A DNA stretch of 45,415 nucleotides. Source: a virus. A model generated the notes under the pieces. It saw only the letters and a list, made by a program, of their open reading frames with translations. It ran no database searches and was not told where the DNA came from. Position 1 is the first letter of the stretch, and every line of letters starts with the position of its first letter. The position numbers and the translations under genes were made by a program. This document shows positions 1 to 45,415 of this stretch, piece by piece. The DNA lies in IMG/VR virus record IMGVR_UViG_3300048588_000447, positions 1-45,415 of that record; one strand, given 5' to 3'.

Positions 1-83
1 TGGTCGACCAGCGCGACGAGACTTTGCGCGAAGCTGAAACGCCGCATTCGATCATTCAGCGCAACCAGGATAGCGGCAAATGA
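1..83 (+). CDS. C-terminal end of a gene cut by the left edge
   Basis: An open frame enters from the left edge at base 3 and stops at TGA 81-83, giving a 26-residue polar tail ending in QDSGK. No start is visible and no family can be named. Its stop overlaps an ATG at 80, the same ATGA coupling seen throughout the plus-strand operon, which is the main reason to believe it is a real gene end. If the molecule is circular, it would belong to the rightward early transcript and could be a regulator, but nothing in the sequence shows that. Confidence 0.35.
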   Translation, partial: VDQRDETLREAETPHSIIQRNQDSGK

Positions 84-140
84 CGGCGCCCGTAACTCAG
101 ACGGCGCTGTGCGCACGCGATGCGAAAATGCTGCGCCTGT

Positions 141-386
141 TCAGCTCTGCTTTGGAAAGAGGTCAGGTGCGCGCTCCACAATCCGCGCCCACCTCTCCAG
201 CAGCGGCTGAGCCCTCAGCATCAAAGCATCCCCCTGAGGGGTCGTCCCAGTGATGGCCGCATCGATCCTCAGCTGCTTCGCCAGCGCCTTGTGGTCGGCC
301 CCTAACGCCATGACCAGGCGCGCGAGCGCGTGTCCCATCGCGTACTCCAACGCGTACACGCGGTCTTCCAGGCTCAACTCATCCAT
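141..386 (-). CDS. Small hypothetical protein (81 aa), opposite to its neighbours
   Basis: An 81-residue, mostly helical protein beginning MDELSLEDRVYALEYAMGHA. The start at 386 is chosen over an upstream in-frame codon because a strong Shine-Dalgarno (GGAGGAG, six bases before the ATG) sits there. Codons have high third-position GC, like the rest of the phage. It is the only minus-strand gene in the left 33 kb, so it probably has its own promoter and may be an accessory (moron-type) gene. No family recognised. A short plus-strand frame (80-253) overlaps it antisense; this minus gene has the better start and codon use. Confidence 0.7.
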   Translation of the reverse strand: MDELSLEDRVYALEYAMGHALARLVMALGADHKALAKQLRIDAAITGTTPQGDALMLRAQPLLERWARIVERAPDLFPKQS

Positions 387-496
387 TTGCGACTCCTCCG
401 TTTCTGCCGGTCGGAGCGTCGCAAGCGCCGGAGTTGCGCGCAAGCGTAGCCCGGCGCGCCTCCTCTCCCCAGAAGCCATGAACAAGGAGCACCCAC

Positions 497-895
497 ATGG
501 CTAATCGCGCACCAAAGCCTGAACTGAAGAAGCCGACCAAAGGCAAAGCCGCCGCCGCAGCTGACGACAGCGAACACGCCGAAGAGGTCGTTAGCGACTT
601 CGACGACGAAAAGTTCGTCGCCCACGTCAAGAACATCCGCTCGCTGAAAACCAAGGCGGCATCGATCCGCGGCGAAATCGGCGCGGCGGTGAAAGCCGGC
701 GAAGAAGACTACGGCATCCATCGCGGCGCCGCTTCGCTCTGGATCAAGCTCGACGGCATGGAAGAAGAAGCACGCATCGCCTTCCTCAAAGCCTTCGACG
801 ACATGCGCACCGCGCTTGGCTACGCGCATCAGGGCGAGCTGTTCAATTCCGATGCCGAGCGCGCCACGTTCGCCGGCCGCGGCGCCGTCACCTAA
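497..895 (+). CDS. Hypothetical phage protein (132 aa), charged N-terminus
   Basis: Begins MANRAPKPELKKPTKGK, with a lysine/alanine-rich then acidic N-terminal tail (residues 1-40). A helical body follows, including repeated acidic patches and the segment IKLDGMEEEARIAFLKAFDD. An AAGGAG ribosome binding site at 484-489 supports the ATG at 497. It opens the plus-strand early operon and is followed 31 bases later by the RuvC-like gene. The family is not recognised with certainty. The length and helical heptads recall small nucleoid-type proteins, but that is only a resemblance. Confidence 0.75.
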   Translation: MANRAPKPELKKPTKGKAAAAADDSEHAEEVVSDFDDEKFVAHVKNIRSLKTKAASIRGEIGAAVKAGEEDYGIHRGAASLWIKLDGMEEEARIAFLKAFDDMRTALGYAHQGELFNSDAERATFAGRGAVT

Positions 896-926
896 ACCGG
901 ATCAACGGGGCGGGGGCCTCTTCACC

Positions 927-1466
927 GTGCACATCCTCGGGCTCGATTTCGCGACCAAAACCGGCGTTGCTTATGGCGACGCCGGCGCCCCTGCCTCGCG
1001 CATCGTGACGGAGACGTGGACGCTGCCGAGCGGCGGCGGCGAAGACGTCGGCCCGTGGATGTATGCGCTGCGCAATCACCTGAACGACCGCATGATGCGC
1101 GGCGTCTCGCTGGTCGTGTTCGAAGCACCTTACGTGGCGCGCCACAAAGGCGGCGACGGCAAATGGCGCGAAAGCCCTGATCAAATCCGCCGCGCGTTCG
1201 GCGCCGCCGCGATTTGCGAAGAGCTGGCGTACGCGCGCGGCATCCGCGTGATCGAGGTCGTCACCTCGACGCTCAAGAAAGAATTCTCGGGTCATGGCCG
1301 CAGCGACAAATCGGCGATGATGCGTGCGGCGCGCCGTCGTGGCTTCACCGTGACCAACGATCACGAAGCCGACGCGGCCGCCTGTTTCGTACACGGCGTC
1401 ACGCACTTCGCGCCTGAGCGCGCCGCGACTTACGACCCGCTGTTCTCCGGGGGCGTGCGTGAATGA
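927..1466 (+). CDS. RuvC-like crossover junction endonuclease
   Basis: A 179-residue RNase H-fold nuclease of the RuvC type. It would resolve Holliday junctions or trim branched replication and recombination intermediates before packaging. Visible catalytic carboxylates: D7 in LGLDFATKTGVA, E66 in VVFEAPY, and the C-terminal acidic pair in DHEADAAA (about D145 to D149). The GTG at 927 puts the first beta-strand (VHILGLD) at the N-terminus as expected and has a G-rich stretch upstream. Longer frames starting at 816 read through the end of the previous gene and are less likely. It overlaps the next gene by four bases. Confidence 0.85.
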   Translation: MHILGLDFATKTGVAYGDAGAPASRIVTETWTLPSGGGEDVGPWMYALRNHLNDRMMRGVSLVVFEAPYVARHKGGDGKWRESPDQIRRAFGAAAICEELAYARGIRVIEVVTSTLKKEFSGHGRSDKSAMMRAARRRGFTVTNDHEADAAACFVHGVTHFAPERAATYDPLFSGGVRE

Positions 1467-1765
1467 ACATCCCACCTTACGACGCGCTTCCGGGCTTCTC
1501 GCTCTCGACGGGCATGCGCGAGATCGCGGCCTATTATGGCATCCGCGTGCGCTCCCTGAAGCGCAAGGATGCCCGCCACGGCCTTCACGTCACCGAAGCG
1601 CGCGATGCGCTGTTCTACAAGATGACGGAGAAGCACGGCTGGAGCGCCGAGCGCGTGGCCCAAGCGCTCCACTGCTCACCACGCACCGTCAAGGATGGCG
1701 CGGATCGTCACCGCGCCGCCATCGCCCTCTTCCGCGACACGCATGCCATCAAGGAGACGTCGTGA
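1463..1765 (+). CDS. Small helix-turn-helix protein
   Basis: A 100-residue protein with a C-terminal helix-turn-helix-like stretch around GWSAERVAQALHCSPRTV (residues 60-78). This is reminiscent of the DnaA C-terminal or sigma-type DNA-binding helices. The N-terminal half has a second short motif (MREIAAYYGIRVRSLKRKD) that also looks like a recognition helix pair. It is coupled by ATGA to the RuvC-like gene upstream and by GTGA to the small membrane protein downstream. A role in early gene control or origin recognition is inference from fold and location only. Confidence 0.75.
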   Translation: MNIPPYDALPGFSLSTGMREIAAYYGIRVRSLKRKDARHGLHVTEARDALFYKMTEKHGWSAERVAQALHCSPRTVKDGADRHRAAIALFRDTHAIKETS

Positions 1766-1905
1766 CCGACCTCACCAACACTGCGCACGTCATCGGTTTC
1801 GTCATCGGCGCGTACTGGCCGGCGATCGTCGGCGGTGCGTTCATCGCTGTGTCGATCATCGGCATCATCGCTTTGCTGGTGACTGCGTCGAAGGTGCACG
1901 GATGA
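1762..1905 (+). CDS. Small membrane protein (47 aa)
   Basis: A 47-residue protein with one or two hydrophobic segments (about residues 10-42, including GAYWPAIVGGAFIAVSIIGI) and a short basic tail. It starts at GTG 1762, overlapping the previous stop (GTGA), and its own stop overlaps the methylase ATG, so it sits fully inside the operon. Such miniproteins in early phage operons can be membrane-acting host-takeover or superinfection-exclusion proteins. Nothing here identifies which. Confidence 0.65.
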   Translation: MTDLTNTAHVIGFVIGAYWPAIVGGAFIAVSIIGIIALLVTASKVHG

Positions 1906-2546
1906 GCGTTGCACTTCCCGCTGGCCCGTTCGGTTGCATTCTTGCGGACCCGCCTTGGCGCTTCAAAACCTACAGCGCGAAAGGCCGTGGCCGCAGCCCT
2001 GATGGTGTGTCGCGCGCGGCGCAACGCCGAAACCAGCCCGAAAATCACTACCAGACGATGACGATCGACGACATCAAGGCGCTGCCCGTCGCCGATGTCG
2101 CCGCGCGCGATTGTGTGTTGATCCTCTGGTACGTCGCACCGCTGCTGCCGGAAGCGCTCGAGGTCGGCCGTGCATGGGGCTTCAAGTACAAAACGACCGG
2201 CTTCACGTGGGCAAAGCTGCGCCGCGAGACCTCGAAGCGCGCCGCGTTGCACGAAGAACGCTGGCACAAGCTCTTCCCGCTCGGCACCGGCTATTGGACG
2301 CGCGCCAATCCCGAACAATGCCTGCTGTTTACGCGCGGCAAGCCAAAGCGCCTCTCTGCGGCGGTGCGCGAGCTGATCGTCGCGCCGCGCCGCGAGCACT
2401 CCCGCAAGCCTGACGAGCAATACGAGAGCATCGAGCAGCTGGTCGCCGGTCCTTACCTCGAACTCTTCTCTCGCACTGCCCGTCCCGGCTGGTCTGCGTG
2501 GGGCAACGAAATCGGAAAATTCGACGCCGCGAAGGAGCGCGCCTGA
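1902..2546 (+). CDS. MT-A70-family adenine-N6 DNA methyltransferase
   Basis: A 214-residue MT-A70-like methylase that would transfer a methyl group from S-adenosylmethionine to adenine N6 in DNA. The DPPW catalytic motif is visible near residues 16-19 (ILADPPWRFKTY). It is followed by the typical NHYQTMTIDDIKALPV segment, and the C-terminal PGWSAWGNEIG is characteristic of the family. No partner endonuclease is adjacent, so it is an orphan methylase. Likely uses are protection from host restriction or altering methylation-dependent transcription. It is coupled to genes on both sides by four- and one-base overlaps, two genes upstream of a GcrA homologue. Confidence 0.92.
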   Translation: MSVALPAGPFGCILADPPWRFKTYSAKGRGRSPDGVSRAAQRRNQPENHYQTMTIDDIKALPVADVAARDCVLILWYVAPLLPEALEVGRAWGFKYKTTGFTWAKLRRETSKRAALHEERWHKLFPLGTGYWTRANPEQCLLFTRGKPKRLSAAVRELIVAPRREHSRKPDEQYESIEQLVAGPYLELFSRTARPGWSAWGNEIGKFDAAKERA

Positions 2547-2815
2547 TGTCTCGCCTACGTTCCGTTCACCAGCTCACACCGCAGGAAGCCGAGCTGCAAT
2601 CGGCGGTGCTGAAGCCTGGCGACACCAGCGACCATTGCGACAGCGACGGCGCCAAGCGGCTGGCGCAACGCATCGAGCAATACTGGCGCGAGCGCGGTTA
2701 CGCCGTCGATATGAAGCTGATCGAGGGCGCCTTCATCGCAGCGATGCGGTCGACACGCGTCGATATCCGCAGCGACATGGTCAACGGCATGCCGCGCCGG
2801 GGTGTCGCCGAATGA
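2546..2815 (+). CDS. Hypothetical protein (89 aa)
   Basis: Starts at ATG 2546, overlapping the methylase stop by one base (TGATG), and ends inside the GcrA start. Polar N-terminal half, then a helical segment RLAQRIEQYWRERGYAVDM resembling small phage proteins that carry an amphipathic helix. No family recognised. Its position between an adenine methylase and a GcrA-family regulator suggests it is part of the same early regulatory cassette. Confidence 0.75.
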   Translation: MSRLRSVHQLTPQEAELQSAVLKPGDTSDHCDSDGAKRLAQRIEQYWRERGYAVDMKLIEGAFIAAMRSTRVDIRSDMVNGMPRRGVAE

Positions 2816-3306
2816 ACGCGCAGCTGCCCGCCCTTTCGACGGCCTGGACCGATGAACGCATCGCGGAACTGCGCGAGCTGGCGGGCCAAGGGCTGACGGC
2901 GGCGCAAATCGCGTTCCGCATGAAGCCGTTCACCGAATTGGCGATCGTTGGCCGCTGTGCACGGCTTGGCATCGAGCTTGGTGTGAAGCCGCCGCCGAAG
3001 CCAAAGGGCCGGCCGCGCGTCGAAGTCGAAGAAGACGATCCAATGTTCGGGATCGCGGCCCCAGCGCGCGAAGATGCGTGGAACCCGATCGGTGACGCCG
3101 AGCCCGTCGCCATGATCGATGCACTGAACGCGCAATGCCCGTGGCCGATCGGCGAAGGCGTCACCAGCATGTGCTGCGGCCGATCGAAGGGCGAAAAGCT
3201 CCCCTATTGCCCCGAGCATACAGCGCTTGCGTACGACGGCGGCCGCTATCGCCGGCCATCGGCTTTCGTTTCCCAATTCATCCAAGCAGCGAGCCGCTAC
3301 AGATGA
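2812..3306 (+). CDS. gcrA: GcrA-family cell cycle regulator
   Basis: A 164-residue GcrA-like protein. N-terminal helix-turn-helix: WTDERIAELRELAGQGLTAA then an ...IVGRCARLGIEL recognition helix. A proline/lysine-rich linker (KPPPKPKGRPRVE) follows. The conserved C-terminal part contains CPWPIGEG, then a Cys pair (MCCGRS), then PYCPEH. In Caulobacter, GcrA binds sigma70-RNA polymerase and activates promoters, many of them carrying CcrM-methylated GANTC sites. A phage copy could redirect host transcription toward S-phase programmes or phage promoters. ATGA overlaps link it to both neighbours. Family assignment is firm; the role in this phage is inference. Confidence 0.88.
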   Translation: MNAQLPALSTAWTDERIAELRELAGQGLTAAQIAFRMKPFTELAIVGRCARLGIELGVKPPPKPKGRPRVEVEEDDPMFGIAAPAREDAWNPIGDAEPVAMIDALNAQCPWPIGEGVTSMCCGRSKGEKLPYCPEHTALAYDGGRYRRPSAFVSQFIQAASRYR

Positions 3307-4145
3307 CCTATCGCCTGATCACCACCGACGGAATTCAGCCGCCGGAGCGCTCGCCCATCGATCGCGGGCCGAAACCTACGTTCGACTGGATTCCGATCGC
3401 GAACCTGCGCGTGAATGAAGCGTATCAGCGCCCGATCACGCGGCACAACATCAGCGCGATCCGCAACATCGCGACCAAGTTTCAATGGCTGAAGTTCGGC
3501 GCGCTTCGTGTGGCCCCGATCCAAGCCACCAGCCCCCAGCTCTATTCCGTCATCGACGGCCAGCACCGCGCCACCGCGTTGGCGCTGCTGAAGGTCGCCC
3601 ATGCGCCTTGCCTGATTTCCGAAGCCACCGAAGCCGAGCAAGCCGCCGCGTTCACGGCCATCAACACGTCCGTCATTCGCGTGCACACCCTCACCGCCTT
3701 CAACGCATCGATCGTTGCCGGCGATCCTTCCGCGATGGCGCTGAAGCAGCTCTGCGAAAGCGCTGGGGTCACGATCTGCCCCTACCCGATCCAATCATCA
3801 GCGATGAACCGGGGTCAAACGCTCGCGATCGGCACGCTGCAGAGCGCCGTGAAGCGCTTCGGTGTCGATGCGCTCAAACTGGCGCTGCGGTGTATCAGCG
3901 AAACATCGAACAACCTTCCCGGCGCCGTGCACGCCAACGCGATCTGGGCGCTTTGCGAGATTATCCACGCCCAGCCACGCCTGCCATCGGCGAAGGCCTT
4001 CATCCCGCTCTTTGAAGTCATCGAACTCGACGCCCTCGATAGCGATGCCCGCGCCGAGAAGCCCCGCTATGCCGGCGACACCGCGCGCGCCCGTTTGCGT
4101 GACAAGATCAAAGCCGCCGTTGATGCGGCGAAGGTGGCGGCATGA
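3303..4145 (+). CDS. ParB/DGQHR-type protein
   Basis: A 280-residue protein with a ParB-N-like core: NEAYQRPITRHNISAIRNIA, then a strand ending VIDGQHRATALALL, in which the DGQHR motif is the hallmark of the ParB/sulfiredoxin-like nucleotide-binding fold. The following segment AAAFTAINTSVIRVHTLTAF is typical of phage and plasmid relatives. The C-terminal half is helical. In ParB the fold binds or hydrolyses CTP; relatives act as DNase or regulatory subunits. Which applies here is unknown. It lies between GcrA and a winged-helix gene in a coupled operon. Confidence 0.75.
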   Translation: MTYRLITTDGIQPPERSPIDRGPKPTFDWIPIANLRVNEAYQRPITRHNISAIRNIATKFQWLKFGALRVAPIQATSPQLYSVIDGQHRATALALLKVAHAPCLISEATEAEQAAAFTAINTSVIRVHTLTAFNASIVAGDPSAMALKQLCESAGVTICPYPIQSSAMNRGQTLAIGTLQSAVKRFGVDALKLALRCISETSNNLPGAVHANAIWALCEIIHAQPRLPSAKAFIPLFEVIELDALDSDARAEKPRYAGDTARARLRDKIKAAVDAAKVAA

Positions 4146-4492
4146 GCGCGGCGCGCTTCCTCGTGGCATTGAGCCAGATCAAGCCGTCAAAACTGACGCT
4201 GCGCGCGTGCGCAGTGCTGATGATCTTGGCCGAAGAAGCCGAGCCGGTGAAGTTTGGCGAACTGGCGACGCTCGCGGAGATCCCGAAAGCGGCGCTTGTT
4301 CACATCGTCGATCGCTTAGAGGCCGCCGGATTAGCCCAACGCGTCAAGGGGCCGAAGTGGCGCGAGCGTGTCTTGGTGCAGATCGCGCCAAAGGGCGTCG
4401 AACTGGCTCAGGCGATCAACCGAAAATATGCAGTCGGGGTTTCGGGGCGTGAACGAAACACGGCGCGCGCTGATGTAGCGGTGAAGGCATGA
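4142..4492 (+). CDS. MarR-like winged-helix regulator
   Basis: A 116-residue winged-helix protein. A helix KLTLRACAVLMILAEEAE is followed by the DNA-recognition region FGELATLAEIPKAALVHIVD and the wing RLEAAGLAQRVKGPKWRERV, with a C-terminal helix. This is the MarR layout, shortened (MarR proteins are usually about 140-150 residues), so dimerisation helices are partly missing. It is probably a phage transcription regulator. ATGA overlap with the ParB-like gene; its stop overlaps the next start. Confidence 0.8.
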   Translation: MSAARFLVALSQIKPSKLTLRACAVLMILAEEAEPVKFGELATLAEIPKAALVHIVDRLEAAGLAQRVKGPKWRERVLVQIAPKGVELAQAINRKYAVGVSGRERNTARADVAVKA

Positions 4493-5346
4493 CAAAACGC
4501 GCCGGCGCCACCCCGTACGAATCCGAAGCAGCGATGTGCGCGCAGTTCTGCGACTGGGTGCGCCTCAAAGGGTGGACGCCGTACGCCGAAACGGCTGGCT
4601 GGGACGTTCTGTGCGTGGCGCCTGACGGCTTCCAGATCGGCGTGCAGGCCAAGCTTTTGCTTAATCCCGCCGTCGTCTGCCAAGCCATCGAAGAAAACGG
4701 ATGGTTTGGGACAAATCCGGTAGGCCCAGACTGCCGGGCTGTGCTGGTGCCGGCCGCAAAGGCGCAAAACGGCCTGAGTCGCATATGCGCCGCGTTGGGC
4801 GTCACGGTGATCAAGGCCGCGGGACCAGGCGAAATCACTAAGCGCGGCATGATCGCGCTGGAATCGAGCAGCTGGGGCGGACGCATCCATCGGAGCGCGT
4901 TCGATCCTGATCTACCAAGCGCGCGCGACCCGTGGAAGATGCGCGAATGGTACGACCTCTGCACGGGGCAGCGTCACGATCTCCCCGACTACGTGCCTGA
5001 CGTCGTCGCTGGCGCTTCTGGACCAGTGCAGCTTACTGATTGGAAGGTGCGCGCGATCAAGATTTCGATCCTTGCGCAGCGCCAGGGCTACGTCACGCGC
5101 CAAGACTTCGCGGATCTGAAAATATCGATTCACCGCTGGCTGACGCTGTCGTGGCTCACCTATCACCCGACAGATCGCGGTCGGCTCGTGCCCTGCAGAA
5201 TGCCCGATTTCAAGGCGCAGCACCCGCGCAATTACGCCGAGATCGAAGCCGACTTCGAAAAATGGAAGCCGAAGCCATCTGGGCTTTTGGCATCCGTCGA
5301 AAATGCCCCTCCCCCTGATCGCGCCGGCAAGGTGACAGCAGAATGA
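4489..5346 (+). CDS. Hypothetical protein with PD-(D/E)XK-like N-terminus
   Basis: 285 residues. The N-terminal 60 residues fit a restriction-endonuclease-like core: E11/E13 in the first helix, D39 in GWDVLCVAP and Q53-x-K55 in FQIGVQAK, spaced like the D...(E/Q)xK active site of VRR-NUC or Holliday-resolvase type nucleases. The next helix (NPAVVCQAIEENGWF) and strand (CRAVLVPA) also fit. The C-terminal 150 residues are unassigned and contain a winged-helix-like patch (RQGYVTRQDFADLKISIHRW). Nuclease function is inferred from motif spacing only. Confidence 0.7.
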   Translation: MTKRAGATPYESEAAMCAQFCDWVRLKGWTPYAETAGWDVLCVAPDGFQIGVQAKLLLNPAVVCQAIEENGWFGTNPVGPDCRAVLVPAAKAQNGLSRICAALGVTVIKAAGPGEITKRGMIALESSSWGGRIHRSAFDPDLPSARDPWKMREWYDLCTGQRHDLPDYVPDVVAGASGPVQLTDWKVRAIKISILAQRQGYVTRQDFADLKISIHRWLTLSWLTYHPTDRGRLVPCRMPDFKAQHPRNYAEIEADFEKWKPKPSGLLASVENAPPPDRAGKVTAE

Positions 5347-6431
5347 CTGACCTTACCGCCCCGCTCACACCACCAGATTGCGACATCAGCGACTTCGACC
5401 GCATGGCGCTCGACATCAAGCGCATGCGCGGATCGAAGTTCGATGCTGGCCTCGACGATAGCGCCTGGCGCGCCGGCCTGAACCTTTGGATGTCGGCTTG
5501 GCATGCCCGGCCCGCGGCGTCGCTCGACAACGACGATGAAGCGCTGACCGTCGCCGCCGGTTTGCGCGATCTGAAGAAGTGGAAGCGGATCAAAACCAAG
5601 GCGATGCTTGAGCATTGGGTGCTCTGCAGCGATGGCCGCCTCTATCACAAGACGCTTTCGGAACTGGCCTTAGAGGCTTGGCTGGAAAAGCTCAGCCAGC
5701 GCAAATCCAGCGGCGCCGGCAATGCAAAGCGCTGGGGTGCGAAGTTCGATCCTGATCAGGTTCAGGCCGACATCGACATCGCCTGCGAGCACCTCGAACG
5801 GCTCAATCCGGACTCCCGGGCGCTCGTCAAAGCGCGCCGCCGACACGGCAAACGCATTCCCGATGGGACAGAAAAACCCGGCGCGCCGCAATCCCACCGG
5901 GACAAAACTCCCCAGGGAGAAAAGTCGCAAGGGAATGGAATGGAAGGGAATGGAGAGGAAGAAGCTAAACCTTCACCCACTGAGCCTGAGGCCGCGCACG
6001 GCGCCACCAGCACGGTGGAGTGGATCGAAAAACGCCTGCCGCTGATTTTGGGCAAGGTCGCGAACCTCGACCCGACAAGCCCCGGCATCCGCAACATCGC
6101 GGCCCTTCGCAAGCTCGAAGCCGAAGGGCTCGATTTCGAACTCGACATCCTGCCGGCGCTGATCGCTGTCGGCGCATCCTGGAACAACCCGCGGCGCCCG
6201 ATTTACAGCTGGGGGCTCCGTGCCTTCGGCGACATGGCGCACGCCAACCACCAACGCCGAACGGAGACACGCGATGCAAGCGCAATTGCTCACGACGGAA
6301 GAACTCGCACACCGGGACCGAAGCTTGGCGGGCTACGTCGAGCGGCACTTCAAGATCAGGCTCGACGAGCGTCCGAACCCGGGGAACACGCAGATGACGT
6401 TGGTGGCGATCGCGACCAGCTCAACCCCTGA
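5343..6431 (+). CDS. DUF1376 (YdaU-like) replication-associated protein
   Basis: 362 residues. The N-terminal ~120 residues match the DUF1376/YdaU pattern of phage replication modules, ending in the signature CSDGRLYHKTLSELALEAW and a basic stretch (KLSQRKSSGAGNAKRW). A charged low-complexity linker follows (about 180-225), then a helical C-terminal region (WIEKRLPLILGKVANLD) resembling the second half of replisome-organiser proteins. The last ~52 codons overlap the next gene by 158 bases in another frame and have markedly poorer third-position GC, so this tail is probably overprinted or dispensable. Confidence 0.78.
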   Translation: MTDLTAPLTPPDCDISDFDRMALDIKRMRGSKFDAGLDDSAWRAGLNLWMSAWHARPAASLDNDDEALTVAAGLRDLKKWKRIKTKAMLEHWVLCSDGRLYHKTLSELALEAWLEKLSQRKSSGAGNAKRWGAKFDPDQVQADIDIACEHLERLNPDSRALVKARRRHGKRIPDGTEKPGAPQSHRDKTPQGEKSQGNGMEGNGEEEAKPSPTEPEAAHGATSTVEWIEKRLPLILGKVANLDPTSPGIRNIAALRKLEAEGLDFELDILPALIAVGASWNNPRRPIYSWGLRAFGDMAHANHQRRTETRDASAIAHDGRTRTPGPKLGGLRRAALQDQARRASEPGEHADDVGGDRDQLNP

Positions 6432-6945
6432 TCAGAAAGGCGCAATCTTGGCCGTCACCGATGGCCTGAAGCCGTCGACGCCGGCTGAAATCGACGACGC
6501 GCTGATCAAGCTGAACGAACTCGTGGACCCGCCCTACGATTCTGATGCCGAAACGCGCCTCAGCGAATACCGGGCGCGGCTGCTGACCTATCCGCGCGAC
6601 GCCGTGCTGACCGCGCTGCACGAGTGGCCGGACCGCCACGTGAAGTGGCCGAAATGGTCCGAGCTGCGCGACGCGCTCGAAGGCTTGTCGCTGCGCCGGC
6701 GCCGCATGTTGGTGGCGATCCAGGGCATGAACGCCAAACAGACCGAAGACGAACTTTATCCGCCGGGGAGCGAAGCCGACCTCGAGGAGGTGCGCGCTAT
6801 CCGCGATCGCACACTGGCCGCGCTTCAAGGCTCGGGGCGACCCAAGAAACCGGAGCGCCGCCCAATCGATGATCGGCTCGAAGCGATGCGCGCCGCGGAA
6901 GCCGATCATGTCGAAGCTGCGCTGCATCAGGAGTCCGCACAATGA
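6274..6945 (+). CDS. Hypothetical protein, possible helicase-loader or replication partner
   Basis: 223 residues from ATG 6274 (GGAGAC upstream); an in-frame ATG at 6394 is an alternative start. Between 6274 and 6394 the codons in this frame have the high third-position GC of real phage genes while the overlapping upstream frame does not, favouring the longer form. The sequence is helical with EIDDALIKLNELVDPP and a conserved-looking WPDRHVKWPKWSELRDAL, and a basic tail. Similar proteins sit after DUF1376 genes in alphaproteobacterial phages and may load the host helicase; that role is inference. Confidence 0.75.
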   Translation: MQAQLLTTEELAHRDRSLAGYVERHFKIRLDERPNPGNTQMTLVAIATSSTPDQKGAILAVTDGLKPSTPAEIDDALIKLNELVDPPYDSDAETRLSEYRARLLTYPRDAVLTALHEWPDRHVKWPKWSELRDALEGLSLRRRRMLVAIQGMNAKQTEDELYPPGSEADLEEVRAIRDRTLAALQGSGRPKKPERRPIDDRLEAMRAAEADHVEAALHQESAQ

Positions 6946-7538
6946 GCGCCGCCACCATAAGCGCGCTGACGCGCATCGACCCCGCCGCCGCCGCGCAAAC
7001 CACAGCGGCCGTGTTCGACGAAGAGCTGGAGATGATGGCGGGCATCGCCAACGACATCGCTAACCAAACGAAGGATCAGCGCTGGGTGAGCATTGCGCTG
7101 GCCTTGCTCGGCGCGCGGCGGACTGTTCGCGCGGCGCTCAAGCAGACCGACGCGCCGGGTGCGTGCATTTGTGAAAATGCGAGCTGCAATTACTGCACCG
7201 GGCAAGGCGCTGAACAACCGAGAGATCCGCGAGACCAGCGCTTCGCGTCGCTAAGCTCCGATCAGCACTTCGTGTCGCTGATGCGAGCCGAGGCGCGGCT
7301 CGCCCTCTTCCGCGCTGGCGACTTCTCGCCCGCGCACGTGAGCCACAACGAGGCGGTCGCGTTCGGGAACTATCTGGCGGCGCTTGGATGGTCGCTCGTG
7401 CGCAATGGCGTCTATCGACTTGGAAACGAGCAAATCGTCTATTTCCGCAATGACGGGAAAACGTGGTGGACTTGGGAGGAAGAAAAAGACTCCGACGCCA
7501 AGGTCTACAGCATCACCTACACCACGGATGGCATCTAA
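6942..7538 (+). CDS. Hypothetical protein (198 aa)
   Basis: Coupled to the previous gene by ATGA. The N-terminal half is helical with a short cysteine cluster (ACICENASCNYCTG, residues 67-80) that could bind a metal. The C-terminal half has aromatic strands (GWSLVRNGVYRLGNEQIVYF, then TWWTWEEE). No family recognised. Two bases separate its stop from the next start. Confidence 0.75.
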   Translation: MSAATISALTRIDPAAAAQTTAAVFDEELEMMAGIANDIANQTKDQRWVSIALALLGARRTVRAALKQTDAPGACICENASCNYCTGQGAEQPRDPRDQRFASLSSDQHFVSLMRAEARLALFRAGDFSPAHVSHNEAVAFGNYLAALGWSLVRNGVYRLGNEQIVYFRNDGKTWWTWEEEKDSDAKVYSITYTTDGI

Positions 7539-7540
7539 GC

Positions 7541-8068
7541 TTGACCACCACCCCACTCCCCCAAGCGAGCCCGGCCGAAACCGACCTGGTCGCCTTGAAG
7601 GCCGAGATCATCAACCGGCTGCACGCCGCCGCGTTGACGATTCAGGCGCTGCCTGGTGACGGGCCGAAAGGCCCCTACACGCTATGGCCCGCGTATCGGC
7701 ACACCTGGTGGGATGAGGGCAACGAAGCGTCGAAGCTCAGCGCCGCCGACATCACGCGGCGCCTGATCGAAGCCCCGCGCTTTTACCCGACGCCGAAGCA
7801 AATCGACGACTGCTTGCCTACGCTGGCCCTGCTTGATGGAGGCGAGCCGATCTGGCGGCGCATCGTGTCGGCGCGCGCACATCAGCTTTGGTACGACGAG
7901 CCCGGCGGCTGGCGTGGCATCGCTGCGGCCTGCAATGTGAATAACCCTGTCAAGGCCCTGAGGCTCTATTCGAGGGCCATTTCGTATGCCCTCAAAACCC
8001 ACCTAGAACTTCCGCCCGAAATTGCGCCTAACGCTCTGAGCGCAAACGCGAAACATGCGGGGCTGTGA
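7541..8068 (+). CDS. DUF6362-like phage protein
   Basis: 175 residues from a TTG at 7541, two bases after the previous stop; longer frames read back into the previous gene. The pattern LPGDGPKGPYTLWPAYRHTWWDE, then RRLIEAPRFYPTPKQIDDCL, then RIVSARAHQLWY and a degenerate helix-turn-helix matches the DUF6362 type found in alphaproteobacterial phages. There it often lies just before terminase genes and has a DNA-binding C-terminus. The exact role is unknown. The 3' end contains one copy of a 21-bp repeat found again at 8073. Confidence 0.7.
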   Translation: MTTTPLPQASPAETDLVALKAEIINRLHAAALTIQALPGDGPKGPYTLWPAYRHTWWDEGNEASKLSAADITRRLIEAPRFYPTPKQIDDCLPTLALLDGGEPIWRRIVSARAHQLWYDEPGGWRGIAAACNVNNPVKALRLYSRAISYALKTHLELPPEIAPNALSANAKHAGL

Positions 8069-8093
8069 ATTAAAAACCCCTCTAGAACTTCCG
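7994..8093 (+). repeat. Pair of 21-bp direct repeats flanking the DUF6362 gene end
   Basis: Copies at 7994-8014 and 8073-8093 read AAAACCC(AC/CT)CTAGAACTTCCG and differ at two positions. They are 79 bases apart, the first within the end of the DUF6362-like gene and the second just after its stop. They could be binding sites for a regulator or for packaging proteins, or the trace of a small duplication. Confidence 0.5.
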
Positions 8094-8280
8094 ACTTTCT
8101 TTGCAGCAGGGTGTTACAAAATCCTCGCGTTGGAGGTACTGCCCAGCAGCACGCTGGATGAACACCGCGCGCAAACACCACTCGCGCACACAACCGATCC
8201 CGAGCGAAAGCTCTCGCCATTCAGTTGGCAGGTTCGGCGGTCATTGGATCGAGCCGCCGTCACCGGAGTGAGTAGGCCGC
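8069..8280. other. Gap without a convincing gene
   Basis: About 210 bases between the DUF6362-like gene and a small possible gene. A plus-strand frame from 8055 to 8303 is open (82 codons) but overlaps the stop region and has weak third-position GC, so I do not call it. Apart from the second copy of the 21-bp repeat (8073-8093) I see no clear promoter or hairpin. Confidence 0.5.
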
Positions 8281-8574
8281 ATGGGGCGGTCCATGCAGGG
8301 TGAACGCCAGCTCCTATCAGGCGTGACACGGCGGAGAGACGTCGACCACCTAAAGCCCATCTTCCCGGATCAGATGATGAAAGACAGCGCTGGCGAAGCC
8401 ATCGCCAAGGCCTCCGCACGCGTAGGCCCCTGCTTCTGCGACCGTCAGTCCGCTCTCGGCGGCGTGCTGCTCGAAACGCGGATCGAAGCAACCACACGCA
8501 TCGACCGCATCCAATGCAGCCTCGAAAGCTGCGGGCGCATCTGGAAGCGCATCGACATCCGCACCGGCGGCTGA
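8281..8574 (+). CDS. Possible small hypothetical protein (97 aa)
   Basis: Open frame from ATG 8281 (alternative ATG 8293) with a GGAG-like sequence about 15 bases upstream. Third positions are about three-quarters G or C, matching genuine genes here, whereas minus-strand frames over the same bases are near half. The product has several cysteines (GPCFCDRQ, QCSLESC) and ends RIDIRTGG. No family recognised. It would be the last gene before the presumed cos region; HNH-type genes are common at this spot but no HNH motif is visible. Confidence 0.45.
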   Translation: MGRSMQGERQLLSGVTRRRDVDHLKPIFPDQMMKDSAGEAIAKASARVGPCFCDRQSALGGVLLETRIEATTRIDRIQCSLESCGRIWKRIDIRTGG

Positions 8575-8734
8575 TGCTCCACAGCATCTAGTGATTTCAC
8601 GGGTCCTTCCCCCGCCCTGCGGTAACACGGGCGGACGGGGGCCCCGGCCCTTTCTAGTGCCGTATCTGGTGATTTCCTTATGATTTTTCGGGCGCAAACC
8701 ACCAGGGCTAGGTAATGGCCGTTCTGAACCAAAT
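8575..8734. other. Candidate cos / packaging region
   Basis: About 160 non-coding bases directly upstream of terminase. It holds a GC-rich imperfect inverted repeat (arms CCCCCGCCC at 8610-8618 and GGGCGGACGGGGG at 8629-8641). Near-identical 13-mers ATCT(A/G)GTGATTTC at 8586-8598 and 8664-8676 flank the hairpin. The string GGGCGG at 8629 begins like the lambda cohesive end, and the distance to the small terminase start (about 105 bases) is of the order seen between cosN and Nu1. The terminase is of the lambda GpA type, which cuts at cos. The exact cut site is not determinable by eye. Confidence 0.4.
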
Positions 8735-9352
8735 GTGGCGGACGCTGTGAACGACGGCGACGCGCACAAAATCTGGTACTCGACTGCCGAAACGCGCGAG
8801 CGTTTGGCGGCGGACGGCGACCAGATCAGCCAGCCCGGGCTGACGCAGTACCTGAACCGGTTTCCCGAGATTCCGCGCCGCCAATCCGCGACTGATGCGC
8901 GGGTGACGGAGATCGACTTCGAAGCCCTGGTGAAGCACCGGGCCGAGAATGTGCGTACGCAGGATCGGCAGGCTGCTGCGCCACGCCGCAACCCGGAGGC
9001 CGAGGCCCTGCAGCTGCGCGAGCGCCGCGCCGGCGCCGAGCTGAAGGAATTCCAGCTTGCCGAACGCCGCGGCGAACTGGTGCCGCGCGCCGAAGTGGTG
9101 CGCGCCGTGCAGGCGGCGGCGGTTGCGTTGACGCAATCACTGCAGCGCAGCCGATTTGAGCGCGCCGAAGCGTTGGAGGGCGCTGCGGGCGTACGCGGAA
9201 AGACCTCTGTGCTGATCACCCAAGACGAAGCGGCGCTTGCCGCCTTCGCCGACGCCTTGACGGCGCTCGCAGGGGCCGGAGCAAACGATGACGGAGACTC
9301 CGGAGACGCAGCCGACGCCGGCAGCGCCGCCGAATCCGAAGCCGACGACTGA
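8735..9352 (+). CDS. terS: Terminase small subunit (Nu1-like)
   Basis: 205 residues starting at GTG 8735. The N-terminus resembles a Nu1-type winged helix-turn-helix (WYSTAETRERLAADGDQISQ then PGLTQYLNRFPEIPR) that would recognise the cos region just upstream. A long charged helix follows (RRNPEAEALQLRERRAGAEL...ELVPRAEVVRAV), then an Ala/Asp-rich C-terminal tail that would contact the large subunit. The 3' end overlaps the large terminase start by 65 bases. Assignment rests on location, HTH and domain layout. Confidence 0.75.
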   Translation: MADAVNDGDAHKIWYSTAETRERLAADGDQISQPGLTQYLNRFPEIPRRQSATDARVTEIDFEALVKHRAENVRTQDRQAAAPRRNPEAEALQLRERRAGAELKEFQLAERRGELVPRAEVVRAVQAAAVALTQSLQRSRFERAEALEGAAGVRGKTSVLITQDEAALAAFADALTALAGAGANDDGDSGDAADAGSAAESEADD

Positions 9353-11378
9353 TCTGGCGTTTTCGGACGCGCAAAGATGGGTTCTGAGCTGCCTTGCTGC
9401 GGCGGTGCGGCCGAAGAAGCGGCTGCCGATCGCACAATGGGCTGAAGCGAACATCGTTTTAAGCGCGGACACGAACTCGCCGCGCATCGGCCCGCTTGAT
9501 TTAAGCGACGTCGCCTTCGTGAAGCCGATCCTGGCGCGGCTTGACCCCGCCGATCCATGTCGCGGCGTCAATGTTTTGGCCGCGGCGCAGTCGGCGAAGT
9601 CGCTGATCGGCCAAATCTGGTCGATGTACTCGATCGCGGAGAACCCTGGACCGCTTGGGGTCTATCTCCCCTCGATCGATGACGCGCGAAAGTACGCCGA
9701 AGAGAAAATCCAGGCGGTCATCGACGGATCGCCGACGCTGAAGCATCGCGTCAGGGCAGTGTCATCACGATCTGGCGCCGGCTCATCGACGCTGCGCAAG
9801 CGTTTTGTCGGCGGCTCCATGCGGATCGCCACAGCATCGAGCCCGAATGCGCTGCAGATGGTCAGCTTCCGCGATCTCATCCTCGAGGAAGTCGCCGGTT
9901 ACGACGCCGATGTCGGCGGCCGCGGCTCACCGATCGATCAAGCGAAGAAACGCCAGCGCGCCTGGCTGAAGCGCGGCGCCAAATGGTTGCAGCTCAGCGC
10001 CGGCGGCGTCGCTGGGAAGTGTCCATCGAGCGACGCGCACGAAAAGGGCGCCGCGTACGAACTTTATCTGCCCTGCCCGCATTGCTCTGGGTTTGGCCGG
10101 TACGAAATCGAGGATATGCGCGGGCCATCGGAGACGACCGGACCGCACTTCGCTTGCCGTCTCTGCGGCGGCATCGTCGAAGACCATCACAAGGGCCCGA
10201 TGGTCGCGGCGTCGGTTTACATCGCGACGTACGAAGACGGCGACGACGCGAACCCGGCGCCGCCGGCCGCGTTCGAAGCTGGTGAGCTGGAGCGCTGGCA
10301 ATCGCGGCCGGAACTTGGCCGCGCGCCGTCATATCGCTGGTGGGTGTACGTTTCGCCCTTCGTCGGCTGGGATGACGTCTGGACGGAATGGATCGAAGCG
10401 AAGGCTGGTGGCCTCGCTCAAGAGAAAACGTTCTGCCAGCAGACGTTGGCGCGCAAGTGGGACGAAGGCCGCGACGCGCCGGATCACGTGAAGCTGTTCG
10501 AGCTGCGCGAAGACTACGACGAGGGCGTCGTCCCTGCCGGCGCTTACGTGCTGACCGGCATGGCAGACGTTCAAAACGATCACTTGACCTGGAGCGTCAT
10601 CGGCTGGGGCCCTGGCGCCGAGTGGTGGCTGATCGATCGCGACAAGATCCTGGGCGATCCCGCGGGCTCGAAGGTCTGGGATGATCTGGCCGAAGTGCTG
10701 AAGCGGCGTTACCCGCACGCTGAGGGCGGCGAAGTTGGCATCGAGCTGTTCGGCGTCGATACCGGCTACAAGTCACACAACGTCTATTTGTTCTGCGGCA
10801 ATCACCCGACGGCGCGCGCGCTCGACGGTTTGCCCGGCTGGAATCGGCCCTACATCGGCAAGCCGAAGCGCGTCAAAGCACGGCTCGACGGCAAGATTGT
10901 TGGATCAACGCTGCTCTATCCGACGGGCACCTGGTCGCTGAAGTCGGAGCTGGCGTATTCGCTGCGCCTGGCGATCGACAAAGGCGTCGACATGCCGGCG
11001 CCGGGTCGTGCGCACTTCCCGCGTTGGGTAACGCAAGACTTCGTTCGCGAGCTCGTCGCCGAACACGTCGTTGAGGAATCATCGCGCGGCCGCGCACTGA
11101 CGCACGTGTGGAAGCTGCGCAAAGGCTTCCGCAACGAAGCAACTGACGAATGGGTCGGCGCACGTTCATTGGCGTACGGCTTGGGCATCGGCGCTCCGAA
11201 GAGTGAGCGCCAATTCGATTGGGATGCGGCCCGCACGTTGATTTGCGGCGGGCCATTGCCCGCGGCGGCGGCTGAGCGGTCTGCGCCACCACCACCGCCA
11301 GCTCCGCCGCCGGCAGCTGAGCGGCCGAAGGGCGGCACATTGCTGAAACAGAAGCCGAGTGGCGGCGGATTTTTCTGA
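9288..11378 (+). CDS. terL: Terminase large subunit (lambda GpA family)
   Basis: 696 residues, the usual size for GpA-type packaging motors. Visible features: adenine-binding region (PIAQWAEANIVLS), a Walker A-like loop in AAAQSAKSLIGQ, Walker B-like DLILEEVAGYD and the family signature GRGSPIDQAKKRQRAW. A zinc-binding CPHC...CRLC pair lies near residues 265-300. The nuclease domain has TGMADVQND and GVDTGYKSHNVY, where the aspartates would bind metal. It cuts concatemers at cos and drives DNA into the prohead. The proline-rich C-terminus likely contacts the portal. ATG 9288 lies within the small-subunit gene. Confidence 0.95.
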   Translation: MTETPETQPTPAAPPNPKPTTDLAFSDAQRWVLSCLAAAVRPKKRLPIAQWAEANIVLSADTNSPRIGPLDLSDVAFVKPILARLDPADPCRGVNVLAAAQSAKSLIGQIWSMYSIAENPGPLGVYLPSIDDARKYAEEKIQAVIDGSPTLKHRVRAVSSRSGAGSSTLRKRFVGGSMRIATASSPNALQMVSFRDLILEEVAGYDADVGGRGSPIDQAKKRQRAWLKRGAKWLQLSAGGVAGKCPSSDAHEKGAAYELYLPCPHCSGFGRYEIEDMRGPSETTGPHFACRLCGGIVEDHHKGPMVAASVYIATYEDGDDANPAPPAAFEAGELERWQSRPELGRAPSYRWWVYVSPFVGWDDVWTEWIEAKAGGLAQEKTFCQQTLARKWDEGRDAPDHVKLFELREDYDEGVVPAGAYVLTGMADVQNDHLTWSVIGWGPGAEWWLIDRDKILGDPAGSKVWDDLAEVLKRRYPHAEGGEVGIELFGVDTGYKSHNVYLFCGNHPTARALDGLPGWNRPYIGKPKRVKARLDGKIVGSTLLYPTGTWSLKSELAYSLRLAIDKGVDMPAPGRAHFPRWVTQDFVRELVAEHVVEESSRGRALTHVWKLRKGFRNEATDEWVGARSLAYGLGIGAPKSERQFDWDAARTLICGGPLPAAAAERSAPPPPPAPPPAAERPKGGTLLKQKPSGGGFF

Positions 11379-11389
11379 AGGAGAACGCG

Positions 11390-11536
11390 ATGCGAGTTCG
11401 TGATGAGTACCGCGCGCGACGCGATGCGGCTGTCGCTGAGCGCAAGCCGGTGATTGCGGCCGGCCAAGCCGCGCCCTCTGTTCGTCTGACTCTGCCTGTA
11501 TGGCCGCGCAAGCTGGCGCCGGAGCGCTCGAAGTGA
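11390..11536 (+). CDS. Very small basic protein (48 aa)
   Basis: ATG 11390 follows a good AAGGAG site (11378-11383) just after the large terminase stop. The 48-residue product is rich in arginine (MRVRDEYRARRDAAVAERKP) and ends in a short hydrophobic/basic stretch. Its stop overlaps the next GTG start. It occupies the W/connector region of the lambda order, but no family is recognised. Confidence 0.6.
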   Translation: MRVRDEYRARRDAAVAERKPVIAAGQAAPSVRLTLPVWPRKLAPERSK

Positions 11537-11700
11537 GCCTGGTTCGCCGCGCGCCGCCGCAATCGGGCCGTGCGCTTGAAACCGACGAGCTGGGCCAGGT
11601 CGAGGAAGAAGCGCTGCGCCTTCAGCGCGCACGCAAGAACCTCGACCGTGCCGTGGGCGTCGATGCGACCGCCGAACAGAATCGGGAAGAGGCACACTAA
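11533..11700 (+). CDS. Small charged protein (55 aa)
   Basis: GTG start at 11533 overlaps the preceding stop (GTGA); an ATG at 11500 in the same frame is less likely because it would overlap the previous gene more. The product is a single charged helix (LGQVEEEALRLQRARKNLDR). Its TAA stop shares a base with the next ATG. Function unknown; probably a head-assembly accessory given the neighbours. Confidence 0.55.
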   Translation: MSLVRRAPPQSGRALETDELGQVEEEALRLQRARKNLDRAVGVDATAEQNREEAH

Positions 11701-11888
11701 TGTTTCTTGATGACGAAAAGAACATCATCGCGGCCCTCAACACGCTGAGCGCCGAACCGGAAGGTAAGGCGATCGCCACCCTTGTCGGCGCATTTTGGCT
11801 TCAGATGCGCCGCGCCGCTGATGCGCTGGACAAGCTCGCCGCGATTGAAGAGCAGCGCGAGCGCCGTCATGCCGAAGAGTGCGGCTGA
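11700..11888 (+). CDS. Small hypothetical protein (62 aa)
   Basis: Starts at ATG 11700 directly on the preceding stop (TAATG). The 62-residue product is helical (TLVGAFWLQMRRAADALDKL) with a charged C-terminus. It overlaps the following gpW-like gene by ten bases. No family recognised; sits between terminase and portal. Confidence 0.65.
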   Translation: MFLDDEKNIIAALNTLSAEPEGKAIATLVGAFWLQMRRAADALDKLAAIEEQRERRHAEECG

Positions 11889-12124
11889 CCTTGGCCCTCT
11901 CCACTGAAGACGCCGCATGGCTTGCCGAGCTGAAGATCGCGCGCCGCAAGCTCATCCTCGGCGACAAGCGCGTGAAGGTGTCGTCGTTCGGTCGCGCCAC
12001 TGACTACACGCCGGCGGACCTCGCGAAGATTGAATCCGAGATCGCCGCGCTGGAAGCCGCAGACGCAAGCGGCGACGGCAAAGTGCGCCGGCGTGGCTCG
12101 CTCACGTTCGCGTGGAGAGGCTAA
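11879..12124 (+). CDS. gpW-like head-tail connector protein
   Basis: 81 residues from GTG 11879; a TTG at 11891 is an alternative start. The order of elements matches lambda gpW: a helix (LAELKIARRKLILGDK), a short hairpin (VKVSSFGRATDYTP), a second helix (ADLAKIESEIAALEA) and the C-terminal RRRGSLTFAWRG, like the RRRG...F tail of the family. gpW stabilises DNA-filled heads and provides the surface for tail joining. Its place between terminase and portal is exactly that of lambda W. Confidence 0.72.
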   Translation: MRLTLALSTEDAAWLAELKIARRKLILGDKRVKVSSFGRATDYTPADLAKIESEIAALEAADASGDGKVRRRGSLTFAWRG

Positions 12125-12130
12125 AGCCAC

Positions 12131-13756
12131 ATGGCCAGGTTGAAGCATAGCCCGCGCGCTCGCGCGGCCGCTGAGACGCGCCGTGCGCAAGCCAGCGTCG
12201 CTTCGATGGGCGGCACGCACTTTGCGGGCGCCGGCTATGAAGGCGCGCAGCTGAAGCATTGGCGCCCCGCCCTCGTCAGCGCCGATCGAGAATTTCTCCC
12301 TGAGCGTAAGCCGATCGTCTCGCGCGCTCGTGAGTTGGCGCGCAACAACACGGCGATCGCTTCGGCGACACGCCGCCGCGTCTCATCGGCTGTCGGCGCC
12401 GGCTGGCAGCTCGCCGCGCAAGTCGATGGCGCAGCCCTCGGCTTTACACCGGAAGAAACGGACGCGCTGAACCGCCAGATCGAACGGCAATGGCGCTCCT
12501 ATGCCAACGGCCACACGTTCCAGGCGGACGCACAACGCCAGCTCACGTTCGGCGGCTTGCTGCGCACCGTGGCGCGCTCACTCTTCGTCGATGGCGAGGC
12601 CTTCGCGCATCTTGCGTGGTCGCCGAAGGAGCCATGCGCGACCTGGTCCACCCGCGTCGATGTCATCGACACCGACCGGGTGTCAAACCCCGACGACCGC
12701 ATGGACGAAGACTTGCTGCGCGCCGGCGTCGAGCTTGATCCGGTTTCGCGCGCGCCGATGGCGTACTGGGTTCGCGAGCGCCACCCCGAAGATATCGGCG
12801 TAACCTTCACGATGCCGAGCTGGCGACGCCTTGCGCGCTGGACGCCTTGGGGCCGCCCGAACTTCCTGCACGTTTATGATCGCGAACGCCCCGGCCAAAC
12901 GCGCGGCGTCACGCAACTGGCTGCGGCTCTGGGCACGGTGAAGAGCCTGGAGAAGTACAGCCAAGCCACGCTCGAAAACGCGGTTCTGAACGCGCTGTTG
13001 TTCTCCGTCATCAAGTCGGGCGCCGGTCCAAAAGCCGTCAGCGAAAACTTCGGGGTCGATGACCTCAAGGCATGGGGCGCGACGCGACGCGAGCACTACG
13101 GCGACAGCAACACCATCGATCTTCCGGGTGGCGTGCAGACGCTGGTGCTGCCGCCGGAAGACGAACTGGAAGTGATGACGCAATCGCGCGACGTCGGTTC
13201 GTTCGAAGGCTACGCCCGCACGCTGCTGCGCTGGGTGTCGGCGTCCGTTGGCGCGACTTACGAAGAGGTCGCGATGGATTATTCGACGACGAACTATTCG
13301 TCGGCGCGGGCCGCGATGATCCCCGCTTATGCTGAGACGCTGACGTCGCAGACTTTGATCCGCGATCAGTTCGCGCAGCCGGTCTTCGTGGGCTGGCTTG
13401 AAGAAGCGATCGAAACCGAGCGCATCACGCTGCCGGCGAACGCCCCGGACTATTGGGACAATCTCGAAAGCTACACACGCTGCCGCTGGATCGCGCCGGG
13501 CAAAGGCTACATCGACGCCCCGAAGGAAATCCAAGCCGAGGCGATGGAAGTCGAGAACATGTTTATCTCGCGCACCGAAGTCTGCGCCAACAACGGCCGC
13601 GACATCCGCGACGTGCTGGCCGACCAAAAACGCGAACTCGAACTGATGCGCGAAATGGGGCTGGAGCCCGTCGCCGGCGGCATCACACTCGCCGCCGCTT
13701 CCGCGCCTGTCGTCGAAGCCGGGCCCGACGCGCGGCCCACTGAGTCCGCGGCTTAA
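12131..13756 (+). CDS. Portal protein (lambda B type)
   Basis: 541 residues, the usual length for lambda-type portals. Visible family features: ELARNNTAIASATRRRVSSAVG near the N-terminus, WRSYANGHTFQADAQRQLTF, DGEAFAHLAW, the RPGQTRGVTQLAAAL loop, and YEEVAMDYSTTNYSSARAAM near residues 375-395. The portal dodecamer forms the DNA entry channel, the motor docking site and the later tail attachment point. It is preceded by gpW-like and followed by the S49 protease, the lambda B-C order. Confidence 0.95.
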   Translation: MARLKHSPRARAAAETRRAQASVASMGGTHFAGAGYEGAQLKHWRPALVSADREFLPERKPIVSRARELARNNTAIASATRRRVSSAVGAGWQLAAQVDGAALGFTPEETDALNRQIERQWRSYANGHTFQADAQRQLTFGGLLRTVARSLFVDGEAFAHLAWSPKEPCATWSTRVDVIDTDRVSNPDDRMDEDLLRAGVELDPVSRAPMAYWVRERHPEDIGVTFTMPSWRRLARWTPWGRPNFLHVYDRERPGQTRGVTQLAAALGTVKSLEKYSQATLENAVLNALLFSVIKSGAGPKAVSENFGVDDLKAWGATRREHYGDSNTIDLPGGVQTLVLPPEDELEVMTQSRDVGSFEGYARTLLRWVSASVGATYEEVAMDYSTTNYSSARAAMIPAYAETLTSQTLIRDQFAQPVFVGWLEEAIETERITLPANAPDYWDNLESYTRCRWIAPGKGYIDAPKEIQAEAMEVENMFISRTEVCANNGRDIRDVLADQKRELELMREMGLEPVAGGITLAAASAPVVEAGPDARPTESAA

Positions 13757-13768
13757 AGGAAACCCTTG

Positions 13769-15382
13769 ATGTCGATCCATCGCATCGCCCGCAATGTCGG
13801 GCGCCCGCTGCTTATGACTGAAGCGGCGGCGCGCGAACTTGCGCAGCGGGCGATCAAGATGGATGCCCGCGCGCTCGACAGCGACAGCCTTACGCGTGAG
13901 CCAGGCAAGGTGTTGACCCGCGTCGGCGTCGCGCAACAACTGCGTCCGGCCGCTTACACCCCCTCCTATGCCGGTGAACCCGAGCATTACGGCGCCGGCT
14001 GGGCTCTCTGTGAAGGCATCGCTTGCATCGACATCGAAGGCCCGCTGATGGATCGCGGCTTCGTCACCGAATCCGGCACGCGTTTCTGGGGCTACGACAC
14101 GATCGGCCAGGCCCTGAAGGAAGCCTACGCGGATCCACGCACGCGCGGCATCTTCGTGCGCTTCAACACGCCGGGCGGCATCGTCGCCGGTACGCTCGAA
14201 GCGCTGACCGCCGACATCCGCGCCATGCGCGAAGCCGGAAACGACAACGGCAAGCCGATGTTCGCGTTCTGCGACATGGCGGCATCGGCTGGGTACTGGG
14301 TCGCCTCGCAGTTCGACCGCGTCTTCGCCCCCGCCGTTGGCATGGTGGGCTCGATCGGCGCCGTCATCGTGCACCAGGAATTTTCCAAGGCGATGGAAGC
14401 CGAGGGCATCGTGACGACGTCGATCCAATTCGGCGCGAAGAAGACGGACGGCGCCTGGTGGAAGCCGCTTTCCGATGAAGCCCGCGCGGATCTTCAAGCC
14501 GAGATCGATGCCATCGGTGAACGCTTCATCAGCGACGTGCAGGCCGGCCGCGAATTCCTATCACGCGCCACCATGCTTGGCACCGAAGCCGCGTGCTTCA
14601 TGGCCGAACATAGCGACGCAGCACGCTCAGGCTTCAAGCTTGGCTTGGTCGACGAAATCGCCCGCGAAGAAGACGCCTTCCACGCCTTGTTCGAACACGC
14701 GGCGCGCAATTTCAGCGTCAGCGTATCGCAACCCATTTCCGCTTCCCGGGCCGCGCCGGCGCCCGTGGGATCGGCTCAATCACAATCCGGCGCGCAATCA
14801 TCGGAGAAATCCATGAATACGAAGCAGGCGCGCATCGATGCCGTGATGGCGCGCAAAACCCTCAGTGCCGATGAAAAGCTGCGCAAAATCGCGGCCATCA
14901 ACGCCGAAGAGGAGTCCACGGAAGACGAAGACCTCGAGGCGGAAGACGAGGAAACCGAGGAAGACCCCACGACCGCTGAAGAAGGCGACGAGGACGAAAC
15001 CGAGGAAACCACCGCCGAAGACGAGGAAGACGCGGACCCGGAGGCCGAGGATGAAGACGAGGAAGAGCCGACCGCGAAGAAGGCTGCCGCTCGTCTCAAG
15101 TCCGCCCGCAACATCGCGAAGTCGAAGGAAGCGAAGGCTAACCCGGCGTTTGCTCTCAACGCGATCGCGAACGGCGTCACCTTCGCCGCCTTCAAGGCGA
15201 TGGCGCCCGCCGCCGGCAAGGGCTCAGGCTTTGCTTCGCGCATGGGCGACGAACCCAGCGCGCGCCGGCTGGGCGACGACGCTCCGCAGGCCACGCGCAG
15301 CAACGGCAACGGCAAGGTCGTGAAGCTGAAGACGCCGGGCGAATACTACGCCGCGGCCGAGGGCAAGAAGAAGAGCGGCTAA
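13769..15382 (+). CDS. S49-family capsid protease fused to a scaffold region (lambda C type)
   Basis: 537 residues from ATG 13769 (AAAGGA upstream; a TTG one codon earlier is ignored). Residues ~80-310 are a SppA/ClpP-fold S49 peptidase: FNTPGGIVAGTLEA, then the nucleophile region DMAASAGYWVAS with its serine, MVGSIGAVIVHQEF, and FGAKKTDGAW supplying a candidate catalytic lysine. After residue ~345 comes a hyperacidic stretch and a basic C-terminus corresponding to a Nu3-like scaffold, which can also be made separately from an internal start at 14813. As in lambda, the fusion would bring the protease into the prohead. Confidence 0.9.
   Translation: MSIHRIARNVGRPLLMTEAAARELAQRAIKMDARALDSDSLTREPGKVLTRVGVAQQLRPAAYTPSYAGEPEHYGAGWALCEGIACIDIEGPLMDRGFVTESGTRFWGYDTIGQALKEAYADPRTRGIFVRFNTPGGIVAGTLEALTADIRAMREAGNDNGKPMFAFCDMAASAGYWVASQFDRVFAPAVGMVGSIGAVIVHQEFSKAMEAEGIVTTSIQFGAKKTDGAWWKPLSDEARADLQAEIDAIGERFISDVQAGREFLSRATMLGTEAACFMAEHSDAARSGFKLGLVDEIAREEDAFHALFEHAARNFSVSVSQPISASRAAPAPVGSAQSQSGAQSSEKSMNTKQARIDAVMARKTLSADEKLRKIAAINAEEESTEDEDLEAEDEETEEDPTTAEEGDEDETEETTAEDEEDADPEAEDEDEEEPTAKKAAARLKSARNIAKSKEAKANPAFALNAIANGVTFAAFKAMAPAAGKGSGFASRMGDEPSARRLGDDAPQATRSNGNGKVVKLKTPGEYYAAAEGKKKSG
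14813..15382 (+). CDS. Nested Nu3-like scaffold protein (internal start)
   Basis: An in-frame ATG at 14813 inside the S49 gene has its own Shine-Dalgarno (GGAG at 14803-14806, six bases before the ATG) and would give a 189-residue protein identical to the C-terminus of the protease. It starts with a helix (MNTKQARIDAVMARKTL), continues with about 55 residues dominated by Glu/Asp, and ends with a basic region (KVVKLKTPGEYYAAAEGKKK). This mirrors the lambda C/Nu3 arrangement, where the scaffold is the internally initiated product. Independent expression is inferred from the ribosome binding site. Confidence 0.7.
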   Translation: MNTKQARIDAVMARKTLSADEKLRKIAAINAEEESTEDEDLEAEDEETEEDPTTAEEGDEDETEETTAEDEEDADPEAEDEDEEEPTAKKAAARLKSARNIAKSKEAKANPAFALNAIANGVTFAAFKAMAPAAGKGSGFASRMGDEPSARRLGDDAPQATRSNGNGKVVKLKTPGEYYAAAEGKKKSG

Positions 15383-15449
15383 GGCCAGCTCCGCAATCTC
15401 GCCCCACCCGGAACACCAAACCTAAAACACACATCGAAGGAAATTCGTG

Positions 15450-16133
15450 ATGCCCACCATCATGACTGAGAAGGTTCACGCATTGGAGGTCGTGCTTTCC
15501 GAAGCCAACGGCCACCGCTCGCGTGACACCATCACGCTTAAGTCCGGCCGCGCCTACGAAGTTGGCGACGTGCTCGGCAAGATCACGTCGGAAGGCGCCG
15601 ACAAAGGCAAATATAAGCTGGTCGACAACCAAACGCCGGCCACCGACGGTTCGCAGAACGCTGTCGCGGTGCTGCTCTACGACGTCGACGCCAGCCTCGC
15701 TGATGCGGAAGGCGTCGTCTTCGTGCGCGACGCCGAAGTGAAGGCCGGCTACCTGAACTACGCCGCCAACACGACGCACGAGAACAAGGCGCTGGCGAAC
15801 GCCGCCTTGGCCGCGCTCGGCATCGTGCCACGCGGCGGCTCCATCGCTGAACCGTCGGCGCCGGACATCTTCGAGTCCGGCGATTGGTCCGCGGCGGGCG
15901 GCGTTCTCAAGATCGTCGTCACGGTCTCGTCGCTGCCGTTCGCCAACGGCTCGCCCATCACCGACATCGAATACAAGGTCGGCGCCGGTTCTTGGGTGTC
16001 GAGCGGCGGCATCACCAGCTTCGAAATCACCGGCCAGACCGCCGGTGCGAAGACGGTTGCCCTGCGCGCGAAGAACGCTGTTGGCGTCGGTGTCGCCAGC
16101 GCAACCAAGAACGCCACGGTCACGGCCGAGTAA
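15450..16133 (+). CDS. Head decoration protein (gpD-like) with C-terminal Ig-like domain
   Basis: 227 residues from ATG 15450 (AAGGAA upstream; the GTG one codon before is less likely). Residues 1-~130 match the gpD-type decoration fold: SRDTITLKSGRAYEVGDVLGK and the C-terminal helix NAALAALGIVPRGG. A second domain (about 150-227) is Ig/FN3-like: VVTVSSLPFANGSPITDIEY, VGAGSW, and ALRAKNAVGVG. The same module ends the tail-tube protein at 18875-20155. Decoration trimers clamp capsid 3-fold positions; the extra domain would project outward and could bind surface glycans or host cells. Confidence 0.85.
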   Translation: MPTIMTEKVHALEVVLSEANGHRSRDTITLKSGRAYEVGDVLGKITSEGADKGKYKLVDNQTPATDGSQNAVAVLLYDVDASLADAEGVVFVRDAEVKAGYLNYAANTTHENKALANAALAALGIVPRGGSIAEPSAPDIFESGDWSAAGGVLKIVVTVSSLPFANGSPITDIEYKVGAGSWVSSGGITSFEITGQTAGAKTVALRAKNAVGVGVASATKNATVTAE

Positions 16134-16240
16134 AAACTCCGGCCGTTCAACCGCTCCTCTAACCCAAACCTTCAATCACTACCGGCGCCGACGCGCCGGC
16201 GGCGCGCATTTGCGCGCGCTGTTCCGTAAGGGAGAAACGC

Positions 16241-17242
16241 ATGTTTCCCGACGTTTTTGCGCCGGACTTGTTCACTACGACGGCGCTCACTGCAGCAATC
16301 AACGATATGCCCTACCAACCGGGGCTTATCCGCGATCTCGGCCTCTTCAACGTTGACGGCGTCTCGACGCTCACCGTCATCATCGAACGCGACAAGGATC
16401 TGCTGAACCTCATCGGCGTCTCAGAACGCGGCTCGATCGGCGAAGCGAATAAGAAGCCGAAGCGCGACGCGCTGTCGTTCATCATCCCGCACTTGCAAGA
16501 GAACGGCGCGGTGATGGCCGATGAAGTCCAGGGCGTCCGCGCCTTCGGCACCACGGACCAGCTGCAAACCGTCGAGCAAGAGCGCGACAAGCAGCTGGCC
16601 CGCATGGCCCGCAATCTCGACTTCACGCAAGAGTTCCACCGCCTCGGCGCTCTCCAAGGCAAAGTGCTCGACGCCGATGGCGAGACGGTGCTGGTCGATC
16701 TCTACGAAGCCTTCGACATCGAAGAGCCCGTCGCCGTCGACTTCGCCCTCGATGACGACAGCCCGGAAGACGGCGCCCTGATGGCGAAGTGCCATGAGAT
16801 CAATTACAGCATGGAAGAAGCGCTCGACGGCGTGCCGTACACTTCGGTGCATGCGCTCGTCGACAACGACTTCTTCACCGCGCTGACCACCCATACGGAA
16901 GTTCGCGAAACCTACAAATACCAGCAGGGCATCGCGAACCGTGAAGGCCGCACCAACGTGCCGTTCGAATATGGCGACATCGTTTGGCACCGCTATCGCG
17001 GCCGCGGTCCCTGCGCGATCCCGGCGGGCACGGCGCGCTTCTTCCCGGTCGGCGTGCCCGACCTCTTCATCACGCGCTACGGCCCGGCTGATTACGTCGA
17101 GACCGTCAACACCAAGGGCCTGCCGCGCTACGCGAAGGCCGAGTTGATGAAGATGGGCAAGGGCGTCGAGCTCGAAGCCCAAGCGAACGCGCTGCACCTG
17201 TGCACGCGTCCGAAGGTGCTGCTGAAGGCGACGAAGACCTAA
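16241..17242 (+). CDS. Major capsid protein (lambda E family)
   Basis: 333 residues, close to lambda gpE. Family traits: the N-terminal LFTTTALTAAINDMPYQPG, repeated beta segments, the FTQEFHRLGALQGKVLDADG segment, and the C-terminal TARFFPVGVPDLFITRYGPAD and GLPRYAKAELMKMGKGVEL. It has the HK97 fold and builds the icosahedral shell. ATG 16241 follows a GGGAGAAACGC site. A strong hairpin terminator sits right after the gene (17308-17343), which would let this gene be expressed above the downstream tail genes. Confidence 0.95.
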   Translation: MFPDVFAPDLFTTTALTAAINDMPYQPGLIRDLGLFNVDGVSTLTVIIERDKDLLNLIGVSERGSIGEANKKPKRDALSFIIPHLQENGAVMADEVQGVRAFGTTDQLQTVEQERDKQLARMARNLDFTQEFHRLGALQGKVLDADGETVLVDLYEAFDIEEPVAVDFALDDDSPEDGALMAKCHEINYSMEEALDGVPYTSVHALVDNDFFTALTTHTEVRETYKYQQGIANREGRTNVPFEYGDIVWHRYRGRGPCAIPAGTARFFPVGVPDLFITRYGPADYVETVNTKGLPRYAKAELMKMGKGVELEAQANALHLCTRPKVLLKATKT

Positions 17243-17307
17243 GGCTTAAACACCGTCCCCGCTCTGCTTCGGCATCGGGCTTTGCGACTGGCTTCGGCCA
17301 GCACCCC

Positions 17308-17343
17308 GCAGAAAGGGCCAGCCGTCGCGCTGGCCCTTTCTGC
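17308..17343 (+). terminator. Intrinsic terminator-like hairpin after the capsid gene
   Basis: A perfect 15-bp stem (17308-17322 with 17329-17343, arm GCAGAAAGGGCCAGC) closes a six-base loop and is followed by TTTCTGCTTCC. The T-run is short, so termination may be partial, giving graded expression between capsid and tail genes. Confidence 0.75.
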
Positions 17344-17377
17344 TTTCTGCTTCCCCTATCCTGAGCGCCGCGCCCCG

Positions 17378-17710
17378 ATGAGCTTCAAAGACGATCTCGC
17401 GCAAATGCACGCTGATTGCGACGAAGCCTTTGCGGATGCAGCGACGTTCCGGCCAGTGGAAGGCGACGACGTCGAGGGCGTTCTGGTCGAGCGTTTCAGC
17501 CCTGAGCCAACGATCGGCTTCGACCAAGCACGCGGCCCCGAGGCCGACACCTTGTTGCGCGTTCTGAAAAGCAAGCTGCCGGCGCGCCCGACCAAAAATG
17601 ACCAGTTCATCATCGGCGCCGAGACGTTCCGTGTCATCGCCCCCGCCGACAGCGACGACGACGACGCCCTGCGCTGGAGCGTCAAAGTCATCAAGGTGCG
17701 TGCGTCGTGA
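17378..17710 (+). CDS. Head-tail joining protein (lambda FII-like)
   Basis: 110 residues from ATG 17378, the first start after the terminator; longer frames run into the hairpin. The pattern MHADCDEAFADAATFRP...VEGVLVERFSPEP...FIIGAETFRVIAPADSDDDDALRWSV matches the small beta-barrel FII/attachment family, which caps the portal-gpW complex and forms the docking surface for the tail. Its place after capsid E and before minor tail genes fits. Its stop overlaps the next GTG. Confidence 0.75.
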   Translation: MSFKDDLAQMHADCDEAFADAATFRPVEGDDVEGVLVERFSPEPTIGFDQARGPEADTLLRVLKSKLPARPTKNDQFIIGAETFRVIAPADSDDDDALRWSVKVIKVRAS

Positions 17711-18387
17711 GGCTTGAGGCTTACACCCCGCCGCTCGGCTCAATGATGCGCGTCGCCGAGGCCGAGAAAGACCTCTTCCGCCGCAGCCAATACAAGGCGC
17801 TGAAGAGCCAAGGCGACCTCATCAAGAACGCTGGCCGCGATGCAGTGCGCAAGGCGAAGATTCGCGGCGCGTCCAGGCTCGCGACGGCGATCCGCGGCGA
17901 CGTGTTTCCGCGCGGCAAGAACATCTATCCGAAGTCGCCGGCCTACGTGATCGGCACCAACGCCGAAATTCCGCTGGCGAACCTTGAGACGGGCGCAACG
18001 ATCTCCGCCAAGGGCGGCGGCTTGATGATCCCGATCGGCGAAGCTGCGAAATTCAAGCAGCCGAACTTCACCGAACGCGCCGGGCGTCTCAGTCGCACCA
18101 TCGCCGCGATGGAAGCCAAGTACGGCAAGCTTTCATGGCACAAGCTGCGGGATGGCACGCTGGCGATGGGCGCGTGGGCGAAGACCCGCAGCGGCGGGCA
18201 GATGCGCTTCAAGGCTCTCTTCATCGTCCGCAAGAGCGTGACGATTCCAAAGAAGCACGACGCCACCGCCCAGATGCAGCGCGCCGCGCAAGGCTGGGAC
18301 ACGCGAGTCGCCGAAGAGACGATGCGCCTCTTCATGGCTGAGCATCCCCAGGTCGTCGGCCGCATCACCGGGACGCTGAGCCGATGA
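17707..18387 (+). CDS. DUF6441-like minor tail protein (lambda Z position)
   Basis: 226 residues from GTG 17707, overlapping the previous stop. The sequence has GASRLATAIRGDVFPRGKN, AYVIGTNAEIPLANLETGAT, then GGGLMIPIGEAA and ALFIVRKSVTIPKKHDATAQ, the layout of DUF6441 phage proteins. These occupy the gpZ/neck slot and are thought to help complete tails for joining. No transmembrane segment. It is coupled to the next gene by ATGA. Confidence 0.72.
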   Translation: MRLEAYTPPLGSMMRVAEAEKDLFRRSQYKALKSQGDLIKNAGRDAVRKAKIRGASRLATAIRGDVFPRGKNIYPKSPAYVIGTNAEIPLANLETGATISAKGGGLMIPIGEAAKFKQPNFTERAGRLSRTIAAMEAKYGKLSWHKLRDGTLAMGAWAKTRSGGQMRFKALFIVRKSVTIPKKHDATAQMQRAAQGWDTRVAEETMRLFMAEHPQVVGRITGTLSR

Positions 18388-18854
18388 GCGAGCTTCCGCC
18401 AGATGATGAGCCGACGCCGCCGCTGACTGTTGCTGAAGCCGCGCTGGATTACGCGGCCACGCTGATCGCTGAAGCCGCCGGCGTCAGCGTCGATCGCACC
18501 GGCATTCCCGACGATCCAGACTTCGACGACGACAGCGGCACCGGCTTGGTGGCCGCGCTCGCCACCGGAACGTGGACGGAAACCGGCTATCTGATCAGCG
18601 CGGCGAAGCCGTACGAATTCGAGCACGCCGCGCCGTTCCAGGTCGTCGTCTTCGGTGACGATCAAGCCGAACGATCGGCCCGCCGCGCCGCTTACGTGCG
18701 CGCAGCTCACGACGCCATCGCCGACGATCCGACGCTCGGCGGCTTAGTCGATCACGCCGAACTCGGCCTGCCGGACCCCGCTGACGAAGAGCGGTTCACC
18801 GGCTTGGCCGCGGTTCTCACCCTCACCTTCACCGCCCCCGACGCGCTCGGGTAA
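18384..18854 (+). CDS. Tail terminator-like protein (lambda U position)
   Basis: 156 residues. Acidic and proline-rich N-terminus, then AALDYAATLIAEAAGVSVD and beta-rich segments (FEHAAPFQVVVFGDDQAERS, AAVLTLTFTAPDALG) typical of tail terminator or DUF3168-type alpha/beta proteins. It lies immediately before the tail-tube gene, as in lambda U-V, so the likely role is to cap the growing tail tube. The call is mainly positional. Confidence 0.6.
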   Translation: MSELPPDDEPTPPLTVAEAALDYAATLIAEAAGVSVDRTGIPDDPDFDDDSGTGLVAALATGTWTETGYLISAAKPYEFEHAAPFQVVVFGDDQAERSARRAAYVRAAHDAIADDPTLGGLVDHAELGLPDPADEERFTGLAAVLTLTFTAPDALG

Positions 18855-18874
18855 AAGCTCAGGAGCATCAACAG

Positions 18875-20155
18875 ATGGCCGATATCTTTGGCCGCGGCGT
18901 CAGCGCGGTCGTTCAAGTGCAAAGCGACTTCGCAGTCTTCCCGACCAGCGGCACCTGGCATCCGACCACGGCTTACGAACGCAGCGATGGTGAGACGCGC
19001 CCGCGCGAAATCGACCCGCTGCTTGGCGTCTCCGGCATGCACAACGAACGCGACCCCGTCGCGTCGGCGCCGTCGCTGACGCAAGGCGGCGGTCAAATCC
19101 AAGTGCCGATCTGTTTGCGCGAAATCGGCCTCTGGCTGATCGCGACCTATGGCGCGCCGGTGACGACCGTCGTGGAGACCGGCGTTTACAAGCACACGTT
19201 CGAATCCGGCAAGAGCGCGCTGGCGTACTTGGCGCAATCGAAGAAGATCGCGGACGGCTGGTATCAGCGCACGCGCGGCCTGATGGCCAACACCTTCGCC
19301 ATCAATCTGGAGAAGACGGCGGGCTTCCCGCGCGCGACGCTTGGCGTGCTGCTGCGCGACGCGGCGAAGGCCGAGACGGAAGCCTCCGGCACGATCGCGG
19401 AGCCGTTCGAGCCGCTGCGCCCCACCGCTGCACGTCCGTTCGTGTCACGCGGTGAAGGCGTCGCCGCACCCACGACGGCCTTCAGCTACAATTACTCCAA
19501 CCAAGCCGAGCGCTTCGACCCGCTGAAGCCAGAGGGCGAAGAAAGCGAATATCCGGACGGCTACGACCCCGGCGATTCCCAGCCCACCGGCAGCTTCACG
19601 GTGCGCGTGCAAGACGCGACCTTCGATGATCTGGCCGACGCCGACACCGCTGAAGCGTGGACGTTCGGCTGGCGCGTCGCTGATGCGCTCGGCGTCGGTG
19701 ACGATGTCGACGCCGTGCTGCGCTTCATCAATCACAACACGAAGATCGACCGGTCGCCACTCAGCGTGAACACGCCTGGTCGCCTGACGACGACCTACAA
19801 CTACATCGTCGAGCAAAGCACGGACGGCCCGGCCACGACGATCGAGCTGATCAACGACGTGCCCTACTACATCCAATATGTGCCGGAGGCCTTCGCTTCC
19901 GACGATTGGAGCGTCGCGCCTGACGACGTGTCCGCCGATGTCACGATCACCGATCTGCCGTTCAACGGCAATTCGCCGATCACCGACATCGAGTATCGCG
20001 TCGGCGCCGGTTCTTGGACGTCGTCTGGCGGCATCACGAGCTTCACCATTTCTGGGCTTACCAACGGCGTCGCGGTCAACATCGCGCTGCGCGCCAAGAA
20101 CGCCATCGGTATCGGCCCGGCGAGCACCACGAAGTCCGTCACGCCGGCGGCTTAA
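18875..20155 (+). CDS. Major tail tube protein with C-terminal Ig-like domain
   Basis: 426 residues from ATG 18875 (AGGAGC upstream). The N-terminal ~330 residues have the tail-tube order: GVSAVVQVQSDFAVFPTSGT, then LRPTAARPFVSRGEG and beta-rich segments ending TYNYIVEQSTDGPATTIELI. The last ~75 residues are an Ig/FN3-like domain: VTITDLPFNGNSPITDIEY, VGAGSW, GGITSF, ALRAKNAIGIG. It is the same module as in the decoration protein. Lambda gpV likewise carries a C-terminal Ig-like domain. A GC-rich hairpin follows the gene, and the chaperone and tape measure come next. Confidence 0.85.
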   Translation: MADIFGRGVSAVVQVQSDFAVFPTSGTWHPTTAYERSDGETRPREIDPLLGVSGMHNERDPVASAPSLTQGGGQIQVPICLREIGLWLIATYGAPVTTVVETGVYKHTFESGKSALAYLAQSKKIADGWYQRTRGLMANTFAINLEKTAGFPRATLGVLLRDAAKAETEASGTIAEPFEPLRPTAARPFVSRGEGVAAPTTAFSYNYSNQAERFDPLKPEGEESEYPDGYDPGDSQPTGSFTVRVQDATFDDLADADTAEAWTFGWRVADALGVGDDVDAVLRFINHNTKIDRSPLSVNTPGRLTTTYNYIVEQSTDGPATTIELINDVPYYIQYVPEAFASDDWSVAPDDVSADVTITDLPFNGNSPITDIEYRVGAGSWTSSGGITSFTISGLTNGVAVNIALRAKNAIGIGPASTTKSVTPAA

Positions 20156-20160
20156 CCGAC

Positions 20161-20193
20161 GCGGGGCCCCGCGCTTACGAGCCGGGGCCCCGC
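20161..20193 (+). terminator. GC-rich hairpin after the tail-tube gene
   Basis: Arms GCGGGGCCCC (20161-20170) and GGGGCCCCGC (20184-20193) can form a 10-bp all-GC stem with a 13-base loop. Each arm is itself nearly palindromic. There is no T-run, so it may act as a pause, partial terminator or RNA-stabilising end rather than a full stop. Confidence 0.5.
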
Positions 20194-20223
20194 GCGTACT
20201 TTGCGTCAATGAGGGTCATTCAC

Positions 20224-21015
20224 ATGCGGATCAACAGGAGGGCGGCGCGCGAACCATCTGAGCGCAAGCCCGTCGATATCAAACTGGGCCACGGGGCCGT
20301 GCTGCAGGCGCGGCCGCTCGATTCCTTCGAGCACAAAATGGTGCTGGCCGAGGCACGCGGCGAACTCAACGCCCTGCTCGCCAACGAAGCGACGAAGCGC
20401 AAGTGGGCATCCATTCCGAAATCGCGCATCGCCGAGGCAAAGGGCCGTCAGGACGTCGAAGGCGCGCTGCTGAGCTGGATGCACGCCGTGTTGCTGGCGA
20501 CAGCAAGCGGCGTCGCTCTTCACGGCGTCGTCGAGCTCACCGACGAAGAGGCCGCCACGCTGGCGGACCTCGAGGCGCAACTTGCATCGGCGCGCACCGC
20601 ACAAAAGAGCGAAGACGAAGAAACGCGCGTCGCCGCCGGCCGTGAAGCGCAGCGGCTCGAGGCCGAAATCGCCGCCGTGGGCAAGCCGCTGGAAGTCGAG
20701 TTCGAGACCTTCGAACTCTTGTTCACCGACGTCTCCGCCGAATCCGCCTTCAAGATGCAGGCGTACAAGGTCGAGGAAATCTGGGCCGCTGAAAAAAACG
20801 TCTCAGGGCCCGGGCCGAATGGGTCTGGGCCGGTGGAAACGAAATCTGCGGCGCCTGCCGTGACGCCGGTGACGCCTGCGCCACTGGCGGACAACGAAGC
20901 GCTGCCGCTGGCGGCGGACTCTGTCCCAATCGAGGAAACGCCTGCCACACCGCAGAAGGCGAGCTCGCCTGGGCCCTCTCTGGATCAGGCGGCGTCTGGC
21001 AGTTTGTCGGGCTGA
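20224..21015 (+). CDS. Tail assembly chaperone, short form (lambda G-like)
   Basis: 263 residues from ATG 20224, chosen over ATG 20209 because GAGGG (20211-20215) is well spaced for it. Beginning MRINRRAAREPSERKPVDIK, the protein has a basic start, a long helical body with a coiled-coil (DEEAATLADLEAQLASARTA...VAAGREAQRLEAEIAAVG) and FETFELLFTDVSAESAFKMQ. After the slippery site at 20793 the zero-frame tail is proline/alanine-rich and looks disordered. Such proteins hold tape measure protein and recruit tube subunits during tail assembly. Position between tube and tape measure genes is diagnostic. Confidence 0.75.
   Translation: MRINRRAAREPSERKPVDIKLGHGAVLQARPLDSFEHKMVLAEARGELNALLANEATKRKWASIPKSRIAEAKGRQDVEGALLSWMHAVLLATASGVALHGVVELTDEEAATLADLEAQLASARTAQKSEDEETRVAAGREAQRLEAEIAAVGKPLEVEFETFELLFTDVSAESAFKMQAYKVEEIWAAEKNVSGPGPNGSGPVETKSAAPAVTPVTPAPLADNEALPLAADSVPIEETPATPQKASSPGPSLDQAASGSLSG
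20793..20799 (+). promoter_or_regulatory. Programmed -1 frameshift slippery heptamer A AAA AAC
   Basis: In the chaperone frame the codons are GAA AAA AAC, so the heptamer A AAA AAC is in the correct phase for tandem -1 slippage. Nine bases downstream, GGCCC (20809-20813 region) can pair with GGGCC near 20830, giving a GC-rich stimulatory stem. The -1 frame is open from here to TAA 21171-21173. Confidence 0.75.
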
Positions 21016-21173
21016 GCGGCGTGCTTGTCGGTTTGAACTGGGGCGCGATCAGCGATCACCTCGCTGATGCCGATGATGCGACGGCGGCGCGGGTCAAAGA
21101 CCTCATGTCCGCGATCGAAGCCGGCGCACTTGCCGCCGACTCCACCCGCCGCGCCGGCGAGAGCGAAGGCTAA
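20799..21173 (+). CDS. -1 frame extension of the tail chaperone (lambda GT-like)
   Basis: After a -1 shift at 20793-20799 translation would continue 124 codons to TAA 21171-21173, replacing the disordered zero-frame tail. The last ~70 residues look like a real folded domain: EGELAWALSGSGGVWQFVG, VLVGLNWGAISDHLAD, then a helix VKDLMSAIEAGALA. This matches the second tail-chaperone frame (the T part of GT) in lambda-like phages. A GTG at 21021 could alternatively start a separate 50-residue product. The tape measure gene begins seven bases after its stop. Confidence 0.65.
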   Translation, partial: RLRARAEWVWAGGNEICGACRDAGDACATGGQRSAAAGGGLCPNRGNACHTAEGELAWALSGSGGVWQFVGLSGVLVGLNWGAISDHLADADDATAARVKDLMSAIEAGALAADSTRRAGESEG

Positions 21174-21179
21174 CAGCAA

Positions 21180-23795
21180 ATGGCCCGCGTCGTTCAAATG
21201 GCCCGCTACCAAGCGGACGGCACCCAAGTCACGCGCACCTTCGAGCAGATGGGGCAAGCTGGCGAAAAAATGAGCCAGCGCGTCAAGCAGGGCGCGAACT
21301 CGATGTCGCCGGCTCTGCGCGGCATCGATGCTGCGGCCGGCGCCGCGAAAGGCAAGGTTGACGGGCTCGCGACATCGACGGGCTCACTTGGCCGCGTGCT
21401 GACGGCGATGGGCCCCGCTGGCCTCGCAGCTGCAGCGGCGATCGGCGGCATCGCCCTCGCCTTCAACGCGCTGCAGCGCGCCGCCTTGGAAGCGATGCGT
21501 ACGGTCGCCACGATCGACGGCGTCGCCAACCAGGTCGGCGTGACGACGGACTTCGTGCAGGAGTTCCGCTACGCGGTCACGGCGACAGGCGGCGACGTCT
21601 CCATTGCCGACGCCGCGCTCACCTCCTTCACCCGCAATATCGGCCAGCTCAGTACGGAGCTGGGGAAGCGTGCAAAAGGCGCCCTCGAAGAGCTTGGCTT
21701 TTCCGAAGCCGAGATCCGCAACATGAACAGCGCCGAAGAAGCCCTGCCTCGAATCATCGCGCGCATCAGCCAACTCGATAACGCTGCGGAGCAGATGGCG
21801 ATCGCGCAAAAGCTCGGCCTCGAATCCGTCGTCGAAACACTCCAGGCCGGCGAAGGCGCGTTCGACAGCTTGCGGCAGCGCGCACACGAAGTCGGCGCCG
21901 TGCTCGATCGAGAAATGATCGTCCGCGCCGCTGAAATGGAAGATGCGTGGAAGCTGGCGCGCCTTGAGATCAGCGCCAACATGAACGGCGCCTTGGTCGA
22001 GCTGGCCCCGGTCTTCGTCAAAATTTCCACGGCCATCGCTGAGGGCACGCACCAATTGGTGGGCTTCCTCCGCCAGATGGACTTGATCGAGGATCGCTCC
22101 GTCGATGCGATGACGACGCGGCTGAGTGCAGCGGCCTACGAACGACAGAACCTCATCGCCCGATTTGGTGATGATGTCCGGCGTGGCGGCGACGCGGACC
22201 GGTCTTCCGATTCTGATCCGGGTTCCCGCCTCGTACACTTCAGCGAACAATCGGCGCGCAATCGTGTCGCGTGGCTCAACCAGGAAATTGAGCGCCTCGA
22301 CGCAGCCATTCGCGCGCGATTGGCAAGGCCGACGCCGCGCCCCAATCCGCGCCCGGATGATCCCCCCACCGGCAATCCTTCTCTCGACGCCCAGCTGGCT
22401 CAGATGCGCCAGTTCGTCGATCAGCTGAACACTGAGACCGCTGCACGCGATCGCCTCAACGCCATCATGGGCGAGAACGCGAAGTTTAGCCGCGAAGAAG
22501 CGCAAGCCGTCGCCGCTCTTCAGCTCGATCTGCAACGCTTGCAAGACGCCCGCGCTGCCGGCGTCATCACCTCCGATGCGGAGTTGCAGCGCCTCTCTGA
22601 TCTGCGGCGCGCTCGCGAGGACGAAACAGCCGCGATCCGTCAGCAGGAAGAAGAGCGGCGGCGGCTCGCCTCAGTGGAGGCCGCGAACAACGCGCTTCGA
22701 AGCCAGATGGAATCGCCGCGTCAGCGCATCGCGCGCGAGATCGCGGCACTGGAAAAAAATCGCGACCTCGACCCCGGCTTGGTTGCTGAACGCGTACGCC
22801 AATTGCGCGAGGAATATAGCGAACTAGCAGCCGCACAGTTTGAGGCCAGCTACGCCGGCCAAGCGCTCGCCGGCGTGATGCAGGGGCAAATTCGTGACGT
22901 CGGCGATCTGGGCCGCTTGCTGCGCGACCTCGTCGCTGATGCCGCTATCCGCGAAATGCTGGCGGGCGGCGTCTTCCGCGAAGGCGGCGTCGGCGGCTAT
23001 TTCAGCCGCGTCGGCGACCGCATCGCTGGTGGCCTCACCGGCGACGACAGCGCCAGCATGGACAGCCTGTTCGGCAATCTGCGCGATATGTTCTCGCCGC
23101 TGGAAGACGCGGCCAAGAGCGCCGGCAGCGTACTGGCCGACGAGCTCGCCAGCAGCGCCGCTGAGGCGGGTGCAAAGATGGCGCTTGGCACCGTCGAAAA
23201 GCTGCGCGAGACAGCGGCCACCAACACGCTCAACCTTTCTCTCGGCCTCGCGACGAAGAGTGCGCAAGCGCTGGCGATTGCGATGCAGCGCGCCGCTGCG
23301 GCGAGCGAGGGCAAAGGCGCGTCGAGCTTTCTCAGCGCGGCGTTGAGCGCTTTCGGCGGCGGCAATCCAACGGCGGTGCCGGGCCCGAACTTCGGCCCGA
23401 AGGGCGGCGGACTCGCGCTGGGTGGGCCGATGATCGCGGGCTATCGGCACCCGTTCGCGGAGACACGTCCAGAGCTGTCGATTGTCGGCGGCTGGGGCCA
23501 AGTCGCGCCGCCTGCTGCGGTCGATGGCCTCGCAGTGTTGGCGCGCCTTTCAAAGATTGCACAGTCGCCGGCGTCGGCGCCCGGCGCAGCCCAATCGTCT
23601 GGCCTCACGGTGAACGTCATCAATCGCTACGGCGCCGATGTTGACGTCGCCACACAAGAGCGGATGGGCCCCAATGGCGAGCGCATGCTTGACGTCGTGC
23701 TGGAGCAGAAGGTCGGCCAAAAGCTCGCAAGCGGCGACTTCGATGGCAACATGAACGCGCGCTACGGCGCGCAGCGTCGGCGGAATCAGCGCTAA
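21180..23795 (+). CDS. Tape measure protein
   Basis: 871 residues. Alternating hydrophobic membrane-like helix (LTAMGPAGLAAAAAIGGIAL, residues ~77-96) and long coiled-coil regions, including LADLRRAREDETAAIRQQEE-like segments around 470-560, typical of tape measure proteins. Near residue 700 onward the sequence becomes Ala/Gly-rich (SAALSAFGGGNPTAVPGPNF), with AETRPELSIVGGWGQVAPPA close to the end, as in tail-tip-binding C-termini of alphaproteobacterial siphophages. It sets tail length and is ejected with DNA; 871 residues would predict a tail of roughly 130 nm at 0.15 nm per residue. Confidence 0.88.
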   Translation: MARVVQMARYQADGTQVTRTFEQMGQAGEKMSQRVKQGANSMSPALRGIDAAAGAAKGKVDGLATSTGSLGRVLTAMGPAGLAAAAAIGGIALAFNALQRAALEAMRTVATIDGVANQVGVTTDFVQEFRYAVTATGGDVSIADAALTSFTRNIGQLSTELGKRAKGALEELGFSEAEIRNMNSAEEALPRIIARISQLDNAAEQMAIAQKLGLESVVETLQAGEGAFDSLRQRAHEVGAVLDREMIVRAAEMEDAWKLARLEISANMNGALVELAPVFVKISTAIAEGTHQLVGFLRQMDLIEDRSVDAMTTRLSAAAYERQNLIARFGDDVRRGGDADRSSDSDPGSRLVHFSEQSARNRVAWLNQEIERLDAAIRARLARPTPRPNPRPDDPPTGNPSLDAQLAQMRQFVDQLNTETAARDRLNAIMGENAKFSREEAQAVAALQLDLQRLQDARAAGVITSDAELQRLSDLRRAREDETAAIRQQEEERRRLASVEAANNALRSQMESPRQRIAREIAALEKNRDLDPGLVAERVRQLREEYSELAAAQFEASYAGQALAGVMQGQIRDVGDLGRLLRDLVADAAIREMLAGGVFREGGVGGYFSRVGDRIAGGLTGDDSASMDSLFGNLRDMFSPLEDAAKSAGSVLADELASSAAEAGAKMALGTVEKLRETAATNTLNLSLGLATKSAQALAIAMQRAAAASEGKGASSFLSAALSAFGGGNPTAVPGPNFGPKGGGLALGGPMIAGYRHPFAETRPELSIVGGWGQVAPPAAVDGLAVLARLSKIAQSPASAPGAAQSSGLTVNVINRYGADVDVATQERMGPNGERMLDVVLEQKVGQKLASGDFDGNMNARYGAQRRRNQR

Positions 23796-24139
23796 TGGCC
23801 ACGACCGGCGCCCCCTTCCCCGATGTGCGCAAAGCGCTGCGTGAGGGTTGGCAGGCGCCGCTGCCCGATGGCGTCCTGCGTTCCCGCATGGATGACGGCT
23901 CATCGAAGAAGCGCGTGATCTCCACGGCGATCGGCGGCGTCGAACCCTTCACGCTGAAGCTAAGTCCGGCCGACCTCGCACTGGTGCGAACGCACTGGGA
24001 CGAAAACAAAGCGCTTCGGTTCGATTTTGCGCACCCGGTCTGGGGTGAGGTCGAGGCCGAATACGATGCGCCGCCCGCCATCAGTCAGGACGGCGTCAAG
24101 TACGTCGTGCAGCTCAGGCTCGAAATCTTCGTCGTCTGA
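23795..24139 (+). CDS. Tail tip protein (lambda M position, 114 aa)
   Basis: ATG 23795 sits on the tape measure stop (TAATG). The protein is beta-rich: FPDVRKALREGWQAPLPDG, KRVISTAIGGVEPFTLKLSP, HPVWGEVEAEYDAPPAISQ, VQLRLEIFVV. It resembles small distal-tail proteins that follow tape measure genes (gpM or GTA-type distal tail proteins), which form the ring at the tail tip. The assignment is positional plus fold impression. Confidence 0.65.
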   Translation: MATTGAPFPDVRKALREGWQAPLPDGVLRSRMDDGSSKKRVISTAIGGVEPFTLKLSPADLALVRTHWDENKALRFDFAHPVWGEVEAEYDAPPAISQDGVKYVVQLRLEIFVV

Positions 24140-24609
24140 TGCCAAGCGCACGTTTCATTGAGGCGATTGCCGCTCAGAACACGAGCGAGCAAGCGGTGGT
24201 GCTCGTCACCGTTACGCATTCATCGTTCGGTGGGCCGCTGCGCTGGTGCACAGGCGGCGCCGATATCGTCAGCCGCGGCTTCACGTTTGCGGCGCGACCG
24301 ATGACGCCGGCCCCGCCCGGCGAAAGCGCGGACGGGCGTCCAAGCGCCGCGAAGCTCATCGTCGACAATCTCGATCCCGACGCAGTCGGCGCATTCAGAA
24401 CTATCAGCGCGGGCCGACCGAAAGTCCTGATCGAAGTCGTGCTCGCTGCGACGCCGGATGTCGTCGAGAAGACGTGGCCGGGCCTGCAGATCGTCGCGAG
24501 CCGCCCGACCATCGACAGCATTGAGTGCGACATCGCCGAGCGCGACGACGGCGAAGAGATTTGGCCGCTGCAGGCGTTCACGCCGGGCAATACGCCGGCG
24601 CTGTTCTGA
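24139..24609 (+). CDS. DUF1833-family tail protein (lambda L position)
   Basis: 156 residues. The pattern FIEAIAAQNTSEQAVVLVTV, then GADIVSRGFTFAARPM, KLIVDNLDPDAVGAFRTIS and VEVVLAATPDVVEKTWPGLQ-like segments fits DUF1833, a beta-rich tail tip protein of lambda-like phages and GTA-like elements. It is coupled by one-base overlaps to both neighbours. It probably joins the distal tail ring to the J-like hub. Confidence 0.75.
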   Translation: MPSARFIEAIAAQNTSEQAVVLVTVTHSSFGGPLRWCTGGADIVSRGFTFAARPMTPAPPGESADGRPSAAKLIVDNLDPDAVGAFRTISAGRPKVLIEVVLAATPDVVEKTWPGLQIVASRPTIDSIECDIAERDDGEEIWPLQAFTPGNTPALF

Positions 24610-25085
24610 TGGCGGTTGTGTTCGCGCCGGGTGCGCCGGTTGACTTGTCGCCCAACGCTGTGGCGCCGCTCGCGCTCTGGGCTGAACCGCTGCAGCGGCG
24701 CGGCTGGTTCGAAGACGGCGGCCGCGGGCCTCTGGGCTTCGATTGCTACGGGCTTGCGTACTGGGTGCAGGCATTCGTCGGCAGGCCGGTGCGCTCCTAT
24801 GAGGAGCACTATCGCGACCTCGACATTCGCCGCACCGGCCAGGTCAGCGCCCTCTTTCACGCCGAAGCCGAAGCTTGGCGCAATGTTGCTGCCGGCGGCG
24901 TCGGTGACGTGCTGGTGCTCGGCAGCGGCGACCGCGCCCATCATGTCGGCGTGTTGTGCGGCGCCGGCTCGCTTCTACACGCCAGCGCTCACGCTGGTCT
25001 TCGCATCGATCAAATCGAAGGACGCCGCGCGGTTAGCCGCGTTGCTGACTTGAAGGTGTTTGCCTGTGTCGCGCCAAATCGCTGA
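24609..25085 (+). CDS. NlpC/P60-type tail peptidoglycan hydrolase (lambda K-like)
   Basis: 158 residues. The NlpC/P60 catalytic residues are visible: Cys in GFDCYGLAYWV, His in RAHHVGVLCGAG, and a third polar residue in LLHASAHAG. Before the cysteine is GRGPLGF, the usual approach loop. As part of the tail tip it would cut peptide crosslinks of the cell wall during DNA entry. It is the only recognisable cell-wall hydrolase in the window. Its 3' end overlaps the start of the J-like gene. Confidence 0.85.
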   Translation: MAVVFAPGAPVDLSPNAVAPLALWAEPLQRRGWFEDGGRGPLGFDCYGLAYWVQAFVGRPVRSYEEHYRDLDIRRTGQVSALFHAEAEAWRNVAAGGVGDVLVLGSGDRAHHVGVLCGAGSLLHASAHAGLRIDQIEGRRAVSRVADLKVFACVAPNR

Positions 25086-28000
25086 TCCTGCCGAAGGCAG
25101 TCTCGCGCTGCCTTTCGAGGCGCCGCGCGGGTTCAAGCATCCGCCAGGGGCGACGCTGCAAGAGATCGTCGACGCGCTAGTCGACAGCGGCCAGCTCGAC
25201 GCTGCATGGCTGCCGCGGCTGAAAGTCTACATCGACGACGCGAGCTTCGATCGTTCGATCTGGTCGAAGGTGCGCCCGCGCGAAGGTCGCATCGTCGCGC
25301 TGCGAGCGCAGCCCGGCATCATTCCGGGCTTGACCGCCTTCCTGGTCGATATGGCAATCAACGTCGCCATCAGCGCCGGCATTTCGATGCTGACGCAAGC
25401 CTTCGTGGGCGGCGGCCCGCAGATGCCCGGCTTCGAGCAGATCGCCGACATCGAGGCGTCACGCAATGAGATCGCGCGCTGGCGCAAAGTGCCGGCGGTG
25501 CTTGGGCAGTTCCGCTGCTTCCCGCCGCACGCCGCCAAACACTACACGCAAGGCATCGACGAAAAGGTCGTCTTGCGAATGCTGCTCTGCTGGGGGCTCG
25601 GACCGATCGCCCTCGCGAACTTGAAGATCGGCGACACGCCGATCGAAAAGTTCTCCGGCGTGAAGCTGCAGCACAAGCTGACCCCAGACGATCCTTGGCC
25701 GACGATTTTCAGCAGCTCCCCGGATGAAGACCCCGGCCCGGGCCGCATCGTGTTCGATGACGGCTGGGTGGAGCGCACGACGACCAGCGATCAGTGCGAC
25801 CTGCTGCAGCTCGAATTCGGCTTCCCGGACGGGCTCATCTTCTATTCGGGCGACGGCTCGCTGAAAACCTTCGGCGTCGATTTCCGCATTCGCTATCGCG
25901 AAACCGGAACCAGCCAATGGCTCGACTTCGTCACCGGCGCGCCAGCGACGGAGGGCCACCTCTACGAGCTCGACGGCTACAAGAAGCAAAAGCCGTTTCG
26001 GATGAACTTCGAAAAGGCGGTGGCGCGCGGCCGCTACGACGTCGCCTACAAGCGGGTCAGCCCCGACGATCCTGGCCCCAAGGGCATGAACGCGATGCAG
26101 TGGCTGATGCTGCGCAGCTTCACGTTCGCGGCTCCGGTCACGAACAACCATCTGGCCGCCACCGCCATCGAAATCGAAGCCAGCGACCAGCTCGACGGCA
26201 TGATCGATCTCATCAACGGCGAAGCGCATCGGATCGCGCCGCGCTGGGACGATGTCGAAGAAGAATTCGGCGCTGCGGGCCCGACGTCGAACCCGGCCGA
26301 GCTGACGCGCTGGATCGCATGCGGGCCGGGCGCACCGAATCCGCGCGACCCCGAAACCGAGATCAACACTGAGAAGTTCGGTGCGTGGGCTGCGCTCTGC
26401 CACGAGCGCGGGTGGCGCTGCGACATGGAGCTGCGCGCCGGCGCCGGGCAAGACGAGATCATGCGTCAGGTCGCGCAATGCGGCCGCGCCACGCTGGTCA
26501 CGCGCGAAGGCAAGCTTGAGCCCGTCATCGACGATGTGAAGCCGGCGACGCGGCAAGTCTTCACCGCGAAGAATGCGTGGGGCTTCCGTAGCCAACGCCG
26601 CTACGCCGCAGAGTCCCACGCTGTTCGCTGCACGTTCAACAACGCCGAGAAGGATTATCAGCCCGACGAAATGTTGGTGTTCTATCCCGGCTACGACGCC
26701 AACAATGCTGACCCCGGCCGCTTCGTCGCGCTGAAGACCGGGGGCAAGGTCTACCCGAACGAAGTGCGCGAAGCCGCACTTCGCTACATCGCCGAAGATC
26801 TGATCCGCGTCGAAGACTACGTCTGGAGCTGCGATTGGGAGAGCTTGGTTTGCGGCAAGGGTGACCGCGTCGGGCTTGCGCATTTCGCCATCGCAGTCGG
26901 CCGGCAACCGGCGCGCATCCATGCCGTCACTCTCGATGAAGCCGAAGAGAATGTTGTCGCGCTGACACTCGACGAGGCCGTGACGCAAACCGAAGGCGAC
27001 ACCTACGGAATCGCTTGGCGGCAAGTCGCTGATGAAGAGATCACCCGCACAATTCTGCCGCTCACCAACATGGAGAACGGCCGGGGCAAAGTGGTGACGC
27101 TCGCGACGCCCCGCGCCGTCGCCATTGCGCCTAAGCCCGGTGACCTCGTCGTCTTCGGTGATGCAGGCATCGAGACACTGGATGCGACGATCTCTCAGAT
27201 TCCGCGGCGCACGTCGGAGCTTGAAGGCGAGATCCACGCGGTCCCTTATGACCCCGGCCTTTTCAATGGCGACATCGAGGGCCTAACCGAGTTCGACGAC
27301 GACACCAGCTACGACGACGACACGCTGAACATCCAGGATCTCGGCGGCTTTCAGTCGGCAGTTTCGGGTGAAGCGTTTCCACCACCGCCGAAACCGCAGA
27401 TCATCAACACGCTCGCGAACGCCAGCGGCATCTTCGTCGATTACACCTTCCCCGCCAAAGATGCCTGGCGCGTCAACAAGGTGGAGCTGTATCAGCGCCG
27501 CGACGACGACGAAGGCTTGTTCGAGCTGGTGCGGCCCCTTCCGGGTGATGCACGGCTTGCGGCCTTCCCTGCTGGACAGCTGGGCCTCGGCTATTTGCTG
27601 AAGCTGGTCGCAATCGATGCGCGCGGACGGCGCACCGAAAGCGACATCATCGAAATTGTCAGCCAGGCCGCGCAGCTCCCGTTCTCGGGCTATCTCACGA
27701 AGGCAGCCGCTGTTGTCTCCACCGCGGCTGATGGCACCGGCGGCGATTACAGCACCGCTGGCGGCGTCTTTCGCATTCAGGTCGGCGATGCAGTCATCGA
27801 TCCGATCGTCGATGATGAAGGCGCGGCAGCGGCGAACTTCGCCGTCATCAGCGCGACGCCAGGCCTTTCGGTCTCGATCGATGCCGAAGGCGTCTACACG
27901 ATCGGCGGGCTGACGCTCGATAGCGGCCAGGCCGTGCTGCGCGCGGTGCGCAATGGCGTCGCGCTCGATCGCACCTACGCGATCTCAAAGAACAAGGCGT

Positions 28001-28809
28001 CAGCGCCGGTTGAGCCAGAGACGCCGCCATCGGGGTTCAGCGCCACGATCACGCTGACGTCGACAACGGGGGGCGTCAATCTTCGGAGCCTTGCCGACGC
28101 CGCGGGCTATACCGGCTTCTCCGACGCGCACATCACGTTCGTTGTTCCGAACGGCGTCAGCATTGTCGGCGCAGCAGGCGCGCCCAATGGCGGCAACGCG
28201 ATCGACACCGGCGTTTGGCCGACTGAGCTTTACGACATCGATCTCACGCTGGAGATCGCCAGCGGCGGCAAGGTGCTGGGCGGCGGCGGCGCAGGTGGCG
28301 TCGGCGTCCCCTATAATCACGGCGCGCCCGGCGGCCGTGGCGGCGACGCCGTTTATCTACGCGCGCCGCTCGCAATCGAGAATAACGGCATCCTGAAGGG
28401 CGGTGGCGGTGGCGGTGGGGGTGGCGGTGGAGCGCGTGGACGCCCGCCAATCGGCAGCGGCGATCTTAATGCTGGCGGCGGTGGCGGCGGCGGCGGTCAA
28501 CCCAATGGGCCCGGCGGCGCCGGCGCCGATGTCAACGGCACCGATGGAAATGCCGGCGCTGCGGCGAGCGAGCTGTCGCCCGGGGCTGGCGGCGCGCGCG
28601 TCAGCAACACGGTCTATTCGCAAGCCGGCAAGGGCGGCGATGGCGGCGTCTTCGGCGCGCCAGGCAATGCCGGCGAGAACGCGATCTTGGGCAGCAAGAA
28701 CAAGTGGAATGGCGGCGCCGGTGGCACGCCAGGCGGCGCAGCTGTGCGCGCCAACGACAATGACGCCCCGCTGACCGGCGGCGGCGAGATCGTCGGCGAA
28801 GTCGTTTAA
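25066..28809 (+). CDS. Central tail hub / host specificity protein J-like, with glycine-rich C-terminus
   Basis: 1247 residues from GTG 25066 (GAAGG nine bases upstream; a TTG at 25060 is too close to it). N-terminal membrane-like segment (FLVDMAINVAISAGISML), then hub domains with PGFEQIADIEASRNEIARWR, RKVPAVLGQFRCFPPHAAK and DQLDGMIDLINGEAHRIAPR, typical of J-like proteins. FN3/Ig-like repeats follow (about 760-1000). The last ~180 residues are packed with short glycine runs (GGGGGGGGGARG, GGGGGGGGQPNG), a composition like polyglycine-II sandwich adhesins. It forms the tail-tip trimer that contacts the receptor and signals DNA release. Confidence 0.9.
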   Translation: MSRQIADPAEGSLALPFEAPRGFKHPPGATLQEIVDALVDSGQLDAAWLPRLKVYIDDASFDRSIWSKVRPREGRIVALRAQPGIIPGLTAFLVDMAINVAISAGISMLTQAFVGGGPQMPGFEQIADIEASRNEIARWRKVPAVLGQFRCFPPHAAKHYTQGIDEKVVLRMLLCWGLGPIALANLKIGDTPIEKFSGVKLQHKLTPDDPWPTIFSSSPDEDPGPGRIVFDDGWVERTTTSDQCDLLQLEFGFPDGLIFYSGDGSLKTFGVDFRIRYRETGTSQWLDFVTGAPATEGHLYELDGYKKQKPFRMNFEKAVARGRYDVAYKRVSPDDPGPKGMNAMQWLMLRSFTFAAPVTNNHLAATAIEIEASDQLDGMIDLINGEAHRIAPRWDDVEEEFGAAGPTSNPAELTRWIACGPGAPNPRDPETEINTEKFGAWAALCHERGWRCDMELRAGAGQDEIMRQVAQCGRATLVTREGKLEPVIDDVKPATRQVFTAKNAWGFRSQRRYAAESHAVRCTFNNAEKDYQPDEMLVFYPGYDANNADPGRFVALKTGGKVYPNEVREAALRYIAEDLIRVEDYVWSCDWESLVCGKGDRVGLAHFAIAVGRQPARIHAVTLDEAEENVVALTLDEAVTQTEGDTYGIAWRQVADEEITRTILPLTNMENGRGKVVTLATPRAVAIAPKPGDLVVFGDAGIETLDATISQIPRRTSELEGEIHAVPYDPGLFNGDIEGLTEFDDDTSYDDDTLNIQDLGGFQSAVSGEAFPPPPKPQIINTLANASGIFVDYTFPAKDAWRVNKVELYQRRDDDEGLFELVRPLPGDARLAAFPAGQLGLGYLLKLVAIDARGRRTESDIIEIVSQAAQLPFSGYLTKAAAVVSTAADGTGGDYSTAGGVFRIQVGDAVIDPIVDDEGAAAANFAVISATPGLSVSIDAEGVYTIGGLTLDSGQAVLRAVRNGVALDRTYAISKNKASAPVEPETPPSGFSATITLTSTTGGVNLRSLADAAGYTGFSDAHITFVVPNGVSIVGAAGAPNGGNAIDTGVWPTELYDIDLTLEIASGGKVLGGGGAGGVGVPYNHGAPGGRGGDAVYLRAPLAIENNGILKGGGGGGGGGGGARGRPPIGSGDLNAGGGGGGGGQPNGPGGAGADVNGTDGNAGAAASELSPGAGGARVSNTVYSQAGKGGDGGVFGAPGNAGENAILGSKNKWNGGAGGTPGGAAVRANDNDAPLTGGGEIVGEVV

Positions 28810-28829
28810 AAACGAGGGATCAGCCAAAC

Positions 28830-30944
28830 ATGGGAATCGTGAAGAACGTGGGCGCGCTAGCGTTCCGCGATTACATCACCGATGGCGTTCCGAGCTCCGG
28901 CAAGAAGAAGGTCAGCAAGGCCGATGTGCGCCGGGCATTCGGCTTGGTCGAGAAGTTTGCGCAGATCAATGCGGTCTCGATCACGACGACGGCGCAACCC
29001 GCTTCGCCTGCCGATGGCGCCGTCTACATTCTGCCGAGCGGCAAGAGCGGCGCGCAATGGGCGTCGTTCGCGGTGGGCGCGCTGGCGCTTTACGAAACCG
29101 GGCTCGGCTGGACCGAAGTCACGCCGATCGAAGGCTGGCAGGCCTTCGTCGCCGATACGCAGCGGCGTTACGAATGGAAGGCCGGCGCCTGGTCATGGAC
29201 TGACCCGCTCGCCTCAACGGCGGTTGACACCGACTCCACCTTCGCCGCCGACAGCGACGCCAAGGTGCCGTCGCAAAAAGCGGTCAAGACTGCACTCGCT
29301 GAAAAAGCCCCGCTGGAATCGCCGGCCCTAACCGGCACACCCACTGCCCCGACCGCTGATGTCGAAACCGACGACGATCAGATTGCGTCAACCGCGTTCG
29401 TGCATCTTGCCGCCGCTTTGGCTGCCACCGCTGCGATCGACGCGATCGTCGCCGGTGCGCCGGCCGCGCTCGATACGTTCGCTGAGTTCGCCGCCGCCAT
29501 CAACGATGACGAAGATTACGCAGCAACGATCACGTCGGCGCTCGCTGCAAAGGCCCCGCTGGCAAGCCCAAACTTCACGGGCAATCCGGCAGCGCCGACG
29601 CCATCGATGCTCGACAACGACACGAGCATCGCCACGACGGCCTACGTGCAGGGTCTGCTGAAAGACCTCTTTGCATCGACACCAGAGTTTCACGGCGCAG
29701 TCGGTGACGGCACGACCGACGACAAGGTCGCGCTCACGAACTGGATCAATGCCGTCATGGCGTCGCCTTCACGCCGCGGCTTCGCGGGCTTCAAGGTTTA
29801 CGCCACCAGCGGCGCCCTTCCGAAGATCAATGTCCCCGGCGTGCGCCTGATCGGGTCTGGCCCATCCGCATCACACAACATCGGCACGATCGGCCAAGGC
29901 ACGCAGATCAAGGCGATCACCAACACGGGCTTCGTCATCCTCGAGGTCGCGCCGGACAGCGGCGCCAGCTCGCAATGGCTCGACGGCATCGCGATCGATG
30001 GCTTCGCATTCGACTGCAACTCGCGCGCCACCAAGGGCCTCGTCACGAAGTCGCTGCGCCGCTGCGTGCTGCGCGTCGCTTGCTTCGAAGCCACGACGGT
30101 TGGTTGGGAGATCGGGTGCGTCGCCACGCTAGGCGAAGGCAACAGCTTCACCCGAAACTTCATTCAGTACGTCGGGCGCCAGCAATCCAACAACGCGCCC
30201 AGCATGACGCTCGACGGCGATGCGAATGGCAACGTCTGCTTCAACGTCTTCGAAGGCGTCGATATCATCCATCACGATGCAATCGGCATCATCGAGATCA
30301 ACGCCGACAACAACCTCTGGCTTGATGTCCGCATCAGCCACACCGGCTCTGGCTCCGCGTCGTACGCCATCGAATGGCGCGGTGGGGCCGACGCAACGCA
30401 CTCCTGCCGCGCCGAACGCTTCGTTCAGTTCAGCTCGACAAAGCCGGGCATCGCGCGCGGAACGTCGAGTTATACCGTCGCAGCCAAAGGCATCTACATC
30501 GACAACCTGGATGTCGAAAACAACACGCCTATCCCCCACGAAGAAGCGGGCGCCACGATCATCCACCCCGAATGGCGCACGATGGGAACGACGGGCCAAG
30601 GCGCTTCGCCGACCGTTGTGTCGCAATCCGGCACGCTCACGTCGGCAACCGTGACGGTGCGCTGGCGTCGTCTGCGCAATCGCATCGAAATCCAGGGCAC
30701 CTACAGCGTCACCACGAACGGCACCGGCGCCGGCGCGATCCTTGTCTCGCTGCCGTGGAATAGCCACGCGCAGAACTACGCGGTGGCGAACTTCAAAGAG
30801 CTGAGCGTCGTCGGCAAGTCAGGCGCCGGCGTCATCAACGCAAGCGCCTCAACCGTGAACTTCCAGTTTGCGGATGGCGGCTACCCGGGCGGCGACGGCT
30901 ACAACGTCCGCTTCTCCGGCGATTACCGGCCGGTGGCGGCGTAA
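28830..30944 (+). CDS. Tail fibre/tailspike with DUF2793-like start and pectate-lyase-like body
   Basis: 704 residues. Residues ~45-125 resemble DUF2793 (GAQWASFAVGALALYETG, TPIEGWQAFVADTQRRYEW). Two side-tail-fibre type collar repeats follow: LESPALTGTPTAPTADVETD with IASTAFV, and LASPNFTGNPAAPTPSMLDN with IATTAYV. At about residue 286, FHGAVGDGTTDDKVAL marks the start of a right-handed beta-helix like pectate-lyase tailspikes. The C-terminal ~100 residues are a separate beta-rich tip. Likely function is adhesion, possibly with polysaccharide cleavage. Confidence 0.85.
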   Translation: MGIVKNVGALAFRDYITDGVPSSGKKKVSKADVRRAFGLVEKFAQINAVSITTTAQPASPADGAVYILPSGKSGAQWASFAVGALALYETGLGWTEVTPIEGWQAFVADTQRRYEWKAGAWSWTDPLASTAVDTDSTFAADSDAKVPSQKAVKTALAEKAPLESPALTGTPTAPTADVETDDDQIASTAFVHLAAALAATAAIDAIVAGAPAALDTFAEFAAAINDDEDYAATITSALAAKAPLASPNFTGNPAAPTPSMLDNDTSIATTAYVQGLLKDLFASTPEFHGAVGDGTTDDKVALTNWINAVMASPSRRGFAGFKVYATSGALPKINVPGVRLIGSGPSASHNIGTIGQGTQIKAITNTGFVILEVAPDSGASSQWLDGIAIDGFAFDCNSRATKGLVTKSLRRCVLRVACFEATTVGWEIGCVATLGEGNSFTRNFIQYVGRQQSNNAPSMTLDGDANGNVCFNVFEGVDIIHHDAIGIIEINADNNLWLDVRISHTGSGSASYAIEWRGGADATHSCRAERFVQFSSTKPGIARGTSSYTVAAKGIYIDNLDVENNTPIPHEEAGATIIHPEWRTMGTTGQGASPTVVSQSGTLTSATVTVRWRRLRNRIEIQGTYSVTTNGTGAGAILVSLPWNSHAQNYAVANFKELSVVGKSGAGVINASASTVNFQFADGGYPGGDGYNVRFSGDYRPVAA

Positions 30945-30947
30945 GCG

Positions 30948-31211
30948 ATGACGTTCGACGAAGTCTTCACTGACACGCCGATCGGCGCGCTGCTTCAGGT
31001 TAGCGATGGGCGGCCGTCACCGCCGCCCAAAGCTGTGCAGCGCGTGCGTGAATGGCGCTCGCACAATTTCAGCGGGCCTCTGCTCGAAAAGATCGAAGCG
31101 ACTGAGACCGCACCACGCCGGATGAAAATCCGCGCGATCGATGAGCCCGGCCTCGTCGTCGAATACGTCGTCGCCGAAGGCATCGGCCACACCTTCACGC
31201 CGCTCGACTGA
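30948..31211 (+). CDS. Small hypothetical protein (87 aa) after the fibre
   Basis: Starts four bases after the fibre stop. Beta-rich with a proline cluster (GRPSPPPKAVQRVREW) and MKIRAIDEPGLVVEYVVAEG. Genes of this size right after a fibre are often fibre-assembly or tip-accessory proteins; no family recognised. Confidence 0.65.
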   Translation: MTFDEVFTDTPIGALLQVSDGRPSPPPKAVQRVREWRSHNFSGPLLEKIEATETAPRRMKIRAIDEPGLVVEYVVAEGIGHTFTPLD

Positions 31212-31264
31212 TCAGCGGCCTTCCAACTCTGAACTACCCCCGCAACCTAAGGAGAAACGGGAAC

Positions 31265-31729
31265 ATGAAGAAGGTAATTGTACTTGCAGCGGCGATGGCG
31301 CTGCTGCCGGCGCTCGCTTACGCGCAAGACATCACGCTCATTCCGGCGGACCAGGTGCAGGCCGCGGCTGACTATCTGCCGGCGGCGATCGGCGCCGCGA
31401 TCATGGCGCTGCTCGCGCGCTTCGTCGGCCCGTTCGTTTGGGTGCTGAAGGTCGCGCGCGTCGATCAGATCGTCATCGCCAACATCAAGGGCGTCATCGA
31501 CGAATTCCTGGACAACAACCCGAGCATCCGAGCGAACGGCATCACGGTGAGCATCAAGAACGCCATGATTGCGGAAGTCGCGAACCGCGTCATCGCCGTT
31601 GCGCCGGGCTGGCTCATCGGCTTCATGGGCGGCCCCGATGGCGTTCGTCAGAAGATCCGCAACCGCTTGCCGGATGCGCTGAAGGATGTTGCTGCATACA
31701 TCCCGCTGCCGGCGACCGCGACGCAGTAA
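31265..31729 (+). CDS. Membrane/exported protein, holin candidate
   Basis: 154 residues from ATG 31265 with AAGGAG at 31250-31255. The N-terminus is a classic signal sequence (MKKVIVLAAAMALLPALAYA, then Q) with a likely signal-peptidase cut after ALAYA. A hydrophobic segment (YLPAAIGAAIMALLARFVGP, about 39-58) and a second (VIAVAPGWLIGFMGG) follow, with a basic C-terminus. A signal plus membrane segments at the end of the late region makes it a candidate holin or pinholin. No lysozyme is adjacent, so this is inference. A strong terminator follows it. Confidence 0.75.
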   Translation: MKKVIVLAAAMALLPALAYAQDITLIPADQVQAAADYLPAAIGAAIMALLARFVGPFVWVLKVARVDQIVIANIKGVIDEFLDNNPSIRANGITVSIKNAMIAEVANRVIAVAPGWLIGFMGGPDGVRQKIRNRLPDALKDVAAYIPLPATATQ

Positions 31730-31762
31730 GCCGCGCTAACACCAACCTGAACTGATCCGATT

Positions 31763-31803
31763 GAGGCGCGTCCGGCTAACCCCGGCGCGCCTCAGTCGTT
31801 TTT
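31763..31803 (+). terminator. Intrinsic terminator
   Basis: Arms GAGGCGCG (31763-31770) and CGCGCCTC (31786-31793) form an 8-bp stem, with a possible inner CCGG/CCGG pairing, followed by a run of five T (31799-31803). This is the clearest rho-independent terminator in the window. Confidence 0.8.
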
Positions 31804-31844
31804 ACAGCGACGCAAACGCGTCTCGTAAGCTGGGGGCGCAGCCG

Positions 31845-32135
31845 TTGTTCACCTTCGATCACTTCTGGGCGTTGCTTCTGTCGATCGCATCGTTCGTGCT
31901 GGGCCTTCTTCACTGGAGCCACCGCCGTGAAATGGACGCCATGAAGAAAGACGTCGAGGACGCCAAGCGTGACGCCGCGACAGGCGCCACCAATCTCGCC
32001 AAGCATCAACTCTACGCAGCCGAAACGTACCCGCGCAAAGCCGATGTCGAGCGCGCGATGGAGAGGTCCGAGGAACGCATCATGAAGCGCCTCGACGAAC
32101 TCTCGCAAGAAATCCGCGACGCCAACGCAAACTGA
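31845..32135 (+). CDS. Small membrane-anchored coiled-coil protein (96 aa)
   Basis: TTG 31845 with a GGGGG site about nine bases before it; starting at the 31761 GTG/ATG-type codon would include terminator sequence. One N-terminal membrane helix (FDHFWALLLSIASFVLGLLH) is followed by a charged coiled-coil (DAMKKDVEDAKRDAATGA; RADVERAMERSEERIMKRL-like). One helix plus periplasmic coiled-coil is the layout of Rz-type i-spanins and of DUF2730-like phage proteins. A spanin role is possible; no o-spanin lipobox was found. Confidence 0.65.
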   Translation: MFTFDHFWALLLSIASFVLGLLHWSHRREMDAMKKDVEDAKRDAATGATNLAKHQLYAAETYPRKADVERAMERSEERIMKRLDELSQEIRDANAN

Positions 32136-32150
32136 GGACGCCGACGCTGA

Positions 32151-32519
32151 ATGACACCCGAACAAAACACTGCCCCCGATGCGGCCCCGGCTTCGCGCTC
32201 ATGGTTCGCCCGCGGGCTCGCCTTTCTCTCCGCCCTAGTGCTGGGAACGCGCTCTGGTGCGCCAGCTGCGGAGGAAAGTGGGACATCGACGACGACGGAG
32301 ACACCGACGCCGCCGATGATCCCTTCACCAGCGCCAGAACAGGAGACAACGATGGCGACTAAACCGAAGAGCAAGGTCAGCTCGAAACGTGTGGCGGCGA
32401 TCGCGGGCGCGATCCTCGCCGGCAAACCCTATTCGGAGGCCGACGCCAAAGCGCTCGCGGCGTCCGTGGTTGCGCAGTCGGAGAAGCCGGCGGCGAAGGC
32501 CAAGAAACGCGGCTCCTAA
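32151..32519 (+). CDS. Small basic-tailed protein (122 aa), possible internal start at 32352
   Basis: From ATG 32151 the N-terminal half has a short hydrophobic stretch (WFARGLAFLSALVLG) and a Thr/Pro-rich linker. A second in-frame ATG at 32352 has a strong AGGAGA site, and from it runs a compact 55-residue unit (MATKPKSKVSSKRVAAIAGA... ending KKRGS) that looks like a small basic phage protein found on its own elsewhere. The shorter product may be the main one, or both may be made. Function unknown. Confidence 0.6.
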   Translation: MTPEQNTAPDAAPASRSWFARGLAFLSALVLGTRSGAPAAEESGTSTTTETPTPPMIPSPAPEQETTMATKPKSKVSSKRVAAIAGAILAGKPYSEADAKALAASVVAQSEKPAAKAKKRGS

Positions 32520-32555
32520 ACCCGGAGCCCACCGAACCCTGCGCGCGAGGCGCCC

Positions 32556-32598
32556 GCCGGTGTGAGGCGCGCGTAGGCCCCTCCTACCTCACACCGGC
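32556..32598 (+). repeat. 12-bp perfect inverted repeat upstream of 32629 gene
   Basis: GCCGGTGTGAGG (32556-32567) is exactly complementary to CCTCACACCGGC (32587-32598), with a 19-base loop, lying 30 bases before the next start. There is no T-run, so it is more likely a leader structure, operator or RNA-stability element than a terminator. Confidence 0.65.
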
Positions 32599-32628
32599 AA
32601 CCAATCTCCCAACCGGAGGAATATCAGC

Positions 32629-33030
32629 ATGAGTATGGAACGACTGAAGAGCGAGGTCGGCCAAGCGGTCGACTCTATGAGCCGCGCGGCAATCAAGATC
32701 GGCGAGCAGAACGCGGCGCAAGCCGACCTGCAGTCGAAGCTCGACGAAGCGAAGGCGCAACTGACGGCCGCGCAAGATCAGCTTGCGTCAGGTGGTGACG
32801 CCGCTGGCGCGCTCGACGAGCTCGCCACCAGCCTGGACGGCGCGCAAACCGCGCTCGACAACGCCATGATTGCGTCACAGGGCGCGCAGACCGCGTTGGA
32901 AGCAGGCGCCAACGCCGGCGAAGCCGCGACTGAGACGGCTGCTGCTGTCGAAGAGGCGCCGGCGGCTGATGCGCCACAGGCCGATGCTCCGGCCGATACG
33001 GCACCGGTCGAAGAGCCGCCGCAGGGCTAA
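32629..33030 (+). CDS. Coiled-coil protein with Ala/Glu/Pro-rich tail (133 aa)
   Basis: ATG 32629 with CCGGAGGAA upstream. Residues 1-65 predict a coiled-coil (LKSEVGQAVDSMSRAAIKIG, LQSKLDEAKAQLTAAQDQLA). The rest is low-complexity Ala/Glu/Pro. No signal peptide. Last gene of the plus-strand late block. No family recognised. Confidence 0.75.
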   Translation: MSMERLKSEVGQAVDSMSRAAIKIGEQNAAQADLQSKLDEAKAQLTAAQDQLASGGDAAGALDELATSLDGAQTALDNAMIASQGAQTALEAGANAGEAATETAAAVEEAPAADAPQADAPADTAPVEEPPQG

Positions 33031-33054
33031 TCCTGCGACGGGGCACGCGGGGAA

Positions 33055-33092
33055 GAGAAGGGGCGGCGCGCGAGCGTCGCCCTTTCTCGTTT
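33055..33092 (+). terminator. Terminator-like hairpin at the end of the late block
   Basis: GAGAAGGGGCGGCG (33055-33068) pairs with CGTCGCCCTTTCTC (33075-33088) with G-U pairs at two positions and a six-base loop, followed by GTTTCT. It lies between convergent transcripts and may serve both directions. Confidence 0.6.
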
Positions 33093-33144
33093 CTCCGACA
33101 CAGCACATCCACCGCCACCAGATGAGGGCCCCGCAGCGGGAGGG

Positions 33145-33360
33145 TTAGTCCGTCGGCATCACTCGCGCCAACCGCAGCGCGATCTCGCGCATCACGGCGC
33201 GCCGGATAAACTCGCTGCGGCTTTCTCCCGGCCGCAATGCCTGCGCCATCATCGCCATCGAAGCCTTATCCAGTCTGAGCGCGACTGGAGGCCCGCGCTT
33301 GGCGTCGTGACGGCGTGCAGCGGCGATGTAGGCGGGAGATTTCTGCTTTGTGGCTGACAT
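33145..33360 (-). CDS. Ribbon-helix-helix DNA-binding protein
   Basis: 71 residues. The pattern PVALRLDKASMAMMAQALRP, then GESRSEFIRRAVMREIALRL is a CopG/Arc-type ribbon-helix-helix: one basic beta-strand then two helices. Such proteins bind DNA as dimers and often act as phage regulators or excisionase-like factors. No Shine-Dalgarno is visible before ATG 33360; a promoter-like sequence ends only eight bases upstream, so the message may be leaderless. It lies between the late block and the attachment site. Confidence 0.8.
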   Translation of the reverse strand: MSATKQKSPAYIAAARRHDAKRGPPVALRLDKASMAMMAQALRPGESRSEFIRRAVMREIALRLARVMPTD

Positions 33361-33368
33361 CGGTTTAC

Positions 33369-33398
33369 AGATTAGCCGTGGGCAGCGAACGGTGCCAA
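33369..33398 (-). promoter_or_regulatory. Possible promoter for the RHH gene
   Basis: On the minus strand TTGGCA (33398-33393) and TAATCT (33374-33369) are 18 bases apart, a moderate sigma70 match; transcription would start at or next to the ATG. It overlaps the outermost TGTAAACC-type site (33362-33369). Confidence 0.3.
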
Positions 33399-33516
33399 CG
33401 GGAACGCATCGCGCACAAAGATGTAAACTGAGATGGAAACCACGTCTCGGCCCGCCCTTTTCGTTCCGCTAGGGCGTTGCTCTTGCGCGCTGATTTCCTT
33501 AGCAATCTTTCGCGTT

Positions 33517-33555
33517 GGCCCCGTAGCTCAGCTGGATAGAGCAGGTCCGTCCTAA
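33517..33555 (+). pseudogene. 5' half of a tRNA-Arg(CCT) gene (att core)
   Basis: From 33517 the sequence GGCCCCGTAGCTCAGCTGG continues as a normal tRNA: acceptor 5' strand, D-arm GCTC/GAGC, and an anticodon region with T-CCT-AA. Beyond the anticodon the 3' strand of the stem, the T-arm and acceptor 3' strand are absent, so this is a fragment and not a functional tRNA. It most likely marks the crossover segment shared with a host tRNA-Arg gene. Confidence 0.7.
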
Positions 33556-33660
33556 GCAGCCTGCGCACGCACCGTTTCAACGGCTTAGATGCAAACCGGC
33601 GCGAAATCGCACCATTGATGTCGCAGAAGATTTTCGCCGGGATGTAAACCAAAATCGGGC

Positions 33661-34899
33661 TCAGCCCGCCTTCCTCTTCAGCCGCTCCAGCCAAGCCATC
33701 GCGATGCGCTCGGCGTCGGCGTAGCGCTTGGCGACGCGGTCGACATCTTCGGTTGTCCACCCCACCATGTCCGCGACCTCTTCCTTCGAGAAGCCCGCGA
33801 TGCGCATGTGGGTGACGAAGGTGCCGCGCGCATCGTGCAGGGTCTTCGCCACCGGGTCTTCGGTGGGATCGGCCGGAACGTGCATGATGCCCTGCTCGCC
33901 ATTGGCGGCGTCGCGCACTTTGAAGAAGGTCGACGACAGCCCGTCAGGCGTCCACTTCTTGCCGCGCGTGTTCGTGAGCACCCACGGCCGCTCACCGCGC
34001 AGCTCTTCGCCGGGGTCCAGCAGCGTCAGCACCGCGTTGAGTTCCGGCGTACGCGGGATTACGACCGGCGGCGGCGCCTTCTTGCCTGCGGTCTTCGCGC
34101 GGCGCGCCGATTTGCGCGGCCTCACCGTGATTGCGTTGGGCCCGATGTCGCGCCAGGCGAGGTTTACCAGATCATCGCGGCGCAGGCCGGTGTAGCACGC
34201 CAGCAGCAGCGCCAGAACGATCACTGGCGGCGTGTTCGGCTGCGGGGCTCCAGGCTTGCGGCGCTTCGCCCATGCGGCCCTGGCGGCTGCCTCATACGCC
34301 TGGATGTCCTGCGCCAGCCAGATGATGTCGGAGCGGTCGGCGTAAGCGAAGTTCGGAATCCCCTCGGCGGGATTCGCGGCGCAATGGCCTTCGCCGATTC
34401 CCCAGTTCAACGCCTTCGATACGACGTCGCGCCTCTTATCCGCCGCGGCGGGCCCGTTCGTCTCGGCGACCTCTCCCAACCACTTCTTGATTTCGCGGTG
34501 CGCGCCCTTCGCCGTCAGCGCGTTCACGGGCATTTTGCCGACGCGACTGTCGCGGATGTGGTCAGCGATTTTGCGTTCCGATTTCTTCGTGCTTTCGGAG
34601 CGGTTCTTGAACGCATCGCTGGCGGTCCAGACCGCTATGACGCCGCCGACTGTGCGGGTGTCGACATCGGGCTTCATCGCCGCCGCGTAGCCCGCCGCAA
34701 GCGCCTCAGCACCCGCCCTGCTCGTTTCCTGAGCCTCTACGTCGGCGCGGGTGGCGCCTTCGAAGCGGGCGATCTGCGGCGCCCCCCTGCCCCGCCAGGC
34801 GTACCAGAGCCGCGCCGATTGGCCGTCAGCGAGCCGCTTCCAGACCTTATGCGCGCCGGGCAGGCTCATGTTCGGCTTTCCAGGCGGCGAGCGCTTCAT
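33661..34899 (-). CDS. int: Tyrosine-type site-specific integrase
   Basis: 412 residues from ATG 34899, preceded by GGAGGGGG nine bases away; ATG 34869 and an upstream frame to 34953 are less supported. The N-terminal part (about 20-170) is arm-binding and SAM-like core binding (EALAAGYAAAMKPDVDTRTV, STKKSERKIADHIRDSRVGK). The catalytic domain shows Arg in CYTGLRRDDLVNLAW, H355-D-A-R358 in LHDARGTFVTHM, Trp in the usual third His/Trp position (MVGWTTEDV) and nucleophile Y393 in VAKRYADAE. It recombines phage attP with host attB. It is the promoter-distal gene of the minus-strand operon, next to the candidate attP. Confidence 0.93.
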   Translation of the reverse strand: MKRSPPGKPNMSLPGAHKVWKRLADGQSARLWYAWRGRGAPQIARFEGATRADVEAQETSRAGAEALAAGYAAAMKPDVDTRTVGGVIAVWTASDAFKNRSESTKKSERKIADHIRDSRVGKMPVNALTAKGAHREIKKWLGEVAETNGPAAADKRRDVVSKALNWGIGEGHCAANPAEGIPNFAYADRSDIIWLAQDIQAYEAAARAAWAKRRKPGAPQPNTPPVIVLALLLACYTGLRRDDLVNLAWRDIGPNAITVRPRKSARRAKTAGKKAPPPVVIPRTPELNAVLTLLDPGEELRGERPWVLTNTRGKKWTPDGLSSTFFKVRDAANGEQGIMHVPADPTEDPVAKTLHDARGTFVTHMRIAGFSKEEVADMVGWTTEDVDRVAKRYADAERIAMAWLERLKRKAG

Positions 34900-35122
34900 C
34901 GGCCGTTTCCCCCTCCGGCCCCGACCCCGCCCCACCTGGCCCCAGGGAGTCAAGCTTTCCGAGGATTTCGACGCCGCCGTCGGGGGTCAGCCTGAGCTTG
35001 ACGCCATGCTTCAGCGACAGCTCGGCGGCGCGGTCGACCAGCGCGTCAGAGGCATAGCGGGCCTTGGGGCGGCGGCGCTTGCCGGTGCCGCCGCCAGTCG
35101 GGGGATTTGTGCGCATAGTCAT
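34847..35122 (-). CDS. Small basic hypothetical protein (91 aa), excisionase position
   Basis: ATG 35122 with GGAGGA upstream. Basic N-terminus (GGGTGKRRRPKARYASDALV), a helix DRAAELSLKHGVKLRLTPDG and an acidic end. It overlaps the integrase start by 53 bases and is coupled upstream by ATGA. Genes here are often excisionases or integrase modulators; no MerR-type HTH is evident, so the role is open. Confidence 0.7.
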   Translation of the reverse strand: MTMRTNPPTGGGTGKRRRPKARYASDALVDRAAELSLKHGVKLRLTPDGGVEILGKLDSLGPGGAGSGPEGETADEALAAWKAEHEPARRA

Positions 35123-35352
35123 GCGTCCTCCGGGCCGACCAAAATTAGCGCGCCCGGCAGCAGCTGCAGCAGATCAGGAAGCGGCATCCCATCGGGTAGA
35201 ATCGACATCATCCGGCGCGTGAATTCGGCGCGCAACGCCGCTTCGACTTCGTGCTGCGGCGCGCGCGCCAGCGCGACCGTTCCGAAGATGAACGGTTTGC
35301 GGCCAGGCCACTGATAGCGCGCGCACCATGTTTGCATCGCTGCCCCCGTCAC
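35119..35352 (-). CDS. Hypothetical protein (77 aa)
   Basis: GTG 35352 overlaps the upstream stop (GTGA); ATG 35337 with GGGGG before it is an alternative. Product: MQTWCARYQWPGRKPFIFG core, then EAALRAEFTRRMMSILPDG and a hydrophobic C-terminus (LLQLLPGALILVGPE). No family recognised. Confidence 0.65.
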   Translation of the reverse strand: MTGAAMQTWCARYQWPGRKPFIFGTVALARAPQHEVEAALRAEFTRRMMSILPDGMPLPDLLQLLPGALILVGPEDA

Positions 35353-35603
35353 GGCGTCGCCCCCGCTGCGAGGATGGCCGCGCGCTTGAATGATTCCCAA
35401 ACGCGATCGAGGCGACGGTGCTGACGATCACTGACGCGCCAGCCCTGCTTCGCAGCCTGACGATAGAGCGCGCGCCAAAGTTTGCGCGCCCGGGGAGCCA
35501 ACCGCCCGCACTTGTAGCAGATGATTTCCGTCGCATCAGGAAAGTGCTCACGCGCTGCTGTTCGCCGGCAGAACGGAACGACGCAGGGGATGCGGTCCTT
35601 CAC
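35349..35603 (-). CDS. Small zinc-ribbon protein (84 aa)
   Basis: Two cysteine pairs, CVVPFC near the start and CYKC about 20 residues on (residues 7-31), form a probable zinc site. They are followed by a basic helical stretch (RKLWRALYRQAAKQGWRVSD). This is a frequent layout for small DNA- or RNA-binding phage proteins. Coupled by ATGA to its upstream neighbour. No specific function can be given. Confidence 0.75.
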   Translation of the reverse strand: MKDRIPCVVPFCRRTAAREHFPDATEIICYKCGRLAPRARKLWRALYRQAAKQGWRVSDRQHRRLDRVWESFKRAAILAAGATP

Positions 35604-35914
35604 GACCTTCCCTTCCGCGTGTTCGGATCGGTGATCTGGATTCTGTCGATGGCTGAGCGAAACCGGCTGTAGGCGACGGCCTGCCCCGCGCGATGACCGC
35701 AGTCGTATGCAAGCTGCGCCGCTGGGAAGTCGCCGCCGGCGAGGCTATCGAGCGCGTTCTGAATGTTCGCGATTACGTCGCCAGCCTTTGGGTCATAGTT
35801 CAGATCGTTCTCAGGACCGCGCTGCTCATACTCCGCTTCAGCCATGCGCAGCGCGAGACGCAGCGCTTCCTCGATCGGGCATGCGACCTTCGCTTCTTCT
35901 TCGGCGTCGTTCAC
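35600..35914 (-). CDS. Hypothetical protein (104 aa)
   Basis: Acidic, helical N-terminus (PIEEALRLALRMAEAEYEQR) and a central stretch AGDVIANIQNALDSLAGGDF, then AQLAYDCGHRAGQAVAYSRF. No motif recognised. Coupled on both sides by ATGA overlaps. Confidence 0.75.
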   Translation of the reverse strand: MNDAEEEAKVACPIEEALRLALRMAEAEYEQRGPENDLNYDPKAGDVIANIQNALDSLAGGDFPAAQLAYDCGHRAGQAVAYSRFRSAIDRIQITDPNTRKGRS

Positions 35915-36258
35915 GGGTACGCCTCCAGCAATCGCTGCGCCTTGCGCTGCAGGTCGAACGTCAGCGGCTCACGGGCCAGCTCGCAGATCAGCGCCTTGAA
36001 CGCTTGGCGCCCGTCGTCGCTGACTGTCCGCGCTTCCGGATCGTGGATGCGCTGCAGGATGGTGATCGCGCGCGCGCGATACTTGATGTGTGTGATCAGT
36101 CCGCGCGCCTCCAGCCCTTCGAGCAGACGACTGACGCCCGACTTCGAGGCGAGGCTCACACCGCCGCAGCACTCATCGAATGATGGCGAGCAGCCGTTTG
36201 CATCCTGGTAGCGCTGGATGAACAGCAGCAAATCGCGCTGTCGGGGTGTCAGGTTCAT
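35911..36258 (-). CDS. LexA-type DNA-binding domain protein without protease
   Basis: 115 residues. The first ~65 match the LexA N-terminal winged helix closely: MNLTPRQRDLLLFIQRYQDA, NGCSPSFDECC, then SKSGVSRLLEGLEARGLITH and wing RARAITIL. The remaining ~50 residues are helical and hold no S24 autoprotease. Such a protein could occupy SOS-like operators without being cleaved after DNA damage, or act as an early-gene repressor. Coupled by ATGA on both sides. Family of the DNA-binding domain is clear; the target is unknown. Confidence 0.85.
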   Translation of the reverse strand: MNLTPRQRDLLLFIQRYQDANGCSPSFDECCGGVSLASKSGVSRLLEGLEARGLITHIKYRARAITILQRIHDPEARTVSDDGRQAFKALICELAREPLTFDLQRKAQRLLEAYP

Positions 36259-36659
36259 GGCTTCATCAGCTCCGCGCGTTCGATCTGTCCAAATTGATGC
36301 AGCACGACGCCGATGGCCTTCATGGCTTCCAGATGCTCGGCGCTTTCCGGTGCATGCTTCGTGCGCATCGCCACCACGAAGTTCTCCATGAACTCCTGAG
36401 CAAGCCCTTCGTCATCGATGCGCATCCGATCGGTGGCGGCTTTAATCACGATCGCCAGCACGTTGGCGCGCGTGACGAGTGCGCCGGTTCGCACCGCTTG
36501 GATCGTCTGCGTCTGCATCACGATTTGGCTGACGGCGTCGGCGATCGCCTCGGTTACGAACTCGGTTTGGTCTTTGTCGGCCATGAAGGAGCGGTCGCCA
36601 CGAGCGCCGTCCCAGAGCGCTTTCATCGCCGGGTTCAGATCGTCGTTGTTGTCGGTCAT
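36255..36659 (-). CDS. Hypothetical protein (134 aa)
   Basis: Helical protein with TDNNDDLNPAMKALWDGARG at the start and a long central helix region (EAIADAVSQIVMQTQTIQAV, VLAIVIKAATDRMRIDDEG). No recognised motif, no membrane segment. ATGA coupling to the HNH gene upstream and the LexA-like gene downstream. Confidence 0.75.
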   Translation of the reverse strand: MTDNNDDLNPAMKALWDGARGDRSFMADKDQTEFVTEAIADAVSQIVMQTQTIQAVRTGALVTRANVLAIVIKAATDRMRIDDEGLAQEFMENFVVAMRTKHAPESAEHLEAMKAIGVVLHQFGQIERAELMKP

Positions 36660-37498
36660 GTCCGAACCTTTCTCTTAAGTTTGGTGGCGTGCCTCAGCTT
36701 TGCTGTTGTAAGGATCACCGGCTTCAGTTCAGCTGGCGCCGTGTCGTAAGCCACGACGCTGGCGCGCCCGCCGTTGAGCATCGGCAGCATCGCGCGCGGA
36801 ATCGGCTCCCAGTTCGATGGGTCACTGTTCAACCGATTGCCATCGATGCACTTCAAAACGTGACCATCGGGAACGGGACCGTTCGCCTGCTCCCAGAGCC
36901 AGCGGTGCTTTTGCACGTAGCGACGTTCATAGCCGGTGTGCGGGTTCGTCTCGGCGACGCTGATCTCGACGTAGCCATCGACGGTCACGCGCTCATGGCC
37001 AAGATGCTTGGTGTTGTGCGGCAGCTCACCCTTCTTGAACTGCGTCCGTTGCGCATTCGGGTGATTGCCGCCAACACCGGGCGGCATCTTCTTGCCCTTG
37101 TTCGGGGGCTCTTGCCCCTTCACGAATTTGCAGTCGCGCCCGGTCTTCCAGCCGCGCCGCTTTCTCAGCGCGTGCAGCTTGTCTTCGTGGATGTTGCGCC
37201 CGAAGGCGGCGTTGAATTGGGCGGTGTACTCGGCGATCGGCAGCAGCCGGTTCGCCTCCAGCCAGGCCATTTCGTCGGCAGTGTAGGCTTTCGTGACGCC
37301 CTTCATCTTCGCGCTGCTGGCGGCGCGACCAACGCGCCAGCCTTTGCGTGTGCGCAGCGCCTTCAAGTTCTCCGACGTAAGATCGCGACCGAACTCTGCG
37401 TTAAACGCTGCCGCGTAATCGCTCATGACCATGAAGCGGTTCGCTTCCAGCCATGCGATCTCTGCCGCGCTGTAAAGGATGCGCCCCCGCCGCGTCAT
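36656..37498 (-). CDS. HNH endonuclease with duplicated N-terminal DNA-binding module
   Basis: 280 residues. Two tandem ~50-residue units (9-58 and 72-121) share the pattern A.E.AWLEANR.....Y.A.FNA.FGR......L.ALR.R.GW..GR, probable helix-turn-helix-like DNA-binding repeats. Residues ~190-235 form the HNH nuclease: H198 in QKHRWLWEQANGPV, H213 in DGHVLKCIDGN and N221/N229 in NRLNSDPSNWEPI. Phage HNH proteins of this type act as homing or nicking endonucleases or packaging helpers; this one is far from terminase. Coupled by ATGA on both sides. Confidence 0.88.
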   Translation of the reverse strand: MTRRGRILYSAAEIAWLEANRFMVMSDYAAAFNAEFGRDLTSENLKALRTRKGWRVGRAASSAKMKGVTKAYTADEMAWLEANRLLPIAEYTAQFNAAFGRNIHEDKLHALRKRRGWKTGRDCKFVKGQEPPNKGKKMPPGVGGNHPNAQRTQFKKGELPHNTKHLGHERVTVDGYVEISVAETNPHTGYERRYVQKHRWLWEQANGPVPDGHVLKCIDGNRLNSDPSNWEPIPRAMLPMLNGGRASVVAYDTAPAELKPVILTTAKLRHATKLKRKVRT

Positions 37499-37755
37499 TC
37501 TTCGGAGCTCCCGCTGGCGCGTCGAGGCTGTTCCAGTAGCGGCAGCCCATCGCGCACGTTGCCGCCGTACTCGCCCACCAGGCGCGCGGCATTCAGCGAG
37601 ACATTCGCGCTGCGGATCAGCTGTTCACTGATCTTTGCAATGGCCTCCGCGCGCTCGCATTCAGCCTCCAGCGCGTCGCCCTTCAGATCTTCATCGCCCA
37701 GCCGTTCGAGCTGCGCGAAGAGGTGGTTATTCAGGTCGGTAATCTTGTTTTTCAT
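37495..37755 (-). CDS. Hypothetical coiled-coil protein (86 aa)
   Basis: ATG 37755 is chosen because it overlaps the upstream stop (ATGA); an extended frame to 37836 is not supported. Begins MKNKITDLNNHLFAQLERLG and continues with a charged helical segment (DALEAECERAEAIAKISEQL). Similar small helical proteins are common in early phage operons. No function assigned. Confidence 0.75.
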   Translation of the reverse strand: MKNKITDLNNHLFAQLERLGDEDLKGDALEAECERAEAIAKISEQLIRSANVSLNAARLVGEYGGNVRDGLPLLEQPRRASGSSEE

Positions 37756-38150
37756 GCCGACCACCGGATCAGCACACCCTCGAACACATCGACGCCCGGA
37801 TGCTCCTTCGCCCAGAAGGCGCGCATGTCGGCCCAATCGGTGAAGCCGTCAGAGCGCGCAAAATCGTCAAGCGCGGACGCACCATTGATGACGGTTCGCG
37901 CGCCGCCCCATGCGCTGCCTGCTGTCTCAACGACCTGCGGTGAATCTGTCAGGCGAATAGTGACGCCCGAAACCGCCTCGCACTTCGTCGTGCGGATCAA
38001 CCGGCACTGCTTGGTGCGCATGGCGTAGTAAAGCTGCAGCGTTTCACCGGGCTGTGCATGGCGACGCTTCCCAAAGGCGCGGATCGTCTGCAGCTTTGCG
38101 CCCTGCTCGATCGGCGCGATGAACCGTTCCTTGAAACTGTACGCGACCAC
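37752..38150 (-). CDS. ASCH/PUA-like domain protein
   Basis: 132 residues from GTG 38150. The N-terminus MVAYSFKERFIAPIEQGAKL, then TIRAFGKRRHAQPGETLQLYYAMRT-type strand order fits the ASCH fold of small phage proteins, where a GxKxxTIR-like loop is typical (here GAKLQTIR). ASCH domains bind RNA or modified nucleotides and some are nucleases. The C-terminus is DWADMRAFWAKEHPGVDVFE, also common to the family. One-base overlap with the upstream gene. Confidence 0.78.
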   Translation of the reverse strand: MVAYSFKERFIAPIEQGAKLQTIRAFGKRRHAQPGETLQLYYAMRTKQCRLIRTTKCEAVSGVTIRLTDSPQVVETAGSAWGGARTVINGASALDDFARSDGFTDWADMRAFWAKEHPGVDVFEGVLIRWSA

Positions 38151-38296
38151 TATTCTTCCCCCGCCAATTTCTCAAACGCTTCCTCAGCGCAGCTTTCGCA
38201 AAGCAGTTTCCCGGTCAGCTCGAACGCCTCGACGTTCACGTCTTCGACGGTGTCAGCGCAGCCGTGGCCTTCGCAAAGATTGTTCGTCGCGCTCAT
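38150..38296 (-). CDS. Tiny cysteine-rich protein (48 aa)
   Basis: ATG 38296 overlaps the upstream stop. Cysteines in LCEGHGCADT and LLCESCAEEA make a likely small zinc ribbon. The rest is acidic. Too small for further assignment; conserved coupling suggests it is expressed. Confidence 0.65.
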   Translation of the reverse strand: MSATNNLCEGHGCADTVEDVNVEAFELTGKLLCESCAEEAFEKLAGEE

Positions 38297-38574
38297 GCTC
38301 TCCGCTCCCGGCATTTTTGCTTGTCGATGCAAACCCACGACCAGCCGCAGCCGCCGAGCGTTCCCATCTGCGCGGTGTCACGCGTCAGCGGCGTGCTGCA
38401 GATGCCGCAGCTTTCGATTGACGTTCGGTACGGGCCGCAATACGGGCACGTCGCGCGGGGCTTATGCCCGTGGCGGCATGGCGACTTCACGCGTCTGCGT
38501 GTCGCGATCGCCACGACGACCAGCACTATGAAGTAGGCGGCGATGAAGGCGGCGAAGGCAGCGAGGAAAATCAT
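38293..38574 (-). CDS. Membrane-anchored zinc-ribbon protein (93 aa)
   Basis: One N-terminal membrane helix (FLAAFAAFIAAYFIVLVVVA), a basic turn (TRRRVKSP), then cysteine pairs CPYC, CGIC and further C residues near the end, consistent with one or two zinc ribbons. With the preceding tiny Cys-rich protein it may act together. Inside-facing zinc domain on a membrane anchor is unusual; function unknown. Confidence 0.7.
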   Translation of the reverse strand: MIFLAAFAAFIAAYFIVLVVVAIATRRRVKSPCRHGHKPRATCPYCGPYRTSIESCGICSTPLTRDTAQMGTLGGCGWSWVCIDKQKCRERRA

Positions 38575-38897
38575 CCGCTCACCCCATTAGCCAGCACGGC
38601 GCCCGCACCGCCGAACGTGATCAGCGCGCCGATGCCGACAACGAACCGCGCGCTGCTCATCAGCGGAAAGCGCAGCGGGCTATCGATCGAGGTCTTCGCG
38701 ACGAAGCGCAGCCAGACGCCGATCAAGATCATGCTCAGCCCGCCGATCGTCAGCGCGGCCGAGAGAACGCCCGCGGCGTCGGTGGCGTTCACCCACTGCC
38801 ACCAGCGCATCACGGCGAAGATGCCGACGAAGTAGAAGGCGAGCCACGCAGCGAGGCACGACACGAAGGTCGCCAGGAGTGTGAAGGCGCGCAGCAT
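38571..38897 (-). CDS. Integral membrane protein (108 aa)
   Basis: Three or so hydrophobic segments (LLATFVSCLAAWLAFYFVGI, AALTIGGLSMILIGVWLRFV, FVVGIGALITFGGAGAVLAN). No family recognised. It belongs to a run of three adjacent small membrane proteins (38293-39067) in the early operon, possible superinfection-exclusion or membrane takeover factors. Confidence 0.7.
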   Translation of the reverse strand: MLRAFTLLATFVSCLAAWLAFYFVGIFAVMRWWQWVNATDAAGVLSAALTIGGLSMILIGVWLRFVAKTSIDSPLRFPLMSSARFVVGIGALITFGGAGAVLANGVSG

Positions 38898-39067
38898 CAG
38901 CCGATCCTCCCTTTGCTTTCACGCACGAAGAGGGCGCCGCCGATGATGCCGACCACCGATGCGATGTAGGCGATCGGGCTGGGCGCGCCGGTGCCGGCGA
39001 CGTCGATCACCACCCAAAGCTCGCCGCCGATGAACAGCAGCAGCGCGAAACGTTGGAGCTGGGTCAT
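38897..39067 (-). CDS. Small membrane protein (56 aa)
   Basis: ATG 39067 to TGA 38897-38899, with a one-base overlap to the next gene (TGATG) and ATGA to the gene upstream. Two hydrophobic helices (LQRFALLLFIGGELWVVIDV and IAYIASVVGIIGGALFV) with a short basic tail ESKGRIG. The tight coupling on both ends supports it as real although it is short. Confidence 0.7.
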   Translation of the reverse strand: MTQLQRFALLLFIGGELWVVIDVAGTGAPSPIAYIASVVGIIGGALFVRESKGRIG

Positions 39068-39309
39068 CGTGCGCACTTGGCCCCCTCTTCACGCCACTTG
39101 ACCGCGGCGACCATCGCGCCGCCTAAGCCGGTGACGAACTTCGAATGCACGGCCCAGCCGAGCGGCGTGCTGACGTTAGGCAGGTTGACGGTGGCGCCGG
39201 TGCGCGTGTGGTTTTCCACCGCCCACCGGATCTGGGCGCGCGTCTCCGTAGGCAGCGTTTCCCACGCCGCGACCAGAGGTTCGTCCAGGCCCTCGTCTCC
39301 GAACGTCAT
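39064..39309 (-). CDS. Hypothetical protein (81 aa)
   Basis: Soluble, with DEPLVAAWETLPTETRAQIR and WAVENHTRTGATVNLPNVST. A WREEG basic-acidic end. No family recognised. Overlaps both neighbours by four bases. Confidence 0.7.
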   Translation of the reverse strand: MTFGDEGLDEPLVAAWETLPTETRAQIRWAVENHTRTGATVNLPNVSTPLGWAVHSKFVTGLGGAMVAAVKWREEGAKCAR

Positions 39310-40289
39310 GCGGCGCTCCGCTCGGCTTGCGTCGGCGGGCGGTCGTTGTGTTCGCGGCCGTCAAGCAAGCGCCCGGCTGCGCCCTTGCCGACGCGGCGCA
39401 TCACGACGCAGTTCTGATCATGATCGGGCCAGGGATGGGCCCCGAGCCGCCCCTTTGGCCACGCAATCGGTAACTCACCGCTCCATGCCGACTTAGGTAT
39501 CGTGATGGGTGCGCGTTCACCCCATTGCTTGAAGAAAAATGCGACGCCTGCCTTCGCGCACTGATCGCGGATCGAACGCACCCAATCCGGATGCATCGGT
39601 CGCGCGCCCTTGCCGCTCTCACCGCCGACGATGACCCAGTCGACGGCCTTGCGCTGACCGTCGAGCGTGTCGAACAAGCCCAGCTGCGTCATGTCGCCCA
39701 AGTCGCTCAGCAGCGGCTCAATGCTCCACACGCGCACAGCCGCCGGCGTCATCGCCAGCTCAGGCCCACGCACCAGGCCGTTCTTGCGATCCTCGATCGA
39801 CACACCCAGCCACACGTTGGGCAGCGGGAAATCCACGACGCGGTTGGTCTCGTCGTCCACAATCGCAGCAACGAAGCGCCGGCCTCGCCATTGGCTAAGC
39901 CAGACATTCAGCCGCGCGGGGCGTTTTGTGAGCACGATAAACGTGTGCTGCGGGCACAGCGCCATGACGGCGAAGATCCGATGCAGCATGTGATTCGTGA
40001 CGAACGCCGCGCCTATATCCGTCATCGAGCAGACGAAGATCACGCGCGGCTTCTTCCAGCGCATCGGCTCCAGCAGCGCCTTTTCGTCGAGATAGATTTC
40101 GACCTGCGCTTCGTTCTGCGCCTTGAACTCGACGCCGTTGCCGAGGCGAAGGTTCATCCGCTCCGCATAGCAGAGCTTGCAGCCGTCGCTGGCGTGGACG
40201 CAGAACCAGCCGCGCTGGCCCGTCTCGGCGTTGCGGGCGCGGATCGGATTCCAGCTGTAATCCGTCCACTCGATGGCGGTCTTTCCCAT
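39306..40289 (-). CDS. Phage Gp37/Gp68 (DUF5131) radical-SAM-like protein
   Basis: 327 residues from ATG 40289 (GGAAGG upstream); longer frames run into the neighbouring gene. The family start KTAIEWTDYSWNPI is followed by cysteines C30, C37 and C40 (C-x6-C-x2-C, in FCVHASDGCKLCYAERMN), then the core: VIFVCSMTDIGAAFV, HTFIVLTKRPARL, WLGVSIEDR, VRVWSIEPLLSDLG, DWVIVGGESG. The triad would hold a 4Fe-4S cluster. Members occur in many phages, often near nucleotide-modification genes; substrate unknown. Confidence 0.85.
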   Translation of the reverse strand: MGKTAIEWTDYSWNPIRARNAETGQRGWFCVHASDGCKLCYAERMNLRLGNGVEFKAQNEAQVEIYLDEKALLEPMRWKKPRVIFVCSMTDIGAAFVTNHMLHRIFAVMALCPQHTFIVLTKRPARLNVWLSQWRGRRFVAAIVDDETNRVVDFPLPNVWLGVSIEDRKNGLVRGPELAMTPAAVRVWSIEPLLSDLGDMTQLGLFDTLDGQRKAVDWVIVGGESGKGARPMHPDWVRSIRDQCAKAGVAFFFKQWGERAPITIPKSAWSGELPIAWPKGRLGAHPWPDHDQNCVVMRRVGKGAAGRLLDGREHNDRPPTQAERSAA

Positions 40290-40525
40290 CAGACTGCGCC
40301 TTCCGCATCGCGCGGCAGCAGCCGCACAATCGGTTTTAGTTCGACGTGCGCAGGGATTCCGCCGGGGCGTTCGTTGCGCACGGTTTCGATGGTGACGGGC
40401 ACAAGCCCGTTCTTCGTCTCGACCTCGGCGCGCGTTTCGCCTTCGACAATCGGCTCGTCGCCGTCGTAGGTGTAGGTGTACGTGCGCCGATCCCACGGGT
40501 TGAACATGCAGGCCAAGAACCGCAT
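40289..40525 (-). CDS. Small beta-rich hypothetical protein (78 aa)
   Basis: ATG 40525 shares a base with the upstream stop (TGATG). Beginning MRFLACMFNPWDRRTYTYTY, it is beta-rich and ends GGIPAHVELKPIVRLLPRD. Coupled by one base to the Gp37/68-like gene, so it may be expressed with it in fixed ratio. No family recognised. Confidence 0.7.
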   Translation of the reverse strand: MRFLACMFNPWDRRTYTYTYDGDEPIVEGETRAEVETKNGLVPVTIETVRNERPGGIPAHVELKPIVRLLPRDAEGAV

Positions 40526-40809
40526 CACGCCGCCTCCGTCGCTTTGTTGGTCTTCAGCGCATCGACCGGCCCGCCGCCTTCACGGCTCGCCACGAACGCC
40601 AGCGCATCATCCAGGAGCGTGCGCGCCGCAGCGGCCTGAACCGGCGTCAGCGGCCCATCGCAGCCCGTCAGCGCAATCGTGTGATCCTTCGACACCGCGA
40701 CGGTCTGTTGACGGCCGGAGATTTTCGCATCGACGATCTGGTAAAAGATCGGCTTCGCTACACGGGCGCGGTGCGCCGGCTGATAGTCGTCGTAATCTTC
40801 GTAGGTCAT
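40525..40809 (-). CDS. Hypothetical protein (94 aa)
   Basis: ATG 40809 lies on the ATGA overlap with the J-domain gene; longer frames run through that gene. Beginning MTYEDYDDYQPAHRARVAKP, with KDHTIALTGCDGPLTPVQAA then a helix. No motif recognised. Confidence 0.7.
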   Translation of the reverse strand: MTYEDYDDYQPAHRARVAKPIFYQIVDAKISGRQQTVAVSKDHTIALTGCDGPLTPVQAAAARTLLDDALAFVASREGGGPVDALKTNKATEAA

Positions 40810-41408
40810 TGGCCCCTCGCATTCAGCGCGGCATCGCGCGCGGTGTTCAATTCGGTCATGCGCTCGTGCGAGCCGGTCGGCGCATCGGGATGCGCGCGCT
40901 TCGCTTGTTCGCGGTAGGCGGCTTCGACTTCGGCGCGTGTCGCGTTCGCTGAGACGCCAAGCACTTCGGGCCACGCGCGCATCGGAGCCGATGACGACGG
41001 CGGCGGGAGCGCGGAGAAGCCTGTAAAGGCGCGCTCGATCATGTGTCCGCCGCCGTGTCGATCGAGCCCGCGAAGATGCTCGATGGCATGGCCCAGCGAG
41101 TGCATGTTTTCGTGCGGCGTCTGGTAGAGGTCGCAAGCCATCGCCATCGGCTTGCCGTCGAGCTGGAAGTAAACAGCGACGCCAGCGTCATAGATCACGC
41201 GGCGCGCCGCATCGGCGTACGGCTGGCCGTCCTGACGGATCGGCACATTCGACGAAATGACGGCAAGCTTGGCGCCGAGCATGCGGATTTGATCCAGCAG
41301 ATTGCGGCGGGCGCGGTCAGGCGTGACCTTGAAGCGTGAGCGGCCCTGGCGATGGGATGGCGTGCGCGGCCAGCCCTCCGGCCATGCGAGAGGATAAGCC
41401 TGCGTCAC
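40806..41408 (-). CDS. J-domain (DnaJ-like) co-chaperone protein
   Basis: 200 residues from GTG 41408. The last ~50 residues are a J-domain: LGVSANATRAEVEAAYREQA, then the diagnostic H173-P174-D175 triad and a helix SHERMTELNTARDAAL. The N-terminal 140 residues are unassigned and hold HSLGHAIEHLRGLDRHGGGH. J-domains stimulate DnaK ATPase; a phage-borne one can recruit the host chaperone to a replication or assembly factor. The J-domain at the C-terminus is typical of phage proteins with a substrate-binding front. The target is unknown. Confidence 0.82.
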   Translation of the reverse strand: MTQAYPLAWPEGWPRTPSHRQGRSRFKVTPDRARRNLLDQIRMLGAKLAVISSNVPIRQDGQPYADAARRVIYDAGVAVYFQLDGKPMAMACDLYQTPHENMHSLGHAIEHLRGLDRHGGGHMIERAFTGFSALPPPSSSAPMRAWPEVLGVSANATRAEVEAAYREQAKRAHPDAPTGSHERMTELNTARDAALNARGQ

Positions 41409-41665
41409 GACTTAAGCTCCCGGATTTGCGCGACGATGGCGCGGTAGCGGCGCAACGTGTCGAACGCGGCGTCGATCGCTTTGTCAGCCTCGTCGCACGC
41501 AGCACCCCGCCGCGCCGGCGATGCGTAAAGCGCGCCGTTGCGAATGTTGGAGTAGAGGCCGTCCAGCGCGCCGACGCGGCTCAAGTCATCGGACAGAGCG
41601 TCGATGGCGCGCTCGTAGCGCAAGCCGTTCGTGCTTTCGAACAGGGTCGCGGAAACGACGCGCAT
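41405..41665 (-). CDS. Hypothetical protein (86 aa)
   Basis: Short helical protein, coupled to the J-domain gene (GTGA) and upstream gene (TGATG). Segments NGLRYERAIDALSDDLSRVG and ADKAIDAAFDTLRRYRAIVA are amphipathic. No family recognised. Confidence 0.7.
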   Translation of the reverse strand: MRVVSATLFESTNGLRYERAIDALSDDLSRVGALDGLYSNIRNGALYASPARRGAACDEADKAIDAAFDTLRRYRAIVAQIRELKS

Positions 41666-42816
41666 CAGCGATCTCCCGGGAAGCTGTCGTCATCGACGCG
41701 CGTCGACATCGCTTCGCGCACGTCAGCGAACTGGCGTTCGATGCGCGCCTGCTCGTCAGCGCTCACGTTCGCGATGTCTTGCGCAAACATCTGCTCGACG
41801 CTGGCGACGTCGCGCAGCGTGTTGCAGTCGATCAAAGCCGACGCGATGGAGTCCTCGAGCTGGGACGGCTTCGCGCCGGTGGAAGAAGTGTCCGCAGGCG
41901 GGGCTTGGCCTTGTCCCCCGTCACCGCCATCAGCCTTCGGCGCGTCGGCGCCTGCGGACTCCCCGCCGCTTGGGGAAGTGGTTTGAACCGTTTCCTTTTT
42001 TGAAACAGTTGACGTCTGCTGCTGCTGCGGCTTCGGTGCGGCCTGCCGGTCGGCCGCCTTGCGCGCCGGCGGAAAGATGGATTCCGGATCGCGCTCTTCC
42101 TGCTGGATCGCGGTCAAATAACCCGCCATCGTCGAAAGCTCTTGGAGCCCGATCTCGACCAGCCCCTCTTTGCCGAGGACTTCCAGGATCTGGCCCTGCG
42201 TGACGTTGTACGGCTTGAAGGCCTCCAGCATGCGATTGCGGCGGTCAGCGAGGGTCGCCATCGTGCCTTGCACGGTTTGCTTGGCGGCGATGTAGCCTTC
42301 CTCGAACAGCGCGCGCGGAATGCCACGCAGAATGGCGTTGCGCAGCGCGATCGATGACGCCGCCGCACCGGTGACGCCGATCATGTCGACGTCGTAGCGC
42401 TTGCCTTTGCTGTCGACGATGCGCCGGTTCACTTCGATGCCGACCGCGACGTTGCGTTCGAGGTCGATGAAGATGCCTTGCGCAACGATGAAGTTGTCGG
42501 TTTCGGCGACGATGCGCGCGGTGGCGCGGCAATTGCCCCAGCAACCCATCGCGATCTCAGCGAACCGGATCGACGGCCCTTCAATCTTCTTGCCGCCACG
42601 CGGCAGCGCGTAGAGGCACGATTGCGCGATCTGTTCCGACAGCGTGACCTGGCTCAGCAGCGATTGGCGAAAGCGCTGCAGCGAGCGCGGGAATTTCTTC
42701 GCCGTCGCGATCTGCTGATTGACCTCGGCGGCGCTGACGCCGAGTTGATCCATCGAGACTTCGATTTCACCACCGGTTTCATGGTCGACATCAATTACGC
42801 GTGCGGGAGCGTTCAT
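41665..42816 (-). CDS. Possible single-strand annealing / recombination protein
   Basis: 383 residues. The first ~230 contain a recognisable phage family: QIAQSCLYALPRGGKKIEGP, SIRFAEIAMGCWGNCRATAR, VAETDNFIVAQGIFIDLERN, then RRIVDSKGKRYDVDMIGVTG and ALRNAILRGIPRALFEEGY. Proteins of this type sit beside coiled-coil partners in phage early regions and are suspected to be annealing proteins. I cannot place it in RecT, ERF or Sak with certainty. A Gln/Ser/Gly-rich linker (about 240-310) joins an acidic C-terminal tail, a feature shared with SSB-recruiting recombinases. Confidence 0.65.
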   Translation of the reverse strand: MNAPARVIDVDHETGGEIEVSMDQLGVSAAEVNQQIATAKKFPRSLQRFRQSLLSQVTLSEQIAQSCLYALPRGGKKIEGPSIRFAEIAMGCWGNCRATARIVAETDNFIVAQGIFIDLERNVAVGIEVNRRIVDSKGKRYDVDMIGVTGAAASSIALRNAILRGIPRALFEEGYIAAKQTVQGTMATLADRRNRMLEAFKPYNVTQGQILEVLGKEGLVEIGLQELSTMAGYLTAIQQEERDPESIFPPARKAADRQAAPKPQQQQTSTVSKKETVQTTSPSGGESAGADAPKADGGDGGQGQAPPADTSSTGAKPSQLEDSIASALIDCNTLRDVASVEQMFAQDIANVSADEQARIERQFADVREAMSTRVDDDSFPGDR

Positions 42817-42819
42817 GGT

Positions 42820-43584
42820 TTAGAGGGCCTTCTCTTCGTTCCAGCTGATGCCGGGGATTGTCGGGATTTGCTTTTCGCCACGGCGCGTCGGCGCTTCGCG
42901 CAGATCGCGTGCCGCAAGCTTCAGGATCAGCGCCTGCAGCTCAGGCTCAGCGCGGTAGTGCGACAGCGCCTGCGGCAGCGACACGATCACCGGCGTGCGG
43001 ATCGTGCGCAGGCCCTTGCGCTGCGTGAGGCCGGTGGAGCTTTCGACGCGCACCGGCTCACGCGCGCGGGCCGCTTCGGCTTCTGCTTCCTTGGCGCGTT
43101 GCGCTTCGGCCTCGGCGCGGGCCTCAGCCTCAATGCGAGCCTGCGCGCTTTGCGCTGCGGCGGCGTCGGCCGCAGCCAGACGCGCCGCTTCCTCGGCCTC
43201 GCGCGCCTTGCGCCGGGCTTCCTCTTCGCGCGCGCGCCGCTCTTCCTCTTTCTTCCGCAGATGCGCGGCCAGCAGCGGCGTGACGACACCGATCACCTTT
43301 TCGATGCGAGTCTTGATCGCATCCCAGGTGCGGTCGACTTCCTTGGCCGCATCCATGTGCGGTTTCTTCTCGGCCTTGCGCGCGTCCTCTGCGTCTTTCA
43401 GCAGCTTCTTCGCACCGGCGATGAAGTCATTGGCGCGCCAGGCGGTGTCCTCGTTCAGTTCGCTGCGCTGCGCCCAAACATCGGCGCCTTCCAGAAACGC
43501 GCCAAGGCGCTGATCGATGTCGGCGCGCGCGGCGGCGAACGGGTCCGGATCGTTGGCGCGCGGGGCGCTGTCGAGGGGCGCCAT
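42820..43584 (-). CDS. Long coiled-coil protein, partner of the annealing-like gene
   Basis: 254 residues. Helical N-terminal domain (WRANDFIAGAKKLLKDAEDA, AAKEVDRTWDAIKTRIEKV), a strongly charged Ala/Arg/Glu coiled-coil (LRKKEEERRAREEEARRK...), then a C-terminal domain (GLTQRKGLRTIRTPVIVSLP; QALSHYRAEPELQALILKLA). Proteins with this layout follow recombination genes in many phages. A nuclease, its regulator, or a scaffold is possible; nothing catalytic is visible. Confidence 0.75.
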   Translation of the reverse strand: MAPLDSAPRANDPDPFAAARADIDQRLGAFLEGADVWAQRSELNEDTAWRANDFIAGAKKLLKDAEDARKAEKKPHMDAAKEVDRTWDAIKTRIEKVIGVVTPLLAAHLRKKEEERRAREEEARRKAREAEEAARLAAADAAAAQSAQARIEAEARAEAEAQRAKEAEAEAARAREPVRVESSTGLTQRKGLRTIRTPVIVSLPQALSHYRAEPELQALILKLAARDLREAPTRRGEKQIPTIPGISWNEEKAL

Positions 43585-43871
43585 CAGAACGGCTCCTCTT
43601 CATCGGCGTTCACCGGCGCCATCGCAGCGTCCTCCGCCCTAAGCGTCGCTTCGGCCACCGCGAGCTTCGTCATCGCCTCGGCGGTCGCGTCGAGTATTTG
43701 CTTAAGAACGACGCCGACTTCTGACGCGTCAGCACAGAACAGCGTGATCTCGGCTTCGTTTCCGCTCGCATCTTGGGCGAAAAAAGTTAGCCAGTTGGCA
43801 TGCTTGCCGATGTGCGTCCTGATCAGCGGCTTCGCGCCGCTTCCTTGCGTGAATTGTGCGTCCAACTTCAT
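43584..43871 (-). CDS. Hypothetical protein (95 aa)
   Basis: ATG 43871 with GAGGGGAG upstream. Beta-rich core with HIGKHANWLTFFAQDASGNE and ITLFCADASEVGVVLKQILD, acidic C-terminus (NADEEEPF) of the type that binds basic surfaces or SSB partners. One base shared with the next gene (TGATG). An acidic tail in a recombination cluster hints at an SSB-interacting role, unproven. Confidence 0.7.
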   Translation of the reverse strand: MKLDAQFTQGSGAKPLIRTHIGKHANWLTFFAQDASGNEAEITLFCADASEVGVVLKQILDATAEAMTKLAVAEATLRAEDAAMAPVNADEEEPF

Positions 43872-43883
43872 GCGAAGCTCCCC

Positions 43884-44249
43884 TCAAACAATGACTTGGC
43901 GCGATAGATCGCTGACCGCTGGCATCTTCAGCAGCCGCTCCGCTTCCGCTTCGGTGATTGGGCTGCCGCCGCAGCGCAGCCAGATTTCTTCGATCTTCGA
44001 TTGCTCGTAGAACGTGTCGGCCCCGACGAACGCGACGAACGATTCCGGCGCCGTCAGTTCGCCGGTGTCAGGATCGACCTCTTGAACAAGATCGATCTGC
44101 ACCGCGACGTGTTGGCCGTGACGCTTCGCGCGATACCAACCGCATTCCGCAACCGACGTGATCGGCTGATCAGCGGCGCGGCCTTCGATGCGCGCACGCC
44201 AGCTGGCCCATGCAACATTGCGGTCGGTGGGGCGGCGCAGCTCAGGCAT
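43884..44249 (-). CDS. Hypothetical protein (121 aa)
   Basis: Beta/alpha protein: RNVAWASWRARIEGRAADQP, YRAKRHGQHVAVQIDLVQEV, FVAFVGADTFYEQSKIEEIW and a C-terminal helix. No family recognised. Its start overlaps the upstream gene by eight bases. A 12-base gap to the next gene contains the GAGGGGAG site. Confidence 0.7.
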   Translation of the reverse strand: MPELRRPTDRNVAWASWRARIEGRAADQPITSVAECGWYRAKRHGQHVAVQIDLVQEVDPDTGELTAPESFVAFVGADTFYEQSKIEEIWLRCGGSPITEAEAERLLKMPAVSDLSRQVIV

Positions 44250-44463
44250 CCTTCGACGCCTTCAACGCGCTCATGAAGCCGCTGGCCGCATCCTCCAGCG
44301 ATTGAAGCGCCGCGCTGACTTCGCTCGCTGCGGTGATCGTGGCGCCGACATCGCGAGCGCCAGCCGTTACCTTCAGCTCAGCAAGTGCGTTCGTCAACGC
44401 GCGCGACTTCGCATGCATGTGGTCGATCGAATCGATGACCGAAGGGGCGAACGGATCAGCCAC
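44242..44463 (-). CDS. Small helical protein (73 aa)
   Basis: GTG 44463 overlaps the upstream stop. All-helical, Ala-rich (RALTNALAELKVTAGARDVG, TAASEVSAALQSLEDAASGF). No motif recognised. Confidence 0.65.
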   Translation of the reverse strand: MADPFAPSVIDSIDHMHAKSRALTNALAELKVTAGARDVGATITAASEVSAALQSLEDAASGFMSALKASKDA

Positions 44464-44959
44464 CGCGCACCGCCCCGACTGTGAGGTCGTGCAGATCGTC
44501 TTCGGAGATCAGGCGCGCCGGCGCGGGGCCAATCGTGTTGCAATCTTTCGCCGCCGCAGCGACCAAATCCCACAGATTGCGCGGCACCTTGATGCGGTCG
44601 CAGCGCGCGCCTTCCCACGGCCAATGACCGCCAGCGGTGTGGCCGAAGCGCTTGGCGCGCGAGATACCACCCATCCACACCGACAGGACGCGGCTGTGCG
44701 GATAAAGCGAGCAGAGCACCGCGAAATCTGAAAGCGGCGTCAGGCGCGCCGTTTCGATGTTGCCGGTCTCGACGGGCTGGTCGGCATCGATGCGGCGCCA
44801 AAGCTTCGGCGCGCGCGGATCGCCAGCGATCACGAGCGACGTGATCTCCGCCGTGTCGCCGTGGCGGATCGCGAGCCACGGGCCGTCGCGGCGGCGGGTC
44901 AGGGTAAGCGGGCCCAGCGTTTCGATCGCTGGGGCGCCGCGCACAGCAGACGCGCTCAT
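44456..44959 (-). CDS. Hypothetical protein (167 aa)
   Basis: ATG 44959 overlaps the upstream stop. Beta-rich N-terminal domain (IETLGPLTLTRRRDGPWLAI) and an alpha/beta C-terminal half (IKVPRNLWDLVAAAAKDCNT). No family recognised. Confidence 0.7.
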   Translation of the reverse strand: MSASAVRGAPAIETLGPLTLTRRRDGPWLAIRHGDTAEITSLVIAGDPRAPKLWRRIDADQPVETGNIETARLTPLSDFAVLCSLYPHSRVLSVWMGGISRAKRFGHTAGGHWPWEGARCDRIKVPRNLWDLVAAAAKDCNTIGPAPARLISEDDLHDLTVGAVRGG

Positions 44960-45415
44960 TGCGCACCCGCCAGCTTGCTGCGCAGCCAGTTACGCGCCGC
45001 GTCGTCGCTAATGCGGAATTTCGACGCCGCCTCAACACCAAGCAGGATCGCGCCCGCCGTGCCGGCGCCGCCCAGATCGACGAGAGATTTTTCGAGCTTG
45101 TACCCCTCAGGCCCGGCCAAGTGGACCGCCCAGCCCGCGATGCAGTGCGTCGTGGCGCAGCGGTGCCACGTGGCCATGTCGAGCGCCGAGTCCGAAACCA
45201 ACGCAGCATTCGCAACGTCACGGATGCGCTGCTCCGCAGTCGCGGCATCCGGCAATTCGTGGCCGGCGATGGCGCGCAAGTTCGGGGCTGTGAGGTTGGC
45301 GTCAGCGCGGATGTAGAGCCCGCCGCCAACGCTGGTCAGCGCCGGCAGCTGCGCGTTCTCAGCGCTGATGTCGAGCCCGCCGCCAACGCTGGTCAGCGCC
45401 GGCAGCTGCGCGTTC
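44956..45415 (-). CDS. Solenoid-repeat protein, N-terminus cut by the right edge
   Basis: The frame is open to the window end; about 153 codons are seen. At the edge are 19-residue repeats NAQLPALTSVGGGLDISAE then NAQLPALTSVGGGLYIRAD, a leucine-rich/beta-solenoid pattern, then a degenerate one. The C-terminal ~100 residues form a distinct domain with WHRCATTHCIAGWAVHLAGP, a cysteine/histidine motif known behind such repeats in prophage proteins. Proteins of this kind are usually in accessory regions; the function is not established. Confidence 0.75.
   Translation of the reverse strand, partial: NAQLPALTSVGGGLDISAENAQLPALTSVGGGLYIRADANLTAPNLRAIAGHELPDAATAEQRIRDVANAALVSDSALDMATWHRCATTHCIAGWAVHLAGPEGYKLEKSLVDLGGAGTAGAILLGVEAASKFRISDDAARNWLRSKLAGAQ
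45302..45415 (-). repeat. Two 57-bp tandem repeats at the right edge
   Basis: Units 45302-45358 and 45359-45415 differ at two of 57 positions and encode the 19-residue repeats of the gene above. The sequence ends exactly at a unit boundary, so further units may lie beyond it. Confidence 0.85.

Follow-up and report, generated by a model that had tools for sequence, protein, structure and literature searches.

A temperate tailed phage attachment site at the 5' half of tRNA-Arg(CCT), with a predicted phage-borne tRNA promoter

The region analyzed here is very probably the attP of a temperate tailed phage that integrates in the anticodon loop of tRNA-Arg(CCT) and brings with it the 5' half of that gene together with a promoter. 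The region belongs to a viral sequence of 45,415 nucleotides (IMG/VR record IMGVR_UViG_3300048588_000447), the whole of which is called the window below; its features are collected in Table 1. According to the proposed scheme, the host would be a Hyphomonadaceae-type alphaproteobacterium, and the tyrosine integrase would recombine attP with the chromosomal tRNA-Arg(CCT) inside the anticodon loop, at predicted cut positions, with the phage contributing the 5' half of the tRNA and the promoter upstream of it. One end of the prophage would then consist of phage promoter, phage 5' half and host 3' half, that is, an intact tRNA gene, and the other end, beside the integrase gene, would retain the original host promoter followed by an orphan 5' half. 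The phage-borne promoter would be active and would drive the tRNA in lysogens. The scheme is supported by the core identity, by the integrase-side junction of a close relative, and by both ends and the target-site synteny of a distant relative, as well as by a clustered arm motif conserved in the close relative, by the promoter ranks and by a 5'-half copy in a further element. The host-like tRNA promoter on the phage arm is the most interesting part: a phage using the 5' half needs a replacement tRNA promoter in host register, and such a promoter is apparently present.

Table 1. Features of the predicted attP region and the adjoining integrase gene (window coordinates)
Feature	Position	Strand	Basis or remark
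Weak extra arm-site candidate TGTAAAC, inverted	33363..33369	-	short motif
Arm-type site candidate GATGTAAACT (P arm)	33420..33429	+	motif count
Arm-type site candidate GATGGAAACC (P arm)	33432..33441	+	motif count; paired sites in the P arm of G001 too
Predicted phage-borne tRNA promoter	33470..33516	+	promoter model and ungapped alignment
Promoter boxes TTGCTC and TTAGCA, 16 nt apart	33477-33482; 33499-33504	+	same register as host tRNA-Arg promoters
attP core, first 40 nt of host tRNA-Arg(CCT)	33517..33556	+	exact match, host loci with full tRNA
Core content: acceptor 5' strand, D arm, anticodon stem 5' strand and loop	33517..33556	+	
Predicted 7-bp overlap (strand-exchange) region, anticodon loop GTCCTAA	33549..33555	+	putative cut positions
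Anticodon CCT	33551-33553	+	inside the predicted overlap region
Arm-type site candidate GATGCAAACC (P' arm)	33588..33597	+	conserved in G001
Arm-type site candidate GATGTAAACC (P' arm)	33641..33650	+	conserved in G001
Intrinsic-terminator-like hairpin for the integrase gene	33656..33668	-	integrase stop codon TGA in the hairpin loop
Tyrosine integrase, 430 aa	33661..34953	-	PF00589 1.3e-07; phrog_1 integrase 9e-33; 3' end towards attP

The core sequence, GGCCCCGTAGCTCAGCTGGATAGAGCAGGTCCGTCCTAAG at 33517-33556 of the window, is identical with 0 mismatches to bases 1-40 of tRNA-Arg(CCT) of Hyphomonadaceae-type Alphaproteobacteria. The identity between phage and host spans 33512-33556 (45 nt) at one locus (L005) and 33514-33556 (43 nt) in several hosts; in most hosts compared it starts at 33512-33517 and stops at 33556, after which the sequences diverge. 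This stop falls one base past the anticodon loop GTCCTAA, so that the first base of the anticodon stem's 3' strand is still included. The tRNA fragment recognized in the earlier note is thus real and an exact match to the host tRNA-Arg(CCT), but the end given there, 33555, was one base short. When contigs representing one genome per species were scanned with the last 34 bases of the core, 11 loci were recovered, all labeled Hyphomonadaceae or Alphaproteobacteria, and ARAGORN predicted a full tRNA-Arg(CCT) at every one of them (11/11); in the window the same program predicted no intact tRNA. The common core of attP and attB carries the anticodon loop at its edge, and we placed the predicted overlap on this loop because the identity stops at 33556 and because the anticodon loop is a known sublocation for crossover (PMC8371274). 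The right core-type arm of attP, GCAGCC, matches the host GGACAC poorly, and DNA folding gave no unusual hairpin in the core (z -0.62).

The comparison with host loci also demonstrated that the DNA 3' of 33556 is unrelated to the 3' half of the tRNA. This bears on the possibility of a canonical attP at a tRNA 3' half, with the 5' match as a functionless leftover, which would be the common arrangement: the earlier note held that most tRNA-targeting phages carry the 3' half, 3' fragments are found in 3760 of the 3919 islands in Islander, versus 159 with a 5' tDNA fragment (PMC4383910), and most of the related integrases that we found face the 3' end of their tRNA. For the present phage we find this reading hardly credible, since no 3' half follows the core, a close relative has its host-phage junction at the 5' half and two related prophages have 5'-half duplications, so that for the relatives it is already refuted.

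An attP built on the 5' half of tRNA-Arg(CCT), as the earlier note had proposed, is supported by a relative (IMG/VR 3300048834_000363, hereafter G001) whose integrase is 75% identical to that of the window and one end of which is fused to host DNA exactly at the core. Both ends of the G001 contig carry the core. On the integrase side, the phage arm leads into the core and then into DNA that is 69-82% identical to the region upstream of host tRNA-Arg(CCT); this flank matches a dozen host loci, mostly colinear, and in most of them as one continuous match to the core end. Because host DNA from upstream of tRNA-Arg(CCT) continues through the core into the phage arm, this end is, judged by its sequence, a host-phage junction, at which the host promoter and 5' half abut the integrase arm. 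The other end comprises the distal phage arm with its predicted promoter, the core and the attP-type continuation CCGACAG, and overlaps the first end by 47 bp. With one end a host junction and the other attP-like, the contig seems to join integrated and circular (excised) forms. The earlier note had expected an intact tRNA-Arg(CCT) beside the integrase at one junction; the integrase side keeps an orphan 5' half instead, and the rebuilt tRNA is placed at the far end. Within the tRNA-Arg lineage, the integrase-side junction of G001 was the only junction seen; its counterpart, at which the phage arm would meet the host 3' half in a rebuilt tRNA, was not encountered, nor was an integrated copy of the window phage itself. 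Two core copies in G006 (L007 and L012) were considered as attL and attR and rejected, as they have the appearance of a single full tRNA at which the assembly broke.

Clustered repeats flank the core on both sides and fit arm-type integrase sites, to which the integrase is predicted to bind. GATGNAAACY occurs 6 times in the whole window, against a shuffle mean of 0.41, and 0 of 100 shuffles reached 6; 4 of the 6 copies lie within 33420-33650, so that the whole-genome count suggested in the earlier note does find the repeat clustering at attP. Four of the five repeats named there (33420, 33432, 33588 and 33641) are real, while the inverted copy at 33362 matches the TGTAAAC part only. TGYAAAC alone, with 10 occurrences in the whole window versus 5.84 expected, shows no clear enrichment, and the signal is therefore carried by the longer motif. 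In G001, the GATGCAAACC pair on the integrase side is spaced 52 bp (53 bp for the window pair), and a second pair, of TTGCAAACC copies, occupies the opposite arm at a spacing of 13 bp (12 in the window). Stray copies of GATGNAAACY outside attP were observed at 10214-10223 (- strand) and 38326-38335 (+ strand).

The half tRNA sits exactly between these repeats and beside the integrase gene, a position that would be a matter of chance if it were a phage-encoded RNA, either a decoy in the form of a tRNA half or what is left of a phage tRNA gene. Such an RNA would suit the promoter-like sequence that is present, and transcription in the free phage is possible; yet the junction of G001 and the element ends of G003 and G700 described below fall at the same place of the tRNA, and with the G001 junction at the core an RNA is unnecessary as the main role. 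We consider this explanation very improbable, and the half tRNA may have a second role as an RNA besides being the attP core.

The phage-borne promoter was absent from the earlier note. In an ungapped alignment of the DNA upstream of host tRNA-Arg(CCT) with the phage arms, TTGC and (C/T)TAGC boxes are co-positioned in many of the sequences. A position weight matrix built from 18 host tRNA-Arg promoters placed the window site first among 90,738 positions; in G001, the distal arm came fourth among 102,666. In the leave-one-out analysis a few hosts scored low, with boxes shifted by one base, which indicates that the promoter model is strict rather than lax. Integration at the 5' half separates the rebuilt gene from the host promoter, and a replacement promoter is therefore required; the match to host promoters suggests that the phage probably carries one and that transcription of the host tRNA in a lysogen probably starts from a viral promoter. 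The TTGC/TTAGC block might otherwise be a trace of shared ancestry, or serve the binding of the integrase or of accessory proteins, with no working promoter. This arm should contain accessory sites in any case, the promoter is known from sequence similarity only, and a generic sigma-70 consensus scan calls no promoter in the attP region. We nevertheless judge a block without promoter function unlikely, because the boxes stay at roughly the host spacing in the arms of the window and G001 although these differ at many bases, and because a rebuilt tRNA gene would be silent without a promoter. The boxes found in tRNA-Gly host promoters, TTGCG at -42 and TATCC, are likewise retained on the arm of the related tRNA-Gly phage; this pair alone is weak evidence, with about one chance hit per shuffled strand.

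In two hosts (G010 and G043), tRNA-Arg(CCT) is separated from the conserved upstream block by a protein gene that is GST-like by eye (L011 4260-5219; L045). Their tRNA-Arg(CCT) promoter differs from that of the other hosts, and L011 shares CTACGCAT with the phage arm of G001. The 1-kb extra DNA upstream of these genes was considered as a remnant of integration at the 5' half and rejected, as it holds the protein gene and no 5' fragment.

The core lies outside the integrase gene, between 33360 and 33661, and the integrase gene has its 3' end facing the att site, a lambda-like layout. Beside the attP arm, a small ORF (33145-33360, - strand) looks ribbon-helix-helix-like by eye and is possibly a regulator or excision factor; it had no Pfam or PHROG match and is not apparent at the equivalent place in G001. 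Megablast against GenBank phages gave no match to half the window, Rfam searches of the window and the region gave a chance hit only, and, with the window integrase as query, a class-wide search at E 1e-50 returned nothing.

More distant relatives provided complete prophages. In G003, an integrase 49% identical to that of the window adjoins an intact tRNA-Gly(CCC) at 387506-387580, and an exact 40-nt copy of the 5' half of this tRNA lies at 356945-356984. Upstream, colinearity with the element-less relatives G002 and G006 ends within the tRNA, at base 356987; past the tRNA, the downstream flank is again colinear, here with G002 and G009. From this synteny, which confirms the target site, the element is read as a complete 30.5-kb prophage that supplied the tRNA-Gly 5' half. 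In G700, an integrase 37% identical to the window's lies beside an intact tRNA-Thr(TGT), with an exact 39-nt 5'-half copy 39.8 kb away. Both elements have the layout of a 5'-tDNA-fragment island, namely an intact tRNA with a 5' fragment upstream of it that is oriented the same way. The integrase gene is on the promoter side of the core in G003 and G700 and on the opposite side in the window and G001; the core orientation relative to the integrase gene is thus opposite between the two pairs, and the 5' mode is unchanged. In G002, about 13 kb of extra DNA was observed downstream of tRNA-Gly(CCC) relative to G003 (G002:C59:10844-24068; L089, L090), perhaps another island in 3' mode.

In a tree of 22 integrases, for which the mode of most rows other than the 5' elements was read from tRNA orientation only, the integrases of the window, G001 and the tRNA-Gly element group together (94/89), next to an integrase facing the 3' end of a tRNA-Gly (99/98), and that of the tRNA-Thr element is placed elsewhere, in a clade that includes 3'-facing integrases (100/100). 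Taken at face value, the tree has the 5' mode arising at least two times from the 3' mode, or alternating with it. The clustering of mode labels on the tree was not stronger than in 37-42 of 500 shuffles, and extending the survey to a further set of Alphaproteobacteria brought in four integrases facing the 3' end and none of the 5' mode. Modes could presumably switch with ease by way of the dyad symmetry of the anticodon stem-loop. A broader proposal, which we put forward tentatively and hold to be somewhat doubtful, is that lysogeny hands expression of tRNA-Arg(CCT) to a phage-tuned promoter, that the displaced host promoter makes the orphan 5' half antisense into the integrase gene, and that lineages switch repeatedly between 3' and 5' modes by flipping the symmetric anticodon core with respect to the integrase gene, each time selecting a host-like tRNA promoter. 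Both the interconversion of the modes and the effect of lysogeny on tRNA supply become testable questions.

Two further observations concern tRNA targets. A different tyrosine integrase (343-348 aa) was found on the 3' side of tRNA-Arg(CCT) at L036, L037 and L035 (G006, G003 and IMG/VR 3300014202_000900), so that this tRNA is targeted from both sides. At L033 (G011:C16), two complete tandem tRNA-Trp(CCA) genes have their 5' ends towards a tyrosine integrase, which may be a further unusual integration product.

Integration at the 5' half is already known but rare, and the window phage is an unusually complete case, in that this lineage offers an unintegrated attP and a host junction for comparison with the complete prophages of more distant relatives. 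First, the 5'-fragment islands of Islander share with the window phage the tyrosine integrase, the tRNA target and the carriage of the 5' part of the tRNA gene (PMC4383910); unlike those islands, a single phage lineage here presents the unintegrated attP, the integrase-side junction and a matching promoter predicted on the phage. Second, the att site of archaeal pTN3-like integrases is a tRNA 5' half, and the tRNA is driven by the integrase promoter, an arrangement that is seldom met in bacteria (PMC8371274). Those of Thermococcales (Cossu et al. 2017, via PMC8371274) likewise have a 5'-half att site and a rebuilt gene driven by the element's promoter, and differ in being archaeal, in having the integrase gene split by integration and in that the integrase promoter serves the tRNA (PMC8371274). 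In the window phage, the integrase gene is intact, the core is outside it, and a tRNA-type promoter is predicted on the arm. In bacteria, the rebuilt tRNA gene keeps its original promoter with very few exceptions, according to the same source (PMC8371274, citing Williams 2002). Third, canonical 3'-half phages, such as Boilgate at tRNA-Lys, similarly have a core of 30-45 bp, arm-type sites and a tRNA rebuilt at the junction, but they supply the 3' half, and the host promoter stays (PMC10865867). Finally, the tRNA-dependent lysogeny of Fionnbharth resembles the scheme proposed here in that the phage supplies a promoter-driven tRNA function lost on integration, and differs in that this is a whole tRNA gene located elsewhere and the host gene is not rebuilt (PMC10865867).
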